Of a stretch of 64,000 nucleotides of DNA, positions 1 to 64,000 are shown piece by piece (the stretch's first letter is position 1; the number at the start of each line of letters is the position of its first letter). The DNA is from Moritella sp. (GTDB taxonomy: Bacteria > Pseudomonadota > Gammaproteobacteria > Enterobacterales > Moritellaceae). The notes below the pieces were generated by a model. The model was given only the letters and a program-made list of their open reading frames with translations, was not told the origin of the DNA and did no database searches. Location of the stretch: assembly GCF_013215705.1 (NCBI RefSeq), contig NZ_JABSQR010000005.1:124001-188000 (forward strand). The letters run 5' to 3'. The translations under genes and the position numbers were made by a program.

Positions 1-1
1 A

Positions 2-733
2 TCCCCTTTATTACAATCGGCATTAAATCAACATGTCAGCGTCATTGAAGGCGGAGACGTTGGTCGCTGGATCTTACGTTATGCGGAACCTGCAGCAGGC
101 ATGAATATTCCAGATATTACCCAGGTATTAGCGCCGTTAGCGACTAATATCCAAGTATTAAATACCAGTATTGTCGGTTCTCAAATTGGCCAAGAGCTGG
201 CGGAACAAGGTGGTCTGGCACTGTTAGTATCGATGTTATGTATTATGGCTTATTTAAGCTATCGCTTTGAGTGGCGTTTGGCATCAGGTGCGTTATTTGC
301 CTTGGTGCATGATGTGCTATTTGTACTCGGGGTGTTTGCGGCATTGCAACTTGAGTTTAACTTGACGGTTTTTGCGGCGATATTGGCGATTATTGGCTAT
401 TCATTAAATGATTCGATAATTATCGGTGATCGTATCCGCGAGTTGCTTATTCTAAAACCGACATTAGCGATTGCAGATGTGAATAACCAAGCTATTTCGG
501 CAACCATATCTCGCACTCTGGTGACATCGGGCACGACATTAATGACGGTTTCAGCGTTATGGTTATTGGGAGGAGGGCCGTTAGATGGTTTTTCTATTGC
601 GATGTTTGTTGGCCTCATTGTCGGTACTTGGTCATCGATTGCAGTGGCAACGACATTACCAGAACTTTGGGGATTAAACGCTAGTCACTATCAGGTCGTT
701 GAATTAAAAGAGGATCTTACTGTCGGTAAATGA
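2..733 (+). CDS. secF: SecF, protein-export membrane protein, 5'-truncated
   Basis: C-terminal 243 codons of SecF, the partner of SecD that uses the proton-motive force to assist late steps of Sec protein translocation in the inner membrane. The reading frame is open from base 2, so the start lies outside the window; an ATG at 101 is internal. A periplasmic stretch is followed by about five hydrophobic helices, including the conserved run around FEWRLASGA, and the IIGYSLNDSIIIGDRIRE segment typical of SecF helix 4 (SecF/RND signature). SecD and YajC are expected upstream. A 250-bp gap without a clear terminator separates it from flrA. The identification is strong from motif recognition. Confidence 0.95.
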   Translation, partial: SPLLQSALNQHVSVIEGGDVGRWILRYAEPAAGMNIPDITQVLAPLATNIQVLNTSIVGSQIGQELAEQGGLALLVSMLCIMAYLSYRFEWRLASGALFALVHDVLFVLGVFAALQLEFNLTVFAAILAIIGYSLNDSIIIGDRIRELLILKPTLAIADVNNQAISATISRTLVTSGTTLMTVSALWLLGGGPLDGFSIAMFVGLIVGTWSSIAVATTLPELWGLNASHYQVVELKEDLTVGK

Positions 734-983
734 CCTTTAATTGTCATTAAGGTAAGCGTGTGGGTTTTATAATAAACTGATCTATTTGTATACACTGTGC
801 TATAGGACGGGCTATTTTTATCTGAATGCTAAATTAACTCCTATGATTGTTTCATCTTGATTTAGGAATGTGTACTATAGCGATGTCAATTAATTGGCGG
901 AGGTTAGTTTTTGACACACTTTAGCAGTCGTTAAGGTGATTTAATTATTTTAAGTTTAAGTAAGGTTTAGCCCAGGCTGTAAT

Positions 984-2453
984 ATGGATACTACTAAGTC
1001 AGTTTTTGTAATTGATGAGAATATTGAACGCAGACAAAATTTAGAAACGATCTTGTCCTTTCTTGGTGAAGGTTGGCAGAGTTACGATTCTCATATCGAT
1101 ATTAGCGCTAAGATCGATCTTGCCGCAAACAGTGTGATTGTCTCTTCAGACTGTTACTCTGAAACGGATTTATCGGCGTTATTTGATGCGAACCCAATGA
1201 ATCCATTTTTAACCTTTGGTACGCAAGTAAAAGTACCAGAGAAAGGTAATTTAATCGGCCATATCGAACTGCCTTTATCTTATCAGCAATTGACCTTGTT
1301 GCTTGGACGTTGCCAATCTTATCGTCAATGTGTGACGAGTAAGTTAGGTCAATCAGCGTCAGCGTCAAAAGCATTAATCAAGCAACTGGTTGGTCGTGGT
1401 GATGCCATCCAAAGTGTCCGTCACTTGATCATGCAAGTGGCGTCAAAAGGCGCTAATGTATTAGTGCTGGGTGAGTCGGGCACGGGTAAAGAAGTCATTG
1501 CCCGTTCAATTCATGATGCGTCATCACGCAGTGACGGTCCGTTTGTACCGATTAACTGTGGTGCGATCCCCGCCGAATTATTAGAAAGTGAATTGTTTGG
1601 TCATGAAAAAGGCGCATTCACTGGTGCATTCTCGGCGCGCAAAGGCCGTTTTGAGCTTGCCAGTGGTGGGACATTATTTCTTGATGAAATTGGTGATATG
1701 CCGCAGCCAATGCAAGTGAAATTATTACGGGTGTTACAAGAGCGCGTTTTTGAACGCGTGGGTGGCAGTAAAACAATTAAAGCCGATGTGCGTGTTATCG
1801 CGGCCACACACCGTAATTTAGAAAAAATGATCCTTGATGGTGAATTCCGTGAAGATCTCTATTACCGTTTAAATGTGTTTCCAATTGAAAGCCCGGCCCT
1901 GCGTGAGCGTCCAGATGATATTCCGTTATTGATCCAAGAGTTATTACGTCGTCACGAAGCTGAACATGATGCCACGATCTTATTTACGCAACGGGCTATG
2001 GAGTCGTTAATGCAACACTCATGGCCAGGTAATGTCCGTGAGTTATCAAATCTGATTGAACGTCTACTTATCATGACGGCAGGTAATATTGTTGATCTCG
2101 GGGAGTTACCGGCGAAGTACCGTTATAACGATGATGGCGAAAGCCAAGTGATATGCTCTGAGGTTCCCACTGAGTTAGCCGAGCATGATGCTATCTCTGC
2201 TATGTTTAGTGATGAAATTTTTGTTGACGCAGAAAAAGAGCCACAAGAAGATGGTTTCTTCTCAATGCCAAGTAGCCTGCCAGAAACGGGGGTTAATCTT
2301 AAAGAAATGTTGGCTGAATTTGAAATTGATATGATCAAGCAAGCCTTAGATCAACAAGTATATGTTGTGGCTCGAGCGGCAGATCAATTAGGCATGCGCC
2401 GAACAACCTTGGTTGAAAAAATGCGTAAATACGGATTGCAAAAAGAAGCCTAA
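984..2453 (+). CDS. flrA: FlrA, sigma-54-dependent master activator of polar flagellar genes
   Basis: 489-aa enhancer-binding protein of the FlrA/FleQ type, the top regulator of polar flagellum synthesis. The N-terminal FleQ-type receiver-like domain spans about residues 6-120; it shows D11 and E13 but no canonical phosphorylation aspartate set. A sigma-54 AAA+ domain covers about 135-375, with Walker A GESGTGKE near 163, the sigma-54-contacting GAFTGA loop at about 210 and Walker B LFLDEIGD near 232. A Fis-type helix-turn-helix lies near 450-485. It is monocistronic, with a terminator at 2502-2534. In Vibrio, FlrA activates flrBC and class II operons and its family can bind cyclic di-GMP; that is known for the family and inferred here. 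The sigma-54 sites downstream fit this role. Confidence 0.95.
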
Positions 2454-2501
2454 ATAAGTGTAGTTCAATGCAAATAAAATAATAATTTTTTATTCAAATC
2501 C

Positions 2502-2534
2502 AAAAGCTCAACATGATGTTGGGCTTTTTTATTT
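2502..2534 (+). terminator. Rho-independent terminator after flrA
   Basis: A stem of AAAAGCTCAACAT with ATGTTGGGCTTTT (one G-T pair) around a very short loop is followed by a T-run. It lies 49 nt after the flrA stop and isolates flrA from flrBC. Confidence 0.85.
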
Positions 2535-2564
2535 AAAATCATGTGGTTACAGATACTTTTTAAT

Positions 2565-2580
2565 TGGCACACTAAATGCA
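2565..2580 (+). promoter_or_regulatory. Sigma-54 promoter of flrBC
   Basis: TGGCACACTAAATGCA has the -24 GG and -12 GC separated by exactly 10 nt and a perfect TGGCAC half. It lies 39 nt upstream of the flrB start. FlrA with sigma-54 is the known activator of flrBC in Vibrio. Confidence 0.85.
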
Positions 2581-2618
2581 TTATTTGGTGTGAGTCAATT
2601 TTTTAGCGGAGTGCTACC

Positions 2619-3674
2619 ATGGTACAAGAATCTTATCCCGGCGAATTAGCAGAACTACGAGCGCACAAAGATCGTAGTGAAAAGTTAGTCGAAGCATTGC
2701 CGTCAGGATTGGTGATTCTGGATGGTAACGGTATTGTCATTGAAGTCAATAAAGTGGCTGTGCAATTACTGGGTGAATCGTTGATGGGGTCGCGTTGGAT
2801 GGATGTTATTCAGCGTGCGTTTACCCCCAAAGAAGATGACGGCCATGAGGTCTCATTAAAAAATGGTTGTAAAGTACAGTTGTCTATCACTACGCTTGGC
2901 TCACAGCCGGGTCAATTAATTATGTTGACTGATTTAACCTATACACGGCATTTACAAGAGCGTGTTAGCCATATGAAACAGTTGTCGTCATTAGGGCGAA
3001 TGGTCGCGTCATTAGCACATCAAATCCGTACACCATTATCAGCGGCCTTATTATACGGCTCTAATCTGGCCAACCCGAATCTCCCTCCTGCTACTCGGCA
3101 GCGCTTTCAAAGCAAGTTAATTCAGCGTCTTAATGATCTGGAAAATCAAGTTAACGACATGCTGCTTTTTGCTCGTACCGGTAAAGATTTAGTGGTTGAA
3201 GAGATCTCATTACAGAATTTATTAGTCCAAGTACAAGCGGGCAGTGAAGCTATGATGTTACAGACAAACAGTAACATGCAAGTCACCTTGCCAGAGCCCG
3301 ACTTATTAATCTTAGCGAATCGCAATGCACTCTCTAGCGCGATTGGTAATTTGATACAAAATGCCTTACACGCTTGTGGGCAGGGCGCCAACCTCGCCAT
3401 CTCTGCCATTCGCTCTGGCGATGATAAAGTCGCCATTGTGGTTTCTGATGATGGTCCCGGGATTGCGAAACATATGCAAGCAAAAATTTTAGAACCTTTC
3501 TTTACCACTAAGTCACAAGGCACGGGTCTTGGTCTGGCTGTGGTACAAAGTGTGGTCAAAGCGCACCATGGCAGTTTGGAGTTAGACTCAACTGAAGGTG
3601 AAGGCAGTCATTTTAGTATAATCGTACCGCTACATCGTGTAGCAGCACCTCAATCAATGGTAATAGGCGGATAA
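2619..3674 (+). CDS. flrB: FlrB, sensor histidine kinase for flagellar class III genes
   Basis: 351-aa soluble histidine kinase (FlrB/FleS family). An N-terminal PAS-like domain spans about 20-110. The HisKA domain contains the phospho-acceptor H134 in LAHQIRTP. The C-terminal HATPase carries the N box (NLIQNALHAC), the G1 box (DDGPGIA) and the G2 region (GTGLGLAVV). No membrane segments are visible, so it should act in the cytoplasm. It phosphorylates the downstream response regulator FlrC, whose start lies 4 nt after the flrB stop, indicating coupled expression. The ATG follows a GGAG-like ribosome site. Transcription most likely starts at the sigma-54 site at 2565-2580. Confidence 0.94.
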   Translation: MVQESYPGELAELRAHKDRSEKLVEALPSGLVILDGNGIVIEVNKVAVQLLGESLMGSRWMDVIQRAFTPKEDDGHEVSLKNGCKVQLSITTLGSQPGQLIMLTDLTYTRHLQERVSHMKQLSSLGRMVASLAHQIRTPLSAALLYGSNLANPNLPPATRQRFQSKLIQRLNDLENQVNDMLLFARTGKDLVVEEISLQNLLVQVQAGSEAMMLQTNSNMQVTLPEPDLLILANRNALSSAIGNLIQNALHACGQGANLAISAIRSGDDKVAIVVSDDGPGIAKHMQAKILEPFFTTKSQGTGLGLAVVQSVVKAHHGSLELDSTEGEGSHFSIIVPLHRVAAPQSMVIGG

Positions 3675-3678
3675 CAGT

Positions 3679-5070
3679 ATGTCCCATTCTCAAATTCTTG
3701 TTGTTGAAGATGATCTTGGTCTTCGTGAAGCCTTGGTTGATACCCTATTAATGGCTGGTTATGAATGCGATGAAGTTGATAGCGGCGAAAGCGCACTCAT
3801 TGCATTAGGCAAAAAAACCTATGATATGGTCGTCAGTGATGTCCAAATGGGTGGCATGACTGGATTAACCTTACTGCATAATATTAAACAAAAATATCCA
3901 GATTTACCGGTATTGTTAATGACGGCGTATGCCAGAGTGAATGATGCGGTAACGGCAATGCGTAATGGTGCTGTGGATTACATAGGTAAGCCTTTCTCGC
4001 CAGAAGTACTGATTAATCAGGTGGGTCGTTATGTACCGCCACAAAAAGTGGTTAAACGCACACCGTGTTATGGAGACATAAAGACTGAGCAGCTATTAAG
4101 TTTGGCGCGTAAAGTGGCTAAATCCGATGCAACTGTGATGGTGACAGGCCCAAGTGGTACGGGTAAAGAAGTGCTATCACGTTATATTCATGATAATTCG
4201 CTGCGTTATGATGGTCCATTTGTGGCAATTAACTGCGCTGCGATCCCGGAAAACATGCTAGAAGCAACCCTATTTGGTTATGAGAAAGGGGCATTTACGG
4301 GCGCGATACAAGCCTGTCCAGGTAAATTTGAACAGGCACAAAATGGCACCATCTTGCTGGATGAAATCTCGGAAATGGCGTTGTCGCTACAAGTTAAACT
4401 ATTACGGGTATTGCAAGAGCGTGAAGTCGAGCGCTTAGGCAGCCGTAAAACCATTAAGCTTAATATACGCGTTATTGCGACCAGTAACCGTAATATGAAA
4501 CAAGCTGTAGCCAATGGTGACTTCAGAGAAGATTTATATTATCGCCTCAATGTATTCCCATTAGTTTGGTTACCATTAACCGAACGCAAAGGTGATATTT
4601 TACCGATAGCAGAGCATTTATTAAAATTACACTGTAAGCAAAATAATATTCCAATACTAGAGTTACTTAACTGCGCGAAGGCGAAGTTACAGATTTATCA
4701 TTGGCCGGGTAATGTGCGTGAATTAGACAACGTGATCCAACGCGCAATGATTTTAGCTGTCGATGGACAGATTAAGAATGAAGATCTGATTTTAGAAGAT
4801 TTTTCTGCTGCTAATTTTCAAGCGCCAGCGTTAAATATGCAAGCACCGCAATTACAGGTTAACGCTGAAATACCAGCGCGAAGTGTAGACCAGCTTACTG
4901 AACCTTTAGGTAATGAACTACGTCAGCAAGAATATCAAATTATTTTGGAAACCTTGATTGGCTGTCATGGTGTTCGTAAGAACGTATCAGAGAAATTGGG
5001 TATTAGTCCACGCACGTTACGTTATAAATTAGCAAAAATGCGTGAACAAGGAATTGAAATCCCCGCGTAA
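3679..5070 (+). CDS. flrC: FlrC, sigma-54-dependent flagellar response regulator
   Basis: 463-aa NtrC-type response regulator. The receiver domain (about 5-120) has the phospho-acceptor D54 in VVSDVQM and K104 in the GKPFSPE stretch. The AAA+ domain (about 135-365) has Walker A GPSGTGKE near 157, GAFTGA near 204 and Walker B ILLDEISEM. A Fis-type helix-turn-helix lies near 425-460 (GISPRTLRYKL). Phosphorylated by FlrB, it activates the basal-body, hook and flagellin genes with sigma-54. It ends the flrBC operon; a strong terminator at 5088-5122 follows. Targets inside this window probably include the fliE and fliK promoters, although FlrA could also act there. Confidence 0.95.
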   Translation: MSHSQILVVEDDLGLREALVDTLLMAGYECDEVDSGESALIALGKKTYDMVVSDVQMGGMTGLTLLHNIKQKYPDLPVLLMTAYARVNDAVTAMRNGAVDYIGKPFSPEVLINQVGRYVPPQKVVKRTPCYGDIKTEQLLSLARKVAKSDATVMVTGPSGTGKEVLSRYIHDNSLRYDGPFVAINCAAIPENMLEATLFGYEKGAFTGAIQACPGKFEQAQNGTILLDEISEMALSLQVKLLRVLQEREVERLGSRKTIKLNIRVIATSNRNMKQAVANGDFREDLYYRLNVFPLVWLPLTERKGDILPIAEHLLKLHCKQNNIPILELLNCAKAKLQIYHWPGNVRELDNVIQRAMILAVDGQIKNEDLILEDFSAANFQAPALNMQAPQLQVNAEIPARSVDQLTEPLGNELRQQEYQIILETLIGCHGVRKNVSEKLGISPRTLRYKLAKMREQGIEIPA

Positions 5071-5087
5071 TGACGAGTAAGTATCTT

Positions 5088-5122
5088 AAAGGCCGCAATT
5101 GATTGAAATTGCGGCCTTTTTT
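5088..5122 (+). terminator. Rho-independent terminator after flrC
   Basis: A 13-bp stem, AAAGGCCGCAATT with its complement, is followed by a run of T. It starts 17 nt after flrC and separates flrBC from the fliE operon. Confidence 0.92.
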
Positions 5123-5124
5123 GT

Positions 5125-5140
5125 TGGCATAACAATTGCT
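5125..5140 (+). promoter_or_regulatory. Sigma-54 promoter of fliEFGHIJ
   Basis: TGGCATAACAATTGCT gives GG-N10-GC with the preferred TTGC at -12. It lies 41 nt upstream of the fliE ATG and abuts the flrC terminator. Confidence 0.85.
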
Positions 5141-5180
5141 TAATTGAAGTAGGTCAAAAATATGACAACGAGGATAATCA

Positions 5181-5510
5181 ATGAACATCGCAGCCAATAA
5201 TCTTTACTCTGAAATGCAAAGCATGTCGTTACAAGCGACTAAATTTGAAGCAGATCCTACCGCGCTAAAAGCGCCAGCCACGACATCCGCTAGTTTTGGT
5301 GATATGTTGCAGCAAGCAATTGATAATGTGAACGGATTACAGCAAAATACTGGCGATTTACGCACCCGTTTTGATCAAGGTGATCGCAGTGTATCCCTAA
5401 GTGATGTTATGATAGCATCGCAAAAATCTGGGGTAGCATTCGATGCTACGGTACAGGTTCGTAATAAATTGATCGAATCTTATAAAGAAATAATGAGTAT
5501 GCCTGTTTAA
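5181..5510 (+). CDS. fliE: FliE, flagellar hook-basal body junction protein
   Basis: 109-aa FliE, which joins the MS ring (FliF) to the proximal rod and is one of the first substrates of the flagellar export apparatus. The sequence is hydrophilic, with the family signature SFGDMLQQAIDNVNGLQ near 40-57 and the C-terminal KLIESYKEIMSMPV helix typical of FliE. It has the normal family length. It is the first gene of the operon, 41 nt after a sigma-54 promoter, and precedes fliF by 22 nt. Confidence 0.95.
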   Translation: MNIAANNLYSEMQSMSLQATKFEADPTALKAPATTSASFGDMLQQAIDNVNGLQQNTGDLRTRFDQGDRSVSLSDVMIASQKSGVAFDATVQVRNKLIESYKEIMSMPV

Positions 5511-5532
5511 TTTCGGGTAAAGGAGTAACTCT

Positions 5533-7242
5533 GTGGCTGATACAGCTTCAAATACAGGTATCGTCAGTAATAACGATATGGATAATGATTTAGCGCAATT
5601 AGATGAGAATGAGCAAAAAAGCTCAGCATTTGGTTTTTTCACCAATGCCGATATCTTACGTCAAATCATTCTAATTTTAGCATTAGCGATCTCGCTAACC
5701 TTAGTAGTATTTATTTTACTGTGGGGTAAAGAACCTGAAATGCGTCCTTTAGGCACGTATCAAACAGCTGAACTTATTGAAACCCTCGATTTTTTAGACC
5801 AAGAGAAAATAGATTATACCATTAATGGTGACACGGTTTCTGTCCCCGCAGAACAATACCAAAACATTAAACTCCGTTTACGCCGCTCTGGATTAACAAC
5901 GACAGTACTACAAGGTGACGATATCTTAATGCAAGATATGGGCTTTGGTGTTAGTCAACGGGTCGAACGAGAACGTTTGAAGCTGGGTCGTGAACGTCAA
6001 ATCGCACGCGCATTAGAAGAATTTAAGCAGGTATCGAAAGCACAGGTATTACTCGCGATCCCGAAAGAAAATGTATTTGCTAAACGCAATAAAAAACCCA
6101 GTGCAACAGTGGTGTTGACGGTGCGTAATAGTGCAGCTCTTTCACAAGAAAATATCGACTCTATGGTGCAATTAGTTGCTTCTGCCGTACAAGGTTTAGA
6201 ACCAACTCGTGTGACATTAACCGATCAAAATGGCCGTTTACTTAACTCTGGCAGCCAAGACATGTTGGCTGCAAAAGGTCGACGTGAATTTGAAATGGTA
6301 AAAAATCATGAACGAGAGTACCGTACAAAAATTGATTCTATTCTTATTCCTATCTTAGGTGTGAGTAATTATACCGCTGAAGTTGATGTATCAATGGACT
6401 TTAGTGTGACAGAGCAGACGCAAAAACGCTTTAACCCCGATTTACCGGCAGTACGCAGTGAGATGTTACTTGAACGTCAATCGTTTGGTAATGGTAATCA
6501 AGGCATTCCTGGTGCATTAACCAATCAACCGCCGCTCGATGCTGATATACCAGAAGAAGCTGGTGCTGGTAATGCCGCGGCGCGTCCTATTGGCCAATCT
6601 CAAAAAGAATCCACCAGAAACTATGAACTTGATACCACGATTAGTCACACTAAATCACAAACGGGTGTTATTCAGCGTTTAAGTGTCTCGGTTGCGATCG
6701 ATTACATTAACAGTATTGGCGCCGATGGTGCGTTGGTGAGAGAGCCGCGCAGCCAAGCTGAAATTGCTAATATACGCCGTGTATTACAAGGTGGTATTGG
6801 TTTTAATGTTAATCGTGGTGATAGCTTAGAAGTGGTTGCGATCCCATTTAATCGCCCAGAATTAACCGCGATGACAGACCTGCCTATTTGGGAAGAAGAA
6901 TGGTTCTGGCGTGCGATCCGTATCGCCGCGAGCTTACTGGTCATTGTGGTATTAATCATGGCAATTATTCGACCTATGATTAAACGCTTAATTAACAACG
7001 AGCCGGAAGAAAACTTAGACGATTTAGATTTAGGTATCAGTGCGATTGAAAATGATGAAGACATGCAGTTGCTGACGGCCGATGCCGAAGGTGATACTGA
7101 TTTTGCAATGCGCAGTGGTCATTTACAGTTACCTAACTTACACAAAGATGAAGACTTGCTCGAAGCGGTTCGTGCACTGGTTGCTAACGAACCAGACTTA
7201 ACTGCATTAGTGATTAAAGAATGGATGATAGAAGATGCCTGA
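5533..7242 (+). CDS. fliF: FliF, flagellar MS-ring protein
   Basis: 569-aa FliF that forms the membrane-embedded MS ring on which the rotor and export gate are built. One transmembrane helix is near residues 42-62 and a second near 458-480; between them lies the YscJ/FliF ring-building domain. The charged C-terminus (LLEAVRALVANEPDLTALVIKEW) is the FliG-binding tail. The start is GTG with AAAGGAG 8 nt upstream. The end overlaps the fliG start by 8 nt, suggesting translational coupling. The length matches family members. Confidence 0.96.
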   Translation: MADTASNTGIVSNNDMDNDLAQLDENEQKSSAFGFFTNADILRQIILILALAISLTLVVFILLWGKEPEMRPLGTYQTAELIETLDFLDQEKIDYTINGDTVSVPAEQYQNIKLRLRRSGLTTTVLQGDDILMQDMGFGVSQRVERERLKLGRERQIARALEEFKQVSKAQVLLAIPKENVFAKRNKKPSATVVLTVRNSAALSQENIDSMVQLVASAVQGLEPTRVTLTDQNGRLLNSGSQDMLAAKGRREFEMVKNHEREYRTKIDSILIPILGVSNYTAEVDVSMDFSVTEQTQKRFNPDLPAVRSEMLLERQSFGNGNQGIPGALTNQPPLDADIPEEAGAGNAAARPIGQSQKESTRNYELDTTISHTKSQTGVIQRLSVSVAIDYINSIGADGALVREPRSQAEIANIRRVLQGGIGFNVNRGDSLEVVAIPFNRPELTAMTDLPIWEEEWFWRAIRIAASLLVIVVLIMAIIRPMIKRLINNEPEENLDDLDLGISAIENDEDMQLLTADAEGDTDFAMRSGHLQLPNLHKDEDLLEAVRALVANEPDLTALVIKEWMIEDA

Positions 7243-8278
7243 TTCAAATAAACAAGTAGCAACGACAGAAAAATTTGATGCAACTACCTTAAATGGTATT
7301 GAACGTTCTGCGATCTTAATGTTGAGTTTAAATGAAGATGATGCGGCGACTATATTTCGTCAGTTAGAGCCGAAGCAAGTACAGCGTTTGGGTATGGCAA
7401 TGGCATCAATGAAAGATTTTTCTCAGGTGAAAGTAGCGGGTGTGCATCGTGCGTTTATTGATGATATCCAAAAGTTCACTAATATTGGTGTCGGTAGTGA
7501 AGATTTTGTTCGTAACGCCTTAACAGCAGCGCTCGGTGCAGATAAAGCCGGTAATCTGGTTGATCAAATCATCATGGGCAGTGGCGCCAAAGGTCTTGAT
7601 TCATTGAAATGGATGGACGCTCGTCAGGTTGCCAATATTATTCATAATGAGCATCCTCAGATCCAAACCATTGTATTGTCTTATTTAGAACCTGAGCAGT
7701 CAGCTGAAATTTTATCGCAGTTCCAAGATAAAGTACGTATCGATTTAATGTTGCGTATTGCTAATCTAGAAGAAGTTCAACCCGCCGCGTTACATGAATT
7801 AAATGAGATCATGGAGAAACAGTTTGCGGGCCAATCTGGCGCCCAAGCCGCGAAGATGGGTGGCTTGAAAGCGGCTGCCAATATTATGAACTATCTCGAT
7901 ACCAATATCGAAGGGCAGTTAATGGATGCTATTCGTGAATCTGACGAAGATATCAGTCAGCAGATCCAAGACCTTATGTTTGTATTTGAAAACCTTATTG
8001 ATGTTGATGATCGTGGTATTCAGGCATTATTGCGTGAAGTGGCACAAGATCAATTACAAAAAGCGCTTAAAGGTGCGGATGATCAGCTTAAAGATAAGAT
8101 CTTTAAAAACATGTCGAAACGTCAAGTCGAAATGCTGGAAGACGATCTGGAAGCAATGGGACCTATTCGGGTGAGTGAAGTGGAATCTGCGCAGAAAGAG
8201 ATCTTATCTATTGCGCGTCGTTTAGCTGATAGCGGTGACATAATGCTCGGCGGAGGCGGTGGCGATGACTTCTTATAA
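7235..8278 (+). CDS. fliG: FliG, rotor/switch protein
   Basis: 347-aa FliG of the C-ring, which binds FliF on one side and interacts with the stator MotA/PomA through its C-terminal domain. The N-terminal domain starts at GIERSAILMLSL; the middle domain contains the FliM-binding EHPQIQTIVLSYL (EHPQ motif). The C-terminal domain (about 240-335) carries the charged torque helix, including DDRGIQALLREV. An unusual glycine-rich tail (GGGGGDDFL) follows. The start codon lies inside the fliF end, so expression is coupled. Confidence 0.96.
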   Translation: MPDSNKQVATTEKFDATTLNGIERSAILMLSLNEDDAATIFRQLEPKQVQRLGMAMASMKDFSQVKVAGVHRAFIDDIQKFTNIGVGSEDFVRNALTAALGADKAGNLVDQIIMGSGAKGLDSLKWMDARQVANIIHNEHPQIQTIVLSYLEPEQSAEILSQFQDKVRIDLMLRIANLEEVQPAALHELNEIMEKQFAGQSGAQAAKMGGLKAAANIMNYLDTNIEGQLMDAIRESDEDISQQIQDLMFVFENLIDVDDRGIQALLREVAQDQLQKALKGADDQLKDKIFKNMSKRQVEMLEDDLEAMGPIRVSEVESAQKEILSIARRLADSGDIMLGGGGGDDFL

Positions 8279-8299
8279 GTACATGACCCTTGATGGCAT

Positions 8300-9106
8300 A
8301 TGGCTATGAACGACAGTTTAAAGTCTACTATCCCGCAGATTAAAGCGAGTGATGAGCATCAAATAGAAGATTGGTATTTACCAGAGTTTGAGAATACCCA
8401 AGCTGCAGTGCTTAATACCAATGCACTCGGGATGAAGCATGACTGGTATGAAGGTAAGCGTACTGATGAGCCGGCCGAAGAGATTGATCCTCAGCCAATG
8501 ACTGCAGAAGAGCTTGACGCAATACGCCAGGCGGCTTATGAAGACGGTTACAATGAAGGTAAAGAACAAGGCTATCAGGATGGTTTAGCGAGCGGCACGA
8601 CTGAAGGTCTTAGCCAAGGTGAAGCGCAAGGCCAAGAGCAGGGACTTGCACAAGGGTTAGCTGATGGCCAACAGCAGATAGCGGATAAAGCCGCAGTATG
8701 GGAACAGCTACAAACGCAAATGCATACGCCTTTAGCCGCCGTAAATAGCGAAGTTGAAAACGAATTAATTCGTGTTGCGACCGGCTTAGCAGAAGAATTA
8801 ATTAAGACCGAAGTGACATTTAATCACGATATATTGTTGCAAACATTAAAATTAGCCTTGGATGTGTTACCTGTTCTTGAGCAAAAAATTACCATTACAT
8901 TACATCCTGATGATTTAGCCGTAATCAATGAATACTACGCCACTGAAGAATGTGTAAAACGGGGTTGGGTATTAATCTCAGAGCCGATGATGAAACAAGG
9001 TGATTTAGTTATTAACAACGAAGTCTCTTCGGTAGAACTGTTAATGGAACAACGTATTAAACAAATGATGCGTCAATTTCTTATTGCTAATAAACCGGGC
9101 GCATAA
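8300..9106 (+). CDS. fliH: FliH, flagellar export ATPase regulator/stator
   Basis: 268-aa FliH, the peripheral stalk-like partner and negative regulator of the export ATPase FliI. The central part (about 90-125) has the GxxxG-type repeats characteristic of FliH (for example [18 protein letters not shown]), and the C-terminal part (about 150-260) is the V-ATPase E-subunit-like FliH domain. The start at 8300 is ATG; a second ATG 6 nt downstream is an alternative. The stop overlaps the fliI start by one base. Confidence 0.92.
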
Positions 9107-10443
9107 TGACCGAGCTACTCAGTCGATTACAACAATTAAAAACTGACTCACTGGCCAGCAAGCCAACTGTTGCTGGTAAGCTGACTCGGGTCGTTGGTTT
9201 AACCCTCGAAGCTGTGGGTTGCCGCGCTGCAATTGGCAGTTTGTGTTCTGTCGAAACAGATAACGGCTTGATGGATGCAGAGGTTGTTGGTTTTGATGGT
9301 GATAAATTATTCTTAATGCCCAGTGAACAGGTCACTGGTATTATTCCGGGAGCAAAAGTAACACCACTCAATGAAACCCAAGGTATTCCGGTTGGTATGG
9401 AACTACTTGGCCGGGTATTAGATGGTGTTGGTAAGCCGATTGACGGTAAAGGCGAAATTATTACCGGACAAACCACGTCTTTTACTGCCAAGCGTATTAA
9501 TCCGCTGGCGCGTAAAAAAATCTCAAAACCACTTGATGTCGGTGTTAAAGCCATTAATGCCATGCTCACCGTAGGTCAAGGTCAGCGTATGGGGCTTTTC
9601 GCTGGTTCTGGTGTGGGTAAGAGTGTGTTGTTAGGTATGATGACGCGTGGTTCGACCGCTGACGTTGTCGTCGTTGGTTTAATTGGTGAGCGTGGCCGTG
9701 AAGTAAAAGAATTTATTGAAGAGATCTTGGGTGAAGAAGGGCTTGCGCGCGCTGTTGTTGTTGCTGCGCCTGCGGATTCATCACCACTGATGCGTCTAAA
9801 AGGTTGCGAAACATCATTAGCGATAGCAGAATACTTCCGTGACCAAGGCTTGAATGTATTATTACTGATGGATTCATTGACCCGTTTTGCACAAGCGCAG
9901 CGTGAAATTGCCCTTGCGGTGGGTGAGCCACCGGCAACGAAAGGTTATCCGCCATCGGTATTTGCAAAATTACCGCAGCTGGTGGAGCGAGCGGGTAATG
10001 GGAGTGACGAACAAGGCTCGATTACGGCGTTCTTCACGGTATTAACCGAAGGTGATGACTTACAAGATCCGATTGCTGATGCGGCGCGGGCGATCCTCGA
10101 TGGCCATATCGTATTGTCTCGCGAGTTAACCGATGCGGGGCACTACCCTGCGATTGATATTGAAAAGTCGATTAGTCGTGTCATGCCAATGGTGACGACT
10201 GATTTCCATCAAGCCGCGGCGCGCGGATTCAAACAAGCTTACTCACTCTATCAGCAGAACAAAGACTTGGTTGCCATTGGCGCTTATAGCAAAGGAGCGG
10301 ATGCAAAAATTGATCGCGCAATTCGCTTAAAACCTGCGATGGAGCAATTCTTACAACAAGGCATGAAAGAAGTTATTCCGTTCTCGCAATGTGAAGAAAT
10401 GCTGGCTGCCATCGCACCGCATCTCGGCGTGGAAACCTCATAA
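9106..10443 (+). CDS. fliI: FliI, flagellum-specific export ATPase
   Basis: 445-aa cytoplasmic ATPase that energises and chaperones export of flagellar substrates. It resembles the F1-ATPase beta subunit, with Walker [12 protein letters not shown] near 164-174, a Walker B aspartate in LLLMDSLTR and the [16 protein letters not shown] stretch specific to FliI/type III ATPases. It starts one base before the fliH stop and is followed by fliJ after 18 nt, giving the usual fliHIJ trio. Confidence 0.97.
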
Positions 10444-10461
10444 TGAAACAGTGTCAATAAT

Positions 10462-10908
10462 ATGTCTAATACCGCATTAGAGCGAGTTCACCAACAGCTT
10501 ACAGAGCAAGAAAAAAACGCCGCGAGAGCCTATGCACTGATCCAACAAGATGCTGAACGTTATCATAGCCAAATGCAGCAATTAAGTGATTACCGTAAAC
10601 AGTATTTACAGCAATTCACGGAACGTGGGGAAGAAGGTATCTCAGGTAGTAGTTATGCGCATTATCATAACTTTATGAAAAAACTAGAACTCGCCGAGTT
10701 TGAACTGAAACAAGCGCTGGATAATATTCAACAAACAGTGAAGAACAAGCATATAGACTGGATGGAAATTCGTAAGAAGCGTGATGCATTGGGTCTGTTA
10801 TTGGATAAGCGAAAAATAGCTGCACAGCTTGTCGAACAACGACGCGAGCAAAAAGATCTTGATGAGTTTTCTAACTTCCAATATTTCAAGCGTAAAAATA
10901 ACCGATAA
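10462..10908 (+). CDS. fliJ: FliJ, flagellar export chaperone/stalk
   Basis: 148-aa highly charged, almost entirely alpha-helical coiled-coil protein of FliJ length and composition. FliJ sits in the FliI hexamer like a rotary stalk and recycles export chaperones. Identification rests on position directly after fliI, size and the coiled-coil pattern (QLSDYRKQYLQQF, KKRDALGLLLDKRK), which match FliJ. It is the last gene before the sigma-54 site of fliK. Confidence 0.9.
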   Translation: MSNTALERVHQQLTEQEKNAARAYALIQQDAERYHSQMQQLSDYRKQYLQQFTERGEEGISGSSYAHYHNFMKKLELAEFELKQALDNIQQTVKNKHIDWMEIRKKRDALGLLLDKRKIAAQLVEQRREQKDLDEFSNFQYFKRKNNR

Positions 10909-10928
10909 ACGATCGCCAACTCATAATA

Positions 10929-10944
10929 TGGCGTGAATTTTGCA
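10929..10944 (+). promoter_or_regulatory. Sigma-54 promoter upstream of fliK
   Basis: TGGCGTGAATTTTGCA has GG and GC separated by 10 nt with a full TTGCA -12 element. It lies in the 81-nt gap between fliJ and fliK, 46 nt before the fliK ATG, and would start a second operon, fliKLMNOPQR-flhB. Confidence 0.82.
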
Positions 10945-10989
10945 CGTATTTCGCTATAACTTCTTATTGATGACATTTAGGCTTGAACT

Positions 10990-12495
10990 ATGACTTTTTC
11001 TCTACATAAATCAACAGCGATGACTGATACACAGGCGGCGAATAATAAATCGAAAACGCTTAATGTCAAAGGCGATATCGCAGCAGATATGGCGAGTGAT
11101 GGCGAGTTGAGTATGTCTGAAAACAGCTTTTCTAAATTATTTTCTCTGTTTAATAGTGATAATAAAGCAGCTGCTATCGCTGGTGAAAAGACCGTTGATA
11201 GTACTGACGTTACAACGGGGGAGAGTGCTAAACTAGGTGCTGCTGCGAGTATCGATGATGGCATTGTAGCTGGGCGGATAGAGCTCGCTGATGAAGTCGA
11301 CGCGATAGCTGGCGATGACTTAAGTGTAATGAGTCAAGGTGATAGCGTACTGAAAAATGAAAGTAGTGATGACTTTTTGGCTCGTCTTGATCAATCTTCT
11401 ATGCTGTTGCAAGGTCAAATTAACGGTAATGAATTGCCTTTACCTGCCAAAGGGGCGAATATTGCCTCATCGGCATCTATTAGCATGACAGGCTTATCCA
11501 TGCTCGATAGTAGCGTTGCAGAAACGACGAATGTGAGTGATGTTAGTAATAATGAGCAGACTCAAGTATTGCAAGCGAGCGAGCTATCAACTGATCTAAC
11601 AGGTTTAACAGAGCCAACAGATACTATCACTGCGTCAACGTTAGCTGGTATGTCAACAGTCGCTGGCCTTATTGACAATAACCCTCGATTTAGGCAAGAC
11701 GATTTATTAGTTTCCGGTGATTCAATTAAGGGTGATGGCACACTCGACAATGAACTATTCGATGGCGCTGGAAAAGCAAATTTAGCCACAGGTTTTGGCG
11801 AAGCAGGCAGGGCGAAAAACACACCTTTTGGTCAATCCAATGGTATGATTACTGAGGCCAGCAGTGCAGTAACAAAGAGTGATGATTCAGCACTAGAACA
11901 GCTGGATATGACCTCGGCTGAACCCATTGAGCAATTAGATTTTGCGCAAATTATGGAGTCTGTACGTAAACAAGAACCGTTAGACCAAACCTCACGTACG
12001 TTAACCAAAGCGCCGGTATTAACAGACGTAGAACAGCAAGTATTAGAGAAGCGGGTTAGCCTTAATAACAATCTCGCTAGCTCGGAATTAAATGAAAAAA
12101 TCGCCATAATGGTAGGCAAAGAATTACAAACCGCGACAATCCGCTTAGACCCTGCAGAATTAGGCAGTATGAATATTAAATTGGTTGTGCAAAACGATCA
12201 GATAAATGTGACAATCCAAGCGCAGAATAATCAAAGCCGAGATTTACTTGAACAACAAATGCCGCGATTACGAGAAATGCTACAGCAACAAGGTATGACG
12301 CTGGGGGATACTAAGGTACAAGCCGATAGTGGCCAGCAGCAATCTGGATTTCAGCAATCAAGACAAGAAAACGGACAAAAAAATAGCAATAACGATGCAA
12401 ATTATGCGAATTATGCGATAGATTCACAGACTGAAGTCCCTGCTTCGATGCCGTATTGGCAAGACTCGGCGAAAGGGGTAGACTTTTACGCCTAA
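10990..12495 (+). CDS. fliK: FliK, hook-length control protein
   Basis: 501-aa FliK, the exported molecular ruler that switches the export apparatus from hook to filament substrates through FlhB. The long N-terminal part (about 1-340) is low-complexity, acidic and Ser/Thr/Ala-rich, as expected for the poorly conserved ruler. The C-terminal domain (about 370-450) has the FliK signature IRLDPAELGSMNIKL and LREMLQQQGMTLGD. Only the C-terminal domain supports the family call; the N-terminal part would be hard to align. No strong ribosome site precedes the ATG. It begins the operon downstream of the sigma-54 site at 10929. Confidence 0.88.
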   Translation: MTFSLHKSTAMTDTQAANNKSKTLNVKGDIAADMASDGELSMSENSFSKLFSLFNSDNKAAAIAGEKTVDSTDVTTGESAKLGAAASIDDGIVAGRIELADEVDAIAGDDLSVMSQGDSVLKNESSDDFLARLDQSSMLLQGQINGNELPLPAKGANIASSASISMTGLSMLDSSVAETTNVSDVSNNEQTQVLQASELSTDLTGLTEPTDTITASTLAGMSTVAGLIDNNPRFRQDDLLVSGDSIKGDGTLDNELFDGAGKANLATGFGEAGRAKNTPFGQSNGMITEASSAVTKSDDSALEQLDMTSAEPIEQLDFAQIMESVRKQEPLDQTSRTLTKAPVLTDVEQQVLEKRVSLNNNLASSELNEKIAIMVGKELQTATIRLDPAELGSMNIKLVVQNDQINVTIQAQNNQSRDLLEQQMPRLREMLQQQGMTLGDTKVQADSGQQQSGFQQSRQENGQKNSNNDANYANYAIDSQTEVPASMPYWQDSAKGVDFYA

Positions 12496-12551
12496 GCTGT
12501 TTAGTCACTGGCAGTAATTAGCACAATAGATAATTTGATTTAAGGACGATA

Positions 12552-13058
12552 ATGGCCGACGATAAAGATTTGAAAATAGACGATAAAGGTAAGGGTAATA
12601 AGAAAATTATTATCATTGCGGTGATTTTAGTATTAGCGCTTGTTGGTGGTGGTGCTGCCTTTTTCTTTTTAAGTGATGATAGTGCTGCGGCTGATAGTTC
12701 AGAAGTGGTAACAGAAACCGTCGATAAAACAATTAACGAGACCGCTTATTATGTGGCGTTGCCGCGTCCTTTTGTTTTTAATATTATAGGATTAAAGCGC
12801 GAGCGTTTAGTTCAGATTAAAGTGCAGTTAATGGTACGTGGCAGTGATAATAAAGATTTAGCGAAAGCCAATTTACCGCTGATTGAAAGTACATTACTGC
12901 AAGTATTTAGCGCCACCACAGAGCAGCAATTAGCGACCTATCAAGGTAAAGAATTATTGCGCGCGGATTCGTTAACGAATGTGAATGAAATTTTGACTAA
13001 ATATACTGGGAAAGGGGTTGTTGAAAAGATCCTATTTTCTGGTTTTGTAATGCAGTAG
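12552..13058 (+). CDS. fliL: FliL, flagellar basal-body-associated membrane protein
   Basis: 168-aa bitopic inner-membrane protein with a charged cytoplasmic N-terminus, one transmembrane helix (about 19-42) and a periplasmic domain ending in the conserved KILFSGFVMQ. FliL surrounds or stabilises stator units and supports torque under load. It is preceded by AAGGACG and an ATG. The gene lies between fliK and fliM, the usual position. Confidence 0.93.
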   Translation: MADDKDLKIDDKGKGNKKIIIIAVILVLALVGGGAAFFFLSDDSAAADSSEVVTETVDKTINETAYYVALPRPFVFNIIGLKRERLVQIKVQLMVRGSDNKDLAKANLPLIESTLLQVFSATTEQQLATYQGKELLRADSLTNVNEILTKYTGKGVVEKILFSGFVMQ

Positions 13059-13065
13059 GTTAAGT

Positions 13066-14118
13066 GTGAGTGATTTATTAAGCCAAGACGAGATTGATGC
13101 GCTATTACATGGTGTTGATGATGTTGAAGAAGATGAATTTGACACCGTCGAAGACAGTGGCAGTATTGTTGATTTTGACTTTTCATCGCAAGACCGTATT
13201 GTGCGTGGTCGTATGCCAACGCTGGAGTTGGTTAATGAACGTTTCGCTCGTCACATGCGGATCAGTTTATTTAATATGATGCGCCGTACTGCGGAAGTAT
13301 CAATTAATGGCGTACAAATGCTTAAGTTTGGTGAATACGTGCATACGTTATTTGTACCGACTAGTTTGAATATGGTGCGTTTCCGCCCCTTAAAAGGCAC
13401 CGCGTTGGTGACTATGGAAGCACGTCTCGTCTTTATTTTAGTCGAAAACTTTTTTGGTGGTGATGGCCGTTATCATGCCAAGATTGAAGGGCGAGAATTT
13501 ACGCCTACAGAGCGCCGTATTATTCAAATGTTGTTAAAGATAGTCTTTGAAGATTATCACGAAGCATGGGCGCCTGTTATGGATGCAGAGTTTGAATATC
13601 TTGATTCGGAAGTAAACCCGGCGATGGCTAATATTGTTAGCCCGACTGAGGTCGTTGTTGTGAGTTCATTCCATATCGAGCTTGATGGTGGCGGAGGTGA
13701 TTTTCATATTACCATGCCATACTCGATGCTTGAGCCGATCCGTGAATTACTCGATGCGGGTGTGCAAAGTGACAAAGAAGATACCGATGAGCGCTGGAGT
13801 TCGGCGTTACAAGAAGAGATCTTAGATGTACCAGTAGAACTGAGTACTAAGTTACTTGAAACTGAGCTGACAATCGGGCAAATTATGGAATTAAAAGTAG
13901 GGGATATTATCCCGATTGATATGCCTGAAGAGCTCACCGTATTTATTGAAGATTTACCAAGTTATAAAGCCAAACTGGGTCGAAATAAAGATAATGTAGC
14001 GGTTAAGATTAGCAGAAAACTGAAAGTAAGTAATTTAACTAAATCTGATATTGACCATGTGGTATTACGTGGTGGATTAATGAATTTAGACGATAAAAAT
14101 GATGAAAATAAGGTATAG
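13066..14118 (+). CDS. fliM: FliM, C-ring switch protein
   Basis: 350-aa FliM, the switch component that binds phosphorylated CheY. The N-terminal LLSQDEIDALLHG (about 4-16) is the CheY-P-binding peptide. The middle domain (about 50-240) is CheC-like, and the C-terminal SpoA/FliN-like domain spans about 260-335. The start is GTG, 7 nt after the fliL stop, giving SDLLSQDEID as the second residue onward. FliG and FliN, its ring partners, are encoded in the same cluster. Confidence 0.97.
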   Translation: MSDLLSQDEIDALLHGVDDVEEDEFDTVEDSGSIVDFDFSSQDRIVRGRMPTLELVNERFARHMRISLFNMMRRTAEVSINGVQMLKFGEYVHTLFVPTSLNMVRFRPLKGTALVTMEARLVFILVENFFGGDGRYHAKIEGREFTPTERRIIQMLLKIVFEDYHEAWAPVMDAEFEYLDSEVNPAMANIVSPTEVVVVSSFHIELDGGGGDFHITMPYSMLEPIRELLDAGVQSDKEDTDERWSSALQEEILDVPVELSTKLLETELTIGQIMELKVGDIIPIDMPEELTVFIEDLPSYKAKLGRNKDNVAVKISRKLKVSNLTKSDIDHVVLRGGLMNLDDKNDENKV

Positions 14119-14120
14119 AA

Positions 14121-14504
14121 ATGAGTGAAGATCAAGATCAGATGGCCAATGACTGGGCTGCTGCAATGGCCGAGCAAAGTACTGTTGAAGCGACGGAGTT
14201 AGAAGATTTTAGCAATGATGACAATGCATTCTCTCCTGAACAGCAGCATAAATTAGATAGTATTCTTGATATTCCTGTTGTGATCTCAATGGAAGTTGGT
14301 CGTAGTAAAATTAGTATTCGTAATTTATTACAATTAAATCAAGGCTCTGTTGTTGAGCTTGATCGTATAGCCGGTGAGCCACTCGACGTAATGGTTAATG
14401 GTACACTTATCGCACACGGTGAAGTTGTGGTAGTAAATGACAAATTTGGTATTCGGTTAACCGACGTCATCAGCCAAACCGAACGTATTAAGAAGCTTAA
14501 ATAG
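14121..14504 (+). CDS. fliN: FliN, C-ring switch protein
   Basis: 127-aa FliN with an acidic variable N-terminus and the C-terminal SpoA/surface-presentation domain (about 48-125), including IPVVISMEVGRSKISI and the conserved GEVVVVNDKFGIRLTDV. It forms the base of the C-ring with FliM and is a docking site for FliH-FliI. The gene starts 2 nt after fliM and ends 1 nt before fliO. Confidence 0.96.
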   Translation: MSEDQDQMANDWAAAMAEQSTVEATELEDFSNDDNAFSPEQQHKLDSILDIPVVISMEVGRSKISIRNLLQLNQGSVVELDRIAGEPLDVMVNGTLIAHGEVVVVNDKFGIRLTDVISQTERIKKLK

Positions 14505-14505
14505 T

Positions 14506-14829
14506 ATGAACGATCTTGATATGTTGCAATGGTTATTATCGTTGCTGGTGGTTATTTCGGTTATCGTGATGTTAGCTTTTTTAGCTAAAAAAACGCGTGT
14601 ATTTGGCAGTAATAATCAACAGCTACACGTTGTCGCGACGTTACCGTTAGGGCCGAAAGAGCGGATCATGGTGGTACAAGTTGGTTCAGAACAAGTATTG
14701 CTCGGCATAACTGGACAGCAAATTAATTTGCTTAAAGAGTTAGAACGGCCCTTGGAAAATAGTCAGCCAGAACTCAATCCATTTGCTACTAAATTAGCCC
14801 AGATGATGAAACAGCATAATGAAAAATAA
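14506..14829 (+). CDS. fliO: FliO, flagellar export gate assembly protein
   Basis: 107-aa membrane protein with one N-terminal transmembrane helix (about 8-26) and a cytoplasmic FliO domain ([21 protein letters not shown]). FliO helps assemble FliP into the export gate. Its 3' end overlaps the fliP start by 11 nt, so the two are probably translationally coupled. The call rests on the domain pattern and conserved position before fliP. Confidence 0.92.
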
Positions 14830-15565
14830 GTTTACGGTATTACTGTCGCTGGTACTGCTTTTTTTCACCTCCGCTGCATGGGCTGATAATTCAGTGATGT
14901 CGGCGGTGAAAGTGATCACTAACAGTGATGGCTCGCAGGAATATTCGGTGTCATTGCAAATTTTAGCCATGATGACGGCGTTAAGTTTTATTCCAGCTGC
15001 GCTGATCATGATGACCTCGTTTACTCGCATCATTATAGTACTGTCTATTTTACGCCAAGCATTAGGTTTACAACAGAGCCCGTCTAACCAAGTATTAGTT
15101 GGTATCACCTTATTCTTGTCTTTTTTCATTATGTCGCCAGTATTTGAGCGTATTAATGATAATGCCTTGCAGCCTTATTTGAGTGAAGAGCTTACATCGA
15201 TGCAAGCCTTTGAGCAGGCTAAACTGCCAATGCAGCAATTTATGTTAGCGCAAACGCGTGTGACTGATCTTGATACCTTCATGCGAATTGCAAAAGTGGA
15301 AGCCGATTCACCCGAAGAGGTGCCTTTTAGAGTTTTGATCCCTGCCTTTGTAACCAGCGAACTTAAAACTGCCTTTCAAATTGGTTTTATGGTGTTCATT
15401 CCCTTTTTGATCATTGACTTGGTGGTGGCGAGTATCTTGATGGCTATGGGTATGATGATGTTATCACCGATGATTGTATCCTTGCCCTTTAAGCTCATGC
15501 TGTTTGTACTCGTGGATGGTTGGAGCCTTATTCTCGGCACGCTGGCGAACAGTTTTGGATTATGA
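14819..15565 (+). CDS. fliP: FliP, flagellar export gate protein
   Basis: 248-aa FliP, a core subunit of the FliPQR export channel. It has a cleavable-type N-terminal signal sequence (about 1-22, ending AWA), as known for FliP, then four transmembrane segments. Family signatures [16 protein letters not shown] near 63-78 and [15 protein letters not shown] near the C-terminus are present. It overlaps fliO by 11 nt. A 90-nt gap with a hairpin separates it from fliQ, which is unusually wide for this operon. Confidence 0.97.
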
Positions 15566-15615
15566 CGACGCTCTTGATATACACGTTTTCACATAAGGTA
15601 ATCGTTCAGTTCATA

Positions 15616-15635
15616 AATCGGTTTATAAGCCGATT
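15616..15635 (+). other. Hairpin in the fliP-fliQ intercistronic gap
   Basis: AATCGG and CCGATT flank an 8-nt loop, with TTCATAA repeated on either side. No T-run follows, so it is not a terminator. It could affect RNA processing or stability. Confidence 0.4.
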
Positions 15636-15655
15636 CATAAGTAAAAGGCAGTATC

Positions 15656-15925
15656 ATGGCACCTGAAGTCTTTGTAGATATATTTCGACAAGCATTATGG
15701 ACGGTATTACTATTGGTCTGTGCGGTCGTTGTACCCGGGCTATTAGTGGGTCTTGTCGTGTCAGTGTTTCAGGCCGCAACCTCAATTAATGAACAAACAT
15801 TAAGTTTCTTACCACGTTTAATTGCCACTTTATTGGCGCTCATTTATGGTGCGCATTGGGGTTTTGGTCGTTTGATGGAATTCTTTACCAGCATGATACT
15901 TCAGATCCCACAAGTTGTAGGTTAA
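15656..15925 (+). CDS. fliQ: FliQ, flagellar export gate protein
   Basis: 89-aa FliQ with two transmembrane helices (about 15-40 and 52-75) and the family signature VPGLLVGLVVSVFQAATSI. It packs around FliP-FliR in the export gate. The length is exactly typical of FliQ. It is followed 3 nt later by fliR. Confidence 0.96.
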   Translation: MAPEVFVDIFRQALWTVLLLVCAVVVPGLLVGLVVSVFQAATSINEQTLSFLPRLIATLLALIYGAHWGFGRLMEFFTSMILQIPQVVG

Positions 15926-15928
15926 TTA

Positions 15929-16714
15929 GTGGAAATTCTATCAGCTGATATTATGACGTTTATGGCCAGTTATATTTGGCCATTTGCCCGTCTATCTGGC
16001 ATGGTCATGGTCATGATAGTCAGTGGTGCGAAAACCACACCAGCCATGATCCGGTTATTTTATTGTCTTGCGCTTACCGCGATGGTTGCGCCTGTATTGC
16101 CACCTATGCCTAATGTTGATTTGTTTTCGTTAAGTAGCTTCATGATCATTTTACAACAAAGTTTGATTGGTATTGCAATCGGTTTTGTGACTGTCATGTT
16201 GATTCAAACGTTTGTGCTCGCGGGGCAGATTATCGCGATGCAAACCAGTTTAGGTTTTGCCTCTATGGCAGATCCAGCATCGGGGCAAATGTCTCCTGTG
16301 ATCGGTCAAATCTATATTTTATTAGGCACACTGGTTTATTTATCCGTGAACGGTCACTTATTTATGATCGAGACAGTTGTTAAATCGTTTGAGACATTGC
16401 CGGTTTCAGCGTCTGGTTTAGTTGCCATACAGTATTATGAAATTGCAGGGTGGATGTCAGTCATGTTCGCTGCTGCACTGAGTATGTCATTGTCTGCGGT
16501 TGTTGCTATGCTAGTGATTAACTTTTCGTTTGGTGTGATGACGAAGGCTGCACCGCAACTAAACGTATTTAGTTTAGGGTTCGCGGTGGGTATGGTCGCG
16601 GGTTTATTTATTATTTACTTATCATTAAAAAGCTTTATATTTCATTTTGATGCCCAGTGGCAACGCGCCGGAGAACTGATTTGTTCATTGCTCAATAATG
16701 CTTGCGCGTATTAA
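15929..16714 (+). CDS. fliR: FliR, flagellar export gate protein
   Basis: 261-aa polytopic membrane protein with about six hydrophobic segments, matching FliR. The conserved stretch QTSLGFASMADPASGQ is the FliR/SpaR/YscT family signature. It completes the FliP5-Q4-R1 export channel. The start is GTG, 3 nt after the fliQ stop, and flhB follows after 35 nt. Confidence 0.95.
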   Translation: MEILSADIMTFMASYIWPFARLSGMVMVMIVSGAKTTPAMIRLFYCLALTAMVAPVLPPMPNVDLFSLSSFMIILQQSLIGIAIGFVTVMLIQTFVLAGQIIAMQTSLGFASMADPASGQMSPVIGQIYILLGTLVYLSVNGHLFMIETVVKSFETLPVSASGLVAIQYYEIAGWMSVMFAAALSMSLSAVVAMLVINFSFGVMTKAAPQLNVFSLGFAVGMVAGLFIIYLSLKSFIFHFDAQWQRAGELICSLLNNACAY

Positions 16715-16749
16715 CGCCGCTCACCACATTAGGATAAAGGTATTTCCTC

Positions 16750-17880
16750 ATGGCTGAAAAAGACGGTCAAGAACAAACCGAAGACGCCACCGAGAAAAAG
16801 CTCACCCAAGCCAGGGAGAAAGGTCAGGTAGTTCGTTCGAAAGAACTTGCGACGACCTTTGTACTGACGGCAACAGGTGCAGCTTTCCTTGCTTTTGGTG
16901 ATGCGTTGGCACGTGCGCTTGTTACTAATATGACTAGTTTATTTAAGCTTGAACGTAAAGACATTTTCAGTCCTGATGCCTTGCTTGAAATTGTTAGCGT
17001 GAGCATTAAACCGTTATTTTGGCCATTATTCGGCATCATGATTGTGGGTTTTTTTGCCGCTATTATCGGTAATATTCTCATGGGGGGCATGGTGTTTAGT
17101 GGTGAATCCATTCGTCCGAAAGCATCCAAAATGTCGCCTAAAGCAGGTCTAAAAAGAATGATGGGCCCACAAGCCATGGTTGAATTGATTAAATCAATTG
17201 CCAAGGTCGCCGTCGTTGTGACGATTGCCTTGCTGGTATTAAAAACTCAATTCTTACAGATCATGGAGTTTAGCCTCCAGCCATTGCATATTTCGATTAT
17301 CCAATCATTAAATTTTTTGACTGATGTGTTTATTTGGTTGTGTGCATCTTTGATTATCATTGTGGCTATTGATGTACCTTATCAATATTGGAAACACGCC
17401 AAAGAATTGCGGATGACCAAGCAAGAAGTTAAAGATGAAATGAAAGATGTGAATGGTAACCCACAGTTAAAAGGCAAGATCAGGCAGATGCAGATGGAGA
17501 TATCGCAACGGCGTATGATGGGTGATGTTCCTGACGCAGATGTGATTATTACCAACCCAACACATTATTCTGTGGCGTTAAAATATGAAAAAACCGGTAA
17601 CGCCGCACCCAAAGTTGTGGCTAAAGGTGTTGATCAAGTCGCTTTCCGTATTCGTGAAATGGCGAAAGAACACAAAGTTCCCATCCTAGAATCCGCGGCG
17701 TTAACCCGTGCTATTTATCATAGCACTGAGATTGACGACCCGATTCCTGAAGGGCTATTTATTGCGGTCGCACAGATCCTTGCTTATGTTTATCAACTCG
17801 AGCAATTTAAACAACGTAAGGGTAATCGTCCCAAACCGTTACCAAAAACCATGGATATCCCTAACGATCTAAAATATTAG
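16750..17880 (+). CDS. flhB: FlhB, export switch protein
   Basis: 376-aa FlhB with a basic N-terminus (TEDATEKKLTQAREKGQV is the family signature), four transmembrane helices and a cytoplasmic C-domain. The autocleavage motif NPTH lies at about 269-272, matching the known site; cleavage between N and P switches specificity from rod/hook to filament substrates in cooperation with FliK. It is the last gene of the run begun by fliK; an inverted repeat and promoter-like sequence follow before flhA. Confidence 0.97.
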   Translation: MAEKDGQEQTEDATEKKLTQAREKGQVVRSKELATTFVLTATGAAFLAFGDALARALVTNMTSLFKLERKDIFSPDALLEIVSVSIKPLFWPLFGIMIVGFFAAIIGNILMGGMVFSGESIRPKASKMSPKAGLKRMMGPQAMVELIKSIAKVAVVVTIALLVLKTQFLQIMEFSLQPLHISIIQSLNFLTDVFIWLCASLIIIVAIDVPYQYWKHAKELRMTKQEVKDEMKDVNGNPQLKGKIRQMQMEISQRRMMGDVPDADVIITNPTHYSVALKYEKTGNAAPKVVAKGVDQVAFRIREMAKEHKVPILESAALTRAIYHSTEIDDPIPEGLFIAVAQILAYVYQLEQFKQRKGNRPKPLPKTMDIPNDLKY

Positions 17881-17898
17881 TATCATTTGTGGCATTCA

Positions 17899-17941
17899 AT
17901 ACCTAATGCTTTTGCTTTAGGTATGATTATTGCTTTATACT
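17899..17941 (+). promoter_or_regulatory. Candidate sigma-70 promoter of flhA with overlapping inverted repeat
   Basis: TTGCTT (17912-17917) and TATACT (17936-17941) are separated by 18 nt, 28 nt before the flhA ATG. A perfect 8-bp inverted repeat, ATACCTAA and TTAGGTAT (17899-17906 and 17917-17924), brackets the -35 element. No sigma-54 pattern was seen here. Confidence 0.45.
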
Positions 17942-17969
17942 AGCGAGCATAATTTTTTGAGGTCTCGTA

Positions 17970-20069
17970 ATGCAAGTAGCAGCAAATCTATCTAAAATCT
18001 GGGGTAAAAGGGCCGTCGCGCTAGAAAATATCGGCACCCCTATAGTGGTGTTGGCTACACTGGGCATGGTCGTATTACCGATACCTGCATTCCTATTAGA
18101 TGTATTCTTTTCTTTTAATATCGCATTGTCGTTATTAATCTTACTTGTCTCTGTATACGTAAATAAACCTCTTGATTTTGCTGCATTTCCTACTGTTTTG
18201 TTAATTGCGACTTTATTACGTTTAGCGCTGAATGTGGCATCGACCCGAGTGGTGTTATTAGAAGGGCATAATGGTGGCGATGCCGCCGGACAAGTTATTG
18301 ATGCTTTTGGTTCGGTTGTGATCGGCGGGAATTTGGCGGTAGGTCTTATCGTTTTTATGATTTTAATGATAATTAACTTTGCCGTGGTGACGAAAGGTGC
18401 AGGACGTATTGCGGAAGTAAGTGCGCGTTTTACCCTTGATGCAATGCCTGGTAAGCAAATGGCGATTGATGCCGATTTGAACGCTGGTATTATTGATCAA
18501 GAACAAGCCAAACAGCGCCGTGAAGAAGTTACTCAAGAAGCAGATTTTTATGGTTCGATGGACGGTGCCAGCAAATTTGTAAAAGGTGATGCGGTTGCCG
18601 GTTTATTGATTTTATTTATTAATATTATCGGCGGCCTTATCATTGGTATTTCGCAGCATGATCTCAGTTTTGCGGAAGCCGGTGAGATTTACACATTATT
18701 GACCATTGGTGATGGTCTGGTTGCGCAGATACCGTCATTACTCTTATCTATCGCTGCTGCGATCATTGTTACCCGTCAGAATAAAGACGAAAAACTCGGC
18801 ACTCAAGTCACGAGCCAAATGGTGGCCAATCCAAAAGCATTAGCGGTTGTCGGTGTCATTATGACGGTGATGGGATTAGTACCGGGCATGCCACACCTTG
18901 CTTTCATCGGTTTTGGTGTGCTTACTGGCACTTGGGCGTGGTGGTTAATGAAAGCGGCAACCCTACGTGAAGAAGAGAAAAACAACATTCCAGAAGATGC
19001 TGCCATTGACGCGACGATGAATGATCAAAAAGATCTCGACTGGGATGATGTTAAACCAGTTGATACGATTGGTTTGGAAGTGGGTTACCGCTTAATTCCG
19101 ATGGTTGATAAAAGCCAAGGTGGTGAGTTATTAAATCGTATTAAAGGTGTACGTAAGAAGCTTTCTCAAGAATTAGGTTTTTTGATCCCCGCGGTGCATA
19201 TTCGCGACAACCTAGATCTTCCACCAAATTGTTATAGTATTAACATTATGGGTGTTTCCAATGGCGAAATTGAAATCTTCCACGATAAAGAGTTAGCCAT
19301 TAACCCTGGTCAGGTTTATGGCAAGATCGATGGGATTGCAACCATAGACCCGGCTTTTGGTTTACCTGCATTGTGGATCAATCCTCAACAGCGTGATCAA
19401 GCGCAAACCTTGGGTTATACAGCAGTTGACTCAGCCACGGTTGTTGCGACACACTTGAGCCAGTTATTACTGAATAATGCGGCACAATTGCTCGGTTATG
19501 AAGAAGTACAAAATTTATTAGATGTGTTAGCGAAAACACATCCGAAGTTAGTCGAAAGTTTAGTCCCTGAGCTCTTACCGTTAGGGATTGTTGTAAAAGT
19601 GCTAAAAGGGCTATTACATGATAACGTGCCAATTCGAGATATTCGTACTATTGTGGAAACAATGGCTGAATATGGTTCGAAAACGCAAGATCCAGAAGTA
19701 TTAATTTCTGCTTGTCGTGTCAGTTTACGCCGCATGATTGTTCAGGATATTAATGGTCTCGATAGTGAGTTACCTGTGGTTACACTGGCTCCCGAATTAG
19801 AGCAAATATTACATCAGTCTTTACAGGCTGCTGGTAGTGAAGGTGCTGGCATTGAACCTGGATTAGCAGAGCGCATGCAAACGTCATTAACAGAAGTTGC
19901 GCAGAATCAAGAGTTAGCTGGACAACCAGCAATCTTATTAACGTCTGGGGTATTAAGATCTACATTGGCGAAATTTGTGAAATATTCAATACCATCATTA
20001 AGAGTATTGTCTTACCAAGAAGTCCCCGATGATAAACAGATCCGAATTGTCAGTGTTGTAGGTCAATAA
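17970..20069 (+). CDS. flhA: FlhA, flagellar export gate/ion channel protein
   Basis: 699-aa FlhA, which forms the nonameric cytoplasmic ring of the export gate and couples export to the proton-motive force. Eight hydrophobic segments occupy about 20-330; the FHIPEP-family loop signature is seen in RIAEVSARFTLDAMPGKQMA near 145-165. A large cytoplasmic domain (about 360-690) binds chaperone-substrate complexes. It is the first gene of the flhA-flhF-flhG-fliA run, with GAGGTCTCG upstream of its ATG. Confidence 0.97.
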   Translation: MQVAANLSKIWGKRAVALENIGTPIVVLATLGMVVLPIPAFLLDVFFSFNIALSLLILLVSVYVNKPLDFAAFPTVLLIATLLRLALNVASTRVVLLEGHNGGDAAGQVIDAFGSVVIGGNLAVGLIVFMILMIINFAVVTKGAGRIAEVSARFTLDAMPGKQMAIDADLNAGIIDQEQAKQRREEVTQEADFYGSMDGASKFVKGDAVAGLLILFINIIGGLIIGISQHDLSFAEAGEIYTLLTIGDGLVAQIPSLLLSIAAAIIVTRQNKDEKLGTQVTSQMVANPKALAVVGVIMTVMGLVPGMPHLAFIGFGVLTGTWAWWLMKAATLREEEKNNIPEDAAIDATMNDQKDLDWDDVKPVDTIGLEVGYRLIPMVDKSQGGELLNRIKGVRKKLSQELGFLIPAVHIRDNLDLPPNCYSINIMGVSNGEIEIFHDKELAINPGQVYGKIDGIATIDPAFGLPALWINPQQRDQAQTLGYTAVDSATVVATHLSQLLLNNAAQLLGYEEVQNLLDVLAKTHPKLVESLVPELLPLGIVVKVLKGLLHDNVPIRDIRTIVETMAEYGSKTQDPEVLISACRVSLRRMIVQDINGLDSELPVVTLAPELEQILHQSLQAAGSEGAGIEPGLAERMQTSLTEVAQNQELAGQPAILLTSGVLRSTLAKFVKYSIPSLRVLSYQEVPDDKQIRIVSVVGQ

Positions 20070-20113
20070 CACGTTAATAAATTAAAGTAGCGAGCAGTAC
20101 TAAGGATGATAAG

Positions 20114-21610
20114 TTGAAAATAAAGCGCTTTTTTGCCAAAGATATGCGTTCGGCATTGGCTGAAGTCAAAGAGGTTCTTGGCCCCGACGCTGTTATTATG
20201 TCTAACAAAAAGGTCACCGGTGGCATCGAGATCGTTGCTGCTGTGGATTTCTCTGAAAGTAAGTCTGCGGCACCGGAACCAGCGGCAAAACGAACACCTA
20301 TAATGAATAAGACAAACCGTCAACTTTCTGAAGACTCCGTCAATTTATCGGCATCTAAATTTAATTTCAAAAAGTTAATGACTAGCGAAATATCGCAACA
20401 AGCTAAACCTGAACAAGCAGCGGTAAAAAATGATTCATTAGCGAGTTTATTGGCACGTCAGCAAGAACATAAACAACAGATGTCTCAAGCAATAAGCAAC
20501 GAAGATAATGCCGGTGAAGGAAATAACTGGGATACTAGCTTTTTAAAGAAACCTGTTGCTCGACGTTTTGCGGAACCACCAAAATTGGCGCCTGCGACAC
20601 TTGCGGAGCAAAATGAAATGCGTGATGGTATGGCTCGTAAATCATCACACAGTGGTCATAAGCCATTTGAGTCAGCGGTATCAAAAAGTGATAATCAACA
20701 AGATATTAGCGCGATGAAAGCGGAACTGTCTTCAATCCGAAAACTGCTCGAACACCAAGTGTCAGGCTTACAGTGGCAGGAAGTTGAACGTAATGAACCT
20801 ATTCGTGCTATGTTGATTAAACATCTCGTTAAGATTGGTTTTACCGAAGAGGTTGCAGACCAGTTAGCGAATAATGTGACAGAAAACTGTTCGATTGAAT
20901 CAGCTTGGGACCAAATTCAAACGCTATTGACGGATAATGTCCTGATTGCACCAGATGATATTTTAAGTAAAGGTGGTGCTGTTGCATTAGTGGGTCCAAC
21001 GGGCGTAGGAAAAACGACAACAATCGCCAAATTAGCGGCAAAATTTGCCATGTTGCATGGTTCCGATAATGTTGCACTGATCACAACTGATACATATCGT
21101 ATCGGTGCTCACGAACAATTAGCGACTTATGGTCGTATAATGGGTTGTACAGTCAAAATTGCACGTGACGATGCAGAGTTGGCACAATACTTGTATCAAT
21201 TACGGAGTAAGCGTTTAGTTTTAATTGACACTGCCGGTATGGGCCAGCGCGATACGCGTTTGTCTGAACAGTTAGAGTCATTAGTCAATAATGACAAAGT
21301 CGTGATTCGTAACTATTTAGTTGTCCCTGCAACCGCACAGCGTAGGGTAGTACAAGAAACACTCGAGCATTTTCATCATATTCCGTTAGCGGGCTGTATT
21401 TTAAGTAAAGTGGATGAAAGCTTAAGTCTCGGTGAAGTATTAAGTGTATTAATACAACATCAACTGCCAATTGCTTATATAACAAATGGGCAGCGAGTAC
21501 CTGAAGATATAGATTCAGCTAATGCTCAACAATTAGTGAGTACGGTACTGAATAGAGATACACTAGAAGAACAAAACGATACGCATTTTTGGTTAGGCGA
21601 TGATAAATAG
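20114..21610 (+). CDS. flhF: FlhF, SRP-type GTPase for polar flagellum placement
   Basis: 498-aa SRP-family GTPase that marks the cell pole for flagellum assembly. The N-terminal basic domain (MKIKRFFAKDMRSALAEVKE) and a long variable linker are followed by the NG domain: G1 GPTGVGKTTT near 294, the TTDTYRIGAHEQL stretch, the G3 DTAGMGQRD and the G4-like LSKVDE. The start is TTG, with AAGGATGATAAG upstream; no better in-frame ATG precedes the conserved N-terminus. FlhG, its GTPase-stimulating partner, is encoded 2 nt downstream. Presence of FlhF/FlhG argues for polar rather than peritrichous flagella. Confidence 0.95.
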   Translation: MKIKRFFAKDMRSALAEVKEVLGPDAVIMSNKKVTGGIEIVAAVDFSESKSAAPEPAAKRTPIMNKTNRQLSEDSVNLSASKFNFKKLMTSEISQQAKPEQAAVKNDSLASLLARQQEHKQQMSQAISNEDNAGEGNNWDTSFLKKPVARRFAEPPKLAPATLAEQNEMRDGMARKSSHSGHKPFESAVSKSDNQQDISAMKAELSSIRKLLEHQVSGLQWQEVERNEPIRAMLIKHLVKIGFTEEVADQLANNVTENCSIESAWDQIQTLLTDNVLIAPDDILSKGGAVALVGPTGVGKTTTIAKLAAKFAMLHGSDNVALITTDTYRIGAHEQLATYGRIMGCTVKIARDDAELAQYLYQLRSKRLVLIDTAGMGQRDTRLSEQLESLVNNDKVVIRNYLVVPATAQRRVVQETLEHFHHIPLAGCILSKVDESLSLGEVLSVLIQHQLPIAYITNGQRVPEDIDSANAQQLVSTVLNRDTLEEQNDTHFWLGDDK

Positions 21611-21612
21611 TA

Positions 21613-22488
21613 ATGAATAAACATAATTTTTTCGATCAAGCAAGTGGTCTAAGACAAATGAGTAATAACAAAAAAGTTAAAGTTATTGCCGTTTCAGGTG
21701 GCAAAGGTGGCGTAGGTAAAACTAACGTAACACTGAACATGGCAGTAGCACTCGCGGCTCAGGGCAAGCGAGTGATGGTTTTAGATGCCGATCTTGGATT
21801 GGCAAACGTCGATGTTTTACTCGGCTTACGCGTACACAAAAACATTTCTCACGTGATTTCGGGAGAATGTACATTAGACGATATTTTGATTGAAGGCCCA
21901 AATGGAATTTTAATCGCACCAGCGACATCTGGTACACGTTCGATGGTGGAATTATCGACGCAAGAGCATGCTGGTTTAATCCGGGCTTTTGGAGAGCTAA
22001 AAACACCGATTGATGTGTTATTAGTTGATACTGCTGCGGGTATTTCGGAGATGGTATTAAGCTTCTGCCGTGCTTCACAAGATATCTTGATGGTGGTGTG
22101 TGATGAACCAACATCGATTACCGATGCTTACGCGTTAATTAAATTATTATCCAAAGAACACGGCGTTCATCGGTTTAAGATTGTTGCCAACATGGTGCGC
22201 AGTTTACGGGAAGGCCAAGAATTATTTACTAAGTTGACACGTGTCACCGACCGATTTTTAGATGCAACATTAGAACTTGTTGCTTGTATTCCGTTTGATA
22301 ACTGCGTTCGCCAAGCCGTTCGTAAACAGAAAGTGGTTGTAGAAGCATTCCCAAAAGCGCCCGCTTCATTGGCGTTTAGAGCGTTAGCAAGTCGAGCTGC
22401 AACTTGGCCGGTGCCGAATACAGGCGGCGGTCATCTGGAGTTCTTCATTGAGAACTTGTTTGAAAACAAAGCTAGGGTAGAAGATTGA
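21613..22488 (+). CDS. flhG: FlhG (FleN/MinD-like), flagellar number regulator
   Basis: 291-aa MinD/ParA-type ATPase. The deviant Walker A GGKGGVGKTN lies near 30-39. An N-terminal activation helix with the motif DQASGLRQM (about 7-15) matches the DQAxxLR element by which FlhG stimulates FlhF GTPase activity. Walker B is LLVDTAAGI, and a hydrophobic C-terminal amphipathic helix (HLEFFIENLF) may bind membrane. In vibrios it limits flagellar number and restrains FlrA. fliA starts 1 nt after its stop. Confidence 0.95.
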   Translation: MNKHNFFDQASGLRQMSNNKKVKVIAVSGGKGGVGKTNVTLNMAVALAAQGKRVMVLDADLGLANVDVLLGLRVHKNISHVISGECTLDDILIEGPNGILIAPATSGTRSMVELSTQEHAGLIRAFGELKTPIDVLLVDTAAGISEMVLSFCRASQDILMVVCDEPTSITDAYALIKLLSKEHGVHRFKIVANMVRSLREGQELFTKLTRVTDRFLDATLELVACIPFDNCVRQAVRKQKVVVEAFPKAPASLAFRALASRAATWPVPNTGGGHLEFFIENLFENKARVED

Positions 22489-22489
22489 A

Positions 22490-23215
22490 GTGAATAAGGC
22501 ATCCGCTTACAGTAACATCCAGTCGCAACAGAATCACGCTGTTGAGAAATTCGGTTATTTAGTAAAACGAATTGCTCATCACTTGCTCCTACGTTTGCCA
22601 CCGAGTGTTCAGTTAGATGATTTAATCCAGTCGGGAATGATTGGATTACTGGATGCTGCGCGTAACTTTGATGGCTCTAAAGGCGCTAGCTTTGAGACCT
22701 ATGCTGGTATTCGTATTCGCGGTTCAATGATAGATGAAATGAGACGCGGGGATTGGGTACCAAGATCGGTGCATAAAAATGGTCGCGATATTGCCGCGGC
22801 AATTGATCGAATTGAAAAACAAACTGGGACAGATGCAAAAGATACGGATATTGCTGGGGAATTAGGCGTAAGCTTGGCTGACTACCGTAGTATGTTGATG
22901 AATGTAAACAGCGGGCATATATTAGCGATCGAGGATTTGACCGCAAGTAATGAAGACGCTTATTCAGCTTATGAAGGTAAATCAAGTACCCCTTGTGCGG
23001 AATTTTCTGAGCAACGTTTTCAGCAAGCATTAGCAGATTGCATTAAAACATTACCGGAAAGAGAAAGCTTAGTTTTATCGCTTTATTATGATGAAGAGTT
23101 AAATCTAAGAGAGATTGGAGAAGTGCTTAGTGTCAGTGAATCTCGAGTAAGTCAAATACATAGTCAAGCAATGCATCGTGTTAAAGCGCGAATGCATGCA
23201 TGGTTGGATGATTAA
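22490..23215 (+). CDS. fliA: FliA, flagellar sigma-28 factor
   Basis: 241-aa sigma factor of the FliA family that transcribes late flagellar and chemotaxis genes. Region 2 (about 10-85) includes DLIQSGMIGLLDAARNFD and FETYAGIRIRGSMIDEMR, with the typical DWVPRSV. Region 4 (about 180-235) includes ERESLVLSLYYDEELNLREIGEVL and the helix-turn-helix SESRVSQIHSQA. The start is GTG, 1 nt after flhG. Its anti-sigma FlgM is not in this window. Confidence 0.96.
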   Translation: MNKASAYSNIQSQQNHAVEKFGYLVKRIAHHLLLRLPPSVQLDDLIQSGMIGLLDAARNFDGSKGASFETYAGIRIRGSMIDEMRRGDWVPRSVHKNGRDIAAAIDRIEKQTGTDAKDTDIAGELGVSLADYRSMLMNVNSGHILAIEDLTASNEDAYSAYEGKSSTPCAEFSEQRFQQALADCIKTLPERESLVLSLYYDEELNLREIGEVLSVSESRVSQIHSQAMHRVKARMHAWLDD

Positions 23216-23316
23216 GTTTAATGGGTACTATATTATTTAGTGCCTGAGTATTGAAGTAATATATTTATGGGAATCAGGACCTGTAAATATTGTGATTACT
23301 TATTTTGGAGAACAAC

Positions 23317-23700
23317 TTGAAAAAGCAAATTAAAATTCTTATTGTCGATGATTTTTCTACGATGAGACGCATCATTAAAAACTTACTGCGTGACCTTGGT
23401 TTTAGTAATACATTTGAAGCCGACGATGGTAATACCGCGCTACCTATGCTTAAAAATGGCGATTATGATTTTGTGGTCACTGACTGGAACATGCCTGGAA
23501 TGCAAGGTATTGATCTACTTAAAGAAATAAGAAAAGATCAAGCGCTTTGTCATATCCCTGTATTGATGGTTACGGCAGAAGCGAAACGCGAACAAATCAT
23601 TGAAGCTGCGCAATCAGGTGTAAATGGTTATATTATAAAACCATTTACGGCAGCGACGTTAAAAGAAAAGTTAGAGAAAATTTTCGAACGAATTCAATAA
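23317..23700 (+). CDS. cheY: CheY, chemotaxis response regulator
   Basis: 127-aa single receiver domain that, when phosphorylated by CheA, binds FliM to change motor rotation. The phospho-acceptor D56 lies in VVTDWNMPG; acidic residues D11-D12 and the conserved K near 108 (YIIKPF) are present. The TTG at 23317 is preferred because GGAG lies 6 nt upstream at 23307-23310; an upstream in-frame TTG at 23305 would overlap that ribosome site. It is located 101 nt after fliA in the standard cheYZAB order. Confidence 0.95.
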
Positions 23701-23712
23701 GCAGGGATGGGC

Positions 23713-24462
23713 ATGAGTGAACAACAAGAAGCATTGATTTCATTAGAAAAAGCTAAAGAACTGGTGACACTGCTAGAGTGCGGCCAGGTAGAAATGGCAA
23801 ATGAAATCATTATTGATATTCAAAATGAAAGTTCAGCTGCAATGTTTGAAAAAGTAGGGGTGTTAACTCGTCAATTACATGATTCATTAGAAGATTTTCA
23901 ATTGGATACGCGTATTGAAAGTCTGGCTAATGATGAATTCCCGGATGCTAGAGAACGTTTAAACTACGTTATCGAAATGACGGATAAAGCCGCAAACCGA
24001 ACCATGGATGCAGTAGAAGCGTGCTTACCCATCGCGGATAGTTTTACTGATCGTATCCAACAAGTGATGCCAAATTGGAAGAACTTGATGAATCGTGATT
24101 TGCAACTCGGTCAATTTAAAGAACTTTGTAAATTATTAGATGATTTTCTTCAAGTTTCAGTTTCAGATGCCGATAGTTTAAGACAGTACTTAACTGAAAT
24201 TCTTATGGCACAAGATTTCCAAGATTTGACTGGTCAAATGATCCGTCGAGTGATTAATCTAGTGCAAGAAGTTGAAGTTAAATTAGTTGAAATGCTGACT
24301 ATGTTTGGTGAGGCGTCAAAGCCACTAAATAGCACAGCAGACGAAATTAAAAAAATCAGTGGCATTGAAGCGGAAGGTCCAATCATGAATGCGAAAGAAC
24401 GTGTTGATGTAGTAGACGGCCAAGATGATGTCGATGATTTATTATCAAGTTTAGGATTTTAA
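23713..24462 (+). CDS. cheZ: CheZ, CheY-P phosphatase
   Basis: 249-aa helical protein that dephosphorylates CheY-P. The active-site stretch FQDLTGQMIRRV contains the conserved catalytic glutamine (about 175, or the preceding Q in DFQD). The C-terminal VDDLLSSLGF is the CheY-binding tail. The ATG at 23713 fits AGGGA at 23703-23707; the ATG at 23707 is too close to that site but would add only two residues. It sits between cheY and cheA, as in vibrios and Shewanella. Confidence 0.94.
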   Translation: MSEQQEALISLEKAKELVTLLECGQVEMANEIIIDIQNESSAAMFEKVGVLTRQLHDSLEDFQLDTRIESLANDEFPDARERLNYVIEMTDKAANRTMDAVEACLPIADSFTDRIQQVMPNWKNLMNRDLQLGQFKELCKLLDDFLQVSVSDADSLRQYLTEILMAQDFQDLTGQMIRRVINLVQEVEVKLVEMLTMFGEASKPLNSTADEIKKISGIEAEGPIMNAKERVDVVDGQDDVDDLLSSLGF

Positions 24463-24473
24463 GGGAGATATTG

Positions 24474-26576
24474 ATGAGCTTTGATGTTGATGAAGAAATT
24501 CTACAGGACTTCCTGATTGAAGCGTCTGAGATTCTAGAGCTACTCTCTGAGCAACTCGTTGATTTAGAAAAAAGCCCAGAAGACTCAGAATTACTGAATG
24601 CAATCTTTAGGGGGTTTCATACAGTTAAAGGTGGCGCTGGCTTTTTAGCATTATCAGAACTAGTTGATATATGTCACGGTGCAGAAAACGTATTTGATAG
24701 CCTACGTAATGGGCATCGCGCGGTAACACCTGAATTGATGGATGTGATTCTTCAAGCATTGGATTGTGTCAATGTGATGTTTGTCGCGATTCAAGAGCGT
24801 GAACCATTAATTGCTGCAGATGCGGCATTAATCCATCAACTTCATTTGCTGACTCAACCTGCATCTGCACCAGTAGTGATAGAAAAGGTTGTAGCGGTGA
24901 CGCCTCAATCGGTAACTGTTGCTGGTAATGACTCAGGTATTGACGGAATGTCAGAGCTTGATTTTGAAAAATTACTTGATGAACTTCATGGTAAAGGTGG
25001 AACGCCGACAGCTGCTAACGTAGCCGTCCCGGCGCCGACACCTGCGGCAAGTTCAAATGCTGATTTTACGGATGATGAGTTCGAAAAATTACTTGATGAT
25101 CTGCATGGTGTTGGTCAGCATGCTAGCGCGACGAATACAACGTCAGCCGCTAGCAGTACTGAACTCAATGACGATGACTTTGAAAACTTACTGGATGAAT
25201 TATACGGTAAGGGTAATGCGCCAAGTGCTGCTGCGACGATCAAAAATGTGGTTAATGCTGGAGGTTCTGCTGCTATCCAGCCCGCGCCTGTTGCACAAGC
25301 TGCAACTGCGGTTGCTTCACCAGTTGCAAAAGTGGCACCAGTAGCCAAAAAATCGACTGAAACCGTGGCGGTAAAAGCAGAGAAAAAAGCGAAACCGCAA
25401 GTTGATTCAACAGTACGTGTTGATACTCGTACCCTTGATGAAATTATGAATATGGTGGGCGAATTAGTACTTGTTCGTAACCGTTTAGTGAGCTTAAGCG
25501 CCGCAAATAATGATGAAGACATGACTAAAGCTGTGTCCAATCTTGATGTGGTTACTGCCGATTTACAAGGCGCTGTCATGAAAACGCGGATGCAACCAAT
25601 CAAAAAAGTGTTTGGTCGTTTCCCACGTGTTGTACGTGATTTAGCACGTAGTTTATCAAAAGACATTAATCTTGAAATGATTGGTGAAGAAACCGATTTA
25701 GATAAGAATTTAGTCGAAGCACTTGCTGATCCTCTGGTGCATTTAGTGAGAAACTCGGTGGACCACGGCATTGAAATGCCAGACGAACGCGTGAAAAATG
25801 GTAAACCACGACAGGGGACGATTACCTTATCAGCATCTCAAGAAGGCGACCATATTCGTCTGAAAATTGTAGATGATGGTGCGGGTATGGACCCAGAACG
25901 CTTAAAGGATATTGCGATTAAACGTGGGGTGCTTGATGCTGATGCAGCAGCAAGAATCTCGGATAATGAAGCATACAACCTTATTTTTGCCCCCGGTTTT
26001 TCAACCAAAGATCAGATATCAGACATTTCTGGGCGTGGTGTTGGGATGGATGTGGTTAAGACGGGTATCAGCAAACTTAATGGTACAATTTCGATCGACT
26101 CCAAACTGGGGACGGGTACAACGATTGAAATTAAAGTACCGTTGACACTGGCGATTTTACCCACCTTGATGGTCGAAGTCGGTAAGCAAATATTTGCTTT
26201 ACCATTAACGAGTGTTAATGAGATCTTCCACTTGGACTTAAATAAAACCCATGTCGTCGATAACCAGCTCAGCATTGTAGTCAGAGACAAAGCTATTCCA
26301 CTATTTTATCTGCATGATTGGTTAACTAAAATGGATCCACAAGCAGCGACACGAAATGATCGTGGTCTTGGCCATGTTGTGATCGTCCAGTTAGGGATTA
26401 AACAAGTTGGTTTTGTGGTTGATAGTCTGATTGGTCAAGAAGAAGTTGTTATTAAAGCGTTAGACAACTTACTACAAGGTACGCCTGGCATGGCCGGCGC
26501 AACTATTACCAGCGATGGTGGTATTGCTTTGATTTTAGATATTCCAAGTCTCTTAAATCATTACGCCAAACGCTAA
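24474..26576 (+). CDS. cheA: CheA, chemotaxis histidine kinase
   Basis: 700-aa CheA. The Hpt (P1) domain includes the phospho-acceptor H49 in GFHTVKGGAGF. The linker (about 130-300) is Ala/Pro-rich and carries three copies of a DxFExLLDxLHG-type motif instead of an obvious CheY/CheB-binding P2 domain. Dimerisation (P3, about 310-375), HATPase (P4; LVRNSVDHGIE, DDGAGMD, GRGVGMDVV) and CheW-like P5 domains follow. The start is ATG with GGGAG upstream; a TTG codon just before it is not needed. It phosphorylates CheY and CheB in a receptor array with CheW. Confidence 0.96.
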   Translation: MSFDVDEEILQDFLIEASEILELLSEQLVDLEKSPEDSELLNAIFRGFHTVKGGAGFLALSELVDICHGAENVFDSLRNGHRAVTPELMDVILQALDCVNVMFVAIQEREPLIAADAALIHQLHLLTQPASAPVVIEKVVAVTPQSVTVAGNDSGIDGMSELDFEKLLDELHGKGGTPTAANVAVPAPTPAASSNADFTDDEFEKLLDDLHGVGQHASATNTTSAASSTELNDDDFENLLDELYGKGNAPSAAATIKNVVNAGGSAAIQPAPVAQAATAVASPVAKVAPVAKKSTETVAVKAEKKAKPQVDSTVRVDTRTLDEIMNMVGELVLVRNRLVSLSAANNDEDMTKAVSNLDVVTADLQGAVMKTRMQPIKKVFGRFPRVVRDLARSLSKDINLEMIGEETDLDKNLVEALADPLVHLVRNSVDHGIEMPDERVKNGKPRQGTITLSASQEGDHIRLKIVDDGAGMDPERLKDIAIKRGVLDADAAARISDNEAYNLIFAPGFSTKDQISDISGRGVGMDVVKTGISKLNGTISIDSKLGTGTTIEIKVPLTLAILPTLMVEVGKQIFALPLTSVNEIFHLDLNKTHVVDNQLSIVVRDKAIPLFYLHDWLTKMDPQAATRNDRGLGHVVIVQLGIKQVGFVVDSLIGQEEVVIKALDNLLQGTPGMAGATITSDGGIALILDIPSLLNHYAKR

Positions 26577-26585
26577 TTTGTTGAT

Positions 26586-26604
26586 ACAGGGGGTTTCCCC
26601 CTGT
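26586..26604 (+). other. Hairpin between cheA and cheB
   Basis: ACAGGGGG and CCCCCTGT form a perfect 8-bp GC-rich stem with a TTT loop 10 nt after cheA. Only a weak, interrupted T-run follows, so it may act as an attenuator or 3'-end stabiliser rather than a full terminator. Confidence 0.55.
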
Positions 26605-26647
26605 GTGCTTTTACATTGAAGTAAACACATTTAAGTAGATAGATTAG

Positions 26648-27850
26648 ATGAAAATAAAGGTTTTAGTCGTTGATGACTCTAGTTTTTTCAGACGTAGAGT
26701 AAGTGAAATCATTAATGCAGATCCAGAAATGGAAGTTATTGATACTGCTAAGAATGGCGAAGAAGCGATCATTAAAGCGAAATCGCTACGTCCAGATGTG
26801 ATCACCATGGATATTGAAATGCCAGTACTCGACGGTATTTCTGCAGTTAAAGCGATCATGAAAGACACGCCGACCCCCATTTTAATGTTCTCGTCACTGA
26901 CGCACCAAGGTGCGAAGTCGACACTCGAGGCTTTAGAGGCCGGTGCGGCTAACTTTTTACCGAAAAAGTTTGAAGATATTGCCAAAGACAAAGCGGAAGC
27001 GGTTAAATTACTGCAGCAAAATATTAAAGAAATCAGTAAACGCAGAAGTGGATTGAGAGCTCCGCGTATCACTTCCATCCCAGTTCGTAGTGCGCCGATA
27101 GCGCCTGATAGAGGTCTTAATAGCGCCACGTTACTGCGTAAAAATACAGCGACAAGCCGATTGCAGACGGCGAATGCTGTAAACGTGAGACATGTTGCTG
27201 ATGTTGATAGCGCGACACTTGAAACGCGAACGCCGGCAACTGTCAGCCATGTAAGAAAACGTGCATCAGGTAAAAAATATAATTTAATGGTAATTGGTGC
27301 GTCTACCGGTGGTCCAGTCGCATTACAAAACGTATTAACACCTTTACGTAATGACTTCCCTTTACCTATTTTACTCATTCAACATATGCCCGCTACGTTT
27401 ACTTCGGCATTTGCAGCGCGATTGAATACCTTATGCCAAATCACGGTAAAGGAAGCGCAGCATGGTGATCGTTTACGGCCTGGAGTTGCTTATTTAGCGC
27501 CTGGTGGTAAGCAAGTTCTGATTGAGAGTAAAGCCGGTGGTTTAAGTTTAAAAGTCATTGAAAGCCCAGAAGGGATTAATTATAAACCGAGTGTCGATAT
27601 TACATTTGGCTCTGCTGCGCAGGCATATCGCGATAAAGTATTAGCGATTGTATTAACGGGTATGGGTGCTGATGGCCGAGAAGGCGCTAAATTACTCAAA
27701 CAAAAAGGCAGTACTGTGTGGGCTCAAGATGCACAATCTTGCGTTGTATATGGTATGCCACAAGCAATTGTGAATGCTGGATTAGCCGATGAACAAATTA
27801 ATCTGCCACAAATCGCAGAGCGCATTAATATTGAAGTTGGTTGTCGGTAA
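26648..27850 (+). CDS. cheB: CheB, receptor methylesterase response regulator
   Basis: 400-aa CheB with an N-terminal receiver (about 1-120; phospho-acceptor D55 in TMDIEMPVLDG), a long basic linker (about 135-210), and a C-terminal methylesterase domain. The catalytic serine is in IGASTGGPVAL (about S219), with the histidine in IQHMP and the aspartate in LTGMGADG. It removes methyl groups from chemoreceptors during adaptation. CheR is not in the window. Confidence 0.96.
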   Translation: MKIKVLVVDDSSFFRRRVSEIINADPEMEVIDTAKNGEEAIIKAKSLRPDVITMDIEMPVLDGISAVKAIMKDTPTPILMFSSLTHQGAKSTLEALEAGAANFLPKKFEDIAKDKAEAVKLLQQNIKEISKRRSGLRAPRITSIPVRSAPIAPDRGLNSATLLRKNTATSRLQTANAVNVRHVADVDSATLETRTPATVSHVRKRASGKKYNLMVIGASTGGPVALQNVLTPLRNDFPLPILLIQHMPATFTSAFAARLNTLCQITVKEAQHGDRLRPGVAYLAPGGKQVLIESKAGGLSLKVIESPEGINYKPSVDITFGSAAQAYRDKVLAIVLTGMGADGREGAKLLKQKGSTVWAQDAQSCVVYGMPQAIVNAGLADEQINLPQIAERINIEVGCR

Positions 27851-27876
27851 CGACATGCTGATAAGGTAGGGTAAAG

Positions 27877-28668
27877 TTGAACGTTTGGACTGTTGCTAAT
27901 CAAAAAGGCGGGGTTGGAAAAACAACCACTGCAATTACTCTGGCAGGTTTACTTTCAGAGCAAGGACAGCGCGTATTATTAATCGATACTGACCCTCACG
28001 CATCATTAACGAGTTATCTCAATTATGATTGTGATGATTTAACGGTTGGATTGTTTGATCTTTTTGTCGCGCCTATGCTTGATGCTGAATTGGTTCATAA
28101 TGCGACGATTGAAACACCTTATAACGGTATTAACTTATTACCTGCGACGATGGCACTGGCTACTTTAGATAGAACACTCGGTCACCGTGATGGTATGGGA
28201 CTTATTCTCAAAAATATTATCACTTTAGTGTCGGATGATTATGACTTTGTTATTATCGATTGTCCTCCTGTACTTGGGGTGATGATGGTGAATGCGCTGG
28301 CAAGCAGTGACCGAATTTTAGTGCCTGTGCAAACCGAGTTTTTAGCATTGAAAGGTTTAGACCGTATGGTTAAAACCTTTGAAATTATGCAACGCAGTTG
28401 TACAAATAAATTTAATTATACAGTGATCCCAACTATGTTTGACCGCCGAACTAAAGCTTCGATTGTGTCATTACAGACATTGCAACAAAACTATAGCCAG
28501 AATGTATGGCGTGCAGTTATCCCTGTAGATACACAATTTCGCAATGCCAGTTTAAAGCATATGCCACCTTCTATGTATTCTCGTAGTAGCCGTGGTGTTG
28601 CTGCCTATGGGGCATTATTACAAGACTTGTTGGCAGGCATTAAGCAGCAGGACCGTATGTATGGATAA
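27877..28668 (+). CDS. parC: ParC-type ParA ATPase for polar chemotaxis array placement
   Basis: 263-aa ParA/Soj-family ATPase with Walker A KGGVGKTTT near residues 10-18 and Walker B in FVIIDCPP. The start is TTG, preceded by a weak GGTAGGG-type site; no ATG fits the conserved N-terminus. Lying between cheB and a CheW-domain protein, it matches ParC of Vibrio, which directs chemotaxis arrays to the cell pole and their inheritance. It is not a chromosome-partitioning ParA: there is no parB or parS. The ParC call is by synteny plus family. Confidence 0.88.
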   Translation: MNVWTVANQKGGVGKTTTAITLAGLLSEQGQRVLLIDTDPHASLTSYLNYDCDDLTVGLFDLFVAPMLDAELVHNATIETPYNGINLLPATMALATLDRTLGHRDGMGLILKNIITLVSDDYDFVIIDCPPVLGVMMVNALASSDRILVPVQTEFLALKGLDRMVKTFEIMQRSCTNKFNYTVIPTMFDRRTKASIVSLQTLQQNYSQNVWRAVIPVDTQFRNASLKHMPPSMYSRSSRGVAAYGALLQDLLAGIKQQDRMYG

Positions 28669-29611
28669 GCATAGCAAACACACAGCTTTAGATGATTATT
28701 TTGCATCTATGTTATCTGTTCCAGTTGTTGAAGACGTGAAACCGTCTGAGTTAACAATGGCGCTTACAGATTTTCCTCAGGCTGAATTAAAACCGTTATT
28801 GTCAGTTGTTTCGCCGCAAGGACCGAGTGATTTTAAGATGCCTGAGCCAGATAGCTCGGGTTCGTTAACCGAGCTTGACCTGTTATTGGGTTCTGTGATT
28901 GACATTGACCTTGCAGACATGGACTTGTCTGTTTTAGATAATGCTCAGTCAGCATATTTACCAGCAGAACCCGTTATTGATACTATGGTTGGTACTATCT
29001 CTGCAGCAGAGCAAGAGATACAACGCGTTGTAGCGGATGTGACTGTTGCTGAAATGTCAGAAAGTACTGTGTTGCCAGAGGCTGAGCTATCGCCATCATC
29101 GATACCAGAAGCAGACACAGAAACCGAATTAGAAAGCAACGTTGAAGCGGCCCCTACGTGGAAGAATGTTGAATTAGAAGAACGCTTTCAAGCGCTGTTT
29201 TTTGAGGTCGCAGGTGTTACCTTTGCGGTGCCTCTGACAGAGCTTGGTGGTATTCATCAAGCTGAAGTAGTCAACAGTTTATTTGGTAAACCGGATTGGT
29301 ATTTAGGTATCATGCAACACCGTGAACAAAAATTAAGTGTTGTTGATACTGCACAATGGGTTATGCCTGAGCAGAATATGGGTGAGATAGATTATAAATA
29401 TCAGATCCAACTAAGTGAGTCGAATTGGGTACTAGGCTGTGAAAGTCTGCATGGTACTGAAACTTTAAACAGTAATGATATTAAATGGCGAAGTACACCT
29501 GGCAGTCGACCTTGGTTAGCTGGCATGGTTAAATCACGCATGTGCGTATTATTACACGTAACCGAAATGATTAAATTGCTGGATAATGGCATCAATATTC
29601 ATGGGCAATAG
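28661..29611 (+). CDS. parP: ParP-type CheW-domain protein
   Basis: 316-aa protein with a long acidic, variable N-terminal region (about 1-170) and a C-terminal CheW-like domain (about 178-310; FEVAGVTFAVPLTELGGIH, GIMQHREQKLSVVD). This matches Vibrio ParP, whose N-terminal part contacts ParC and whose C-terminal part integrates into chemoreceptor/CheA arrays. The ATG at 28661 overlaps the parC stop by 8 nt; in-frame codons further upstream lie deep in parC and are less likely. It is followed by cheW after 17 nt. Confidence 0.86.
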   Translation: MDKHSKHTALDDYFASMLSVPVVEDVKPSELTMALTDFPQAELKPLLSVVSPQGPSDFKMPEPDSSGSLTELDLLLGSVIDIDLADMDLSVLDNAQSAYLPAEPVIDTMVGTISAAEQEIQRVVADVTVAEMSESTVLPEAELSPSSIPEADTETELESNVEAAPTWKNVELEERFQALFFEVAGVTFAVPLTELGGIHQAEVVNSLFGKPDWYLGIMQHREQKLSVVDTAQWVMPEQNMGEIDYKYQIQLSESNWVLGCESLHGTETLNSNDIKWRSTPGSRPWLAGMVKSRMCVLLHVTEMIKLLDNGINIHGQ

Positions 29612-29628
29612 TAGAAGGAAATAAAAAC

Positions 29629-30117
29629 ATGAGTCAGTCTCGAAATCTAGTTGAAAACGTAGCTGAAGATGAAGTGCTACAATGGGTTACATTCAAGTTA
29701 GAGAATGAAATCTACGGTATTAATGTAATGCAAGTACAAGAAGTATTACGTTATACAGAAATTGCTCCAGTGCCGGGTGCACCAAACTACGTAATTGGTA
29801 TCATCAACTTACGTGGTAATGTCGTGACTGTGATCGATACCCGTGTTCGTTTTGGTTTGATGCCATCAGAAGTGAGCGAAAATTCACGTATCGTTATCAT
29901 CGAAGCCGAAAAACAAGTGATTGGTATTCTTGTTGATGGTGTTGCTGAAGTCGTCTACCTACGTTCTTCAGAAATTGACATGGCTCCGAGTGTAGGAACC
30001 GATGAAAGCGCTCAATTTATCCAAGGTGTATCAAACCGTGACGGCGAATTACTTATTCTTGTTGATTTGAATAAGTTTTTAAGTGATGACGAATGGGATG
30101 AATTAAGCGGTTTATAA
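29629..30117 (+). CDS. cheW: CheW, chemotaxis coupling protein
   Basis: 162-aa CheW that links chemoreceptors to CheA. The CheW fold is clear: VTFKLENEIYGINVMQVQEVLRY-type start, APNYVIGIINLRGNVVTVID (about 50-70), and the RIVIIEAEKQVIGILVDGV stretch. A strong terminator (30140-30173) ends the che operon just downstream. AGAAGGAAA precedes the ATG. Confidence 0.97.
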   Translation: MSQSRNLVENVAEDEVLQWVTFKLENEIYGINVMQVQEVLRYTEIAPVPGAPNYVIGIINLRGNVVTVIDTRVRFGLMPSEVSENSRIVIIEAEKQVIGILVDGVAEVVYLRSSEIDMAPSVGTDESAQFIQGVSNRDGELLILVDLNKFLSDDEWDELSGL

Positions 30118-30139
30118 GTTTAATCTAATTTCTATCTAG

Positions 30140-30173
30140 AAAAGCACTGTAATGATTGTTACAGTGCTTTTTT
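30140..30173 (+). terminator. Rho-independent terminator after cheW
   Basis: A 13-bp stem, AAAAGCACTGTAA with TTACAGTGCTTTT, around a TGATTG loop is followed by T. It marks the end of the chemotaxis operon. Confidence 0.92.
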
Positions 30174-30200
30174 AATTGCTTTTTTATTGAAGGACTCAAT

Positions 30201-30614
30201 ATGCTTGCTTTGATTTTGTCTGGTGCTGCGCTGACTGTCGCGATTGCCGCAGTTATTGGTTGCGTTGTATTATTCCGTAAGTTAACTAAATTGCAGGCAA
30301 CACATAGTTTGCTACTTAAAGACTTATCTAAATCAAGAGAGTCACTGCAAAAACGCATCATTGAGTTAAGCACATCGAATATTAATCTTGGTGGTGCAAT
30401 TCAGGGTGTGGCATCGGAATTACAACAAACTAAGTTTCAACAAGATGAAATGAAGGAAGAGATGACCACGCACGAGCAACAAGATCCAGATAGCCGTTTT
30501 TATACGCGGGCTGTGAAGCTAGTTGAATTAGGTGCAAGCCTTGATGAAATCATGCGTGAGTGCGAACTACCACGGGCAGAAGCAGAATTATTACTAAACT
30601 TCCATAAAAAATAA
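30201..30614 (+). CDS. DUF2802-like membrane-anchored protein
   Basis: 137-aa protein with an N-terminal transmembrane helix (about 2-24), a central coiled coil (KLQATHSLLLKDLSKSRESLQKRI) and a C-terminal helical region (LVELGASLDEIMRECELPRAEAELLLNFH) that looks like a helix-turn-helix-like DUF2802 motif. Function is unknown. It is regularly found between cheW and ccmA in related genera, which is the main reason to call it by this family. The ATG at 30201 follows AAGGA at 30190-30194; upstream in-frame starts lie inside the cheW terminator. Confidence 0.75.
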   Translation: MLALILSGAALTVAIAAVIGCVVLFRKLTKLQATHSLLLKDLSKSRESLQKRIIELSTSNINLGGAIQGVASELQQTKFQQDEMKEEMTTHEQQDPDSRFYTRAVKLVELGASLDEIMRECELPRAEAELLLNFHKK

Positions 30615-30630
30615 CATTTATTACCTATAA

Positions 30631-30659
30631 TTGACCAGTTATTTGATGTTGCTTAATTA
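30631..30659 (+). promoter_or_regulatory. Candidate promoter of the ccm operon
   Basis: TTGACC and TAATTA are separated by 17 nt, 59 nt upstream of the ccmA ATG. Confidence 0.5.
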
Positions 30660-30717
30660 TGCTTAAAGCTGGAATATGTTAACATTCTTGCAGGTTGATG
30701 CTGGAAGAATACAAAAT

Positions 30718-31350
30718 ATGTTAGAAGTTGTTAAATTAAGCTGTATACGTGAAGATAGCGTGTTATTTTCTGAACTCAGTTTCACTGTATCTGCAGGTGA
30801 AATGATCCAAATTGAAGGCCCAAATGGGGTAGGGAAAACAAGCTTACTGCGTTTACTCGCCGGACTCTCATCACCAGCCGATGGTCATATTCTTTGGCAA
30901 CAAACGGATACCTTAGATGATCGTGAAAGCTATCATCAAGACCTCCTCTATCTCGGTCATTTACCAGGTGTAAAAGCAGAACTGACCGCCTTTGAAAATC
31001 TATTTTTTTACCATGCAATGCATAAAGCTGTCGCCAAAGAAAAAGTTTGGGACGCGCTTGCACAAGTCGGACTTGCTGGTTATGAAGATCAATTAGCTTG
31101 TCACCTTTCAGCCGGACAGCAACGTCGTATTGCTTTAGCACGGTTATGGCTGTCGGATAAAAAATTGTGGATTCTTGATGAGCCTTTTACTGCTATTGAT
31201 AAAAATGGCGTGAAAGTATTAGAGCGTTTATTTTTAGCGCATGCCGATAATGGTGGTAGCGTTATTTTGACTACGCATCAAGATCTACAGTTCTCAGCAG
31301 GACGTTTACGTAAGATCACCTTAACCCGTCAACACTTAACTGAGTATTAA
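30718..31350 (+). CDS. ccmA: CcmA, heme exporter ATP-binding protein
   Basis: 210-aa ABC ATPase of the CcmABCD complex, which uses ATP to release holo-CcmE during cytochrome c maturation. Walker A GPNGVGKTS, ABC signature LSAGQQRR and Walker B LWILDEPFT are all present, with the H-loop in ILTTHQD. The ATG at 30718 is preferred over one 42 nt upstream because it matches the usual CcmA length and has GGAAG upstream. ccmB begins 1 nt after the stop. Confidence 0.95.
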   Translation: MLEVVKLSCIREDSVLFSELSFTVSAGEMIQIEGPNGVGKTSLLRLLAGLSSPADGHILWQQTDTLDDRESYHQDLLYLGHLPGVKAELTAFENLFFYHAMHKAVAKEKVWDALAQVGLAGYEDQLACHLSAGQQRRIALARLWLSDKKLWILDEPFTAIDKNGVKVLERLFLAHADNGGSVILTTHQDLQFSAGRLRKITLTRQHLTEY

Positions 31351-31351
31351 T

Positions 31352-32020
31352 ATGTTTGCTGTTTTTATACAGGTGATAAAGCGTGAATTAATCACGGCTT
31401 TTCGTCGTAAATCAGATATTTTAAATCCACTGTGGTTTTTTATTATCGTGATAACGCTGTTTCCATTAGGCATTGGTCCAGAGCCAAACCTATTATTACG
31501 TATTGCGCCAGGCGTTATCTGGGTTGCAGCTTTATTATCGGCTCTGTTGTCGATGGAACGGTTATTCCGTGATGACTTTCTTGATGGTTCGTTAGAACAA
31601 TTAATGTTAACAAATACACCATTAGGGGTGATTGTTACCGCTAAGGTCGTTGCGCATTGGCTGCTGACTGGTTTACCCATTTTATTTGTATCACCTTTGT
31701 TAGCGGTATTTTTATCATTAGATGCGAATACCTTCATGGCGACTTTCATTACCTTGTTACTCGGTACGCCAGTACTGAGTTTTGTGGGTGCGATTGGTGT
31801 GGCCTTGACGGTTGGCTTACGTAAAGGTGGCGTATTATTGAGTCTGCTGATCTTACCGTTATTTATTCCAGTATTGATTTTTGCAACCAGTGCCATTGAT
31901 GCGGCAAGCTTTGGTGTATCGTATGCTGGCCCTGTGGCTATTTTAGGTGCGATGCTCGCTGCATCGGTTACTTTATCACCGTTTGCCATCGCTGCATCAT
32001 TACGGGTTAGCCTGAGTTAA
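31352..32020 (+). CDS. ccmB: CcmB, heme exporter membrane protein
   Basis: 222-aa integral membrane protein with six hydrophobic segments, the permease-like partner of CcmA. The N-terminal FIQVIKRELITAFRRKSDILNPLWFF region and the LFRDDFLDGSLEQL loop are CcmB hallmarks. It forms the ABC-type complex with CcmA, CcmC and CcmD. A 98-nt gap with a possible internal promoter precedes ccmC. Confidence 0.96.
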   Translation: MFAVFIQVIKRELITAFRRKSDILNPLWFFIIVITLFPLGIGPEPNLLLRIAPGVIWVAALLSALLSMERLFRDDFLDGSLEQLMLTNTPLGVIVTAKVVAHWLLTGLPILFVSPLLAVFLSLDANTFMATFITLLLGTPVLSFVGAIGVALTVGLRKGGVLLSLLILPLFIPVLIFATSAIDAASFGVSYAGPVAILGAMLAASVTLSPFAIAASLRVSLS

Positions 32021-32061
32021 ATCGTTAGTTAAAGCTTTTAATTAAAGAAAAGTAAAGTTAG

Positions 32062-32089
32062 TTTCAATCACTGTTTAGGTTCATATAAT
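32062..32089 (+). promoter_or_regulatory. Candidate internal promoter before ccmC
   Basis: TTTCAA and a perfect TATAAT are separated by 16 nt in the 98-nt ccmB-ccmC gap, 30 nt before the ccmC ATG. The -35 match is poor. Confidence 0.35.
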
Positions 32090-32118
32090 TGAGCCGTTAT
32101 TTATGTAGAGAGTTTAAT

Positions 32119-32859
32119 ATGTGGAAATGGCTCCATCCTTATGCAAAACCAGAAAGAAGTTATAACTTAGCCGGTAAAATGCTGCCTTGGTTTGCACTAT
32201 TTAGTGCGGTATCACTGAGCATCGGAATGATTTGGGGTTTTGCATTTGCGCCCGCTGATTATCAACAAGGCGATAGTTTCCGTATTATTTATCTGCATGT
32301 ACCTGCTGCCTCCTTGTCTATGGGTGCTTATTTAAGCATGGCTATGGCTGCGTTTATTGGTCTGGTATGGCAATTGAAAATGGCAGATATGGCTGTTGCT
32401 GCGATCGCGCCAATTGGTGCTGTCTTTACCGCAATTGCATTGTTCACTGGTGCTGTATGGGGTAAACCTATGTGGGGTGCTTGGTGGGTATGGGATGCGC
32501 GTTTAACATCTGAACTTATTCTATTATTTTTATACCTTGGCGTTATTGCCATTTATGGTGCGTTTAGCGATAAGCTGTTAGCGGGTCGTGCTGCTGGTAT
32601 CCTTGCCTTAGTCGGTGTTATTAACCTACCAATTATCCATTACTCAGTTGAATGGTGGAATACACTACATCAAAAAGCCACTATTAGTAAATTCGATAAA
32701 CCGTCAATGGATACCGATATGCTATGGCCTTTACTGATTAACTTATTAGGCTTTGGTTTACTGTTTGGTACCTTGACCTTGATGCGCTTTAGAAATGAAT
32801 TAATTACCCGTGAGTCGCACAGACCTTGGGTGAAAAAATTATTTATCGAGGACAAGTAA
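32119..32859 (+). CDS. ccmC: CcmC, heme-handling protein of cytochrome c maturation
   Basis: 246-aa, six-helix membrane protein of the heme-handling family that loads heme onto CcmE. The tryptophan-rich WWD motif WGAWWVWDARLTSELIL (about 116-132) is clear, with conserved histidines in IIYLHVPAA (about H60) and HYSVEWWN. The ATG at 32119 gives the family's usual N-terminus MWKWLHPYAKPE; a TTG 30 nt upstream would overlap a -10-like sequence. ccmD follows after 1 nt. Confidence 0.95.
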   Translation: MWKWLHPYAKPERSYNLAGKMLPWFALFSAVSLSIGMIWGFAFAPADYQQGDSFRIIYLHVPAASLSMGAYLSMAMAAFIGLVWQLKMADMAVAAIAPIGAVFTAIALFTGAVWGKPMWGAWWVWDARLTSELILLFLYLGVIAIYGAFSDKLLAGRAAGILALVGVINLPIIHYSVEWWNTLHQKATISKFDKPSMDTDMLWPLLINLLGFGLLFGTLTLMRFRNELITRESHRPWVKKLFIEDK

Positions 32860-32860
32860 C

Positions 32861-33067
32861 ATGCAATTTGATAGCTTTTCAGCTTTTATAGCGATGGGTG
32901 GTTACGGTTTTTATGTCTGGCTTGCGGTGGCTTTTAGCACACTGGCATTAGGCTCATTAACCGTTGCTACGATTGTCAAACGTAGCCAAATTATTCAAGA
33001 AATTAAAAATAAGCATCAGCGTATCGAGCGTATGCGTGCTGCTGAAAAAATGGAGAATACGCTATGA
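32861..33067 (+). CDS. ccmD: CcmD, small heme exporter subunit
   Basis: 68-aa protein with one transmembrane helix (about 13-37) preceded by [10 protein letters not shown], the conserved CcmD N-terminal motif, and a charged cytoplasmic C-terminus. It holds CcmABC and CcmE together. The stop overlaps the ccmE start by 4 nt (ATGA). Confidence 0.93.
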
Positions 33068-33543
33068 ATCCAAGACGTAAAAAACGCTTATCTATCGCTC
33101 TGGTGATTATCATTGGTTTAGGGAGTATGACTGGCCTTGTTCTTTACGCGTTAAAGCAGAACATTGATTTATTCTATACCCCGACACAGCTCATTGAAGG
33201 TTTAGGTGAAGATAAAGTCAAACCTGAAATTGGTCAGCGTTTACGTATTGGTGGCTTAGTGATGCCGGGTACCGTCAAACGTAATATGGAAGATCTTAAA
33301 GTTCGCTTTGTACTCAGTGATGATGGCGGTGGTCTGGTAACACTGGAATATGAAGGTATTTTACCGGATTTATTCCGTGAGGGGCAGGGTATTGTTGCTC
33401 AAGGTGTATTGAAATCAGCAAACGTTATCGCGGCGTCTGAAGTACTCGCTAAACATGACGAAGAATATATGCCACCCGAAGTTGCAGAAGCAATCAAAGG
33501 TATTAAGCATATGAAGCCAGAATACGGTAACGAAACTAAATAA
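33064..33543 (+). CDS. ccmE: CcmE, periplasmic heme chaperone
   Basis: 159-aa membrane-anchored heme chaperone. A transmembrane anchor spans about 10-28, followed by an OB-fold periplasmic domain with [14 protein letters not shown]. The heme-linking histidine H131 and Y135 sit in the conserved HDEEYMPPE motif. It accepts heme from CcmC and passes it to CcmF. It overlaps ccmD by 4 nt. Confidence 0.97.
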
Positions 33544-33554
33544 GGTAGTTTGTA

Positions 33555-35519
33555 ATGATCCCTGAGATTGGACATTTTAGTTTAATTGTCGCAACGGCGT
33601 TGTCGTTCTTGCTGGCAATTTATCCACTTATAGGCGCAAAGATTAATCATCCTGGGATGATTAATAGTGCTAAACCATTAGCCATTATGCAATTATTGCT
33701 AATGAGTCTTTCATTTGTAATTTTAGCTTACGCATTTGCGACTGACGATTTTTCAGTTGGTTATGTAGCAACTAACTCAAATTCACTATTACCGATACAG
33801 TATAAAATCTCTGCGGTCTGGGGTGGTCATGAAGGATCATTATTACTTTGGTCTTTAACCTTGGCTATTTGGACTGCCGCAGTTGCAATATTTAGCCGTG
33901 GTATTCCTAAGATTGCACTGGCTCGCGTACTTGCTGTGATGGGTATGATTGCGATTGGTTTTAACTTGTTTATCTTGTTAACGTCAAATCCATTTGATCG
34001 AACTTTGCCTTACTTACCGCTTGACGGTAACGACCTAAATCCATTGCTCCAAGATGTCGGCTTGATTTTCCATCCACCGATGTTATATATGGGTTATGTT
34101 GGTTTCTCGGTTGCTTTCTCTTTTGCTATTGCAGCATTAATGGCTGGTCGCCTTGATTCTGCATGGGCGCGTTGGTCACGTCCTTGGACGCTGGTTGCTT
34201 GGGTATTCCTAACCTCAGGTATCGCACTGGGTAGTTGGTGGGCTTATTATGAACTCGGCTGGGGCGGTTGGTGGTTCTGGGATCCAGTAGAAAATTCATC
34301 ATTTATGCCTTGGCTTGCTGGTACTGCATTGATTCATTCGCTGGCGGTAAGTGAAAAACGTGGTGTATTTAAATCATGGACCGTTCTATTATCGATTTCG
34401 GCATTTAGTTTAAGTCTATTGGGTACTTTCTTAGTACGTTCGGGTGTACTGGTCTCTGTGCATGCGTTCGCCTCTGATCCTGCTCGTGGTTTGTTTATTT
34501 TAGCCTTCTTAATTGCGGTGGTTGGTGGTTCATTACTGCTTTATGCAGTGAAAGGTTCAGAAATTAAGAGCCGTGGTAAATACAGCTTGTTCTCTCGAGA
34601 AACCTTCTTGTTAATGAACAACGTATTATTAATTGCTGCGCTATTAGTTGTGCTGATTGGTACCTTGTTACCACTGGTACATAAAGAATTGGGTATGGGC
34701 TCGATTTCAATCGGTGTACCATTCTTTAATAATATTTTCTTCTATATCATGATCCCGTTTGCAATCGCACTGGGTGTCGCACCGTTATTACGCTGGAAGA
34801 AACAAGACGCAGACTTACGCCCATTGTTTATCCAGTTAGCGGTAAGTGCTGTAGCAAGTATTGTGTTAGCGGTTGCATTACCTGCAATCTTTGCGGATAA
34901 GATTAAAATTGTTGCGGTTGTTGGTTTTGCATTAGCATTCTGGGTGATTATCACCAGTTCGATCGAAGTCTATATACGTGCGACTCATCGTCATAGCTTT
35001 GCTTCTGGTGTAACGAAACTTGGACGTAGTCATTGGGCTATGGTACTGGGTCACGTTGGTCTAGCGATGATGTTGATTGGTATTTCTGCAACACAGAATT
35101 ACAAAATTGAAAAAGACATACGTATGGTACCGGGTGATGAAGTCGTCTTTGCTGATTACTTATTCGAATTCGAACGTATTGGTGAAGCCAATGGCTCGAA
35201 CTACGAAGGTTATAAAGCGGTATTTAATATCAGTAAAAACGGTAAGTTTGAAACTACCATGCACGCAGAAAAACGTAGCTATTTCGCACAGCGCAGTATG
35301 CCAATGACTGAAGCCGCGATCGATTGGGGTGTAACACGTGACCTTTACATCGCACTTGGTGAGCAGTTAGAAGATGATTCATGGGCAATTCGTATTTATT
35401 ACGAACCATTTATTCGTTTCATCTGGTGGGGCGGTTTGGTTATGTCTATCGGTGGTTTGTTAGCTGTATCTGATCGTCGTTATCGTTTTGTGAACAAACG
35501 TGTAGCGAAAGCACAATAA
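33555..35519 (+). CDS. ccmF: CcmF, cytochrome c heme lyase subunit
   Basis: 654-aa polytopic membrane protein with roughly fifteen hydrophobic segments. The WWD motif in GWGGWWFWDPVENSSFMPW (about 233-251), the heme-ligand histidines (for example WGGHEGSLLLW) and the LGTFLVRSGVLVSVHAFA stretch are CcmF hallmarks. With CcmH/CcmI it attaches heme to apocytochrome c in the periplasm. Confidence 0.97.
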   Translation: MIPEIGHFSLIVATALSFLLAIYPLIGAKINHPGMINSAKPLAIMQLLLMSLSFVILAYAFATDDFSVGYVATNSNSLLPIQYKISAVWGGHEGSLLLWSLTLAIWTAAVAIFSRGIPKIALARVLAVMGMIAIGFNLFILLTSNPFDRTLPYLPLDGNDLNPLLQDVGLIFHPPMLYMGYVGFSVAFSFAIAALMAGRLDSAWARWSRPWTLVAWVFLTSGIALGSWWAYYELGWGGWWFWDPVENSSFMPWLAGTALIHSLAVSEKRGVFKSWTVLLSISAFSLSLLGTFLVRSGVLVSVHAFASDPARGLFILAFLIAVVGGSLLLYAVKGSEIKSRGKYSLFSRETFLLMNNVLLIAALLVVLIGTLLPLVHKELGMGSISIGVPFFNNIFFYIMIPFAIALGVAPLLRWKKQDADLRPLFIQLAVSAVASIVLAVALPAIFADKIKIVAVVGFALAFWVIITSSIEVYIRATHRHSFASGVTKLGRSHWAMVLGHVGLAMMLIGISATQNYKIEKDIRMVPGDEVVFADYLFEFERIGEANGSNYEGYKAVFNISKNGKFETTMHAEKRSYFAQRSMPMTEAAIDWGVTRDLYIALGEQLEDDSWAIRIYYEPFIRFIWWGGLVMSIGGLLAVSDRRYRFVNKRVAKAQ

Positions 35520-35533
35520 TTAGGACCCGAATA

Positions 35534-36082
35534 ATGACTAATAATGTGAAAAAAAAGAAACAGTTAATGACACGACTCATACCCTTGATCATATTTTTGT
35601 GTGTGTCTATTTTCCTTTACATTGGCTTATTTCGTGACGCTACCGTTTTAGAGTCGACCTTCATTGGTCGACCTGTTCCTGAGTTTGCATTAAACGATTT
35701 AGTTGAACCTGAGCTACAGCACGATAAAAGTGTATTGTCAGGTAAACCTATGCTGTTAAACGTATGGGCTACGTGGTGCCCAACGTGTTACGCCGAGCAT
35801 AAGTACTTAAATGAACTTGCTGAAGACGGTGTTTACATTGTCGGTATGAATTACAAAGACGATCGCAAGAAAGCGCTAAGATGGTTAGAAGAACTAGATA
35901 ACCCATACAAGATCAGCCTGTTTGATCCTGATGGCATGTTAGGGCTTGATCTGGGTGTTTACGGCGCGCCTGAAACCTTTTTTATCGACAGCAAAGGCAT
36001 AATTCAATTCAAACACGTAGGGGATATTAACCCGCGTAATTGGAATGGTGAGCTGAAAGCTGTTTATGAGCAGTTGAAATAA
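35534..36082 (+). CDS. ccmG: CcmG/DsbE, thiol-disulfide oxidoreductase
   Basis: 182-aa membrane-anchored thioredoxin-fold protein, N-terminal anchor about 14-32. The active site is WCPTC (C82, C85), as in CcmG/DsbE, which keeps apocytochrome heme-binding cysteines reduced. The GVYGAPETFFID stretch contains the cis-proline loop of the family. It lies between ccmF and ccmH. Confidence 0.95.
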   Translation: MTNNVKKKKQLMTRLIPLIIFLCVSIFLYIGLFRDATVLESTFIGRPVPEFALNDLVEPELQHDKSVLSGKPMLLNVWATWCPTCYAEHKYLNELAEDGVYIVGMNYKDDRKKALRWLEELDNPYKISLFDPDGMLGLDLGVYGAPETFFIDSKGIIQFKHVGDINPRNWNGELKAVYEQLK

Positions 36083-36091
36083 GGATTTAAG

Positions 36092-36559
36092 ATGAAAAAA
36101 TTATTCGTATTAATGACTTTAATGCTCAGTTTTAGTGCTGCAGCGGTCATTGATGTTTATGACTTTGAGACCGAAGAACAAGAAGCCCTGTTTAGAACAT
36201 TAACGGCAGAATTACGTTGCCCTAAATGTCAAAACAATAACCTTGCTGATTCAAATGCATCGATTGCCAAAGATATGCGTCAAAAAACCTATAATATGGT
36301 GATCGAAGGTCAGAATGAAGATCTGATTGTTACTTACTGGATTGATCGATTTGGCAACTTTGTTTTATACAAACCGCCTGTAACCTTAGGCACTGCTATT
36401 TTATGGGTTGGTCCTGGTTTATTTGTATTATTTGGTGGTCTGATTATTGTTCGTAACAGTCGTCGTAAAGGCAGTGTTGAAACTGATGATAGCGATGATG
36501 AGTTAACGGGTGCGGAGAAAGACCGTTTGGCCAAAATTTTAAAGGATAGCGAGAAATAG
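36092..36559 (+). CDS. ccmH: CcmH, apocytochrome c thiol reductase
   Basis: 155-aa CcmH with an N-terminal signal sequence (about 1-18), the redox motif LRCPKCQNN (C43, C46) and a C-terminal transmembrane helix (about 98-120). This is the short type; the TPR-containing half found fused in E. coli CcmH is encoded separately by the next gene, ccmI. ccmI starts 1 nt after the stop. Confidence 0.95.
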   Translation: MKKLFVLMTLMLSFSAAAVIDVYDFETEEQEALFRTLTAELRCPKCQNNNLADSNASIAKDMRQKTYNMVIEGQNEDLIVTYWIDRFGNFVLYKPPVTLGTAILWVGPGLFVLFGGLIIVRNSRRKGSVETDDSDDELTGAEKDRLAKILKDSEK

Positions 36560-36560
36560 C

Positions 36561-37838
36561 ATGTTGTTATTTTGGATAGTAAGTATTGTATTGGTGATCG
36601 TTGCCGCGCTGGCATTTGTTATCCCTGTTACGGGTGCGAACAAGTTAACAGGCGCGACACGAGACCAATTAAATAAAGATCTGTATAAAAGTCGTATTAG
36701 CGAATTGGTTGACGATGAAGATCAGGGTTTGTTAGACAAAAGCGAAGAGTTTATTGATGAAATGCAACGTGGTCTATTAGATGACGTTGTTGATGAGAAA
36801 GCGACTGAAGTAAGTAAAGCTGACTCTCCATTTATCTGGCTTGCTGGTGTTATATTCTTAGTAGTCTTCTCTGTGTCTGTTTACATGGCATTAGGCGCGC
36901 GTGAAAAAATAGTGAACTGGCAAGATGTGTACGCACGTTTACCTGAGCTAACCGACCGTGTGATGAATGAAGGTGATAAAGTCACAGATCAAGAGATCAA
37001 AGACTTTAAACTGGCATTGAGTACCAAGATGAGGGAAGAACCGGATAATGAATTTGGTTGGTTATTGCTGGGTCGCTTAAACGTTGCATTAGGTGATCCA
37101 AACGCCGCATTCATTGCCATGGACCGCGCTTACAAACTCGCCCCGCTGAACACATCAATCGTGACGGGTTATGCACAAGCATTAATGCTCAGTGATGATC
37201 CAGAACAGAATAACTTAGCCCGTAAAATATTGATGGAGCTTAAACAAGAGAAACCTAACGATATCGAAGTATTATCGACTTCTGCGTTCATGGCGTTAGA
37301 AAACCAAGATTACCTTGGCGCAATCGAGCAATGGCAACGTATGTTACCGCTACTTGTTGGTCAGCCAGATCGTATCCAAATGATCCAAGGTAGTATTAAA
37401 TATGCCAGAAAACAGATTGAAGCGAAAGGTGGTACTGCACCTGTAGCCACGGGTTCTCCAACTGCTATTACAACAACGGGTCCTGCGGCAACTGCCAATC
37501 AAGCGCCAGCGGGTAATGAGAAAGTGACGATCACCATTACTGCTGACCAAGCGCAGCTTAAAGGTTACTTGTATGTTTACGTGCAAGCGGCTGCGGGATC
37601 TAAAGCACCACTGGCTGTTAAACGTATCACGGATCCAACATTCCCATTAACTATCTCATTATCAGATAGCGATGCGATGATGGCACAAATGAAAATGTCA
37701 CAATTTCCATCGATTAAAGTGAGCGCTAAGCTTTCTCAAGATGAGAATGTGATGACGAAAGATGATGACATCAATTCTAATGTTGTGACGGTCAATGAAG
37801 GCGACGCACGTTCAGTGACGCTTAATTTTAGTCGTTAA
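36561..37838 (+). CDS. ccmI: CcmI, cytochrome c biogenesis TPR protein
   Basis: 425-aa protein with two N-terminal transmembrane helices (about 3-21 and 91-110), a TPR-type helical region (about 130-280; GRLNVALGDPNAAFIAMDRAYKLAP) and a C-terminal periplasmic beta-rich domain after an Ala/Thr/Pro linker. CcmI binds the apocytochrome C-terminus and presents it to CcmFH. It is the last ccm gene, followed by a strong terminator. Confidence 0.93.
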   Translation: MLLFWIVSIVLVIVAALAFVIPVTGANKLTGATRDQLNKDLYKSRISELVDDEDQGLLDKSEEFIDEMQRGLLDDVVDEKATEVSKADSPFIWLAGVIFLVVFSVSVYMALGAREKIVNWQDVYARLPELTDRVMNEGDKVTDQEIKDFKLALSTKMREEPDNEFGWLLLGRLNVALGDPNAAFIAMDRAYKLAPLNTSIVTGYAQALMLSDDPEQNNLARKILMELKQEKPNDIEVLSTSAFMALENQDYLGAIEQWQRMLPLLVGQPDRIQMIQGSIKYARKQIEAKGGTAPVATGSPTAITTTGPAATANQAPAGNEKVTITITADQAQLKGYLYVYVQAAAGSKAPLAVKRITDPTFPLTISLSDSDAMMAQMKMSQFPSIKVSAKLSQDENVMTKDDDINSNVVTVNEGDARSVTLNFSR

Positions 37839-37889
37839 TTTAATTAACGTGTTAGCTATTTTGTAACACGATGGTAGCGCTTGTTAATC

Positions 37890-37932
37890 AGCCCTGTGGA
37901 AATTACGTTATGTAATTTCCACGGGGCTTTTT
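37890..37932 (+). terminator. Rho-independent terminator after ccmI
   Basis: A long stem pairing AGCCCTGTGGAAATTAC with GTAATTTCCACGGGGCT is followed by TTTTT, 52 nt after ccmI. It closes the ccm operon. Confidence 0.9.
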
Positions 37933-38050
37933 AGTATCTGTTATCTGGTTTTTAAATTAAACACTGACAAAAAGTTTATGATGAAATGCCAAAAAATACC
38001 AAGCTGCACGCCCGTTGATAAGGCGTTGGACAGCATTGAAGGAGTTGTTA

Positions 38051-38812
38051 GTGTTAAAAGTAAGAGTGAACATTGCAGAGAAACAAGCGAAGAAGCTAAT
38101 CTTTGATCTGGTGAAGTACAGTGATCACGCAAATCGAGCGTTGACTGATGGCCTAAAAAATAAAATTATCGAGCAGTGGTTTGAAGAGAACAAGTATCCC
38201 TTTAAGCGTTTAGTTTCAGAAACCCGAAACTGGAATTACACGGTGCCATTTGTCGAAAATACCATGGATAGCAAGGTCTACATCAGTGGGGAAGGTATTC
38301 TCAATGTGAATGATTACCAAGGTGAGTTTGACTCTGCGTTGGCACATCGTGACGTAACGATTAACAATGCCGACATCGCAGCGGGCTATGCAGCCTACTA
38401 CGCGTGCATTACCAAGTTGTTCGCCTCTTTAACGTCATATTTATCAGTTAAAGCTGAGTCTTATAACATTGATAATGCAGACGTGATTGATAATGCAAAC
38501 AAGAGCATATCTCTAGAAGACAAAATCAGCCAATGGGTACCGATATTCACCGCAGGTAAAGCGTTAGATATGAACAACAAATCTTGGGCGCTGTTTACAG
38601 CACAATTGGCTGAATGTAATGCACATACGAGCAACTCGACAGTAGCAACAGAGGGTTTATCTGCTAAGCAGCTTGCTGCAAAAGTGAATGACTTGCGCGG
38701 TGGTATTATTAGTATTATGTATGCACTGCATGTATTACTTAGCGATGAAATGAAATCTCAGTTAATTAGATCTGTCTACTTTCCTGACGTTTATGTATCC
38801 GAAGCTCCTTAG
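38051..38812 (+). CDS. Uncharacterised cytoplasmic protein
   Basis: 253-aa protein that I do not recognise. It has no signal peptide or membrane segment and appears mostly helical. It starts with a charged KVRVNIAEKQAKKLIFDLVKYSDHANRAL stretch and carries a central Ala/Tyr-rich segment (AAGYAAYYACITKLFASL). The GTG at 38051 is chosen because AAGGAG lies at 38039-38044; an ATG at 38015 lacks such a site. It is monocistronic, flanked by terminators on both sides, so it has its own promoter. Codon use resembles its neighbours, so recent transfer is not suggested. It may be a lineage-specific conserved family. Confidence 0.75.
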   Translation: MLKVRVNIAEKQAKKLIFDLVKYSDHANRALTDGLKNKIIEQWFEENKYPFKRLVSETRNWNYTVPFVENTMDSKVYISGEGILNVNDYQGEFDSALAHRDVTINNADIAAGYAAYYACITKLFASLTSYLSVKAESYNIDNADVIDNANKSISLEDKISQWVPIFTAGKALDMNNKSWALFTAQLAECNAHTSNSTVATEGLSAKQLAAKVNDLRGGIISIMYALHVLLSDEMKSQLIRSVYFPDVYVSEAP

Positions 38813-38842
38813 CTTTTGTTTCTAATCAAAAGTAATTTAAAT

Positions 38843-38877
38843 AGCCCTGTAGCAATAATATCTATAGGGCTTTTTTT
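38843..38877 (+). terminator. Rho-independent terminator
   Basis: AGCCCTGTAG pairs with CTATAGGGCT and is followed by seven T. It ends the uncharacterised gene at 38051-38812. Confidence 0.88.
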
Positions 38878-38878
38878 G

Positions 38879-38906
38879 TTGCTATTATTGCGAAAATACC
38901 TATGAT
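38879..38906 (+). promoter_or_regulatory. Candidate promoter of roxA
   Basis: TTGCTA and TATGAT are separated by 16 nt, directly after the preceding terminator and 39 nt before the roxA ATG. Confidence 0.45.
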
Positions 38907-38945
38907 ACGCGCTCTATTACTTCGATTACTTAATGCGGGTTGACT

Positions 38946-40085
38946 ATGTATACATTAAATCTTGATATTGCTGACTTCATGCAAAATTATTGGCAGAAAA
39001 AACCACTGTTAATTAAAGCTGGATTCAAGGACTTTATCGATCCAATCAGCCCGGATGAAATTGCTGGTTTAGCGATGGAAGAAGACGTGACGTCGCGTAT
39101 GGTGTCACTTGAAGATGGTAAATGGGAAGCTAAATGTGGTCCTTTCACTGAGTTTGATCGTCTGGAAAAACCGGGCGCGGCTATTTTAGTGCAAGCAATT
39201 AACCATTGGCATGATCCTTCCGCGGAACTGGCGAATGTGTTTAACTTTATTCCAAGCTGGCGTTTTGATGACTTAATGGTTTCTTACAGCTCTGATACCG
39301 GTGGTGTGGGTCCGCATGTCGATCGTTATTGCGTATTTATAATACAAGGCCAAGGCAAGCGTCACTGGCGTGTTGGTTCTCAGGATATGAATCCTCAAGA
39401 GTTTGCTGCTAACGGCGCGTTGAAGCATTGTGAAGCGTTTGATGCCGTTATTGATACGGTATTAGAACCCGGCGATATTTTATATATCCCACCTTATGCA
39501 CCGCATGAAGGTTATGCTGTTGGCGAAGCGATTAACTACTCTGTAGGTTTCCGCGCGCAAGATCAAAAAGAACTGTTAAACCACTTTGGTGATTACTTAT
39601 TACAACAAGACAAAGAGTTTGTTCGTTATAGCGATCCTAAGTTACAACCACGTGCACAGCATGGTTCTATCGAATCAGGCGAAGTGCAAGGTTTAACAGA
39701 CATCATGACATCATTAATGGCTGATAAAAGTGTTATGCATGACTTCCTTGGTCGTCATTACAGTGAATCAGCACACGAATTAGATTTATTGGTACCTGAA
39801 GGTGGTTACATTGCCGATTTCGCGATTGTAGTCGATGAAATTGGTATGGAGTCTTATTTGCGTAAAGTAAATGGACTGAAGACATTATATTTCCCAGAAA
39901 TGCCGACGAGCTGCTTCATTGATGGCGAGCGTTATGACTTTGATGCAAGCATTGCGGCAAGTGTACAGACGTTATGTAATACCACTGAGCAAACAGCCAA
40001 AGAACTTGAAGTATTAATGGAAGATAAAGTATTTGGTCAATTGTTGATTGACTGGGTTAACTTAGGTTACTGGCACTTCGAGTAA
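38946..40085 (+). CDS. roxA: RoxA/YcfD-like ribosomal protein L16 arginine hydroxylase
   Basis: 379-aa JmjC/cupin-type 2-oxoglutarate and Fe(II)-dependent oxygenase. The iron ligands are visible as H124 and D126 in VGPHVDRYCVF and a distal histidine near 186 in YAPHEGYAV; the N-terminal MQNYWQKKPLLIK is a family signature. E. coli YcfD, of nearly the same length (373 aa), hydroxylates an arginine of L16. The ATG at 38946 is preferred over a TTG two codons earlier. It is a single-gene unit, with a promoter-like sequence upstream and a terminator at 40141-40174. Confidence 0.92.
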   Translation: MYTLNLDIADFMQNYWQKKPLLIKAGFKDFIDPISPDEIAGLAMEEDVTSRMVSLEDGKWEAKCGPFTEFDRLEKPGAAILVQAINHWHDPSAELANVFNFIPSWRFDDLMVSYSSDTGGVGPHVDRYCVFIIQGQGKRHWRVGSQDMNPQEFAANGALKHCEAFDAVIDTVLEPGDILYIPPYAPHEGYAVGEAINYSVGFRAQDQKELLNHFGDYLLQQDKEFVRYSDPKLQPRAQHGSIESGEVQGLTDIMTSLMADKSVMHDFLGRHYSESAHELDLLVPEGGYIADFAIVVDEIGMESYLRKVNGLKTLYFPEMPTSCFIDGERYDFDASIAASVQTLCNTTEQTAKELEVLMEDKVFGQLLIDWVNLGYWHFE

Positions 40086-40140
40086 CGGTTAATACGCTGT
40101 TAGTGTGAACTAGCAAGCATTAGTTAGTAAAAAAAGTAAT

Positions 40141-40174
40141 AGCACTAAGGCTGATGGTCTTGGTGCTTTTTTTT
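40141..40174 (+). terminator. Rho-independent terminator after roxA
   Basis: AGCACTAAGGC pairs with GTCTTGGTGCT, containing wobble pairs, and is followed by eight T, 56 nt after roxA. Confidence 0.8.
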
Positions 40175-40188
40175 GTCTACGATTTACT

Positions 40189-40274
40189 GAGAATAGAGAA
40201 TAGAGAATAGAGAATAGAGAATAGAGAATAGAGAATAGAGAATAGAGAATAGAGAATGGAGAATAGAGAATAGA
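40189..40274. repeat. Heptanucleotide tandem repeat (GAGAATA)n, about 12 copies
   Basis: Twelve-odd copies of the 7-bp unit GAGAATA run uninterrupted between the roxA and fusA2 terminators. Only one unit deviates, near 40252-40258 (GAGAATG). No gene overlaps. The minus strand reads as a periodic seven-residue peptide simply because three units make 21 nt; I do not regard that as coding. Confidence 0.97.
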
Positions 40275-40296
40275 GGGGTATTCATATTTTTTAGGC

Positions 40297-40332
40297 AAAA
40301 AATAACCCCAGTTATTTACATAACTGGGGTTA
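40297..40332 (-). terminator. Rho-independent terminator after fusA2
   Basis: On the minus strand, TAACCCCAGTTAT pairs with ATAACTGGGGTTA, followed by TTTTTT. It lies 25 nt after the fusA2 stop. Confidence 0.92.
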
Positions 40333-40356
40333 GGAAGATTAACTAAAAATAATTAC

Positions 40357-42444
40357 TTATTTTTTAGCGTTCTCTTCTTTAACTTTAGCAATTACGCCTT
40401 CAGCTACGTTCATTGGACAAGGGTTGTAGTGTGAGAACTCCATAGAGAACTGACCACGACCAGATGTCATAGTACGTAGTGAACCGATGTAACCAAACAT
40501 TTCTGAAAGAGGTACGTCAGCTTTAATACGAACACCAGTAACACCAGCCAGTTGATCTTTGATCATGCCACGACGACGGTTAAGGTCACCAATAACATCA
40601 CCAACGTGATCGTCTGGAGTGAATACGTCAACTGCCATGATAGGTTCAATCAGTTGTGCACCCGCTTTAGGGATAGACTGACGGAACGCGCCACGTGCTG
40701 CAAGTTCGAATGCTACTGCTGATGAATCCACTGCGTGGAAGCCACCGTCAAGTAGTTCAATTTCAACATCGATCATAGGGAAACCAGCTAGAACACCAGT
40801 ATCCATCATGCCTTTAAAGCCTTTTTCAACTGCAGGCCAGAATTCTTTAGGTACGTTACCACCAACAACTGAAGATTTGAACGTGAAACCTGTACCCAGT
40901 TCGCCGGGCTTAATGATGTAATCAATTTTACCAAATTGACCACTACCACCAGATTGTTTCTTATGCGTGTAGCTATCTTCAATTTCGTGCGTAATAGTTT
41001 CACGGTAAGCAACTTGTGGAGCACCAACAACTAGATCAACGCCGTATGTACGCTTAAGGATATCTACTTTGATATCTAAGTGAAGTTCACCCATACCAGA
41101 AAGGATTGTTTCACCTGAATCTTGGTCAGTTTCAACTTTAAATGTTGGATCTTCAGCAACCATTTTACCGATCGCAATACCCATTTTCTCAGTTGAACCT
41201 TTATCTTTAGGTGTTACAGAGATAGAGATTACTGGTTCAGGGAATACCATTGCTTCTAGAATGATAGGATTTTTAGGATCACATAATGTGTGACCTGTTT
41301 GAACGTTAGTTTTCATACCAACAATCGCGATAATATCACCCGCTTGTGCGTATGCTAATTCTTTACGTTCATCCGCTTGCATTTCACACATACGGCCTAC
41401 ACGCTCAGTTTTACCTGTTGCAGCATTAAGGATCGTATCACCTTTTTTCAACGTACCTGAGTAGATACGAACGAAAGTAAGGGCACCAAAACGGTCATCT
41501 GAAATTTTAAATGCTAACGCTTTGAATGTTTCTTCAGTTGATACATGTGCAAATTTACCGTTTGGCTCGCCTTCTTCATCTGTAAGCGGCTGAGGATCAA
41601 CGTCAGTTGGGCTTGGTAGGTAATCAACAACAGCGTCAAGAATGTTTTGAACACCTTTGTTCTTAAATGCTGAACCACAGTAAGTTGGGAAGAAGTCCAT
41701 TGTACGAGTACCTGCACGGATACAACGTTTGATGTCTTCCATAGCTGGCTCGTTGCCTTCCATGTAAGCTTCTAATAGCTCATCATCTTGCTCAAGAGCA
41801 GTATCAAGTAACTTTTCACGGTATTCTTCTACTAGTTCAACCATGTCTGCAGGAACATCAGTGATTTCGAAGTTTTCTGCTTCGCCTGTATCATCCCAAA
41901 CGTATGCTTTACGAGTAAGAAGGTCAACAATACCAACAAAATCGTCTTCGATACCGATTGGTAAAACCATCACTAGTGGGTTAGCACCAAGTACGTCTTC
42001 AGTTTGCTTAACAACGCGTAAAAAATCAGCACCCATACGGTCTAATTTGTTTACGAAGATGATACGTGCAACTCGTGATTCATTCGCATAACGCCAGTTA
42101 GTTTCTGATTGTGGTTCAACACCACCAGAACCACAGAATACACCGATACCGCCGTCAAGTACTTTAAGTGAACGGTAAACTTCTACTGTGAAGTCAACGT
42201 GTCCAGGAGTATCAATAACGTTTAAACGGTGATCTTGCCAGAAACAAGTTACAGCTGCTGATTGGATAGTAATACCGCGCTCAGCTTCCTGTTCCATGAA
42301 ATCCGTAGTTGATTCGCCGTCATGTACTTCACCAGTTCTGTGGATCTGACCAGTAAGTTTCAAAATTCGTTCAGTCGTTGTTGTTTTACCAGCATCAACG
42401 TGAGCGAAGATACCGATATTTCTGTATTTGGATAAATCTGCCAT
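40357..42444 (-). CDS. fusA2: EF-G paralogue, translation elongation factor G 2
   Basis: 695-aa elongation factor G with all five domains. The GTPase motifs are [15 protein letters not shown] (G1), the RGITI switch (G2), DTPGHVDF (G3) and NKLDRMG (G4). It stands alone, not with rpsL-rpsG-tufA, and its sequence (for example [21 protein letters not shown]) resembles the second EF-G of vibrios and pseudomonads rather than the str-operon copy. It promotes translocation and/or ribosome recycling with RRF; which role dominates cannot be decided from sequence. Strongly biased codon use suggests high expression. Confidence 0.92.
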
Positions 42445-42483
42445 TATGTTCTCTATAATTTATTTATGTAAAGATTCGCGCGG

Positions 42484-42512
42484 AGTATATCACGTTTTTT
42501 TAGCAACAAAAA
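42484..42512 (-). promoter_or_regulatory. Candidate promoter of fusA2
   Basis: On the minus strand TTTTTG and TATACT are separated by 17 nt, with a TG extended -10 (TGATATACT). It lies about 40 nt upstream of the fusA2 ATG. Confidence 0.55.
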
Positions 42513-42684
42513 AGAGATAGCGGCTTATAAGACGGCATTTGCTGGGTTTTTTTCAATATCTATATCATTAATTCGTATTAAGGCTATAAAAATTGAATGT
42601 TTGGCTAATATCTTGGGTTTTTTTTCTAAAAAACAGGAGCAATGATAGTCGAGCCTGTTTTTTATACGCTTGTCAAAATGTGCT

Positions 42685-43200
42685 TTAAAACTGTTTTAAT
42701 AAGCTTGGCTGGTAGTCATCAAGGGAAATGGTTAAATTCTTTTCGGCGATGAGGTTATCTAATTTAGCGATGTCAGTCATTAAACCTTCCATTGTTAATG
42801 TATTGTTGTCTAAATTGTATTGTTGCTTCGATGCCGCGTAGTAGTAATTGAGGATGGTGATGGCATCGATATCGGTGTTGTCACTGTCGCTTAATGCCAT
42901 TTTTACATGATGAAGTTTGCGGTAAATTTTGTTGTTTGTTTGCTTTAGGTCCCAGACATACATGACTTCAATTAAATAGGGATGACGGCGGATAAACCTG
43001 AATGCTACCAACAAGCTAATCACACCCAGAATTACGCCAGCTAAATTTAATTTAAAATTATTCTCGTCAGCGCTGTCAAAAAAATGGATTAATACTTGGC
43101 CATAAAATAATGCAAACGCGATTAACACCGCGGTCGCGGCAATACTCGCCATGTTTAAGTGTTTACGGTAACGAATTTTGTCTATTTGTTGTAATTTCAT
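42685..43200 (-). CDS. Two-TM membrane protein, DUF3087-like
   Basis: 171-aa protein with two N-terminal transmembrane helices (about 17-38 and 50-67) and a soluble helical C-terminal part of about 100 residues. The start MKLQQIDKIRYRKHLN and layout look like the DUF3087 family of marine gammaproteobacteria; this attribution is from memory. Function is unknown. It is transcribed alone, between rhlE and fusA2, all on the minus strand. Confidence 0.7.
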   Translation of the reverse strand: MKLQQIDKIRYRKHLNMASIAATAVLIAFALFYGQVLIHFFDSADENNFKLNLAGVILGVISLLVAFRFIRRHPYLIEVMYVWDLKQTNNKIYRKLHHVKMALSDSDNTDIDAITILNYYYAASKQQYNLDNNTLTMEGLMTDIAKLDNLIAEKNLTISLDDYQPSLLKQF

Positions 43201-43258
43201 TTACTTTCCGCTCTTGAATGAAGAGTGAATATTCTAGCAAATACGGACGTAAATAATA

Positions 43259-43335
43259 CCAATTGCATTAAATAAGTGATCAATTATTTAGCCGGGAAAA
43301 TTGATTAAATAAATTGCGAGAAGATTGAATTGGGG
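43259..43335. repeat. Short palindromic, MITE-like intergenic element
   Basis: The segment is bounded by inverted CCAATT and AATTGG. Inside is a near-perfect 22-bp palindrome (43269-43290) whose arms are TAAATAA and TTATTTA around TGATCA, and a second TTAAATAA copy. It has no coding potential. The form resembles short interspersed repeats common in marine gammaproteobacteria; other copies cannot be seen in this window. Confidence 0.4.
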
Positions 43336-43372
43336 ATCGTCAAACTTGGTGTGTAAGGGATGCTTGAAGAAG

Positions 43373-43405
43373 CACATTGCCTTATTATCAAAGACAATGT
43401 GCTAT
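43373..43405. other. Perfect 9-bp inverted repeat downstream of rhlE
   Basis: AGCACATTG and CAATGTGCT flank a 15-nt loop. No T-run follows on either strand, so it is not a clear terminator; it lies about 70 nt past the rhlE stop and might protect the rhlE mRNA 3' end. Confidence 0.45.
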
Positions 43406-43475
43406 CCGACTATTTATTAATAAACCACTGTAAAATCAGAGGTGAATCACTATAAATAAATCATGTTAGCGGCGA

Positions 43476-44822
43476 TTATTTCGCGCTATTGGTTGCAGAA
43501 CCAGCAGGGCGACGACGGTTGCCTGTATTTGCTGATGGATTTACTTCACTGCGTGGACCTGTGTGACGACGGTTCTTACTTGCCGGTTTGTGACCACGTG
43601 AATTTTCACCTGAACGTTGACCATCTTGATGATCTCTTTTTGGCTTTTTCTCTTTTGGTGGACGAATACCCGGTGTAGTCGGAAATGAATCCATAGGTGC
43701 AAAACCGTCTATAACAACACGCTCAAGGTGCTTTTGCGTTAATTGTTCAATCGCTACAAGCTCTTTCATTTCGTCATGACAAACTAATGAGATTGCAGTA
43801 CCTTCAGCACCAGCACGACCGGTACGACCAATACGGTGAACATAATCTTCTGGTACGTTGGGTAAGTCGAAGTTAACTACTTGTGGTAGTTGTACGATAT
43901 CGATACCACGTGCGGCAATATCAGTCGCAATAAGTGCTCTGACTTCACCTGATTTGAAGTTCGCTAGTGCTTTTGTACGTGCACTCTGGCTCTTGTTACC
44001 GTGGATCGCTGCAGCATTGATGCCTTGCTCTTCTAAATGCTTGGTTAATTTGTTTGCGCCGTGTTTAGTTTTGGTAAATACCAACACTTGCTTCCAGTCA
44101 TTTTCTTTAATTAGGTGTGTTAACAGCAGCGCTTTTTTCTTTTTATCAACCGGATGCATCCATTGTTCAACCGATTTAGCGGCAGCATTACGCGGCGTCA
44201 CTGAAATTTCGACTGGATCATTGATTAAGCCTCTAGCAAGCTGACGGATGTCATCAGAAAAGGTTGCCGAGAATAATAAGTTTTGACGTTTTTGTGGTAG
44301 TACCGCAAGGATTTTACGGATATCACGTAAGAAACCCATATCCAGCATGCGATCGGCTTCATCTAATACCAAAATCTCTAATTGGTGAAAGCGAATAGCG
44401 CCTTGATTATATAGATCTAATAAACGGCCAGGCGTTGCAACTAAGATATCAACACCACGACGTAAACGCGTCATTTGTGGGTTAATTTTAACGCCACCAA
44501 ATACCACTGTTGATGTTAAACGTAAGTGTTTGCTATAGACTTCAACGTTTTCTGCAATCTGTGCTGCGAGTTCACGTGTCGGCGTTAGGATTAACGTACG
44601 TGCTTGATTAGGGCGCGGGCGCGGGCCTTGGCTTAATTTTTCTAAAATAGGTAGAGTAAAACCAGCTGTTTTACCTGTTCCTGTTTGTGCCGCAGCCATT
44701 ACATCCCTACCTGACAATACAGCTGGTATTGCTTGCGCTTGAATTGCCGATGGTGTGTCGTAGCCTTTTTCTGCTACAGCTTTTAGGATTGGAGCGGATA
44801 AACCGAGGTCGGTAAAACTCAT
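43476..44822 (-). CDS. rhlE: RhlE-type DEAD-box RNA helicase
   Basis: 448-aa ATP-dependent RNA helicase. Motifs in order are the Q motif ([14 protein letters not shown]), Walker [23 protein letters not shown] in [15 protein letters not shown], and the C-terminal RIGRTGRAG. The tail from about 385 is basic and Arg/Lys/Gly-rich, as in RhlE, and probably binds RNA. RhlE proteins act in ribosome assembly and RNA remodelling in the cold. It is divergent from the neighbouring cold-shock gene. Confidence 0.92.
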
Positions 44823-45140
44823 ATAGTGTCTCTTTATTTATGTGGTTGCTATTTATGTGCTAGTGCTTAGTATAACAGCGGTGCTGCAGGGTACATGATA
44901 GGCTGCTCAAGTGCAAACTAGTTAATTATAGTTCGTTTATATGTATTAATTAGAAATAAGACAGTTGACACTAAACCTGAAGTCTATATAATTGGCCGCA
45001 GCTTTAAGGTTAGTTTTATGAATGAATTCCATTTCGAAGTTTTTATAGTACCTCGTCCTGTTTGATCATAAGTAAGTAGTAACACTTCCAGCAACATCGG
45101 CGTATGCCACTTAAATTACTATCATAATAGGATTACAATT
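44823..45140. other. Intergenic region with the cold-shock gene leader
   Basis: This 318-bp stretch lies between divergent rhlE and the csp gene and contains no plausible ORF. It holds an AT-rich tract, the csp promoter (44965-44992) and a predicted leader of about 140 nt. Long leaders that refold with temperature are typical of cspA-family mRNAs. Confidence 0.7.
44965..44992 (+). promoter_or_regulatory. Consensus sigma-70 promoter of the cold-shock gene
   Basis: A perfect TTGACA and a perfect TATAAT are separated by 16 nt, preceded by an A/T-rich tract that could act as an UP element. Transcription would start near 45000, leaving a leader of about 140 nt before the ATG. Confidence 0.85.
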
Positions 45141-45347
45141 ATGTCTAAGATCGTAGGTACAGTAAAATGGTTCAACGAAACTAAAGGTTTCGGTTTCATT
45201 CAACAAGAAAACGGCCCTGACGTGTTCGCTCACTTCAGCGCTATCGAAAGTGAAGGTTTCCGTACACTTTTAGAAAACCAAAAAGTTGAATTCAACGTTA
45301 CTGATGGCCAAAAAGGTCCTCAAGCGGAAAACATCGTAGTACTTTAA
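45141..45347 (+). CDS. CspA-family cold-shock protein
   Basis: 68-aa single cold-shock domain with RNP1 KGFGFI (about 15-20) and RNP2-type VFAHF (about 28-32), plus the conserved [11 protein letters not shown] start and GPQAENI end. It is a nucleic-acid chaperone that melts mRNA secondary structure in the cold. Which csp paralogue it is cannot be told. It has a consensus promoter, a long leader and a terminator with a UUCG tetraloop. Confidence 0.95.
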
Positions 45348-45418
45348 TTCTTTGAATTAATAGTCACTAAGATTGTTTAACTTAAATGAATTGATGATAA
45401 ATCGAAACGTTTAAGTAT

Positions 45419-45452
45419 AAAGGGCATGTTCTTCGGAGCTTGCCCTTTTTGT
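45419..45452 (+). terminator. Terminator with UUCG tetraloop after csp
   Basis: AAAGGGCA pairs with TGCCCTTT, and an inner helix closes the ultra-stable C(UUCG)G tetraloop; T residues follow. It lies 72 nt after csp and 31 nt before dbpA. Confidence 0.88.
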
Positions 45453-45482
45453 TTTATCTCCTATTCATTTAAGGTATGTCTT

Positions 45483-46877
45483 GTGAGCCAAACTAATTTT
45501 TCTTCTCTAAATTTACGTCCAGAACTTGTTTCTAATCTGGATACTCTCGGTTATACCGAAATGACACCTATCCAAGCACAAAGCTTACCGAGTATTCTTG
45601 AAGGTAAAGATGTCATTGGCCAAGGTAAAACGGGTTCAGGTAAAACAGCTGCTTTTGGTTTAGGTTTACTTCAGCGTTTAAACGTTGAACGTTTCCGTAT
45701 TCAAACGTTAGTACTTTGTCCTACACGTGAACTTGCTGATCAAGTAGCGAAAGAAATTCGTAAACTTGCACGTGGTATTCATAACATTAAAGTATTAACA
45801 CTGTGTGGTGGTATGCCATTTGGCCCACAAATCGGTTCATTAGAACACGGCGCACATATCATTGTTGGTACCCCTGGTCGCGTATTAGATCACTTAACTA
45901 AAGGCACGTTACGATTAGATAATCTAACAACATTTGTGCTGGATGAAGCGGATCGTATGTTAGAAATGGGTTTCCAAGACGCACTTGACGCCATTGTTGA
46001 GAAAGCACCAAGTGATCGTCAAACGTTACTATTCAGTGCCACGTTCCCGAAAAAAATCCAAGCGATTGCAGCTAAAATAATGAACAATCCAGAAATGGTT
46101 GAAGTTGCGTCAACGCACGATGACAGCACCATTAAACAACATTTCTATAAAGTAAAAAACTTTGGTGAGCGTTTAGATACAGTACGTGGTTTATTACTAC
46201 TACATAAACCAGAATCAACGGTTATCTTCTGTAATACCAAGAAAGATGTACAAGATGTTGCGGATGAATTAGGCCATTTTGGATTTAGTGTTATTGCACT
46301 GCACGGTGACTTAGAACAGCGTGATCGTGACCAAGCGTTAGTGCGTTTTTCTAATAAGAGTATTTCGGTCATGGTCGCGACTGATGTTGCATCACGTGGT
46401 CTGGATATCGAGTCTTTAGACGCTGTTATTAACTTCCAAGTTTCTCATGATAGTGAAATACACGTTCACCGTATTGGTCGTACTGGCCGTGCTGGCAGTA
46501 AAGGTATGGCTTACACTATATTTGATGATAAAGAAGCATACCAAGTTGCGTTATTAGAAGATCGTTTTGGTATGATAACGCCAGAAGCATTACCACCGAT
46601 GAGTGTCCTCAATGAATCCCCAATGACACCACCGATGGAGTGTATCCGTATTGATGGTGGTAAAAAGCAAAAAGTACGTGCGGGTGATATTTTAGGAGCT
46701 CTAACGGGTAAAGATGGCATTGATGGTAAGCTAGTTGGTAAAATTCAACTGTTTGATAACTGTGCGTATGTTGCTGTTGATACTAAAGTGGCTAAAGCTG
46801 CGGTACAGAAAATTGGTAAAGGTAAATTGAAAGGCCGTATGTTCCGCGCTTGGATTGTACGTTCATTTAACGATTAA
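45483..46877 (+). CDS. dbpA: DbpA, 23S-rRNA-specific DEAD-box helicase
   Basis: 464-aa DEAD-box helicase with GQGKTGSGKT (Walker A), [16 protein letters not shown] and [10 protein letters not shown]. The C-terminal 75 residues (MECIRIDGGKKQKVRAGDILGAL to MFRAWIV) form the DbpA RNA-binding domain that recognises 23S rRNA hairpin 92. The start is taken as GTG at 45483, with TAAGGTA upstream; an upstream extension would read through the csp terminator. DbpA functions in large-subunit assembly. Confidence 0.94.
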   Translation: MSQTNFSSLNLRPELVSNLDTLGYTEMTPIQAQSLPSILEGKDVIGQGKTGSGKTAAFGLGLLQRLNVERFRIQTLVLCPTRELADQVAKEIRKLARGIHNIKVLTLCGGMPFGPQIGSLEHGAHIIVGTPGRVLDHLTKGTLRLDNLTTFVLDEADRMLEMGFQDALDAIVEKAPSDRQTLLFSATFPKKIQAIAAKIMNNPEMVEVASTHDDSTIKQHFYKVKNFGERLDTVRGLLLLHKPESTVIFCNTKKDVQDVADELGHFGFSVIALHGDLEQRDRDQALVRFSNKSISVMVATDVASRGLDIESLDAVINFQVSHDSEIHVHRIGRTGRAGSKGMAYTIFDDKEAYQVALLEDRFGMITPEALPPMSVLNESPMTPPMECIRIDGGKKQKVRAGDILGALTGKDGIDGKLVGKIQLFDNCAYVAVDTKVAKAAVQKIGKGKLKGRMFRAWIVRSFND

Positions 46878-46911
46878 TCGTTAATCTTCAGTAATACTGA
46901 GAGGACGTCTA

Positions 46912-46966
46912 AATCATTATTTACAGTAAACTATTTACCGTAAATAAGGATCAGACGTCCTTTTTT
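46912..46966. terminator. Bidirectional terminator between dbpA and glpC
   Basis: A 9-bp outer stem AGGACGTCT/AGACGTCCT encloses an inner ATTTAC/GTAAAT stem and is followed by TTTTTT on the plus strand. It sits between two converging genes, so it may serve both, although the minus strand lacks an equally good T-run. Confidence 0.8.
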
Positions 46967-46970
46967 ATTA

Positions 46971-48179
46971 TTAGTCAGGTAAACACTGCGCTAATAAACT
47001 CACCGGATGGATAGTTTCTAAGTCCGTGTTTTCGTCAATTTGCCATTTGCAGGTTTCACAATCGGTAATAGCAAAGTCAGCATTCGCCTGTTTAATCTGT
47101 TCAAACAAACCTTTACCTATTTTCATCGACACCTCGTAGTTTTCTTTTTTAAAACCATAAGTACCTGCCGAACCACAGCATTCACTGTTCAGTACAATGA
47201 CCTTTAAACCGGGGATTGTACGTAACAGCTCGATAGTGAATACCGCCAGACCGCTACGTTCTAAATGGCACGGTGTGTGGTAGACAATGGTTTTATTCAC
47301 GGGCTTTAATGTTGGCATATTACCGTTCATAAACTCGCGTAATAAAAATGGCGTGATAAATTCAAGTTTATTGGTAATCTTGCTGTTATCGACCTTTAAT
47401 ACGTGCGGATATTCTTGTTTTAAGGTTAACGAGCAAGTTGATGATGTCGATAAGATCGGGGTATTAAATTGCTCGACAGCCTCGGTCATGTGTTTAACAT
47501 TAAACTCTGCATTTTTACGGGCTTTGTCATGAAAACCATTGGCGATCAGTGGCACACCACAGCATTTTTCTTTCTTCAATAATTTAACGCCGATATTCAT
47601 GGCATTTAACAGCTTAACTAAATCTTTGCCGAGTTGTGGGTTGTTGTAGTTAACATAACAGCCATGGAAATAGCTGATCTGACGTTCGAACTGCGCTTGC
47701 GTTTTGGCTTGTTTTTTATACCAACCTCTAAACGAGCCAAAAGAGTATTTTGGTAACGACTTGTGTTTATCAATCGCCACGGTTTTATCCATGATAGTTT
47801 TGATGATTTTCGAACCCGTGATTTTATTCACCAAGGGTGCGACAGGAGTCGATAATTTACCGAATAAATCTGTGTGACTTAAAATATAATCACGCATTAA
47901 TTTAGGATTAATCTTTTTCTTCTCAAACTTACCGCGTGCAACCGCAATAATGTCACCGACATTGACGTTGGACGGACAAGCCGTTTCACAACGTTTGCAG
48001 TTGGTACAAAGCTTCAATGCTTCGTCGTAATACTCAGGGCTTTTTAGTCTTAGCCGCTCCCCATCTGGCCCAGATTCTTTTGGCCCAGGGTAATTCGGAT
48101 TGGCTTTGGCAACAGGGCAATATACGGTACAAATAGTACACTTGATGCATTTTTCAAAACGTGTTGATGCTAAGTTCAT
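46971..48179 (-). CDS. glpC: GlpC, anaerobic glycerol-3-phosphate dehydrogenase subunit C
   Basis: 402-aa iron-sulfur protein that anchors GlpAB to the membrane and passes electrons to quinone. Two 4Fe-4S motifs, CIKCTICTVYCP and CTNCKRCETACP, lie in the first 70 residues, and two CCG-type cysteine-rich domains (for example EKCCGVP and SECCGSAG) follow. The ATG at 48179 is preceded by AAGGGG; a longer start at 48233 would extend 41 nt into glpB. It is the last gene of glpABC. Confidence 0.93.
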   Translation of the reverse strand: MNLASTRFEKCIKCTICTVYCPVAKANPNYPGPKESGPDGERLRLKSPEYYDEALKLCTNCKRCETACPSNVNVGDIIAVARGKFEKKKINPKLMRDYILSHTDLFGKLSTPVAPLVNKITGSKIIKTIMDKTVAIDKHKSLPKYSFGSFRGWYKKQAKTQAQFERQISYFHGCYVNYNNPQLGKDLVKLLNAMNIGVKLLKKEKCCGVPLIANGFHDKARKNAEFNVKHMTEAVEQFNTPILSTSSTCSLTLKQEYPHVLKVDNSKITNKLEFITPFLLREFMNGNMPTLKPVNKTIVYHTPCHLERSGLAVFTIELLRTIPGLKVIVLNSECCGSAGTYGFKKENYEVSMKIGKGLFEQIKQANADFAITDCETCKWQIDENTDLETIHPVSLLAQCLPD

Positions 48180-48192
48180 GATATTGGTCCCC

Positions 48193-49536
48193 TTATGCAA
48201 AGCTGTGATTGGTTGCTGGTTGTGAATTGGCATTTACCATACGTTGTTGTAATAACTGGTTTACGGCATGATAACCAGTACTAATTGCCACTCCACTGCC
48301 ACAGCCTTCGGCGATTGGATCATATCCACCCAAGTTAGATCCTGCGCAAAATAGGTTGTTGACCACTTTCCCTTTTAACATCGGGTTGAATACGTGGTTG
48401 GTTCTGATCCCCAAGGATAAAAAGGGTTGTGAGTTAGCAGCAAAAAATTGTGGGTTGTACCATGTATTACGTGCTTCAAGGCTGTTCATGTCCAAATCAA
48501 AAACAGGCTCCTGCAATTTGTTATGATGACCAATTAAGCCCTTATTAAAGAAACTACCAGATGCAAAAATATAGTTATCTGCGGTTAATGGCATGGTTTC
48601 TAAATTACGGGTGTAAATACGCTTAAGGCTTAATTCACCATGGTCTTCAGCCATATCACCATGGGTTACTTGATCGCCTCTTAACAGCATACCGCCGCGT
48701 TTGATAAATAAATCAATCATGGTTTCTTCAAGACGGATCCCCAACATTGATGGTGGCATGGTCGGTACTTCATGGAAGGTTAAATTTGTTAATGCATATA
48801 ACTGATTAAGTACCGAAAGCCCCATGCCATTGCCTGTGATTGCAGGGATGATCACCAGGTCATCAGGTGTTGCGATAGCGATGAGTTTAGCCGCTAATGC
48901 TTCGACTTCATCTTCGTTACTTAAGATACGCGCAATATCAATCGAACGCAGTTCGCAAGCATTACGTTTCAGTCCTGAGAATCCATCAATCGAAATGCGA
49001 ACATGTGTTATTTCAACGTCTTTAAATTCGGGGACCTGCATTAAGTTATCGGTGACCATCTTCGCATTGAAATCACGGAAGTCATTAATTTGCACGACCA
49101 CAATGCGTTTGATGGTATGTTCAGTTAGACGCATTGGCAGCTGCTGTATATAAGGCTGAGATAACCACGTTGATTTTAACGTACCAAGCGGGGTGATACG
49201 AAGATGATTATCGCCGTTGTCTTGCTGTATTAGTGGTATACCTGCGGTGGTCAGTAAATTTTTATACCACTCAAGGGATTCAAATACGGTCTCTTTACCT
49301 ACCTTACTATAGGGATGCTCAGGAAACTCATGGATAAATTTATCAAATATCGCAGCCGGATTACGAATAACCTTGCCTGTCGGGGTATGCGAAAGTAGAT
49401 CGATAGAGCCTGATGAAAAGTGCAGTGCGCTTTGACCATTTGAAATGATAGCTGTTTTTAATCCAGCTTCGAGGCTACGTAATCCTGCGGTATAACCGGC
49501 AATACCACCGCCAATAATAATGCTATCAAACTTCAT
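48193..49536 (-). CDS. glpB: GlpB, anaerobic glycerol-3-phosphate dehydrogenase subunit B
   Basis: 447-aa flavoprotein subunit with an N-terminal dinucleotide-binding motif IIGGGIAGYTAGLRSLEAG (about 6-24) and a C-terminal flavin-binding stretch (NLFCAGSNLGGYDPIAEGCGSGVA). It works with GlpA and GlpC to oxidise glycerol-3-phosphate to dihydroxyacetone phosphate during anaerobic respiration. Its start overlaps the glpA end by 11 nt. Confidence 0.94.
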   Translation of the reverse strand: MKFDSIIIGGGIAGYTAGLRSLEAGLKTAIISNGQSALHFSSGSIDLLSHTPTGKVIRNPAAIFDKFIHEFPEHPYSKVGKETVFESLEWYKNLLTTAGIPLIQQDNGDNHLRITPLGTLKSTWLSQPYIQQLPMRLTEHTIKRIVVVQINDFRDFNAKMVTDNLMQVPEFKDVEITHVRISIDGFSGLKRNACELRSIDIARILSNEDEVEALAAKLIAIATPDDLVIIPAITGNGMGLSVLNQLYALTNLTFHEVPTMPPSMLGIRLEETMIDLFIKRGGMLLRGDQVTHGDMAEDHGELSLKRIYTRNLETMPLTADNYIFASGSFFNKGLIGHHNKLQEPVFDLDMNSLEARNTWYNPQFFAANSQPFLSLGIRTNHVFNPMLKGKVVNNLFCAGSNLGGYDPIAEGCGSGVAISTGYHAVNQLLQQRMVNANSQPATNHSFA

Positions 49537-51169
49537 AATATTCCTTATCTTCTTGTTTTTCGCCTAACTGATTAATATCAGTTGCCCCAAACAGACCCTC
49601 ATACAGCCAATAGGTAAACTCGGCTTCTCGCAATGCATCACCAAATAACACGGGTTTAATGCCTTTCCAGCGTTCTTCAAAAAACTGCATTAATAATTTA
49701 CTTGATTCATGACCGCTACAGTTGGCAAAGTCACAAAATAGACTGGCAGCACGATAGGTACACAGCTCACCCTGGCACGAGCCCATGCCTAAGCGAGTAC
49801 GCCGTCTTAAATCTACCAAATTGGTGACATCGAGTTGTTTGATCGCGTATTCAATTTCACCAACAGACACCATTTCACATTCACAGACTATGGATTTGCC
49901 TTTGGTACTTTGATCGAAGGTGACAACAGCCGTTTCACCGTGACGATGAGTAGCCGCTTTGGTAGTAAATACGGTTTTTTTAGGTTTATTATGTTTATTA
50001 ACAATAGAACCGGGCAGTGGTTGTAAATGGGTGGTACAGGTGCTGCTATTACCGAGTTTGCCAGCAATAAGATCTGTGGTCATTTCAGCCATCAAGCGAC
50101 AGGTCATTAATTTCCCACCAAGAATACTACTAAATCCAGCTAAGCCATCTCGCTGTTCATGATCGAGTAATACAATACCGCGACTGATGTTTCGGCCATC
50201 ACCACCGCCAACATCCACGAGTGGTCGCACGCCTGCATAAGCCCGTAAAATACGGGTTTGTGCGAGTATTGGTGCCAGTTTAGCGCCCTCTTCAATAAGA
50301 ATGTTGACTTCTTTGTCACTGATCTTTAGGGCATCGATATCTTTGTAATCAATTTCTTCTGAAGTGGTACCAATTAACGAAATAGAATCGCCGGGTACTA
50401 AAATATCGGCATCGGCAGGTTTACGGCAACGATTGATAACCAGATCATTAATACGGTGTTCGAATACTAATAATGATCCTTTGGCAGGTAACATTTTCAC
50501 GTTTAATTCTGCGTAGTGACAAATGTTTTTACCCCAAATTCCCGCTGCATTAATGACCTCTTGGGCATAGACGTCAAAATTTTCATTGGTGCGGGTATTA
50601 ATACATTTAGCGCCGATGATACGATCACCAATGCGGATCAAGGATTTTACCATCGAATAGGTAAGCAGTTGTGCACCATGATTTTTTGCATCTAATACAT
50701 TCGACGCGCATAAGCGGAAAGGATCAAGGGTGCCATCGGGGACTTTGACTGCGCTGAGTAAACTGCGATTTACATTTGGTTCAAGGTCGATAGCTTGTTG
50801 TGGTGTGAGTCTTTGGGTATTGATACCCGCGCTGCTGCAAGCATCAATGAAAGTACGTTGAAAATCCAGATCATCTTCTGGTAAGGTAATAAATAATCCG
50901 CTAGTGTCTTCGATACAGTGACTGGCGATAGTTTTTAGGATCTTGTTTTCTTGAATACATTCTCGTGCTGACTCGCTGTCAGTGACAGCGTAACGCGCGC
51001 CGGAATGTAATAAGCCATGATTACGGCCTGTTGTACCTGAGGCGATATCACCTTTATCAAGCAATATGCATGTTATGCCTCGTAATGCGCAATCGCGCAT
51101 AATACTGGTGCCTGTCGCGCCACCACCAATGATCAATACTTCGCTATTGAAACGGGTTATTTTTCCCAT
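49526..51169 (-). CDS. glpA: GlpA, anaerobic glycerol-3-phosphate dehydrogenase catalytic subunit
   Basis: 547-aa FAD-dependent dehydrogenase. The Rossmann motif IIGGGATGTSIMRDCALRG lies at about 13-31; the DAO domain spans about 10-365. A C-terminal BFD-type [2Fe-2S] domain has the cysteine pattern CECEM then GSCQGELC (about 425-475), which distinguishes GlpA from aerobic GlpD. It is the first gene of glpABC. Two GlpR-like operators lie about 80-120 nt upstream. Minus strand, with an ATG at 51169. Confidence 0.96.
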   Translation of the reverse strand: MGKITRFNSEVLIIGGGATGTSIMRDCALRGITCILLDKGDIASGTTGRNHGLLHSGARYAVTDSESARECIQENKILKTIASHCIEDTSGLFITLPEDDLDFQRTFIDACSSAGINTQRLTPQQAIDLEPNVNRSLLSAVKVPDGTLDPFRLCASNVLDAKNHGAQLLTYSMVKSLIRIGDRIIGAKCINTRTNENFDVYAQEVINAAGIWGKNICHYAELNVKMLPAKGSLLVFEHRINDLVINRCRKPADADILVPGDSISLIGTTSEEIDYKDIDALKISDKEVNILIEEGAKLAPILAQTRILRAYAGVRPLVDVGGGDGRNISRGIVLLDHEQRDGLAGFSSILGGKLMTCRLMAEMTTDLIAGKLGNSSTCTTHLQPLPGSIVNKHNKPKKTVFTTKAATHRHGETAVVTFDQSTKGKSIVCECEMVSVGEIEYAIKQLDVTNLVDLRRRTRLGMGSCQGELCTYRAASLFCDFANCSGHESSKLLMQFFEERWKGIKPVLFGDALREAEFTYWLYEGLFGATDINQLGEKQEDKEYYEV

Positions 51170-51248
51170 AATTCATCCATATATTCAGGTCAATTAACTA
51201 CTTATAAGTATGACTAATATATTTGTTGATGAATTGATCTTAATCATC

Positions 51249-51291
51249 ATTGTTCGAATGAGCGTTTCTGAAGTTCTTATGCGAACATTTA
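51249..51291 (-). promoter_or_regulatory. Two GlpR-like operators upstream of glpABC
   Basis: ATTGTTCGAATGAGCGTTTC (51249-51268) and AGTTCTTATGCGAACATTTA (51272-51291) each carry one good TGTTCG/CGAACA half-site and a degenerate partner, resembling the GlpR palindrome. glpR itself is not in this window. Confidence 0.55.
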
Positions 51292-51338
51292 TACGTGAGG
51301 CCGTTTTATTACGACTAATACCCTGTTATTGGTATATT

Positions 51339-52268
51339 TTAAAATTGATTAAAGTGTCGGCAAATAAAATCAATTAACACTTTTAATCGTGCGGGTTGAT
51401 AACGATTACGATGATAAAGCAGGAACAGTGGTACATCTGGCGAATGCCATTGTTCTTGCTCAGATCCTGATATAAGTGCTGGAGCTAAGGTATTGGCCTT
51501 AATTTCAGTGTCGCAATACAGCTCGGGTAATCGCACAATACCATTACCATTCTTAGCTGCGTTAATTAATGCGCGACCACTCTTACAACTAAAGTTACCC
51601 TTCGCGTGTATCTCTACTTCGTGTATTGGCGCATTATTGTGTTGACGTGATTTTTGATGGAAGCGCCAGCGCTTGATACTACCGGTTAAACAGTTATGTT
51701 GTTCTAAATCTTTTGGATGAGTTATAACAGCGTGCTTGGCAAGGTAATCAGGACTGGCTAACACCTGCACTTTAATGTCTGTGAGCTTTCTGGCGACCAA
51801 ACCTGAATCTTCTAACTCCCCCATGCGCACGACCAAATCAAACGCTTCTGCAATCAAATCTACACGAGGACTACTAAAGTCGAGCTCAACTTCGATATCA
51901 GGATATTGTAAATTAAATTCACTGATAATGTTCGTTAAGATATCCTCGCCAATCACCCCACCAACACAGTTAATACAAATGCTGCCTTTTAATTGTTCTG
52001 TATCATCTTTAGCTGCGATCACGGCTTGGTTAATCGTTTGCAGCGAGTTAAGGCATTGCTGAAAGAATTGCTCACCAACAGGAGTAAGACGCTGTGCTCG
52101 AGTTGTGCGAATAATCAATTGCACACCTAACTGTTGCTCTAGCTGCGCGAGTTGACGGGATACATGGGCGCGAGATGACTGTAGAACTTCAGCTGCTTTG
52201 GTAAAGCTTCCTTGTTCAGCAATAGTTACAAAAGTGCGGATGTCGGCAAGAGAAGAGTTAGTTTGCAT
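51339..52268 (-). CDS. LysR-family transcriptional regulator
   Basis: 309-aa LysR-type regulator. The N-terminal winged helix-turn-helix (about 8-67) reads FVTIAEQGSFTKAAEVLQSSRAHVSRQLAQLE-like and is unambiguous; the substrate-binding domain (about 92-300) is of the CrgA/AaeR-like group. The inducer is unknown. It is divergent from the dehydrogenase gene at 52464, with an inverted repeat in the shared 195-bp region, so it probably controls that gene and itself. Confidence 0.9.
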   Translation of the reverse strand: MQTNSSLADIRTFVTIAEQGSFTKAAEVLQSSRAHVSRQLAQLEQQLGVQLIIRTTRAQRLTPVGEQFFQQCLNSLQTINQAVIAAKDDTEQLKGSICINCVGGVIGEDILTNIISEFNLQYPDIEVELDFSSPRVDLIAEAFDLVVRMGELEDSGLVARKLTDIKVQVLASPDYLAKHAVITHPKDLEQHNCLTGSIKRWRFHQKSRQHNNAPIHEVEIHAKGNFSCKSGRALINAAKNGNGIVRLPELYCDTEIKANTLAPALISGSEQEQWHSPDVPLFLLYHRNRYQPARLKVLIDFICRHFNQF

Positions 52269-52341
52269 ACTATGCCTGTATTGATTAAGTGGATAAAATA
52301 AACTTTTGTTATTGTAGCTTAATGCGTAACAGTTATGTTCT

Positions 52342-52365
52342 TTATTGTGTATATATCAACAATAA
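52342..52365. promoter_or_regulatory. Candidate LysR-type operator
   Basis: TTATTGT and ACAATAA form a perfect 7-bp inverted repeat separated by 10 nt, containing a T-N11-A core. It sits in the divergent lysR-SDR region. Confidence 0.5.
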
Positions 52366-52463
52366 TCATTTCTATATACTCTCTTTCATCCACTCAGAAG
52401 CGCCTAGATCTAACATTGAGAGATTCGTTTTTGGGTATGAATATAATCAAAAATAGAGAGTAT

Positions 52464-53186
52464 ATGATGAAAAAATTAGTCGTGATCACAGGTGCAAGTT
52501 CTGGTATTGGTGAAGCTACAGCGAAGCGTTTAAGCGCAGCTGGTCACCCGTTATTATTAGTTGCTCGTCGTGTTGAAAAACTAGAAGCGCTAGATTTACC
52601 TAACTGTTTATGTGAAAAAGTAGATTTAACGGTTCACGCCGAATTCCACGCTGCACTTGCTAAAGCAGAATCGTTATATGGTCCAACAGATCTATTGATT
52701 AACAATGCTGGCATGATGTTATTAGGTCAAATCGATACCCAACCAGCTGAAGAATTCAAAACCATGTTCGATATTAATGTGATTGCATTATTAAACGGCA
52801 TGCAAGCAGTACTTGCGCCAATGAAAGCCCGTAACACGGGAACTATTATTAACATTAGTTCAGTTGCTGGTCGCAAAACATTCGGTGCGCACGCTGCTTA
52901 TTGTGGTACTAAATTTGCGGTACACGCTATTACTGAAAATGTTCGTGAAGAAGTGGCAACATCTGATGTGCGTGTAATTACTATCGCTCCAGGTGCTGTT
53001 GAAACTGAATTGTTATCACATACAACTTCAGAAGATATTAAAGCGGGCTACGAAGAGTGGAAATCAACAATGGGTAATATTCTTGCACCTGATGATGTTG
53101 CACGTTCAATTGAATTTGCTTATGCACAACCACAAGATGTATGTATTCGTGAGATCGTATTAGCAAGCACACGTCAAGAACCTTAA
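52464..53186 (+). CDS. Short-chain dehydrogenase/reductase
   Basis: 240-aa classical SDR. The nucleotide-binding TGASSGIG lies near 10-17, NNAG near 83-86, the catalytic Ser in NISSVAG (about 137) and YxxxK in YCGTKFA (about Y150, K154). The PGAVETELL stretch follows. The substrate is unknown; it resembles the broad YdfG/oxidoreductase group. The ATG at 52464 follows AGAGAG; a second ATG is adjacent at 52467. Strongly biased codons suggest good expression. It is divergent from a LysR regulator and ends at a bidirectional terminator. Confidence 0.92.
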   Translation: MMKKLVVITGASSGIGEATAKRLSAAGHPLLLVARRVEKLEALDLPNCLCEKVDLTVHAEFHAALAKAESLYGPTDLLINNAGMMLLGQIDTQPAEEFKTMFDINVIALLNGMQAVLAPMKARNTGTIINISSVAGRKTFGAHAAYCGTKFAVHAITENVREEVATSDVRVITIAPGAVETELLSHTTSEDIKAGYEEWKSTMGNILAPDDVARSIEFAYAQPQDVCIREIVLASTRQEP

Positions 53187-53200
53187 TTCTTGCTTTGATA

Positions 53201-53232
53201 AAAAACACAGCGATTACTGTCGCTGTGTTTTT
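53201..53232. terminator. Bidirectional terminator after the SDR gene
   Basis: AAAAACACAGCGA pairs with TCGCTGTGTTTTT, giving T-runs on both strands. It serves the SDR gene and the converging small gene at 53274-53609. Confidence 0.88.
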
Positions 53233-53273
53233 ATCATTTTTGATGATTGACTAAACCGCATAAAGTTTTGATA

Positions 53274-53609
53274 TTAAGATGGACGTAAAGCAAGTATTAA
53301 TATTAGATTGACCATTATTTTATTTTTAATTAATGTAACTCTTCTTTCTTTATAAAGAATCGATATGAATAAAAAAACTAACGGAATTAGCATTTCAATT
53401 CGTACAAATAGGTCAATAAATAGTGAATTCATTAGGTAATTTGAATTTTCAAATCTGCTATTAGAGATTTCTTCGAATCGCAGCCTAGAAGTCACAATCG
53501 TAGCAAGCCCTCCTAAAATGAATAACTGACAAAAAATAAAAAACCGATTTAGATAAGTTAATGGTTTAGACTTAATAGTTGATTCTTTTCCTACGACGGT
53601 TAAGTTCAT
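53274..53609 (-). CDS. Small AT-rich membrane protein, unrecognised
   Basis: Predicted 111-aa protein with two clear transmembrane segments (about 23-41 and 63-86) and a hydrophobic C-terminal stretch (about 98-108). I do not recognise a family. The ATG at 53609 is chosen because AAGGCGA lies just upstream; reading six codons further to a TTG is possible. It follows a putative 33-aa peptide gene by 27 nt on the same strand and ends before a bidirectional terminator. Its low G+C and rare-codon-like use (AGA, ATA) differ from the surroundings, which suggests an acquired or fast-evolving gene. Expression is unproven. Confidence 0.5.
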   Translation of the reverse strand: MNLTVVGKESTIKSKPLTYLNRFFIFCQLFILGGLATIVTSRLRFEEISNSRFENSNYLMNSLFIDLFVRIEMLIPLVFLFISILYKERRVTLIKNKIMVNLILILALRPS

Positions 53610-53636
53610 TTTATTTCGCCTTTTCAAGTTGTTTCT

Positions 53637-53738
53637 TTATTGCATTACCTTTGATTTCGCCTCTGATCTTATATTGACACCCATTGATAATGCTGGGATA
53701 CCAGCTCCAATACCACTAACTGTTATTCTAACTTCCAT
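53637..53738 (-). CDS. Putative 33-aa glycine-rich peptide
   Basis: A short minus-strand frame begins MEVRITVSGIGAGIPALSMG and ends in a basic KSKVMQ tail. GAGGG lies 8 nt before its ATG, and the gene for a small membrane protein begins 27 nt after its stop. The SGIGAGIPAL core is non-random in appearance. I do not recognise it; it could be a secreted or regulatory small peptide or an unused frame. Support is limited to the ribosome site and the bicistronic arrangement. Confidence 0.3.
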   Translation of the reverse strand: MEVRITVSGIGAGIPALSMGVNIRSEAKSKVMQ

Positions 53739-53969
53739 GTTATATACCCTCTATTTTAATTACTTAGGCCGCTCTAAAGAGAGCCTCTATTGTTCTTTGC
53801 TTGCATTACTGTAACTGGTTTTTGTTATTGTAAAGTATGATATTGATTATTATTTTGTATCTATAATGAAGTTTCTCACTTTGGGTCAATTAGTACTTAA
53901 ATAATGCTACAGAACGATATTTTTTCAATAATATATAGATAATATCTATCTATTATCAAGGATGAACGG

Positions 53970-54278
53970 ATGAAATTATGGATATACAGACCTACACAAC
54001 TGCTGGATGCGGTGCGGGATTATAAATTATATGCGGATGGTAAATTTGTAACATATGTGAAACGCGGTCAACGTTTTGCTATTGAGGTCCCCGATAATAC
54101 CCAAGTCTTGCAAGCCAAGCTCAGTTGGTGTTCTAGCCAGCCTATTTATACCAAAGATCTCTCCCATGGTGCGGTCACCGTTAAAAATGCTTTTTCCCAT
54201 AATCTGTTATTAGTTCTATTTTGTTCGACGTTATATGCGACTTTTGGGCGTAAGCATTATCTGAAACTGGTTATTTGA
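53970..54278 (+). CDS. Uncharacterised small protein with PEGA-like start
   Basis: 102-aa protein. The first 60 residues (YKLYADGKFVTYVKRGQRFAIEVPDNTQVLQAKLSWC) have a beta-rich pattern like PEGA-type repeat domains, in which a short turn Y-x-DG-K and a G-x-x-F strand alternate. The C-terminal part contains a hydrophobic stretch (NLLLVLFCSTLYATF), possibly a membrane anchor. AAGGATGAACGG precedes the ATG. It stands alone; its function is unknown. The domain resemblance is tentative. Confidence 0.6.
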   Translation: MKLWIYRPTQLLDAVRDYKLYADGKFVTYVKRGQRFAIEVPDNTQVLQAKLSWCSSQPIYTKDLSHGAVTVKNAFSHNLLLVLFCSTLYATFGRKHYLKLVI

Positions 54279-54683
54279 TTTTTCGAAATAGTACCAACCT
54301 TCACATCAAGACTAAATTAAGTGCTTAAATGGCAGATCATATACGGCCACCACTGATATTAGCATGTCAAAACACGGGTAATATTTATAGTACATTACTT
54401 GTCACTTTAGATCTAAATATGGATGAAATCCTGAAAGTGAATATCCATAAAGTATGATTCACCTAAAATCTCACCGTAAACGTTAATTTAATGTTAAATT
54501 TGTGGTCTAGCTCAAATAGTTGTTAATGCTTTTGTTAAACAGTTGTTGCTTTGTAGATGTTGTTTAAAAATTCCCTTATGATTATTTTGTGCTCCTAAAT
54601 CAAGAAAAGGTAACTATTATTAAGGGCTATACAGTTTTTTTTAATTGATATTTACAATAATAAAAATAGACAAGGAAATTAAT
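54279..54683. other. 405-bp intergenic region before the amino-acid transporter
   Basis: No convincing gene is present; a 42-codon frame at 54329-54457 lacks a ribosome site. An inverted repeat AATTTAA/TTAAATT (54485-54500) could be an operator. A weak promoter candidate, TTGTTT (54560-54565) and TATTTT (54583-54588) with 17-nt spacing, lies about 95 nt before the first transporter gene. Confidence 0.45.
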
Positions 54684-55697
54684 ATGAAGGTTACAAAAAT
54701 AGCTTTAATACTAGGTCTAGCATCAACACTGCCCAATTTAGTTAATGCTGCTACATTAGAGCAAGTGATGAAAAAAGGCGTATTAAACTGTGGTGTTTCT
54801 ACAGGGATCCCTGGTTTCTCGGCGACTGATTCAAAAGGCGTTTGGAAAGGTATCGACGTTGATTTTTGTCGTTCAGTTGCAACCGCGGTATTAGGTGATG
54901 CATCTAAAGTGAAATATATTCCACTGACAGCGAAAGAACGTTTCACGGCGTTACAAAGTGGTGAAATTGATCTTTTAGCGCGTTCATCTACTTGGACAGC
55001 AACACGTGATACTTCACTTGGTTTAAACTTTGCGGGAGTTAACTACTATGATGGTCAAGGTTTTCTAGTTAAAAAAGATCTTGGCGTAACGTCAGCGAAA
55101 CAACTCGATGGTGCTTCTTTCTGTATTCAAGCGGGTACAACAACAGAGCTTAACTTAACTGATTATTTCAAATCAAATAACATGGAATATAAAGCGGTTA
55201 CGTTTGATACATCAGGTCAAACACTTGATGCATTCAAAAAAGGTCGTTGTGACGCCGTTACTTCTGATGCTTCACAGCTATATGGCTTAAAAATCAAATT
55301 TGATAATCCAAAATCAGTTATGGTTTTACCTGATATCATTTCTAAAGAACCACTAGGTCCAGTTGTTCGTCAAGGCGATGATAAATGGTTTAACGTGGTT
55401 CGTTGGACCTTATTCGCCACACTCGAAGCGGAAGAGTTAGGTGTAAATTCAAGCAATGTTGATAAGCAGTTAAAATCTAATAATCCATCTGTGAAACGTT
55501 TATTAGGCGTGACTGGTAAAGCCGGTGAAAACTTAGGCCTTAAATCCGATTGGGCTTACCAAATTGTTAAGCAAGTTGGTAACTATGAAGAAATGTTTGA
55601 GAACAACGTAGGTAAAAATTCACCTCTTAACATTGACCGCGGTCTCAATAATTTATGGAATAAAGGCGGCTTAATGTACGCAATGCCAATTCGATAA
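54684..55697 (+). CDS. aapJ: AapJ-like amino-acid ABC transporter substrate-binding protein
   Basis: 337-aa periplasmic solute-binding protein of family 3. A signal peptide covers about 1-21 (MKVTKIALILGLAS to NLVNA). Signature stretches include GVSTGIPGFSATDSKGVWKGIDVDFCR and LTAKERFTALQSGEIDLLARS, typical of the general L-amino-acid (AapJ/BztA) group, which is larger than most polar-amino-acid binders. The ATG at 54684 has AAGGAAA upstream; the upstream frame is not needed. It heads the aapJQMP-like operon and is followed by an attenuator-like hairpin. Confidence 0.93.
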   Translation: MKVTKIALILGLASTLPNLVNAATLEQVMKKGVLNCGVSTGIPGFSATDSKGVWKGIDVDFCRSVATAVLGDASKVKYIPLTAKERFTALQSGEIDLLARSSTWTATRDTSLGLNFAGVNYYDGQGFLVKKDLGVTSAKQLDGASFCIQAGTTTELNLTDYFKSNNMEYKAVTFDTSGQTLDAFKKGRCDAVTSDASQLYGLKIKFDNPKSVMVLPDIISKEPLGPVVRQGDDKWFNVVRWTLFATLEAEELGVNSSNVDKQLKSNNPSVKRLLGVTGKAGENLGLKSDWAYQIVKQVGNYEEMFENNVGKNSPLNIDRGLNNLWNKGGLMYAMPIR

Positions 55698-55760
55698 ATT
55701 AATACCTCAGTCACTTCACCTTTTCATCATTATGTTTTGTTGAAGTGACCTTGGTATATC

Positions 55761-55780
55761 GGGGGCTTGGCCCCCTTTTT
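55761..55780 (+). terminator. Attenuator-like hairpin between binding protein and permease genes
   Basis: GGGGG and CCCCC around a CTTGG loop are followed by TTTTT. It sits 18 nt before the aapQ ATG, so it should allow partial read-through and lower permease expression relative to the binding protein. Confidence 0.75.
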
Positions 55781-55797
55781 AAAAGGTTTATTTTGTT

Positions 55798-56982
55798 ATG
55801 AAGAATTCAACGCTCCCCCCGACCTCCCTTGGTTTATTTAACAGCCCTAAAAATCGCGCGATTATTTTCCAAGTGCTTTCCTTAGTGGTTGTGGTTTTAT
55901 GCCTTTTTTACTTCGTTAACAACATGTTTGATAATGTAGCAAAAAGGGGCATAACAACCGGTTTTTCGTTTTTAAGTGAAACTGCTGGTTTTGGTATCAG
56001 TCAATCGCTTATTCATTATGATGATACCAGCTCGACTTTTTTAGATGTATTTATTGTTGGTTTATTAAATACAATGTTAGTGGGTGTGATCGGTATTATT
56101 CTAGCTTCGGGACTTGGGTTATTGATTGGTATTGGTCGTTTATCGCCTAATTATTTAATCTCGAAACTGTCTCTGGTGTATATTGAAACATTCCGTAACA
56201 TCCCCATTTTATTACAGATTTTGTTTTGGTATAACGTGGTGCTTGCGGCGTTACCTAGCCCCCGTCAAAGTCTTTCTTATTTCGACTCTATTTTTATCAA
56301 CAACCGTGGTTTGATCATTCCAGATCCTATTTTTGAATCAGGTAGTATCTCTATATTAGTGGCGTTTGTGCTTGCTTGTATCAGTGTCGTGTTTTTGTCT
56401 AAATGGGCGAATAAGAGACATGATTTAACGGGTGAAGAATTCCCTGTTATTCGGGTTAGTATTAGCATGTTGATCGGTGCGCCATTATTAATATTTTTCC
56501 TTGCGGGACAACCAATCAGTGCTGAATATCCGGCATTGAAAGGCTTTAACTTTAAAGGTGGTATCACCATTATTCCTGAGCTGCTAGCGCTGATTTTTGC
56601 GTTAAGTATCTATACCGCTACTTATATTGCAGAAGCAGTGCGTGCGGGGATTGAAGCTGTACCCCAAGGGCAAAAAGAAGCGGCCAAATCGTTGGGTTTA
56701 AAAGAGCATGTGATCTTGCGTAAAGTTGTTTTACCGCAAGCATTACGGGTGATTATTCCACCCGTGATCAACCAATACCTTAACCTCGTGAAAAACTCAT
56801 CACTGGCAACTGCCATCGGTTATCCGGAAATTGTAACCTTGTTCTCTGGAACAACGCTTAACCAAGTTGGGCAGGCTATTGAGATCATTTTAATGACGAT
56901 GGCGGTATATCTTGTTTTCAGCATTGTTATTTCACTGCTGCTGAACTGGGTTAATGCAAGAATGGAAATTAAAGGAAGATAA
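55798..56982 (+). CDS. aapQ: AapQ-like amino-acid ABC transporter permease
   Basis: 394-aa inner-membrane permease with an N-terminal helix, a long insert (about 165-255) and the HisM-type permease core. The cytoplasmic EAA loop reads EAAKSLGLKEHVILRKVVLPQALRVIIPP near 297-325. The size and insert match AapQ/BztB, longer than GlnP-type permeases. Partner AapM overlaps nearly directly downstream. It carries polar and other L-amino acids into the cell. Confidence 0.93.
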   Translation: MKNSTLPPTSLGLFNSPKNRAIIFQVLSLVVVVLCLFYFVNNMFDNVAKRGITTGFSFLSETAGFGISQSLIHYDDTSSTFLDVFIVGLLNTMLVGVIGIILASGLGLLIGIGRLSPNYLISKLSLVYIETFRNIPILLQILFWYNVVLAALPSPRQSLSYFDSIFINNRGLIIPDPIFESGSISILVAFVLACISVVFLSKWANKRHDLTGEEFPVIRVSISMLIGAPLLIFFLAGQPISAEYPALKGFNFKGGITIIPELLALIFALSIYTATYIAEAVRAGIEAVPQGQKEAAKSLGLKEHVILRKVVLPQALRVIIPPVINQYLNLVKNSSLATAIGYPEIVTLFSGTTLNQVGQAIEIILMTMAVYLVFSIVISLLLNWVNARMEIKGR

Positions 56983-56983
56983 T

Positions 56984-58066
56984 ATGGCTGTTTATACAAT
57001 GAAAGAGGCCAAACCTGCACCTTCAACCAGTAAGGGGCTTGTATTCTGGTTACGAGAGAATTTATTTTCTACTATATCTAACACACTGTTAACCTTGCTT
57101 GGGTTCTACTTTATTTATGCTACGGTGCCACCGCTGTTGGATTGGATGATCTTTGATGCGACCTGGAGTGGTACCAAAGAGGAAGTGGTAAAAGAAGGTG
57201 CTCGTTGGATCTTTATCATCGAAAAATTTGATCAGTTTATGTATGGGTTTTATCCTGAATCCTTACATTGGCGTCCTAATTTAGTCGCTTTAATCAGCTT
57301 AGCATTTGTATTTTTGGTACCTCGTATCAACAATATCAAAGTGAAATTAGTGATCATGTTACTGTTTCCATTCGTCTGCTTTGTCTTAATTAGCGGTGGT
57401 TGGTTTGGTCTTGAAGTAGTTAGTACTGAAAAATGGGGTGGTTTAATGCTGACCATTTTAGTCGCTGCCGTCGGTATTATTGCTTCGTTCCCAATTGGTA
57501 TTTTACTGGCACTTGGTCGTCAGTCTGACAATATGCCGATTGTTAAAACCCTATGTATTGGTTTTATCGAGTTTATTCGTGGCGTACCACTCATCACTAT
57601 CTTATTTATGGCGTCGGTAGTATTGCCGCTGTTTTTTAGTGATGGTATCGATTTTGATAAATTATTACGAGCGTTAATTGGTATTACGCTGTTCCAATCG
57701 GCTTATATTGCCGAGGTTATTCGTGGTGGTTTGCAAGCCATTCCGAAAGGTCAGTATGAAGCGAGTGAGTCATTAGGCTTAACGTATTGGCAGGGTATGA
57801 TCTTGATTATCTTGCCACAGGCGTTAAAGATCTCGATACCGAATCTGGTTGGTTCATTTATCTCGTTATTTAAAGATACGACGCTGGTATTAATCATCGG
57901 TTTATTCGACATCTTGGCTATGGTTACGCTGACAAACAGTGATACTAATTGGCTTGGTTTTGAAATCGAAGGTTATGTATTTGTTACTATGATCTATTGG
58001 GTATTCTGTTTCAGTATGTCGCAATACTCTCGTGTGATCGAACGACGATATAATACCGATCATTAA
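56984..58066 (+). CDS. aapM: AapM-like amino-acid ABC transporter permease
   Basis: 360-aa second permease subunit. Several hydrophobic segments and an EAA loop (YEASESLGLTYWQGMILIILPQALKISIPN near 261-290) are present. The ATG at 56984 follows AAAGGAAG, 1 nt after the aapQ stop; a longer start would overlap aapQ. Together with AapQ it forms the heterodimeric channel energised by the downstream ATPase. Confidence 0.92.
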   Translation: MAVYTMKEAKPAPSTSKGLVFWLRENLFSTISNTLLTLLGFYFIYATVPPLLDWMIFDATWSGTKEEVVKEGARWIFIIEKFDQFMYGFYPESLHWRPNLVALISLAFVFLVPRINNIKVKLVIMLLFPFVCFVLISGGWFGLEVVSTEKWGGLMLTILVAAVGIIASFPIGILLALGRQSDNMPIVKTLCIGFIEFIRGVPLITILFMASVVLPLFFSDGIDFDKLLRALIGITLFQSAYIAEVIRGGLQAIPKGQYEASESLGLTYWQGMILIILPQALKISIPNLVGSFISLFKDTTLVLIIGLFDILAMVTLTNSDTNWLGFEIEGYVFVTMIYWVFCFSMSQYSRVIERRYNTDH

Positions 58067-58067
58067 T

Positions 58068-58117
58068 AATTACCGTAAATTTTACAGCTTAAAACTGACC
58101 ATTTACGTAAGGTAATT
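58068..58117 (+). other. Stem-loop between aapM and aapP
   Basis: AATTACC with GGTAATT and GTAAAT with ATTTAC can pair to form an interrupted long hairpin in the intercistronic gap. There is no T-run, so it could influence mRNA processing or stability rather than terminate transcription. Confidence 0.5.
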
Positions 58118-58133
58118 GGTATAAGGAAATATC

Positions 58134-58880
58134 ATGGCAGAACAAGATTATATGATCAGCATGAAAGACGTTAACAAATGGTATGGCGATTTTCACGTAC
58201 TTAAAGATATTAACCTCAATATTAAAAAAGGTGAAAAAGTGGTTATCTGTGGCCCATCAGGTTCGGGTAAATCAACCACTATTCGTTGTCTAAACCATCT
58301 TGAAAAATTTCAAGAAGGTAAGATTAGTATTAACGGCACTGACCTGATTGATGATGTAAAAGTTGTGCGTCATATCCGCTCGCAAGTAGGTATGGTATTC
58401 CAACATTTTAATTTGTTCCCGCATCTTACTGTATTGGAGAACTTGTTATTAGCGCCAATATGGGTGCATAAGAAACCACGTCATGAGGCAATTAAAACCG
58501 CGATGGAATATCTAGAGCGTGTAAAGATTGCCGACCAAGCGCATAAGTTCCCTAATCAACTTTCTGGTGGTCAGCAACAACGTGTAGCGATTGCCCGTTG
58601 TTTATGTATCAACCCAGAGATCATGTTGTTTGATGAACCAACATCGGCACTGGATCCTGAAATGGTATCGGAAGTGTTAGACGTAATGGTCGAGCTTGCA
58701 GATGAAGGTATTACCATGATTTGTGTAACCCACGAAATGGGCTTTGCTAAGAAAGTGGCAGACCGCGTTATCTTTATGGATGCAGGGCAAATTATTGAAG
58801 AAAATGAACCGCATGAGTTCTTTGATAATCCGCAATCAGATCGTCTAAAAATGTTCTTAGATCAGATCTTATCGCACTAA
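58134..58880 (+). CDS. aapP: AapP-like amino-acid ABC transporter ATPase
   Basis: 248-aa ABC ATPase. Walker A is GPSGSGKST, the Q-loop is [12 protein letters not shown], the signature LSGGQQQR, Walker [13 protein letters not shown] and the H-loop CVTHEMGFA. This is the GlnQ/AapP group. It ends the operon, with a probable terminator at 58931-58983. Confidence 0.95.
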
Positions 58881-58930
58881 GCTAGTCGCTACTACAACAG
58901 TACTTACTACTAACAGTATGTGCTACTAAG

Positions 58931-58983
58931 AAGCCTTACTCTGAATCCGTTGTTATAATGGGGTAGGGGTAAGGCTTTTTTAT
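58931..58983 (+). terminator. Probable terminator after aapP
   Basis: AAGCCTTAC pairs with GTAAGGCTT across an imperfect, G-rich inner arm, followed by TTTTTT. Confidence 0.7.
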
Positions 58984-58999
58984 TTACAAGGAGATAGAT

Positions 59000-59380
59000 A
59001 TGATTGAAATGATGGATATCGAGATTGATAATGCAATTGCATTTCAAATGTCTGGAAAAATAACGGAAAGCGATATGTCTTTGGTCCTTAATGCGGCAAA
59101 AGAAAAGATTGAACGTCACGGCAGTATTGTGCTTCTTGAAAAAATTGATTCTTTTAAAGGCGTTGAACTCGCAGCATTGATTGAAGAGTTTAAATATCTT
59201 TTTGATGTAGGAATTACCAATATAGACAAGGTGGCTATATTAACGGATAAAAAGTGGATAGAAAATATTGTTAATATTGAAGACAAGATATTTAGAAATA
59301 TTGATATGCAGTGCTTTACGCTAGATCAACAGCCTCAAGCCATTGAGTTTCTTAAAAGCGCGGATCTTTCTTACTCGTAA
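59000..59380 (+). CDS. SpoIIAA-like (STAS superfamily) protein
   Basis: 126-aa soluble protein of the SpoIIAA-like family (previously DUF3478), related to STAS and CRAL-TRIO folds. Recognisable elements are the AFQMSGKITESDMSLVL start, the hydrophobic GSIVLLEKIDSFKG strand and VAILTDKKW. These proteins have no established function; many occur in marine gammaproteobacteria. It carries AAGGAGATAG before its ATG and stands alone. Confidence 0.8.
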   Translation: MIEMMDIEIDNAIAFQMSGKITESDMSLVLNAAKEKIERHGSIVLLEKIDSFKGVELAALIEEFKYLFDVGITNIDKVAILTDKKWIENIVNIEDKIFRNIDMQCFTLDQQPQAIEFLKSADLSYS

Positions 59381-59444
59381 TAAATAGCTCCGCTTTACAA
59401 AGTTTGATGATAAATGATTTAAGAGCTACTACATATTAGTTATA

Positions 59445-59936
59445 ATGCACTTTATGGAAATTAAATCATACTCTAACCAATGGGCTGCTGAGATAACGGA
59501 CTTGTTTTATCAATCTGTTCACGCCATAGATCCTTCCGTGTATACACCAGAACAGAAAGAAGCTTGGGCACCAACCCCCCCTGATTATGCAGCGTGGTCT
59601 AAGCGATTAGATGAAAAAAGACCGTTCGTGGCTATCATCGATGGTCTTGTCGCTGGTTTTATCGAACTGGATGCCGATGGTCATATTGATTGTACTTACA
59701 CACACCCAAACTTTCAGGGGATGGGTGTCGCGTCTGCACTTTATGAGCACTTACTTACGGAAGCAAGACTCAACAATATCGAACGTTTATATGTTGAAGC
59801 ATCATTTATTGCTAAGCCGTTCTTCAAGCATCGAGGGTTCTTTGTAATAAAGAGAAATACCTTCCAACGAAATGGTGTGACTTTAGTTAATTTCACAATG
59901 GAAAAACGTAACTTAAATAACAGTGGCTCAATGTGA
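59445..59936 (+). CDS. GNAT-family N-acetyltransferase
   Basis: 163-aa GNAT acetyltransferase of the YafP-like group. The acetyl-CoA motif A appears as VHPNF-like THPNFQGMGVASALYEHL (about 87-104), preceded by a beta strand (GFIELDADGHIDC). The substrate is unknown. The ATG at 59445 or the one 9 nt downstream may be the start; neither has a strong ribosome site. No operon partner is evident. Confidence 0.85.
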   Translation: MHFMEIKSYSNQWAAEITDLFYQSVHAIDPSVYTPEQKEAWAPTPPDYAAWSKRLDEKRPFVAIIDGLVAGFIELDADGHIDCTYTHPNFQGMGVASALYEHLLTEARLNNIERLYVEASFIAKPFFKHRGFFVIKRNTFQRNGVTLVNFTMEKRNLNNSGSM

Positions 59937-59958
59937 GGCATACTTTTAGGGGAATAAA

Positions 59959-60363
59959 ATGAGAATATTAAACGGATCATGTTTATGTGGAAAAGTTGGT
60001 ATTGAAGTACCTGATGACTTTGATTATATGGGTAACTGTCATTGTTCTGAGTGTCGTAAATTTACTGGTTCAGATTACTCGTCAGTGGGGGGCATTTCAT
60101 CTTCAAAATTTTCGTTTTCAAAAGGTGAGGAGTTTGTCTCGATATATCCAAAAAGTGAAGAGACAGAATTAGCCTTTTGCCAGTGTTGTGGTTCGAGTCT
60201 ATTTTCCAGAAAAATCACTGGCGGCAAGCATAATATTCGTTTAGGTATTTTAGATAGTACACCAACACATAAACCCAACTTTCATATCTTTGTCGCTTCA
60301 AAAGCGCCATGGCTTGATATTAATGACCAGTTAAAGCAGTTTGAGCAAGGGCCTGTTAAATAG
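59959..60363 (+). CDS. GFA-family zinc protein
   Basis: 134-aa protein of the GFA/CENP-V fold. Zinc-ligand cysteines appear in GSCLCGKV (about 8-10), CHCSECRKFTG (about 27-32) and CQCCGSSLF (about 74-77), the complete family pattern. Members were named for glutathione-dependent formaldehyde activation, but most have unknown substrates. A GGGGAAT site precedes the ATG. The GNAT gene upstream is 22 nt away, so they may be co-transcribed. Confidence 0.88.
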   Translation: MRILNGSCLCGKVGIEVPDDFDYMGNCHCSECRKFTGSDYSSVGGISSSKFSFSKGEEFVSIYPKSEETELAFCQCCGSSLFSRKITGGKHNIRLGILDSTPTHKPNFHIFVASKAPWLDINDQLKQFEQGPVK

Positions 60364-60485
60364 TATCAATATAGCGATTGTATATATGACGACAGATTAT
60401 CCGATTCTAATCCTGACAACCGAGAGCACGTCTTGTCAGATCAACAGGTATAACTGAGATGCGAGATTTACTGGTTATCATAGAG

Positions 60486-60517
60486 TAAAAACCCAGCAAT
60501 CATGAGTAATTGCTGGG
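60486..60517 (-). terminator. Rho-independent terminator after ahpF
   Basis: On the minus strand CCCAGCAAT and ATTGCTGGG form a 9-bp stem followed by TTTTT, about 82 nt after the ahpF stop. Confidence 0.85.
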
Positions 60518-60598
60518 ATAAAACACAGATTTTGGCAGGGATGATAAGCCTTACACGTGGGGACTAGTGTGACGTTTATCTTTTTCTATGTTTTATAT

Positions 60599-62188
60599 TT
60601 ACGTGTTGCCTGCTGCAGTTGGTGCTGGCGTACGAATTAAATGGTCAAATGCACTTAAGCTGGCTTTTGAACCTTCACCCATAGCAATGATAATTTGCTT
60701 ATAAGGCACCGTGGTTACGTCTCCGGCTGCAAATACACCTGCAACTGAGGTTTCATTTTTAGCATTCACTTCAATTTCACCACGCGGTGATAAAGCAACA
60801 CCACTGCCTTTTAAGAAATCACTGTTTGGCATCAAACCAATTTGAACAAAGATACCAGCCAGTTCGATCTGTTTGGCATCACCTGTCGCGCGGTCTACAT
60901 AATTAAGTGTCGTCACACGCGTACCGTCACCGATAACTTCTGTGGTTTGTGCTTGTTTAATTATCTTAATATTAGCCATGCTGTTGGCTTTGTTGAGGAG
61001 TACTTGATCGGCACGTAAGGTATCTGCAAACTCAAGTACAGTCACATGTTCAACAATACCCGCTAAGTCGATAGCAGCTTCGATACCAGAGTTACCGCCA
61101 CCGATCACGGCCACTTTTTTACCTTTGAATAACGGCCCATCACAGTGTGGGCAGTAGGCTACACCTTTGTTTCGGTATTCTTGTTCGCCGGGTACGTTCA
61201 TTTCTCTCCAACGTGCGCCTGTTGATAAGATCACACTGCGGCTTTTTAATATCGCGCCACTGTCGAGTTCAACATGAATATAACCATCGGCTGTTTTTTC
61301 TGCACTGACTAAACGACTCGCTCTTTGTTCGTTCATGATATCCACGTCATATTCTTTTACGTGTTCTTCAAGTGCTGCCGCGAGTTTCGGCCCCTGGGTT
61401 TCTTTGACCGAAATGAAGTTCTCGATAGCCATGGTATCCATGACTTGACCACCAAAGCGTTCGGCTACGACACCAGTGCGAATGCCTTTACGTGCCGCAT
61501 AGATTGCAGCTGATGCGCCCGCTGGACCACCGCCCACCACAAGTACTTCGTACGGTTCTTTTTCATTTAATGCGATAGCTTGTTTTTTTGCTGCGCCAGT
61601 ATCCACTTTTGATAATATTTCCGTTAATGAAATACGACCTTGAGTGAATACTTCACCGTTTAAGTAAACACTTGGTACTGCCATGATATTACGTTCAGCG
61701 ACTTCATCTTGGAATGCGGCACCGTCAATCATGGTTGTTTTAATATTTGGGTTCGTTGCCGCCATCATATTTAATGCTTGCACAACATCTGGACAGTTTT
61801 GACAGCTTAATGAAATGAATATTTCAAAGTGCATCTCACCTTCAAGATTAGCCATTTGCTCAATCACTTCTGCATCTAGCTTCATCGGGTGACCACCACT
61901 GTGCAGTAGTGCCAATATCAGTGAGGTAAACTCGTGCCCCATTGGTAAACCTGCAAAACCAATCGCGGTTTGTTTGATGGGATTGACTACCTGCATAATT
62001 GGTTTACGCGGGCTTGCACTTTGATCTTCAATGACGATGACTTTGTCGCTTAATGAAGCAATGTCATGTGCTAACGTATGTAATTTTTGCGCGGTATCAC
62101 TGTCATCAAGACTCAGTACCAGTTGTACTTCTGTCTTTAAATTTTCTAAATACGCCTTTAACTGGGTTTTCATATTTTGGTCTAACAT
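60599..62188 (-). CDS. ahpF: AhpF, alkyl hydroperoxide reductase flavoprotein
   Basis: 529-aa NADH-dependent peroxiredoxin reductase. The N-terminal double-thioredoxin region has the CQNC redox pair (about 129-132). The C-terminal thioredoxin-reductase-like part has FAD motif [18 protein letters not shown] (about 217-234), active site CPHC (about 346-349) and NADH motif [11 protein letters not shown]. It recycles AhpC using NADH. It lies 211 nt downstream of ahpC on the same strand, with a hairpin between them. Confidence 0.96.
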
Positions 62189-62356
62189 AGTGACACCTTT
62201 TAGATTCTGCTTATGGCTAGATGAGATACGTTTATTAAAAACGTGATTAGCAATGTGGTTAATTTAAAAATCTACTTTCTTACTTTTTTACTTTATTTAT
62301 TAACACTCGGCCGTGGTATTGCTACCGAGATGTTCATCGAAAATGTATTTTTAAAT

Positions 62357-62388
62357 GACCTCAGCCACTGCTAAGCGATACTGAGGTC
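62357..62388 (-). other. Hairpin between ahpC and ahpF
   Basis: GACCTCAG and CTGAGGTC pair over a 16-nt loop on the minus strand, followed by ATTTAAAAA. It lies 12 nt past the ahpC stop and looks like a leaky terminator or mRNA stabiliser that would lower ahpF relative to ahpC. Confidence 0.6.
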
Positions 62389-62399
62389 GATTCTTTAAA

Positions 62400-62957
62400 T
62401 TAGATTTTACCGACTAGGTCTAGTGACGGTGCAAGTGTTGCTTCGCCTTCTTTCCATTTAGCGGGACAAACTTCGCCTGGGTTCGCGGCTACGTATTGTG
62501 CAGCTTTAACTTTACGCATTAAGTCTTCAGCGTCACGGCCAATACCTTCTGCAGTGATCTCCATTGCTTGGATAACACCTTGTGGGTCAATTAGGAATGT
62601 TGCACGGTCTGCAAGACCTTGACCTTCACGCATTACACCGAAGTTGTTGGTGATGTTGCCAGCTTGGTCGCCTACCATGTAGTAGTTGATTTTGCCGATA
62701 GTGTCTGAACTGTCGTGCCATGCTTTGTGCGTGAAATGAGTGTCAGTTGATACTGAGAATACTTCTACGCCACGCTTTTGTAGTTCTTCGTAATGGTCTG
62801 CAACATCACCTAGTTCAGTAGGGCAAACAAACGTGAAGTCAGCTGGGTAGAAGAAGAATACAGCCCATTTACCTGCCACGTCTTTTTCTGAGATTTCGAC
62901 GAATTCGCCTTGTTTGAAAGCGGTTGCGTTAAACGGTTTAATTTTAGTGTTGATCAT
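62400..62957 (-). CDS. ahpC: AhpC, alkyl hydroperoxide peroxiredoxin
   Basis: 185-aa typical 2-Cys peroxiredoxin that reduces hydrogen and organic peroxides. The peroxidatic C45 lies in DFTFVCPTE and the resolving C164 in GEVCPAKW. It is the abundant partner of AhpF. AGGATGAC precedes the ATG. Upstream, a promoter-like pair and a near-complete OxyR site abut, consistent with peroxide induction. Strongly biased codons suggest high expression. Confidence 0.97.
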
Positions 62958-63019
62958 GTTGTCATCCTATTAATTAGTTGATTACTCGATTGGATTCTGG
63001 CTGCGAATCCATGAGAAGG

Positions 63020-63085
63020 ATTATGGGGTAAATCGTTACATAGGTAAATTCAATTGAATCTATGAATTTGATAGTTTAAATCTAT
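63020..63085 (-). promoter_or_regulatory. ahpC promoter with adjacent OxyR site
   Basis: On the minus strand, TTTACC (63043-63048) and CATAAT (63020-63025) are separated by 17 nt. Immediately upstream (63049-63085) the sequence has CTAT-N7-ATAG-N7-CTAT, three of the four quarter-sites of the OxyR consensus ATAG-N7-CTAT-N7-ATAG-N7-CTAT, the fourth being degenerate (TTCA in place of ATAG at the left end of the plus strand). OxyR abutting the -35 is its usual activating position. Confidence 0.78.
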
Positions 63086-63111
63086 CACTTGTTTTGAACG
63101 TGATGACGCGC

Positions 63112-63147
63112 CATGGTATAGTTCAGTGCATGGTATATAGTTCAGTG
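63112..63147. repeat. Imperfect tandem duplication of a 17-19 bp unit
   Basis: CATGGTATAGTTCAGTG is followed directly by CATGGTATATAGTTCAGTG, differing by two inserted bases. It lies between the OxyR site and the GNAT gene at 63201 and may reflect a recent slippage duplication. Confidence 0.8.
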
Positions 63148-63200
63148 CTTGGTGTGATGCGCATCAATAGTGAGCGTATTGGAAATAAAGATAATGGAGA

Positions 63201-63722
63201 ATGAATAGTAAGATGAAAATTGAACTTGCCAACATGGAACACTTAAACGCTTTTAAGTCCTATGTTGATGAATGTGTCGCTGACGGTATCGTGCTTTATG
63301 AGTTTATCTTTAGTCATTATGAAGGTTACCTTAAAAAGCGCATTGCTTATGCACGTGGCGAACAACTACCGAAAGGCTGGTCGCCTATAACGACCTATTT
63401 CTGTATTGATAATGGCGTTATTCTTGGTTCCATACGTGTGAGATTGGGGGATAATGATTATATCGAAAACGTAATCGGTCATATCGGATATGAAACGAGA
63501 TCGTCTGCGAGAGGCAAAGGGGTCGCTCAGTTCATGTTATCCAATATTCAAAAGACTGCACTGACCAATGACGTGATCATAAGCTGTGAGCCGGCAAATA
63601 TTGCTTCGCGCAAAGTCATTGAAAGTTGTGGGGCTGAGTTTCTTAACGAATACTATTATGAAGCAGAAAATCTACAAGTACGCCGATATCAATTATATTC
63701 TGCAGCGGTTAAGTCATCTTAA
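63201..63722 (+). CDS. GNAT-family N-acetyltransferase
   Basis: 173-aa acetyltransferase. The N-terminal part (about 20-60) has YEFIFSHYEGYLKKRI, and the acetyl-CoA motif A is seen in GHIGYETRSSARGKGVAQFML (about 94-114, with RxxGxG-like SARGKG). NIASRKVIESCGAEF is the motif B helix typical of RimJ/RimL-like and related GNATs. The substrate is unknown. ATGGAGA lies upstream of the ATG; a second in-frame ATG occurs four codons later. It is divergent from ahpC. Confidence 0.88.
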   Translation: MNSKMKIELANMEHLNAFKSYVDECVADGIVLYEFIFSHYEGYLKKRIAYARGEQLPKGWSPITTYFCIDNGVILGSIRVRLGDNDYIENVIGHIGYETRSSARGKGVAQFMLSNIQKTALTNDVIISCEPANIASRKVIESCGAEFLNEYYYEAENLQVRRYQLYSAAVKSS

Positions 63723-63748
63723 TCGCTGCAATAGATCACCGCGAGTTA

Positions 63749-64000
63749 TTAAAAATCAAACTGTAAACCAAAACCGACCCCGATGCTGTCGTCATATTTT
63801 ACCCCATTGGCGACTAACGCTAAATTAGGTAAAACATGAGCAACCAACTCCGCACTGTATTCGATTTCAGACTCATCACCGATATCAATGTAAGCCGCAT
63901 CGATAATAAATTCAAGTTGATGGCTAACATGCATTGCTAGTCCAATCGCGGCATTAAAGCCTATTTCGTTATCAAAATCATCGTTGGTAATGCTTGTTGA
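63749..64000 (-). CDS. Outer-membrane beta-barrel protein, N-terminally cut by the window
   Basis: The final 83 codons of a minus-strand gene that continues beyond the window. Alternating hydrophobic strands (NEIGFNAAIGLAMHV, HQLEFIIDAAYIDI, EIEYSAELVAHVL, SIGVGFGLQFDF) and the terminal phenylalanine mark an outer-membrane beta-barrel C-terminus recognised by BamA. An ATG at 63934 is internal. It may be an OmpA/porin-like or uncharacterised small barrel; the family cannot be fixed from this fragment. Confidence 0.7.
   Translation of the reverse strand, partial: STSITNDDFDNEIGFNAAIGLAMHVSHQLEFIIDAAYIDIGDESEIEYSAELVAHVLPNLALVANGVKYDDSIGVGFGLQFDF

Follow-up and report, generated by a model that had tools for sequence, protein, structure and literature searches.

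Introduction

In the CheA kinases of E. coli and Thermotoga, the region between the Hpt domain and P3 is occupied by a folded P2 domain. The same P2 site is used by CheY and, in E. coli, by CheB. At the other end of the signalling pathway, CheY offers its alpha4-beta5-alpha5 face to the N-terminus of FliM and to the C-terminal tail of CheZ (E. coli structures 1F4V and 1KMI). The binding face has also been treated for V. cholerae CheY3 (PMC3774744). A P2 domain is lacking from more than half of CheA proteins (PMC10782961). In Vibrio, ParP is bound by a segment of CheA before P3, the LID, which has been described as restricted to CheA with an associated ParC and ParP (PMC5706961, PMC7534058); its position has been given as between P2 and P3 (PMC7534058). 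Both P2-less CheA and the LID are known. On a FliM-like repeat array within CheA, or on the letters of its motif, no paper was found in the open-access literature.

The CheA linker of the Moritella locus and its motifs

The locus lies in a stretch of 64,000 nucleotides from a Moritella genome (the window). The gene order of its main chemotaxis cluster is flhF, flhG, fliA, cheY, cheZ, cheA, cheB, parC, parP, cheW, and the genes that matter here are as follows.

23305 to 23700, + strand: cheY, the proposed docking partner
23707 to 24462, + strand: cheZ
24474 to 26576, + strand: cheA, 700 aa from ATG, with Hpt (P1), linker, P3, P4 kinase and P5 CheW-like domains
26648 to 27850, + strand: cheB, with a receiver domain, the second possible partner
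27877 to 28668, + strand: parC, coding for a ParA-like ATPase
28661 to 29611, + strand: parP, with a C-terminal CheW-like AIF domain, the rival partner by way of the LID of CheA

Domains of CheA were placed by Pfam (Hpt, aa 8-97; H-kinase_dim, aa 312-371), which also matched the ATPase and CheW-like domains. The protein is 96% identical to the CheA of Moritella sp. PE36. Its Hpt domain and P3 are separated by a disordered linker of 200 aa, which contains three copies of a 17-residue motif, spaced by 39 and 33 aa.

24948 to 24998, + strand: motif copy 1, MSELDFEKLLDELHGKG, CheA aa 159-175
25065 to 25115, + strand: motif copy 2, FTDDEFEKLLDDLHGVG, CheA aa 198-214
25164 to 25214, + strand: motif copy 3, LNDDDFENLLDELYGKG, CheA aa 231-247

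The first-pass annotation had placed three copies between the Hpt and dimerisation domains, which holds, with coordinates right to a few bases. Scored against a profile of all CheA motifs, whose training sequences included the window copies themselves, these copies reached 40.5-44.6 bits, against 12.0 bits for the next best 17-mer among 170,336 genome positions. In a profile search of the whole genome, the three CheA copies were the sole matches (E 7e-8 to 1e-6). The repeats are accordingly real, with scores far above chance.

Absence of a P2 domain

The linker had been described as having no obvious P2 domain, and three kinds of evidence agree with this description. No match to P2 was returned by Pfam between Hpt and H-kinase_dim of the window CheA. 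By itself this negative is weak, because Pfam overlooks the P2 of the second CheA of the Moritella genome (L001, 478-2535, - strand), for which no P2 was reported even at E 10. This second CheA carries a P2-like region (DWLIHFVPGQDILKQGNEPRLIF...) that matches the P2-like regions of other CheA proteins. When three P2 probes were compared with 166 homologues of the motif-bearing CheA class, none matched (0/166); the probes did match 8/15 other CheA, including the second CheA of the Moritella genome, and the motif was present in none of those eight. In two AlphaFold models, a P2 fold was absent from the linker, which was disordered (pLDDT below 50) and formed one helix per motif (about 70-77).

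The linker shares with the P2 domain of E. coli and Thermotoga its position, from Hpt to P3, and presumably its job, but consists of disorder with three helical islands where the latter is a folded domain. The earlier view of the repeats as multiple short linear motifs in the place of P2 is supported by these computations.

Survey of the CheA class

CheA neighbourhoods were surveyed in 80 + 100 genome stretches from Gammaproteobacteria. The set of 80 consisted of closely related loci, and class-wide loci were represented by one or two per family. Motifs of three loci (L103, L128 and L167) fell outside the first regular expression and were recognised by reading the linkers. Copy number in related CheA proteins, for which the first-pass annotation had called for a survey, ranged from one to eight; the motif was present in all complete homologues of the class (161/161), usually in three copies (119 proteins), with a median spacing of 41.5 residues. 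Its consensus in the surveyed class is ITDDEFExLLDxLHGxG, in which F and D are nearly invariant and LL almost so. The highest count was observed in the CheA of L139 (G033), which has eight copies on a linker of about 560 residues, most of them ending in DELQG rather than DELHG. A low motif count was considered as a mark of ParP loss and was not borne out in the survey.

Outside the class, the motif was detected in 1/14 other CheA. This distant protein, the CheA of L169 (G151), is 36% identical to that of the window, gave no match to P2 and has one copy (ITDEEFERYLDELYGG); the element therefore reaches past the surveyed class. A search of 114 whole genomes with the motif profile (E < 1e-3) gave matches only in CheA-sized or split-CheA frames, the CheA frames being assigned by size and place, with a domain check that did not extend to every one.

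The linker of L128 (G192), from a genome in which ParC and ParP were undetectable, carries three near-identical copies of LPEGVDPDGEITDDEFEALLNQRD, in which the FliM-like half is present and the LHG half is gone. This arrangement suggests that the motif is composed of two separable halves.

Resemblance to FliM and CheZ peptides

Two peptides encoded in the window resemble the motif.

13078 to 13116, + strand: N-terminal CheY-binding segment of FliM, LSQDEIDALLHGV, within fliM (13066-14118), the closest look-alike of the motif
24424 to 24459, + strand: C-terminal CheY-binding tail of CheZ, DDVDDLLSSLGF, a weaker look-alike

The FliM peptide (LSQDEIDALL) has in common with the CheA motif an acidic short helix, the core [LI][ST]x[DE]E[FI][DE]xLL and a host protein that needs CheY. 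It differs in being a single N-terminal copy, whereas the CheA motifs form an internal tandem array, and the CheA motif has Phe for Ile and an additional DxLHGxG end. The tail of CheZ, whose likeness to the CheA motif was noted in the first-pass annotation and is as it was described there, is likewise an acidic helix, in which a G comes after LLxxL, and is a ligand of CheY, but it is C-terminal, present in a single copy and a weaker match to the profile. The motif fits the peptide type of both, a short acidic amphipathic helix with a hydrophobic-acidic-x-L-L core.

The strength of this resemblance depended on the profile. With a sharp CheA-motif profile and 32,689 window positions, the N-terminus of FliM (LSQDEIDALLHGVDDVE) was the top non-CheA match and the CheZ tail the fifth. 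With a smoothed profile and 172,744 positions, FliM was third among non-CheA matches when the first ten or eleven columns were used; its overall rank varied from 6 to 61 with the columns used and was 10-61 once the LHG end was included or N-terminal columns were dropped. The CheZ tail ranked 42nd at best. Alignment of the CheA motif with the FliM N-termini of 19 genomes by hhalign covered 13 columns without gaps (probability 58%, P 1e-4). The median motif score of 157 CheZ tails exceeded 99.7% of control ORF tails, these tails being near-identical to each other and hence not independent. When the whole genome was searched with the motif to a limit of E 10, FliM was not among the matches, a 17-column local profile probably being too short to reach it. 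For the earlier proposal that the repeats are CheY-docking peptides, the likeness to CheY-binding peptides stands, and is closer for FliM than for the CheZ tail that had been cited; the docking itself is a prediction from sequence.

Occurrence of the motif without ParC, ParP or CheZ

The strongest competing explanation is that the repeats are the LID, so that they would dock the AIF domain of ParP, alone or in addition to CheY, and tie CheA to polar arrays via ParP and ParC. The published ParP-binding segment has been assigned to the linker of the same CheA class (PMC5706961, PMC7534058), and the CheA linkers of ParP-bearing loci conserve nothing but the motifs. A LID in this linker would therefore have to include motif copies or be unconserved. 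It may well include them, and dual use is possible. The mean number of copies is also somewhat higher with ParP and ParC nearby (3.0) than without them (2.6).

However, whereas the LID of Vibrio, which lies in the same linker of the same protein class, is said to be limited to genomes with ParC and ParP, the motif array is not. In two species of one genus (G022 and G170, 100 and 98% complete), CheA has one full motif each (SDAEFEALLDRLHGKG), and searches of both genomes for CheZ and ParP returned none, and only distant ParA proteins. The cluster of G022 reads flhG, fliA, cheY, cheA, cheB, mot, mot, cheW, with no cheZ, parC or parP. At both loci (L159 of G022 and L164 of G170), these three genes are missing together from a flagellar chemotaxis cluster. 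ParC and ParP were also undetectable in four other genera (G001, G010, G154 and G192), in which 2-4 motif copies are kept. In total, 1-4 copies occur in six surveyed genomes from five genera without the two proteins; ParP is divergent and could escape detection in single genomes, but the absence of ParC and the cluster structure agree with its loss. Since the motif is kept without ParP, ParC and CheZ, none of them can be the universal reason for it. The AIF domain, moreover, is an SH3-like relative of CheW and is not known to favour FliM-like peptides. Docking of ParP is regarded as a rather unlikely function of the repeats, yet as a serious rival to CheY docking; should the array bind ParP after all, it would supply the sequence code of the LID. 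The partners that remain after this elimination are CheY, CheB, CheW, receptors and CheA itself.

Putative docking of CheY and CheB

The resemblance to FliM, the mutual exclusion with P2 and the elimination of other partners together make CheY (and CheB) the best candidate. We consider it reasonably probable that the repeats take the place of P2 by docking proteins with a receiver domain, primarily CheY and probably also CheB. Each copy would form a short amphipathic helix and sit in the alpha4-beta5-alpha5 groove of CheY, as the N-terminus of FliM and the tail of CheZ do. With several such copies on a flexible Ala/Pro tether beside the phospho-donor Hpt, the local concentration of CheY could rise and phosphotransfer speed up. 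Phospho-CheY, once released, would find a peptide of this kind again at the motor, on FliM. All three elements of this model, namely binding to CheY or CheB, seating in that groove and faster phosphotransfer, are inferred.

The face in question (I95, A99, Y106 and K119, E. coli numbering) is 100% conserved among the CheY proteins of the survey, an invariance that FliM binding would already require by itself. Several points count against docking of CheY: the likeness to FliM spans about 10 residues, acidic amphipathic helices being common; the conserved LHGxG tail is unaccounted for by FliM; and in published work the linker has a role in binding ParP (PMC5706961). For the AlphaFold fusions, operon read-through was imitated by placing CheY and CheA in one frame, with stops read as Gly. 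In neither read-through model was any one motif more ordered than the others near CheY, and neither the motifs nor the tail of CheZ, which is known to bind CheY, gave a docking signal (block pLDDT of the tail about 58-62). As this known binder remained unordered in the fusions, the models count only for helicity and for the absence of P2.

If CheY docking is true, it would explain how CheY is recruited in a major P2-less class (Vibrio, Shewanella, Pseudoalteromonas, Aeromonas and others), it would make kinase, phosphatase and motor compete for one face of CheY, and it would offer a simple mutational handle on phosphotransfer. The chances appear evenly balanced for the broader proposal that P2 was swapped for a tandem array of FliM mimics across this gammaproteobacterial CheA class, with kinase, phosphatase and motor sharing one CheY peptide code and the number of docking sites in the kinase free to evolve (1 to 8).

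Possible SH3-like partners

The repeats might instead bind an SH3-like partner that every one of these systems has (CheW or P5 of CheA) or act within CheA, and so tune array packing and not the supply of CheY. P5 is present wherever the motif occurs, CheW is encoded in the same clusters, and the AIF domain of ParP, a binder of the same CheA, is a relative of CheW and P5 (PMC5706961). As this explanation accounts neither for the resemblance to FliM and CheZ nor for the exclusion with P2, it is given a low probability. CheW of the window (29629-30117, + strand) has a C-terminal end, FLSDDEWDELSGL (30076-30114), that falls in the upper tail of motif-profile scores; an ending of this type is missing from the CheW of L159.

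Divergence of the motifs and of the remaining linker

Outside the motifs, the linker is rich in Ala (21%), Pro (13%) and Ser (10%), with conserved columns only at its ends, and longer linkers tend to carry more copies (Spearman 0.58). These properties would suit mere spacers or solubility aids in a low-complexity linker, a very improbable reading that the conservation of the motifs largely refutes: F is nearly invariant and LL almost so, and each copy is under purifying selection like the kinase core. Nonsynonymous differences per site, compared in ten pairs of species, spanned 0.00-0.08 both in the motifs and in the kinase core, against 0.05-0.36 in the other linker parts, while synonymous change was similar across all three. 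The motifs diverge as slowly as the kinase core, which marks them as functional parts of CheA and not as spacer.
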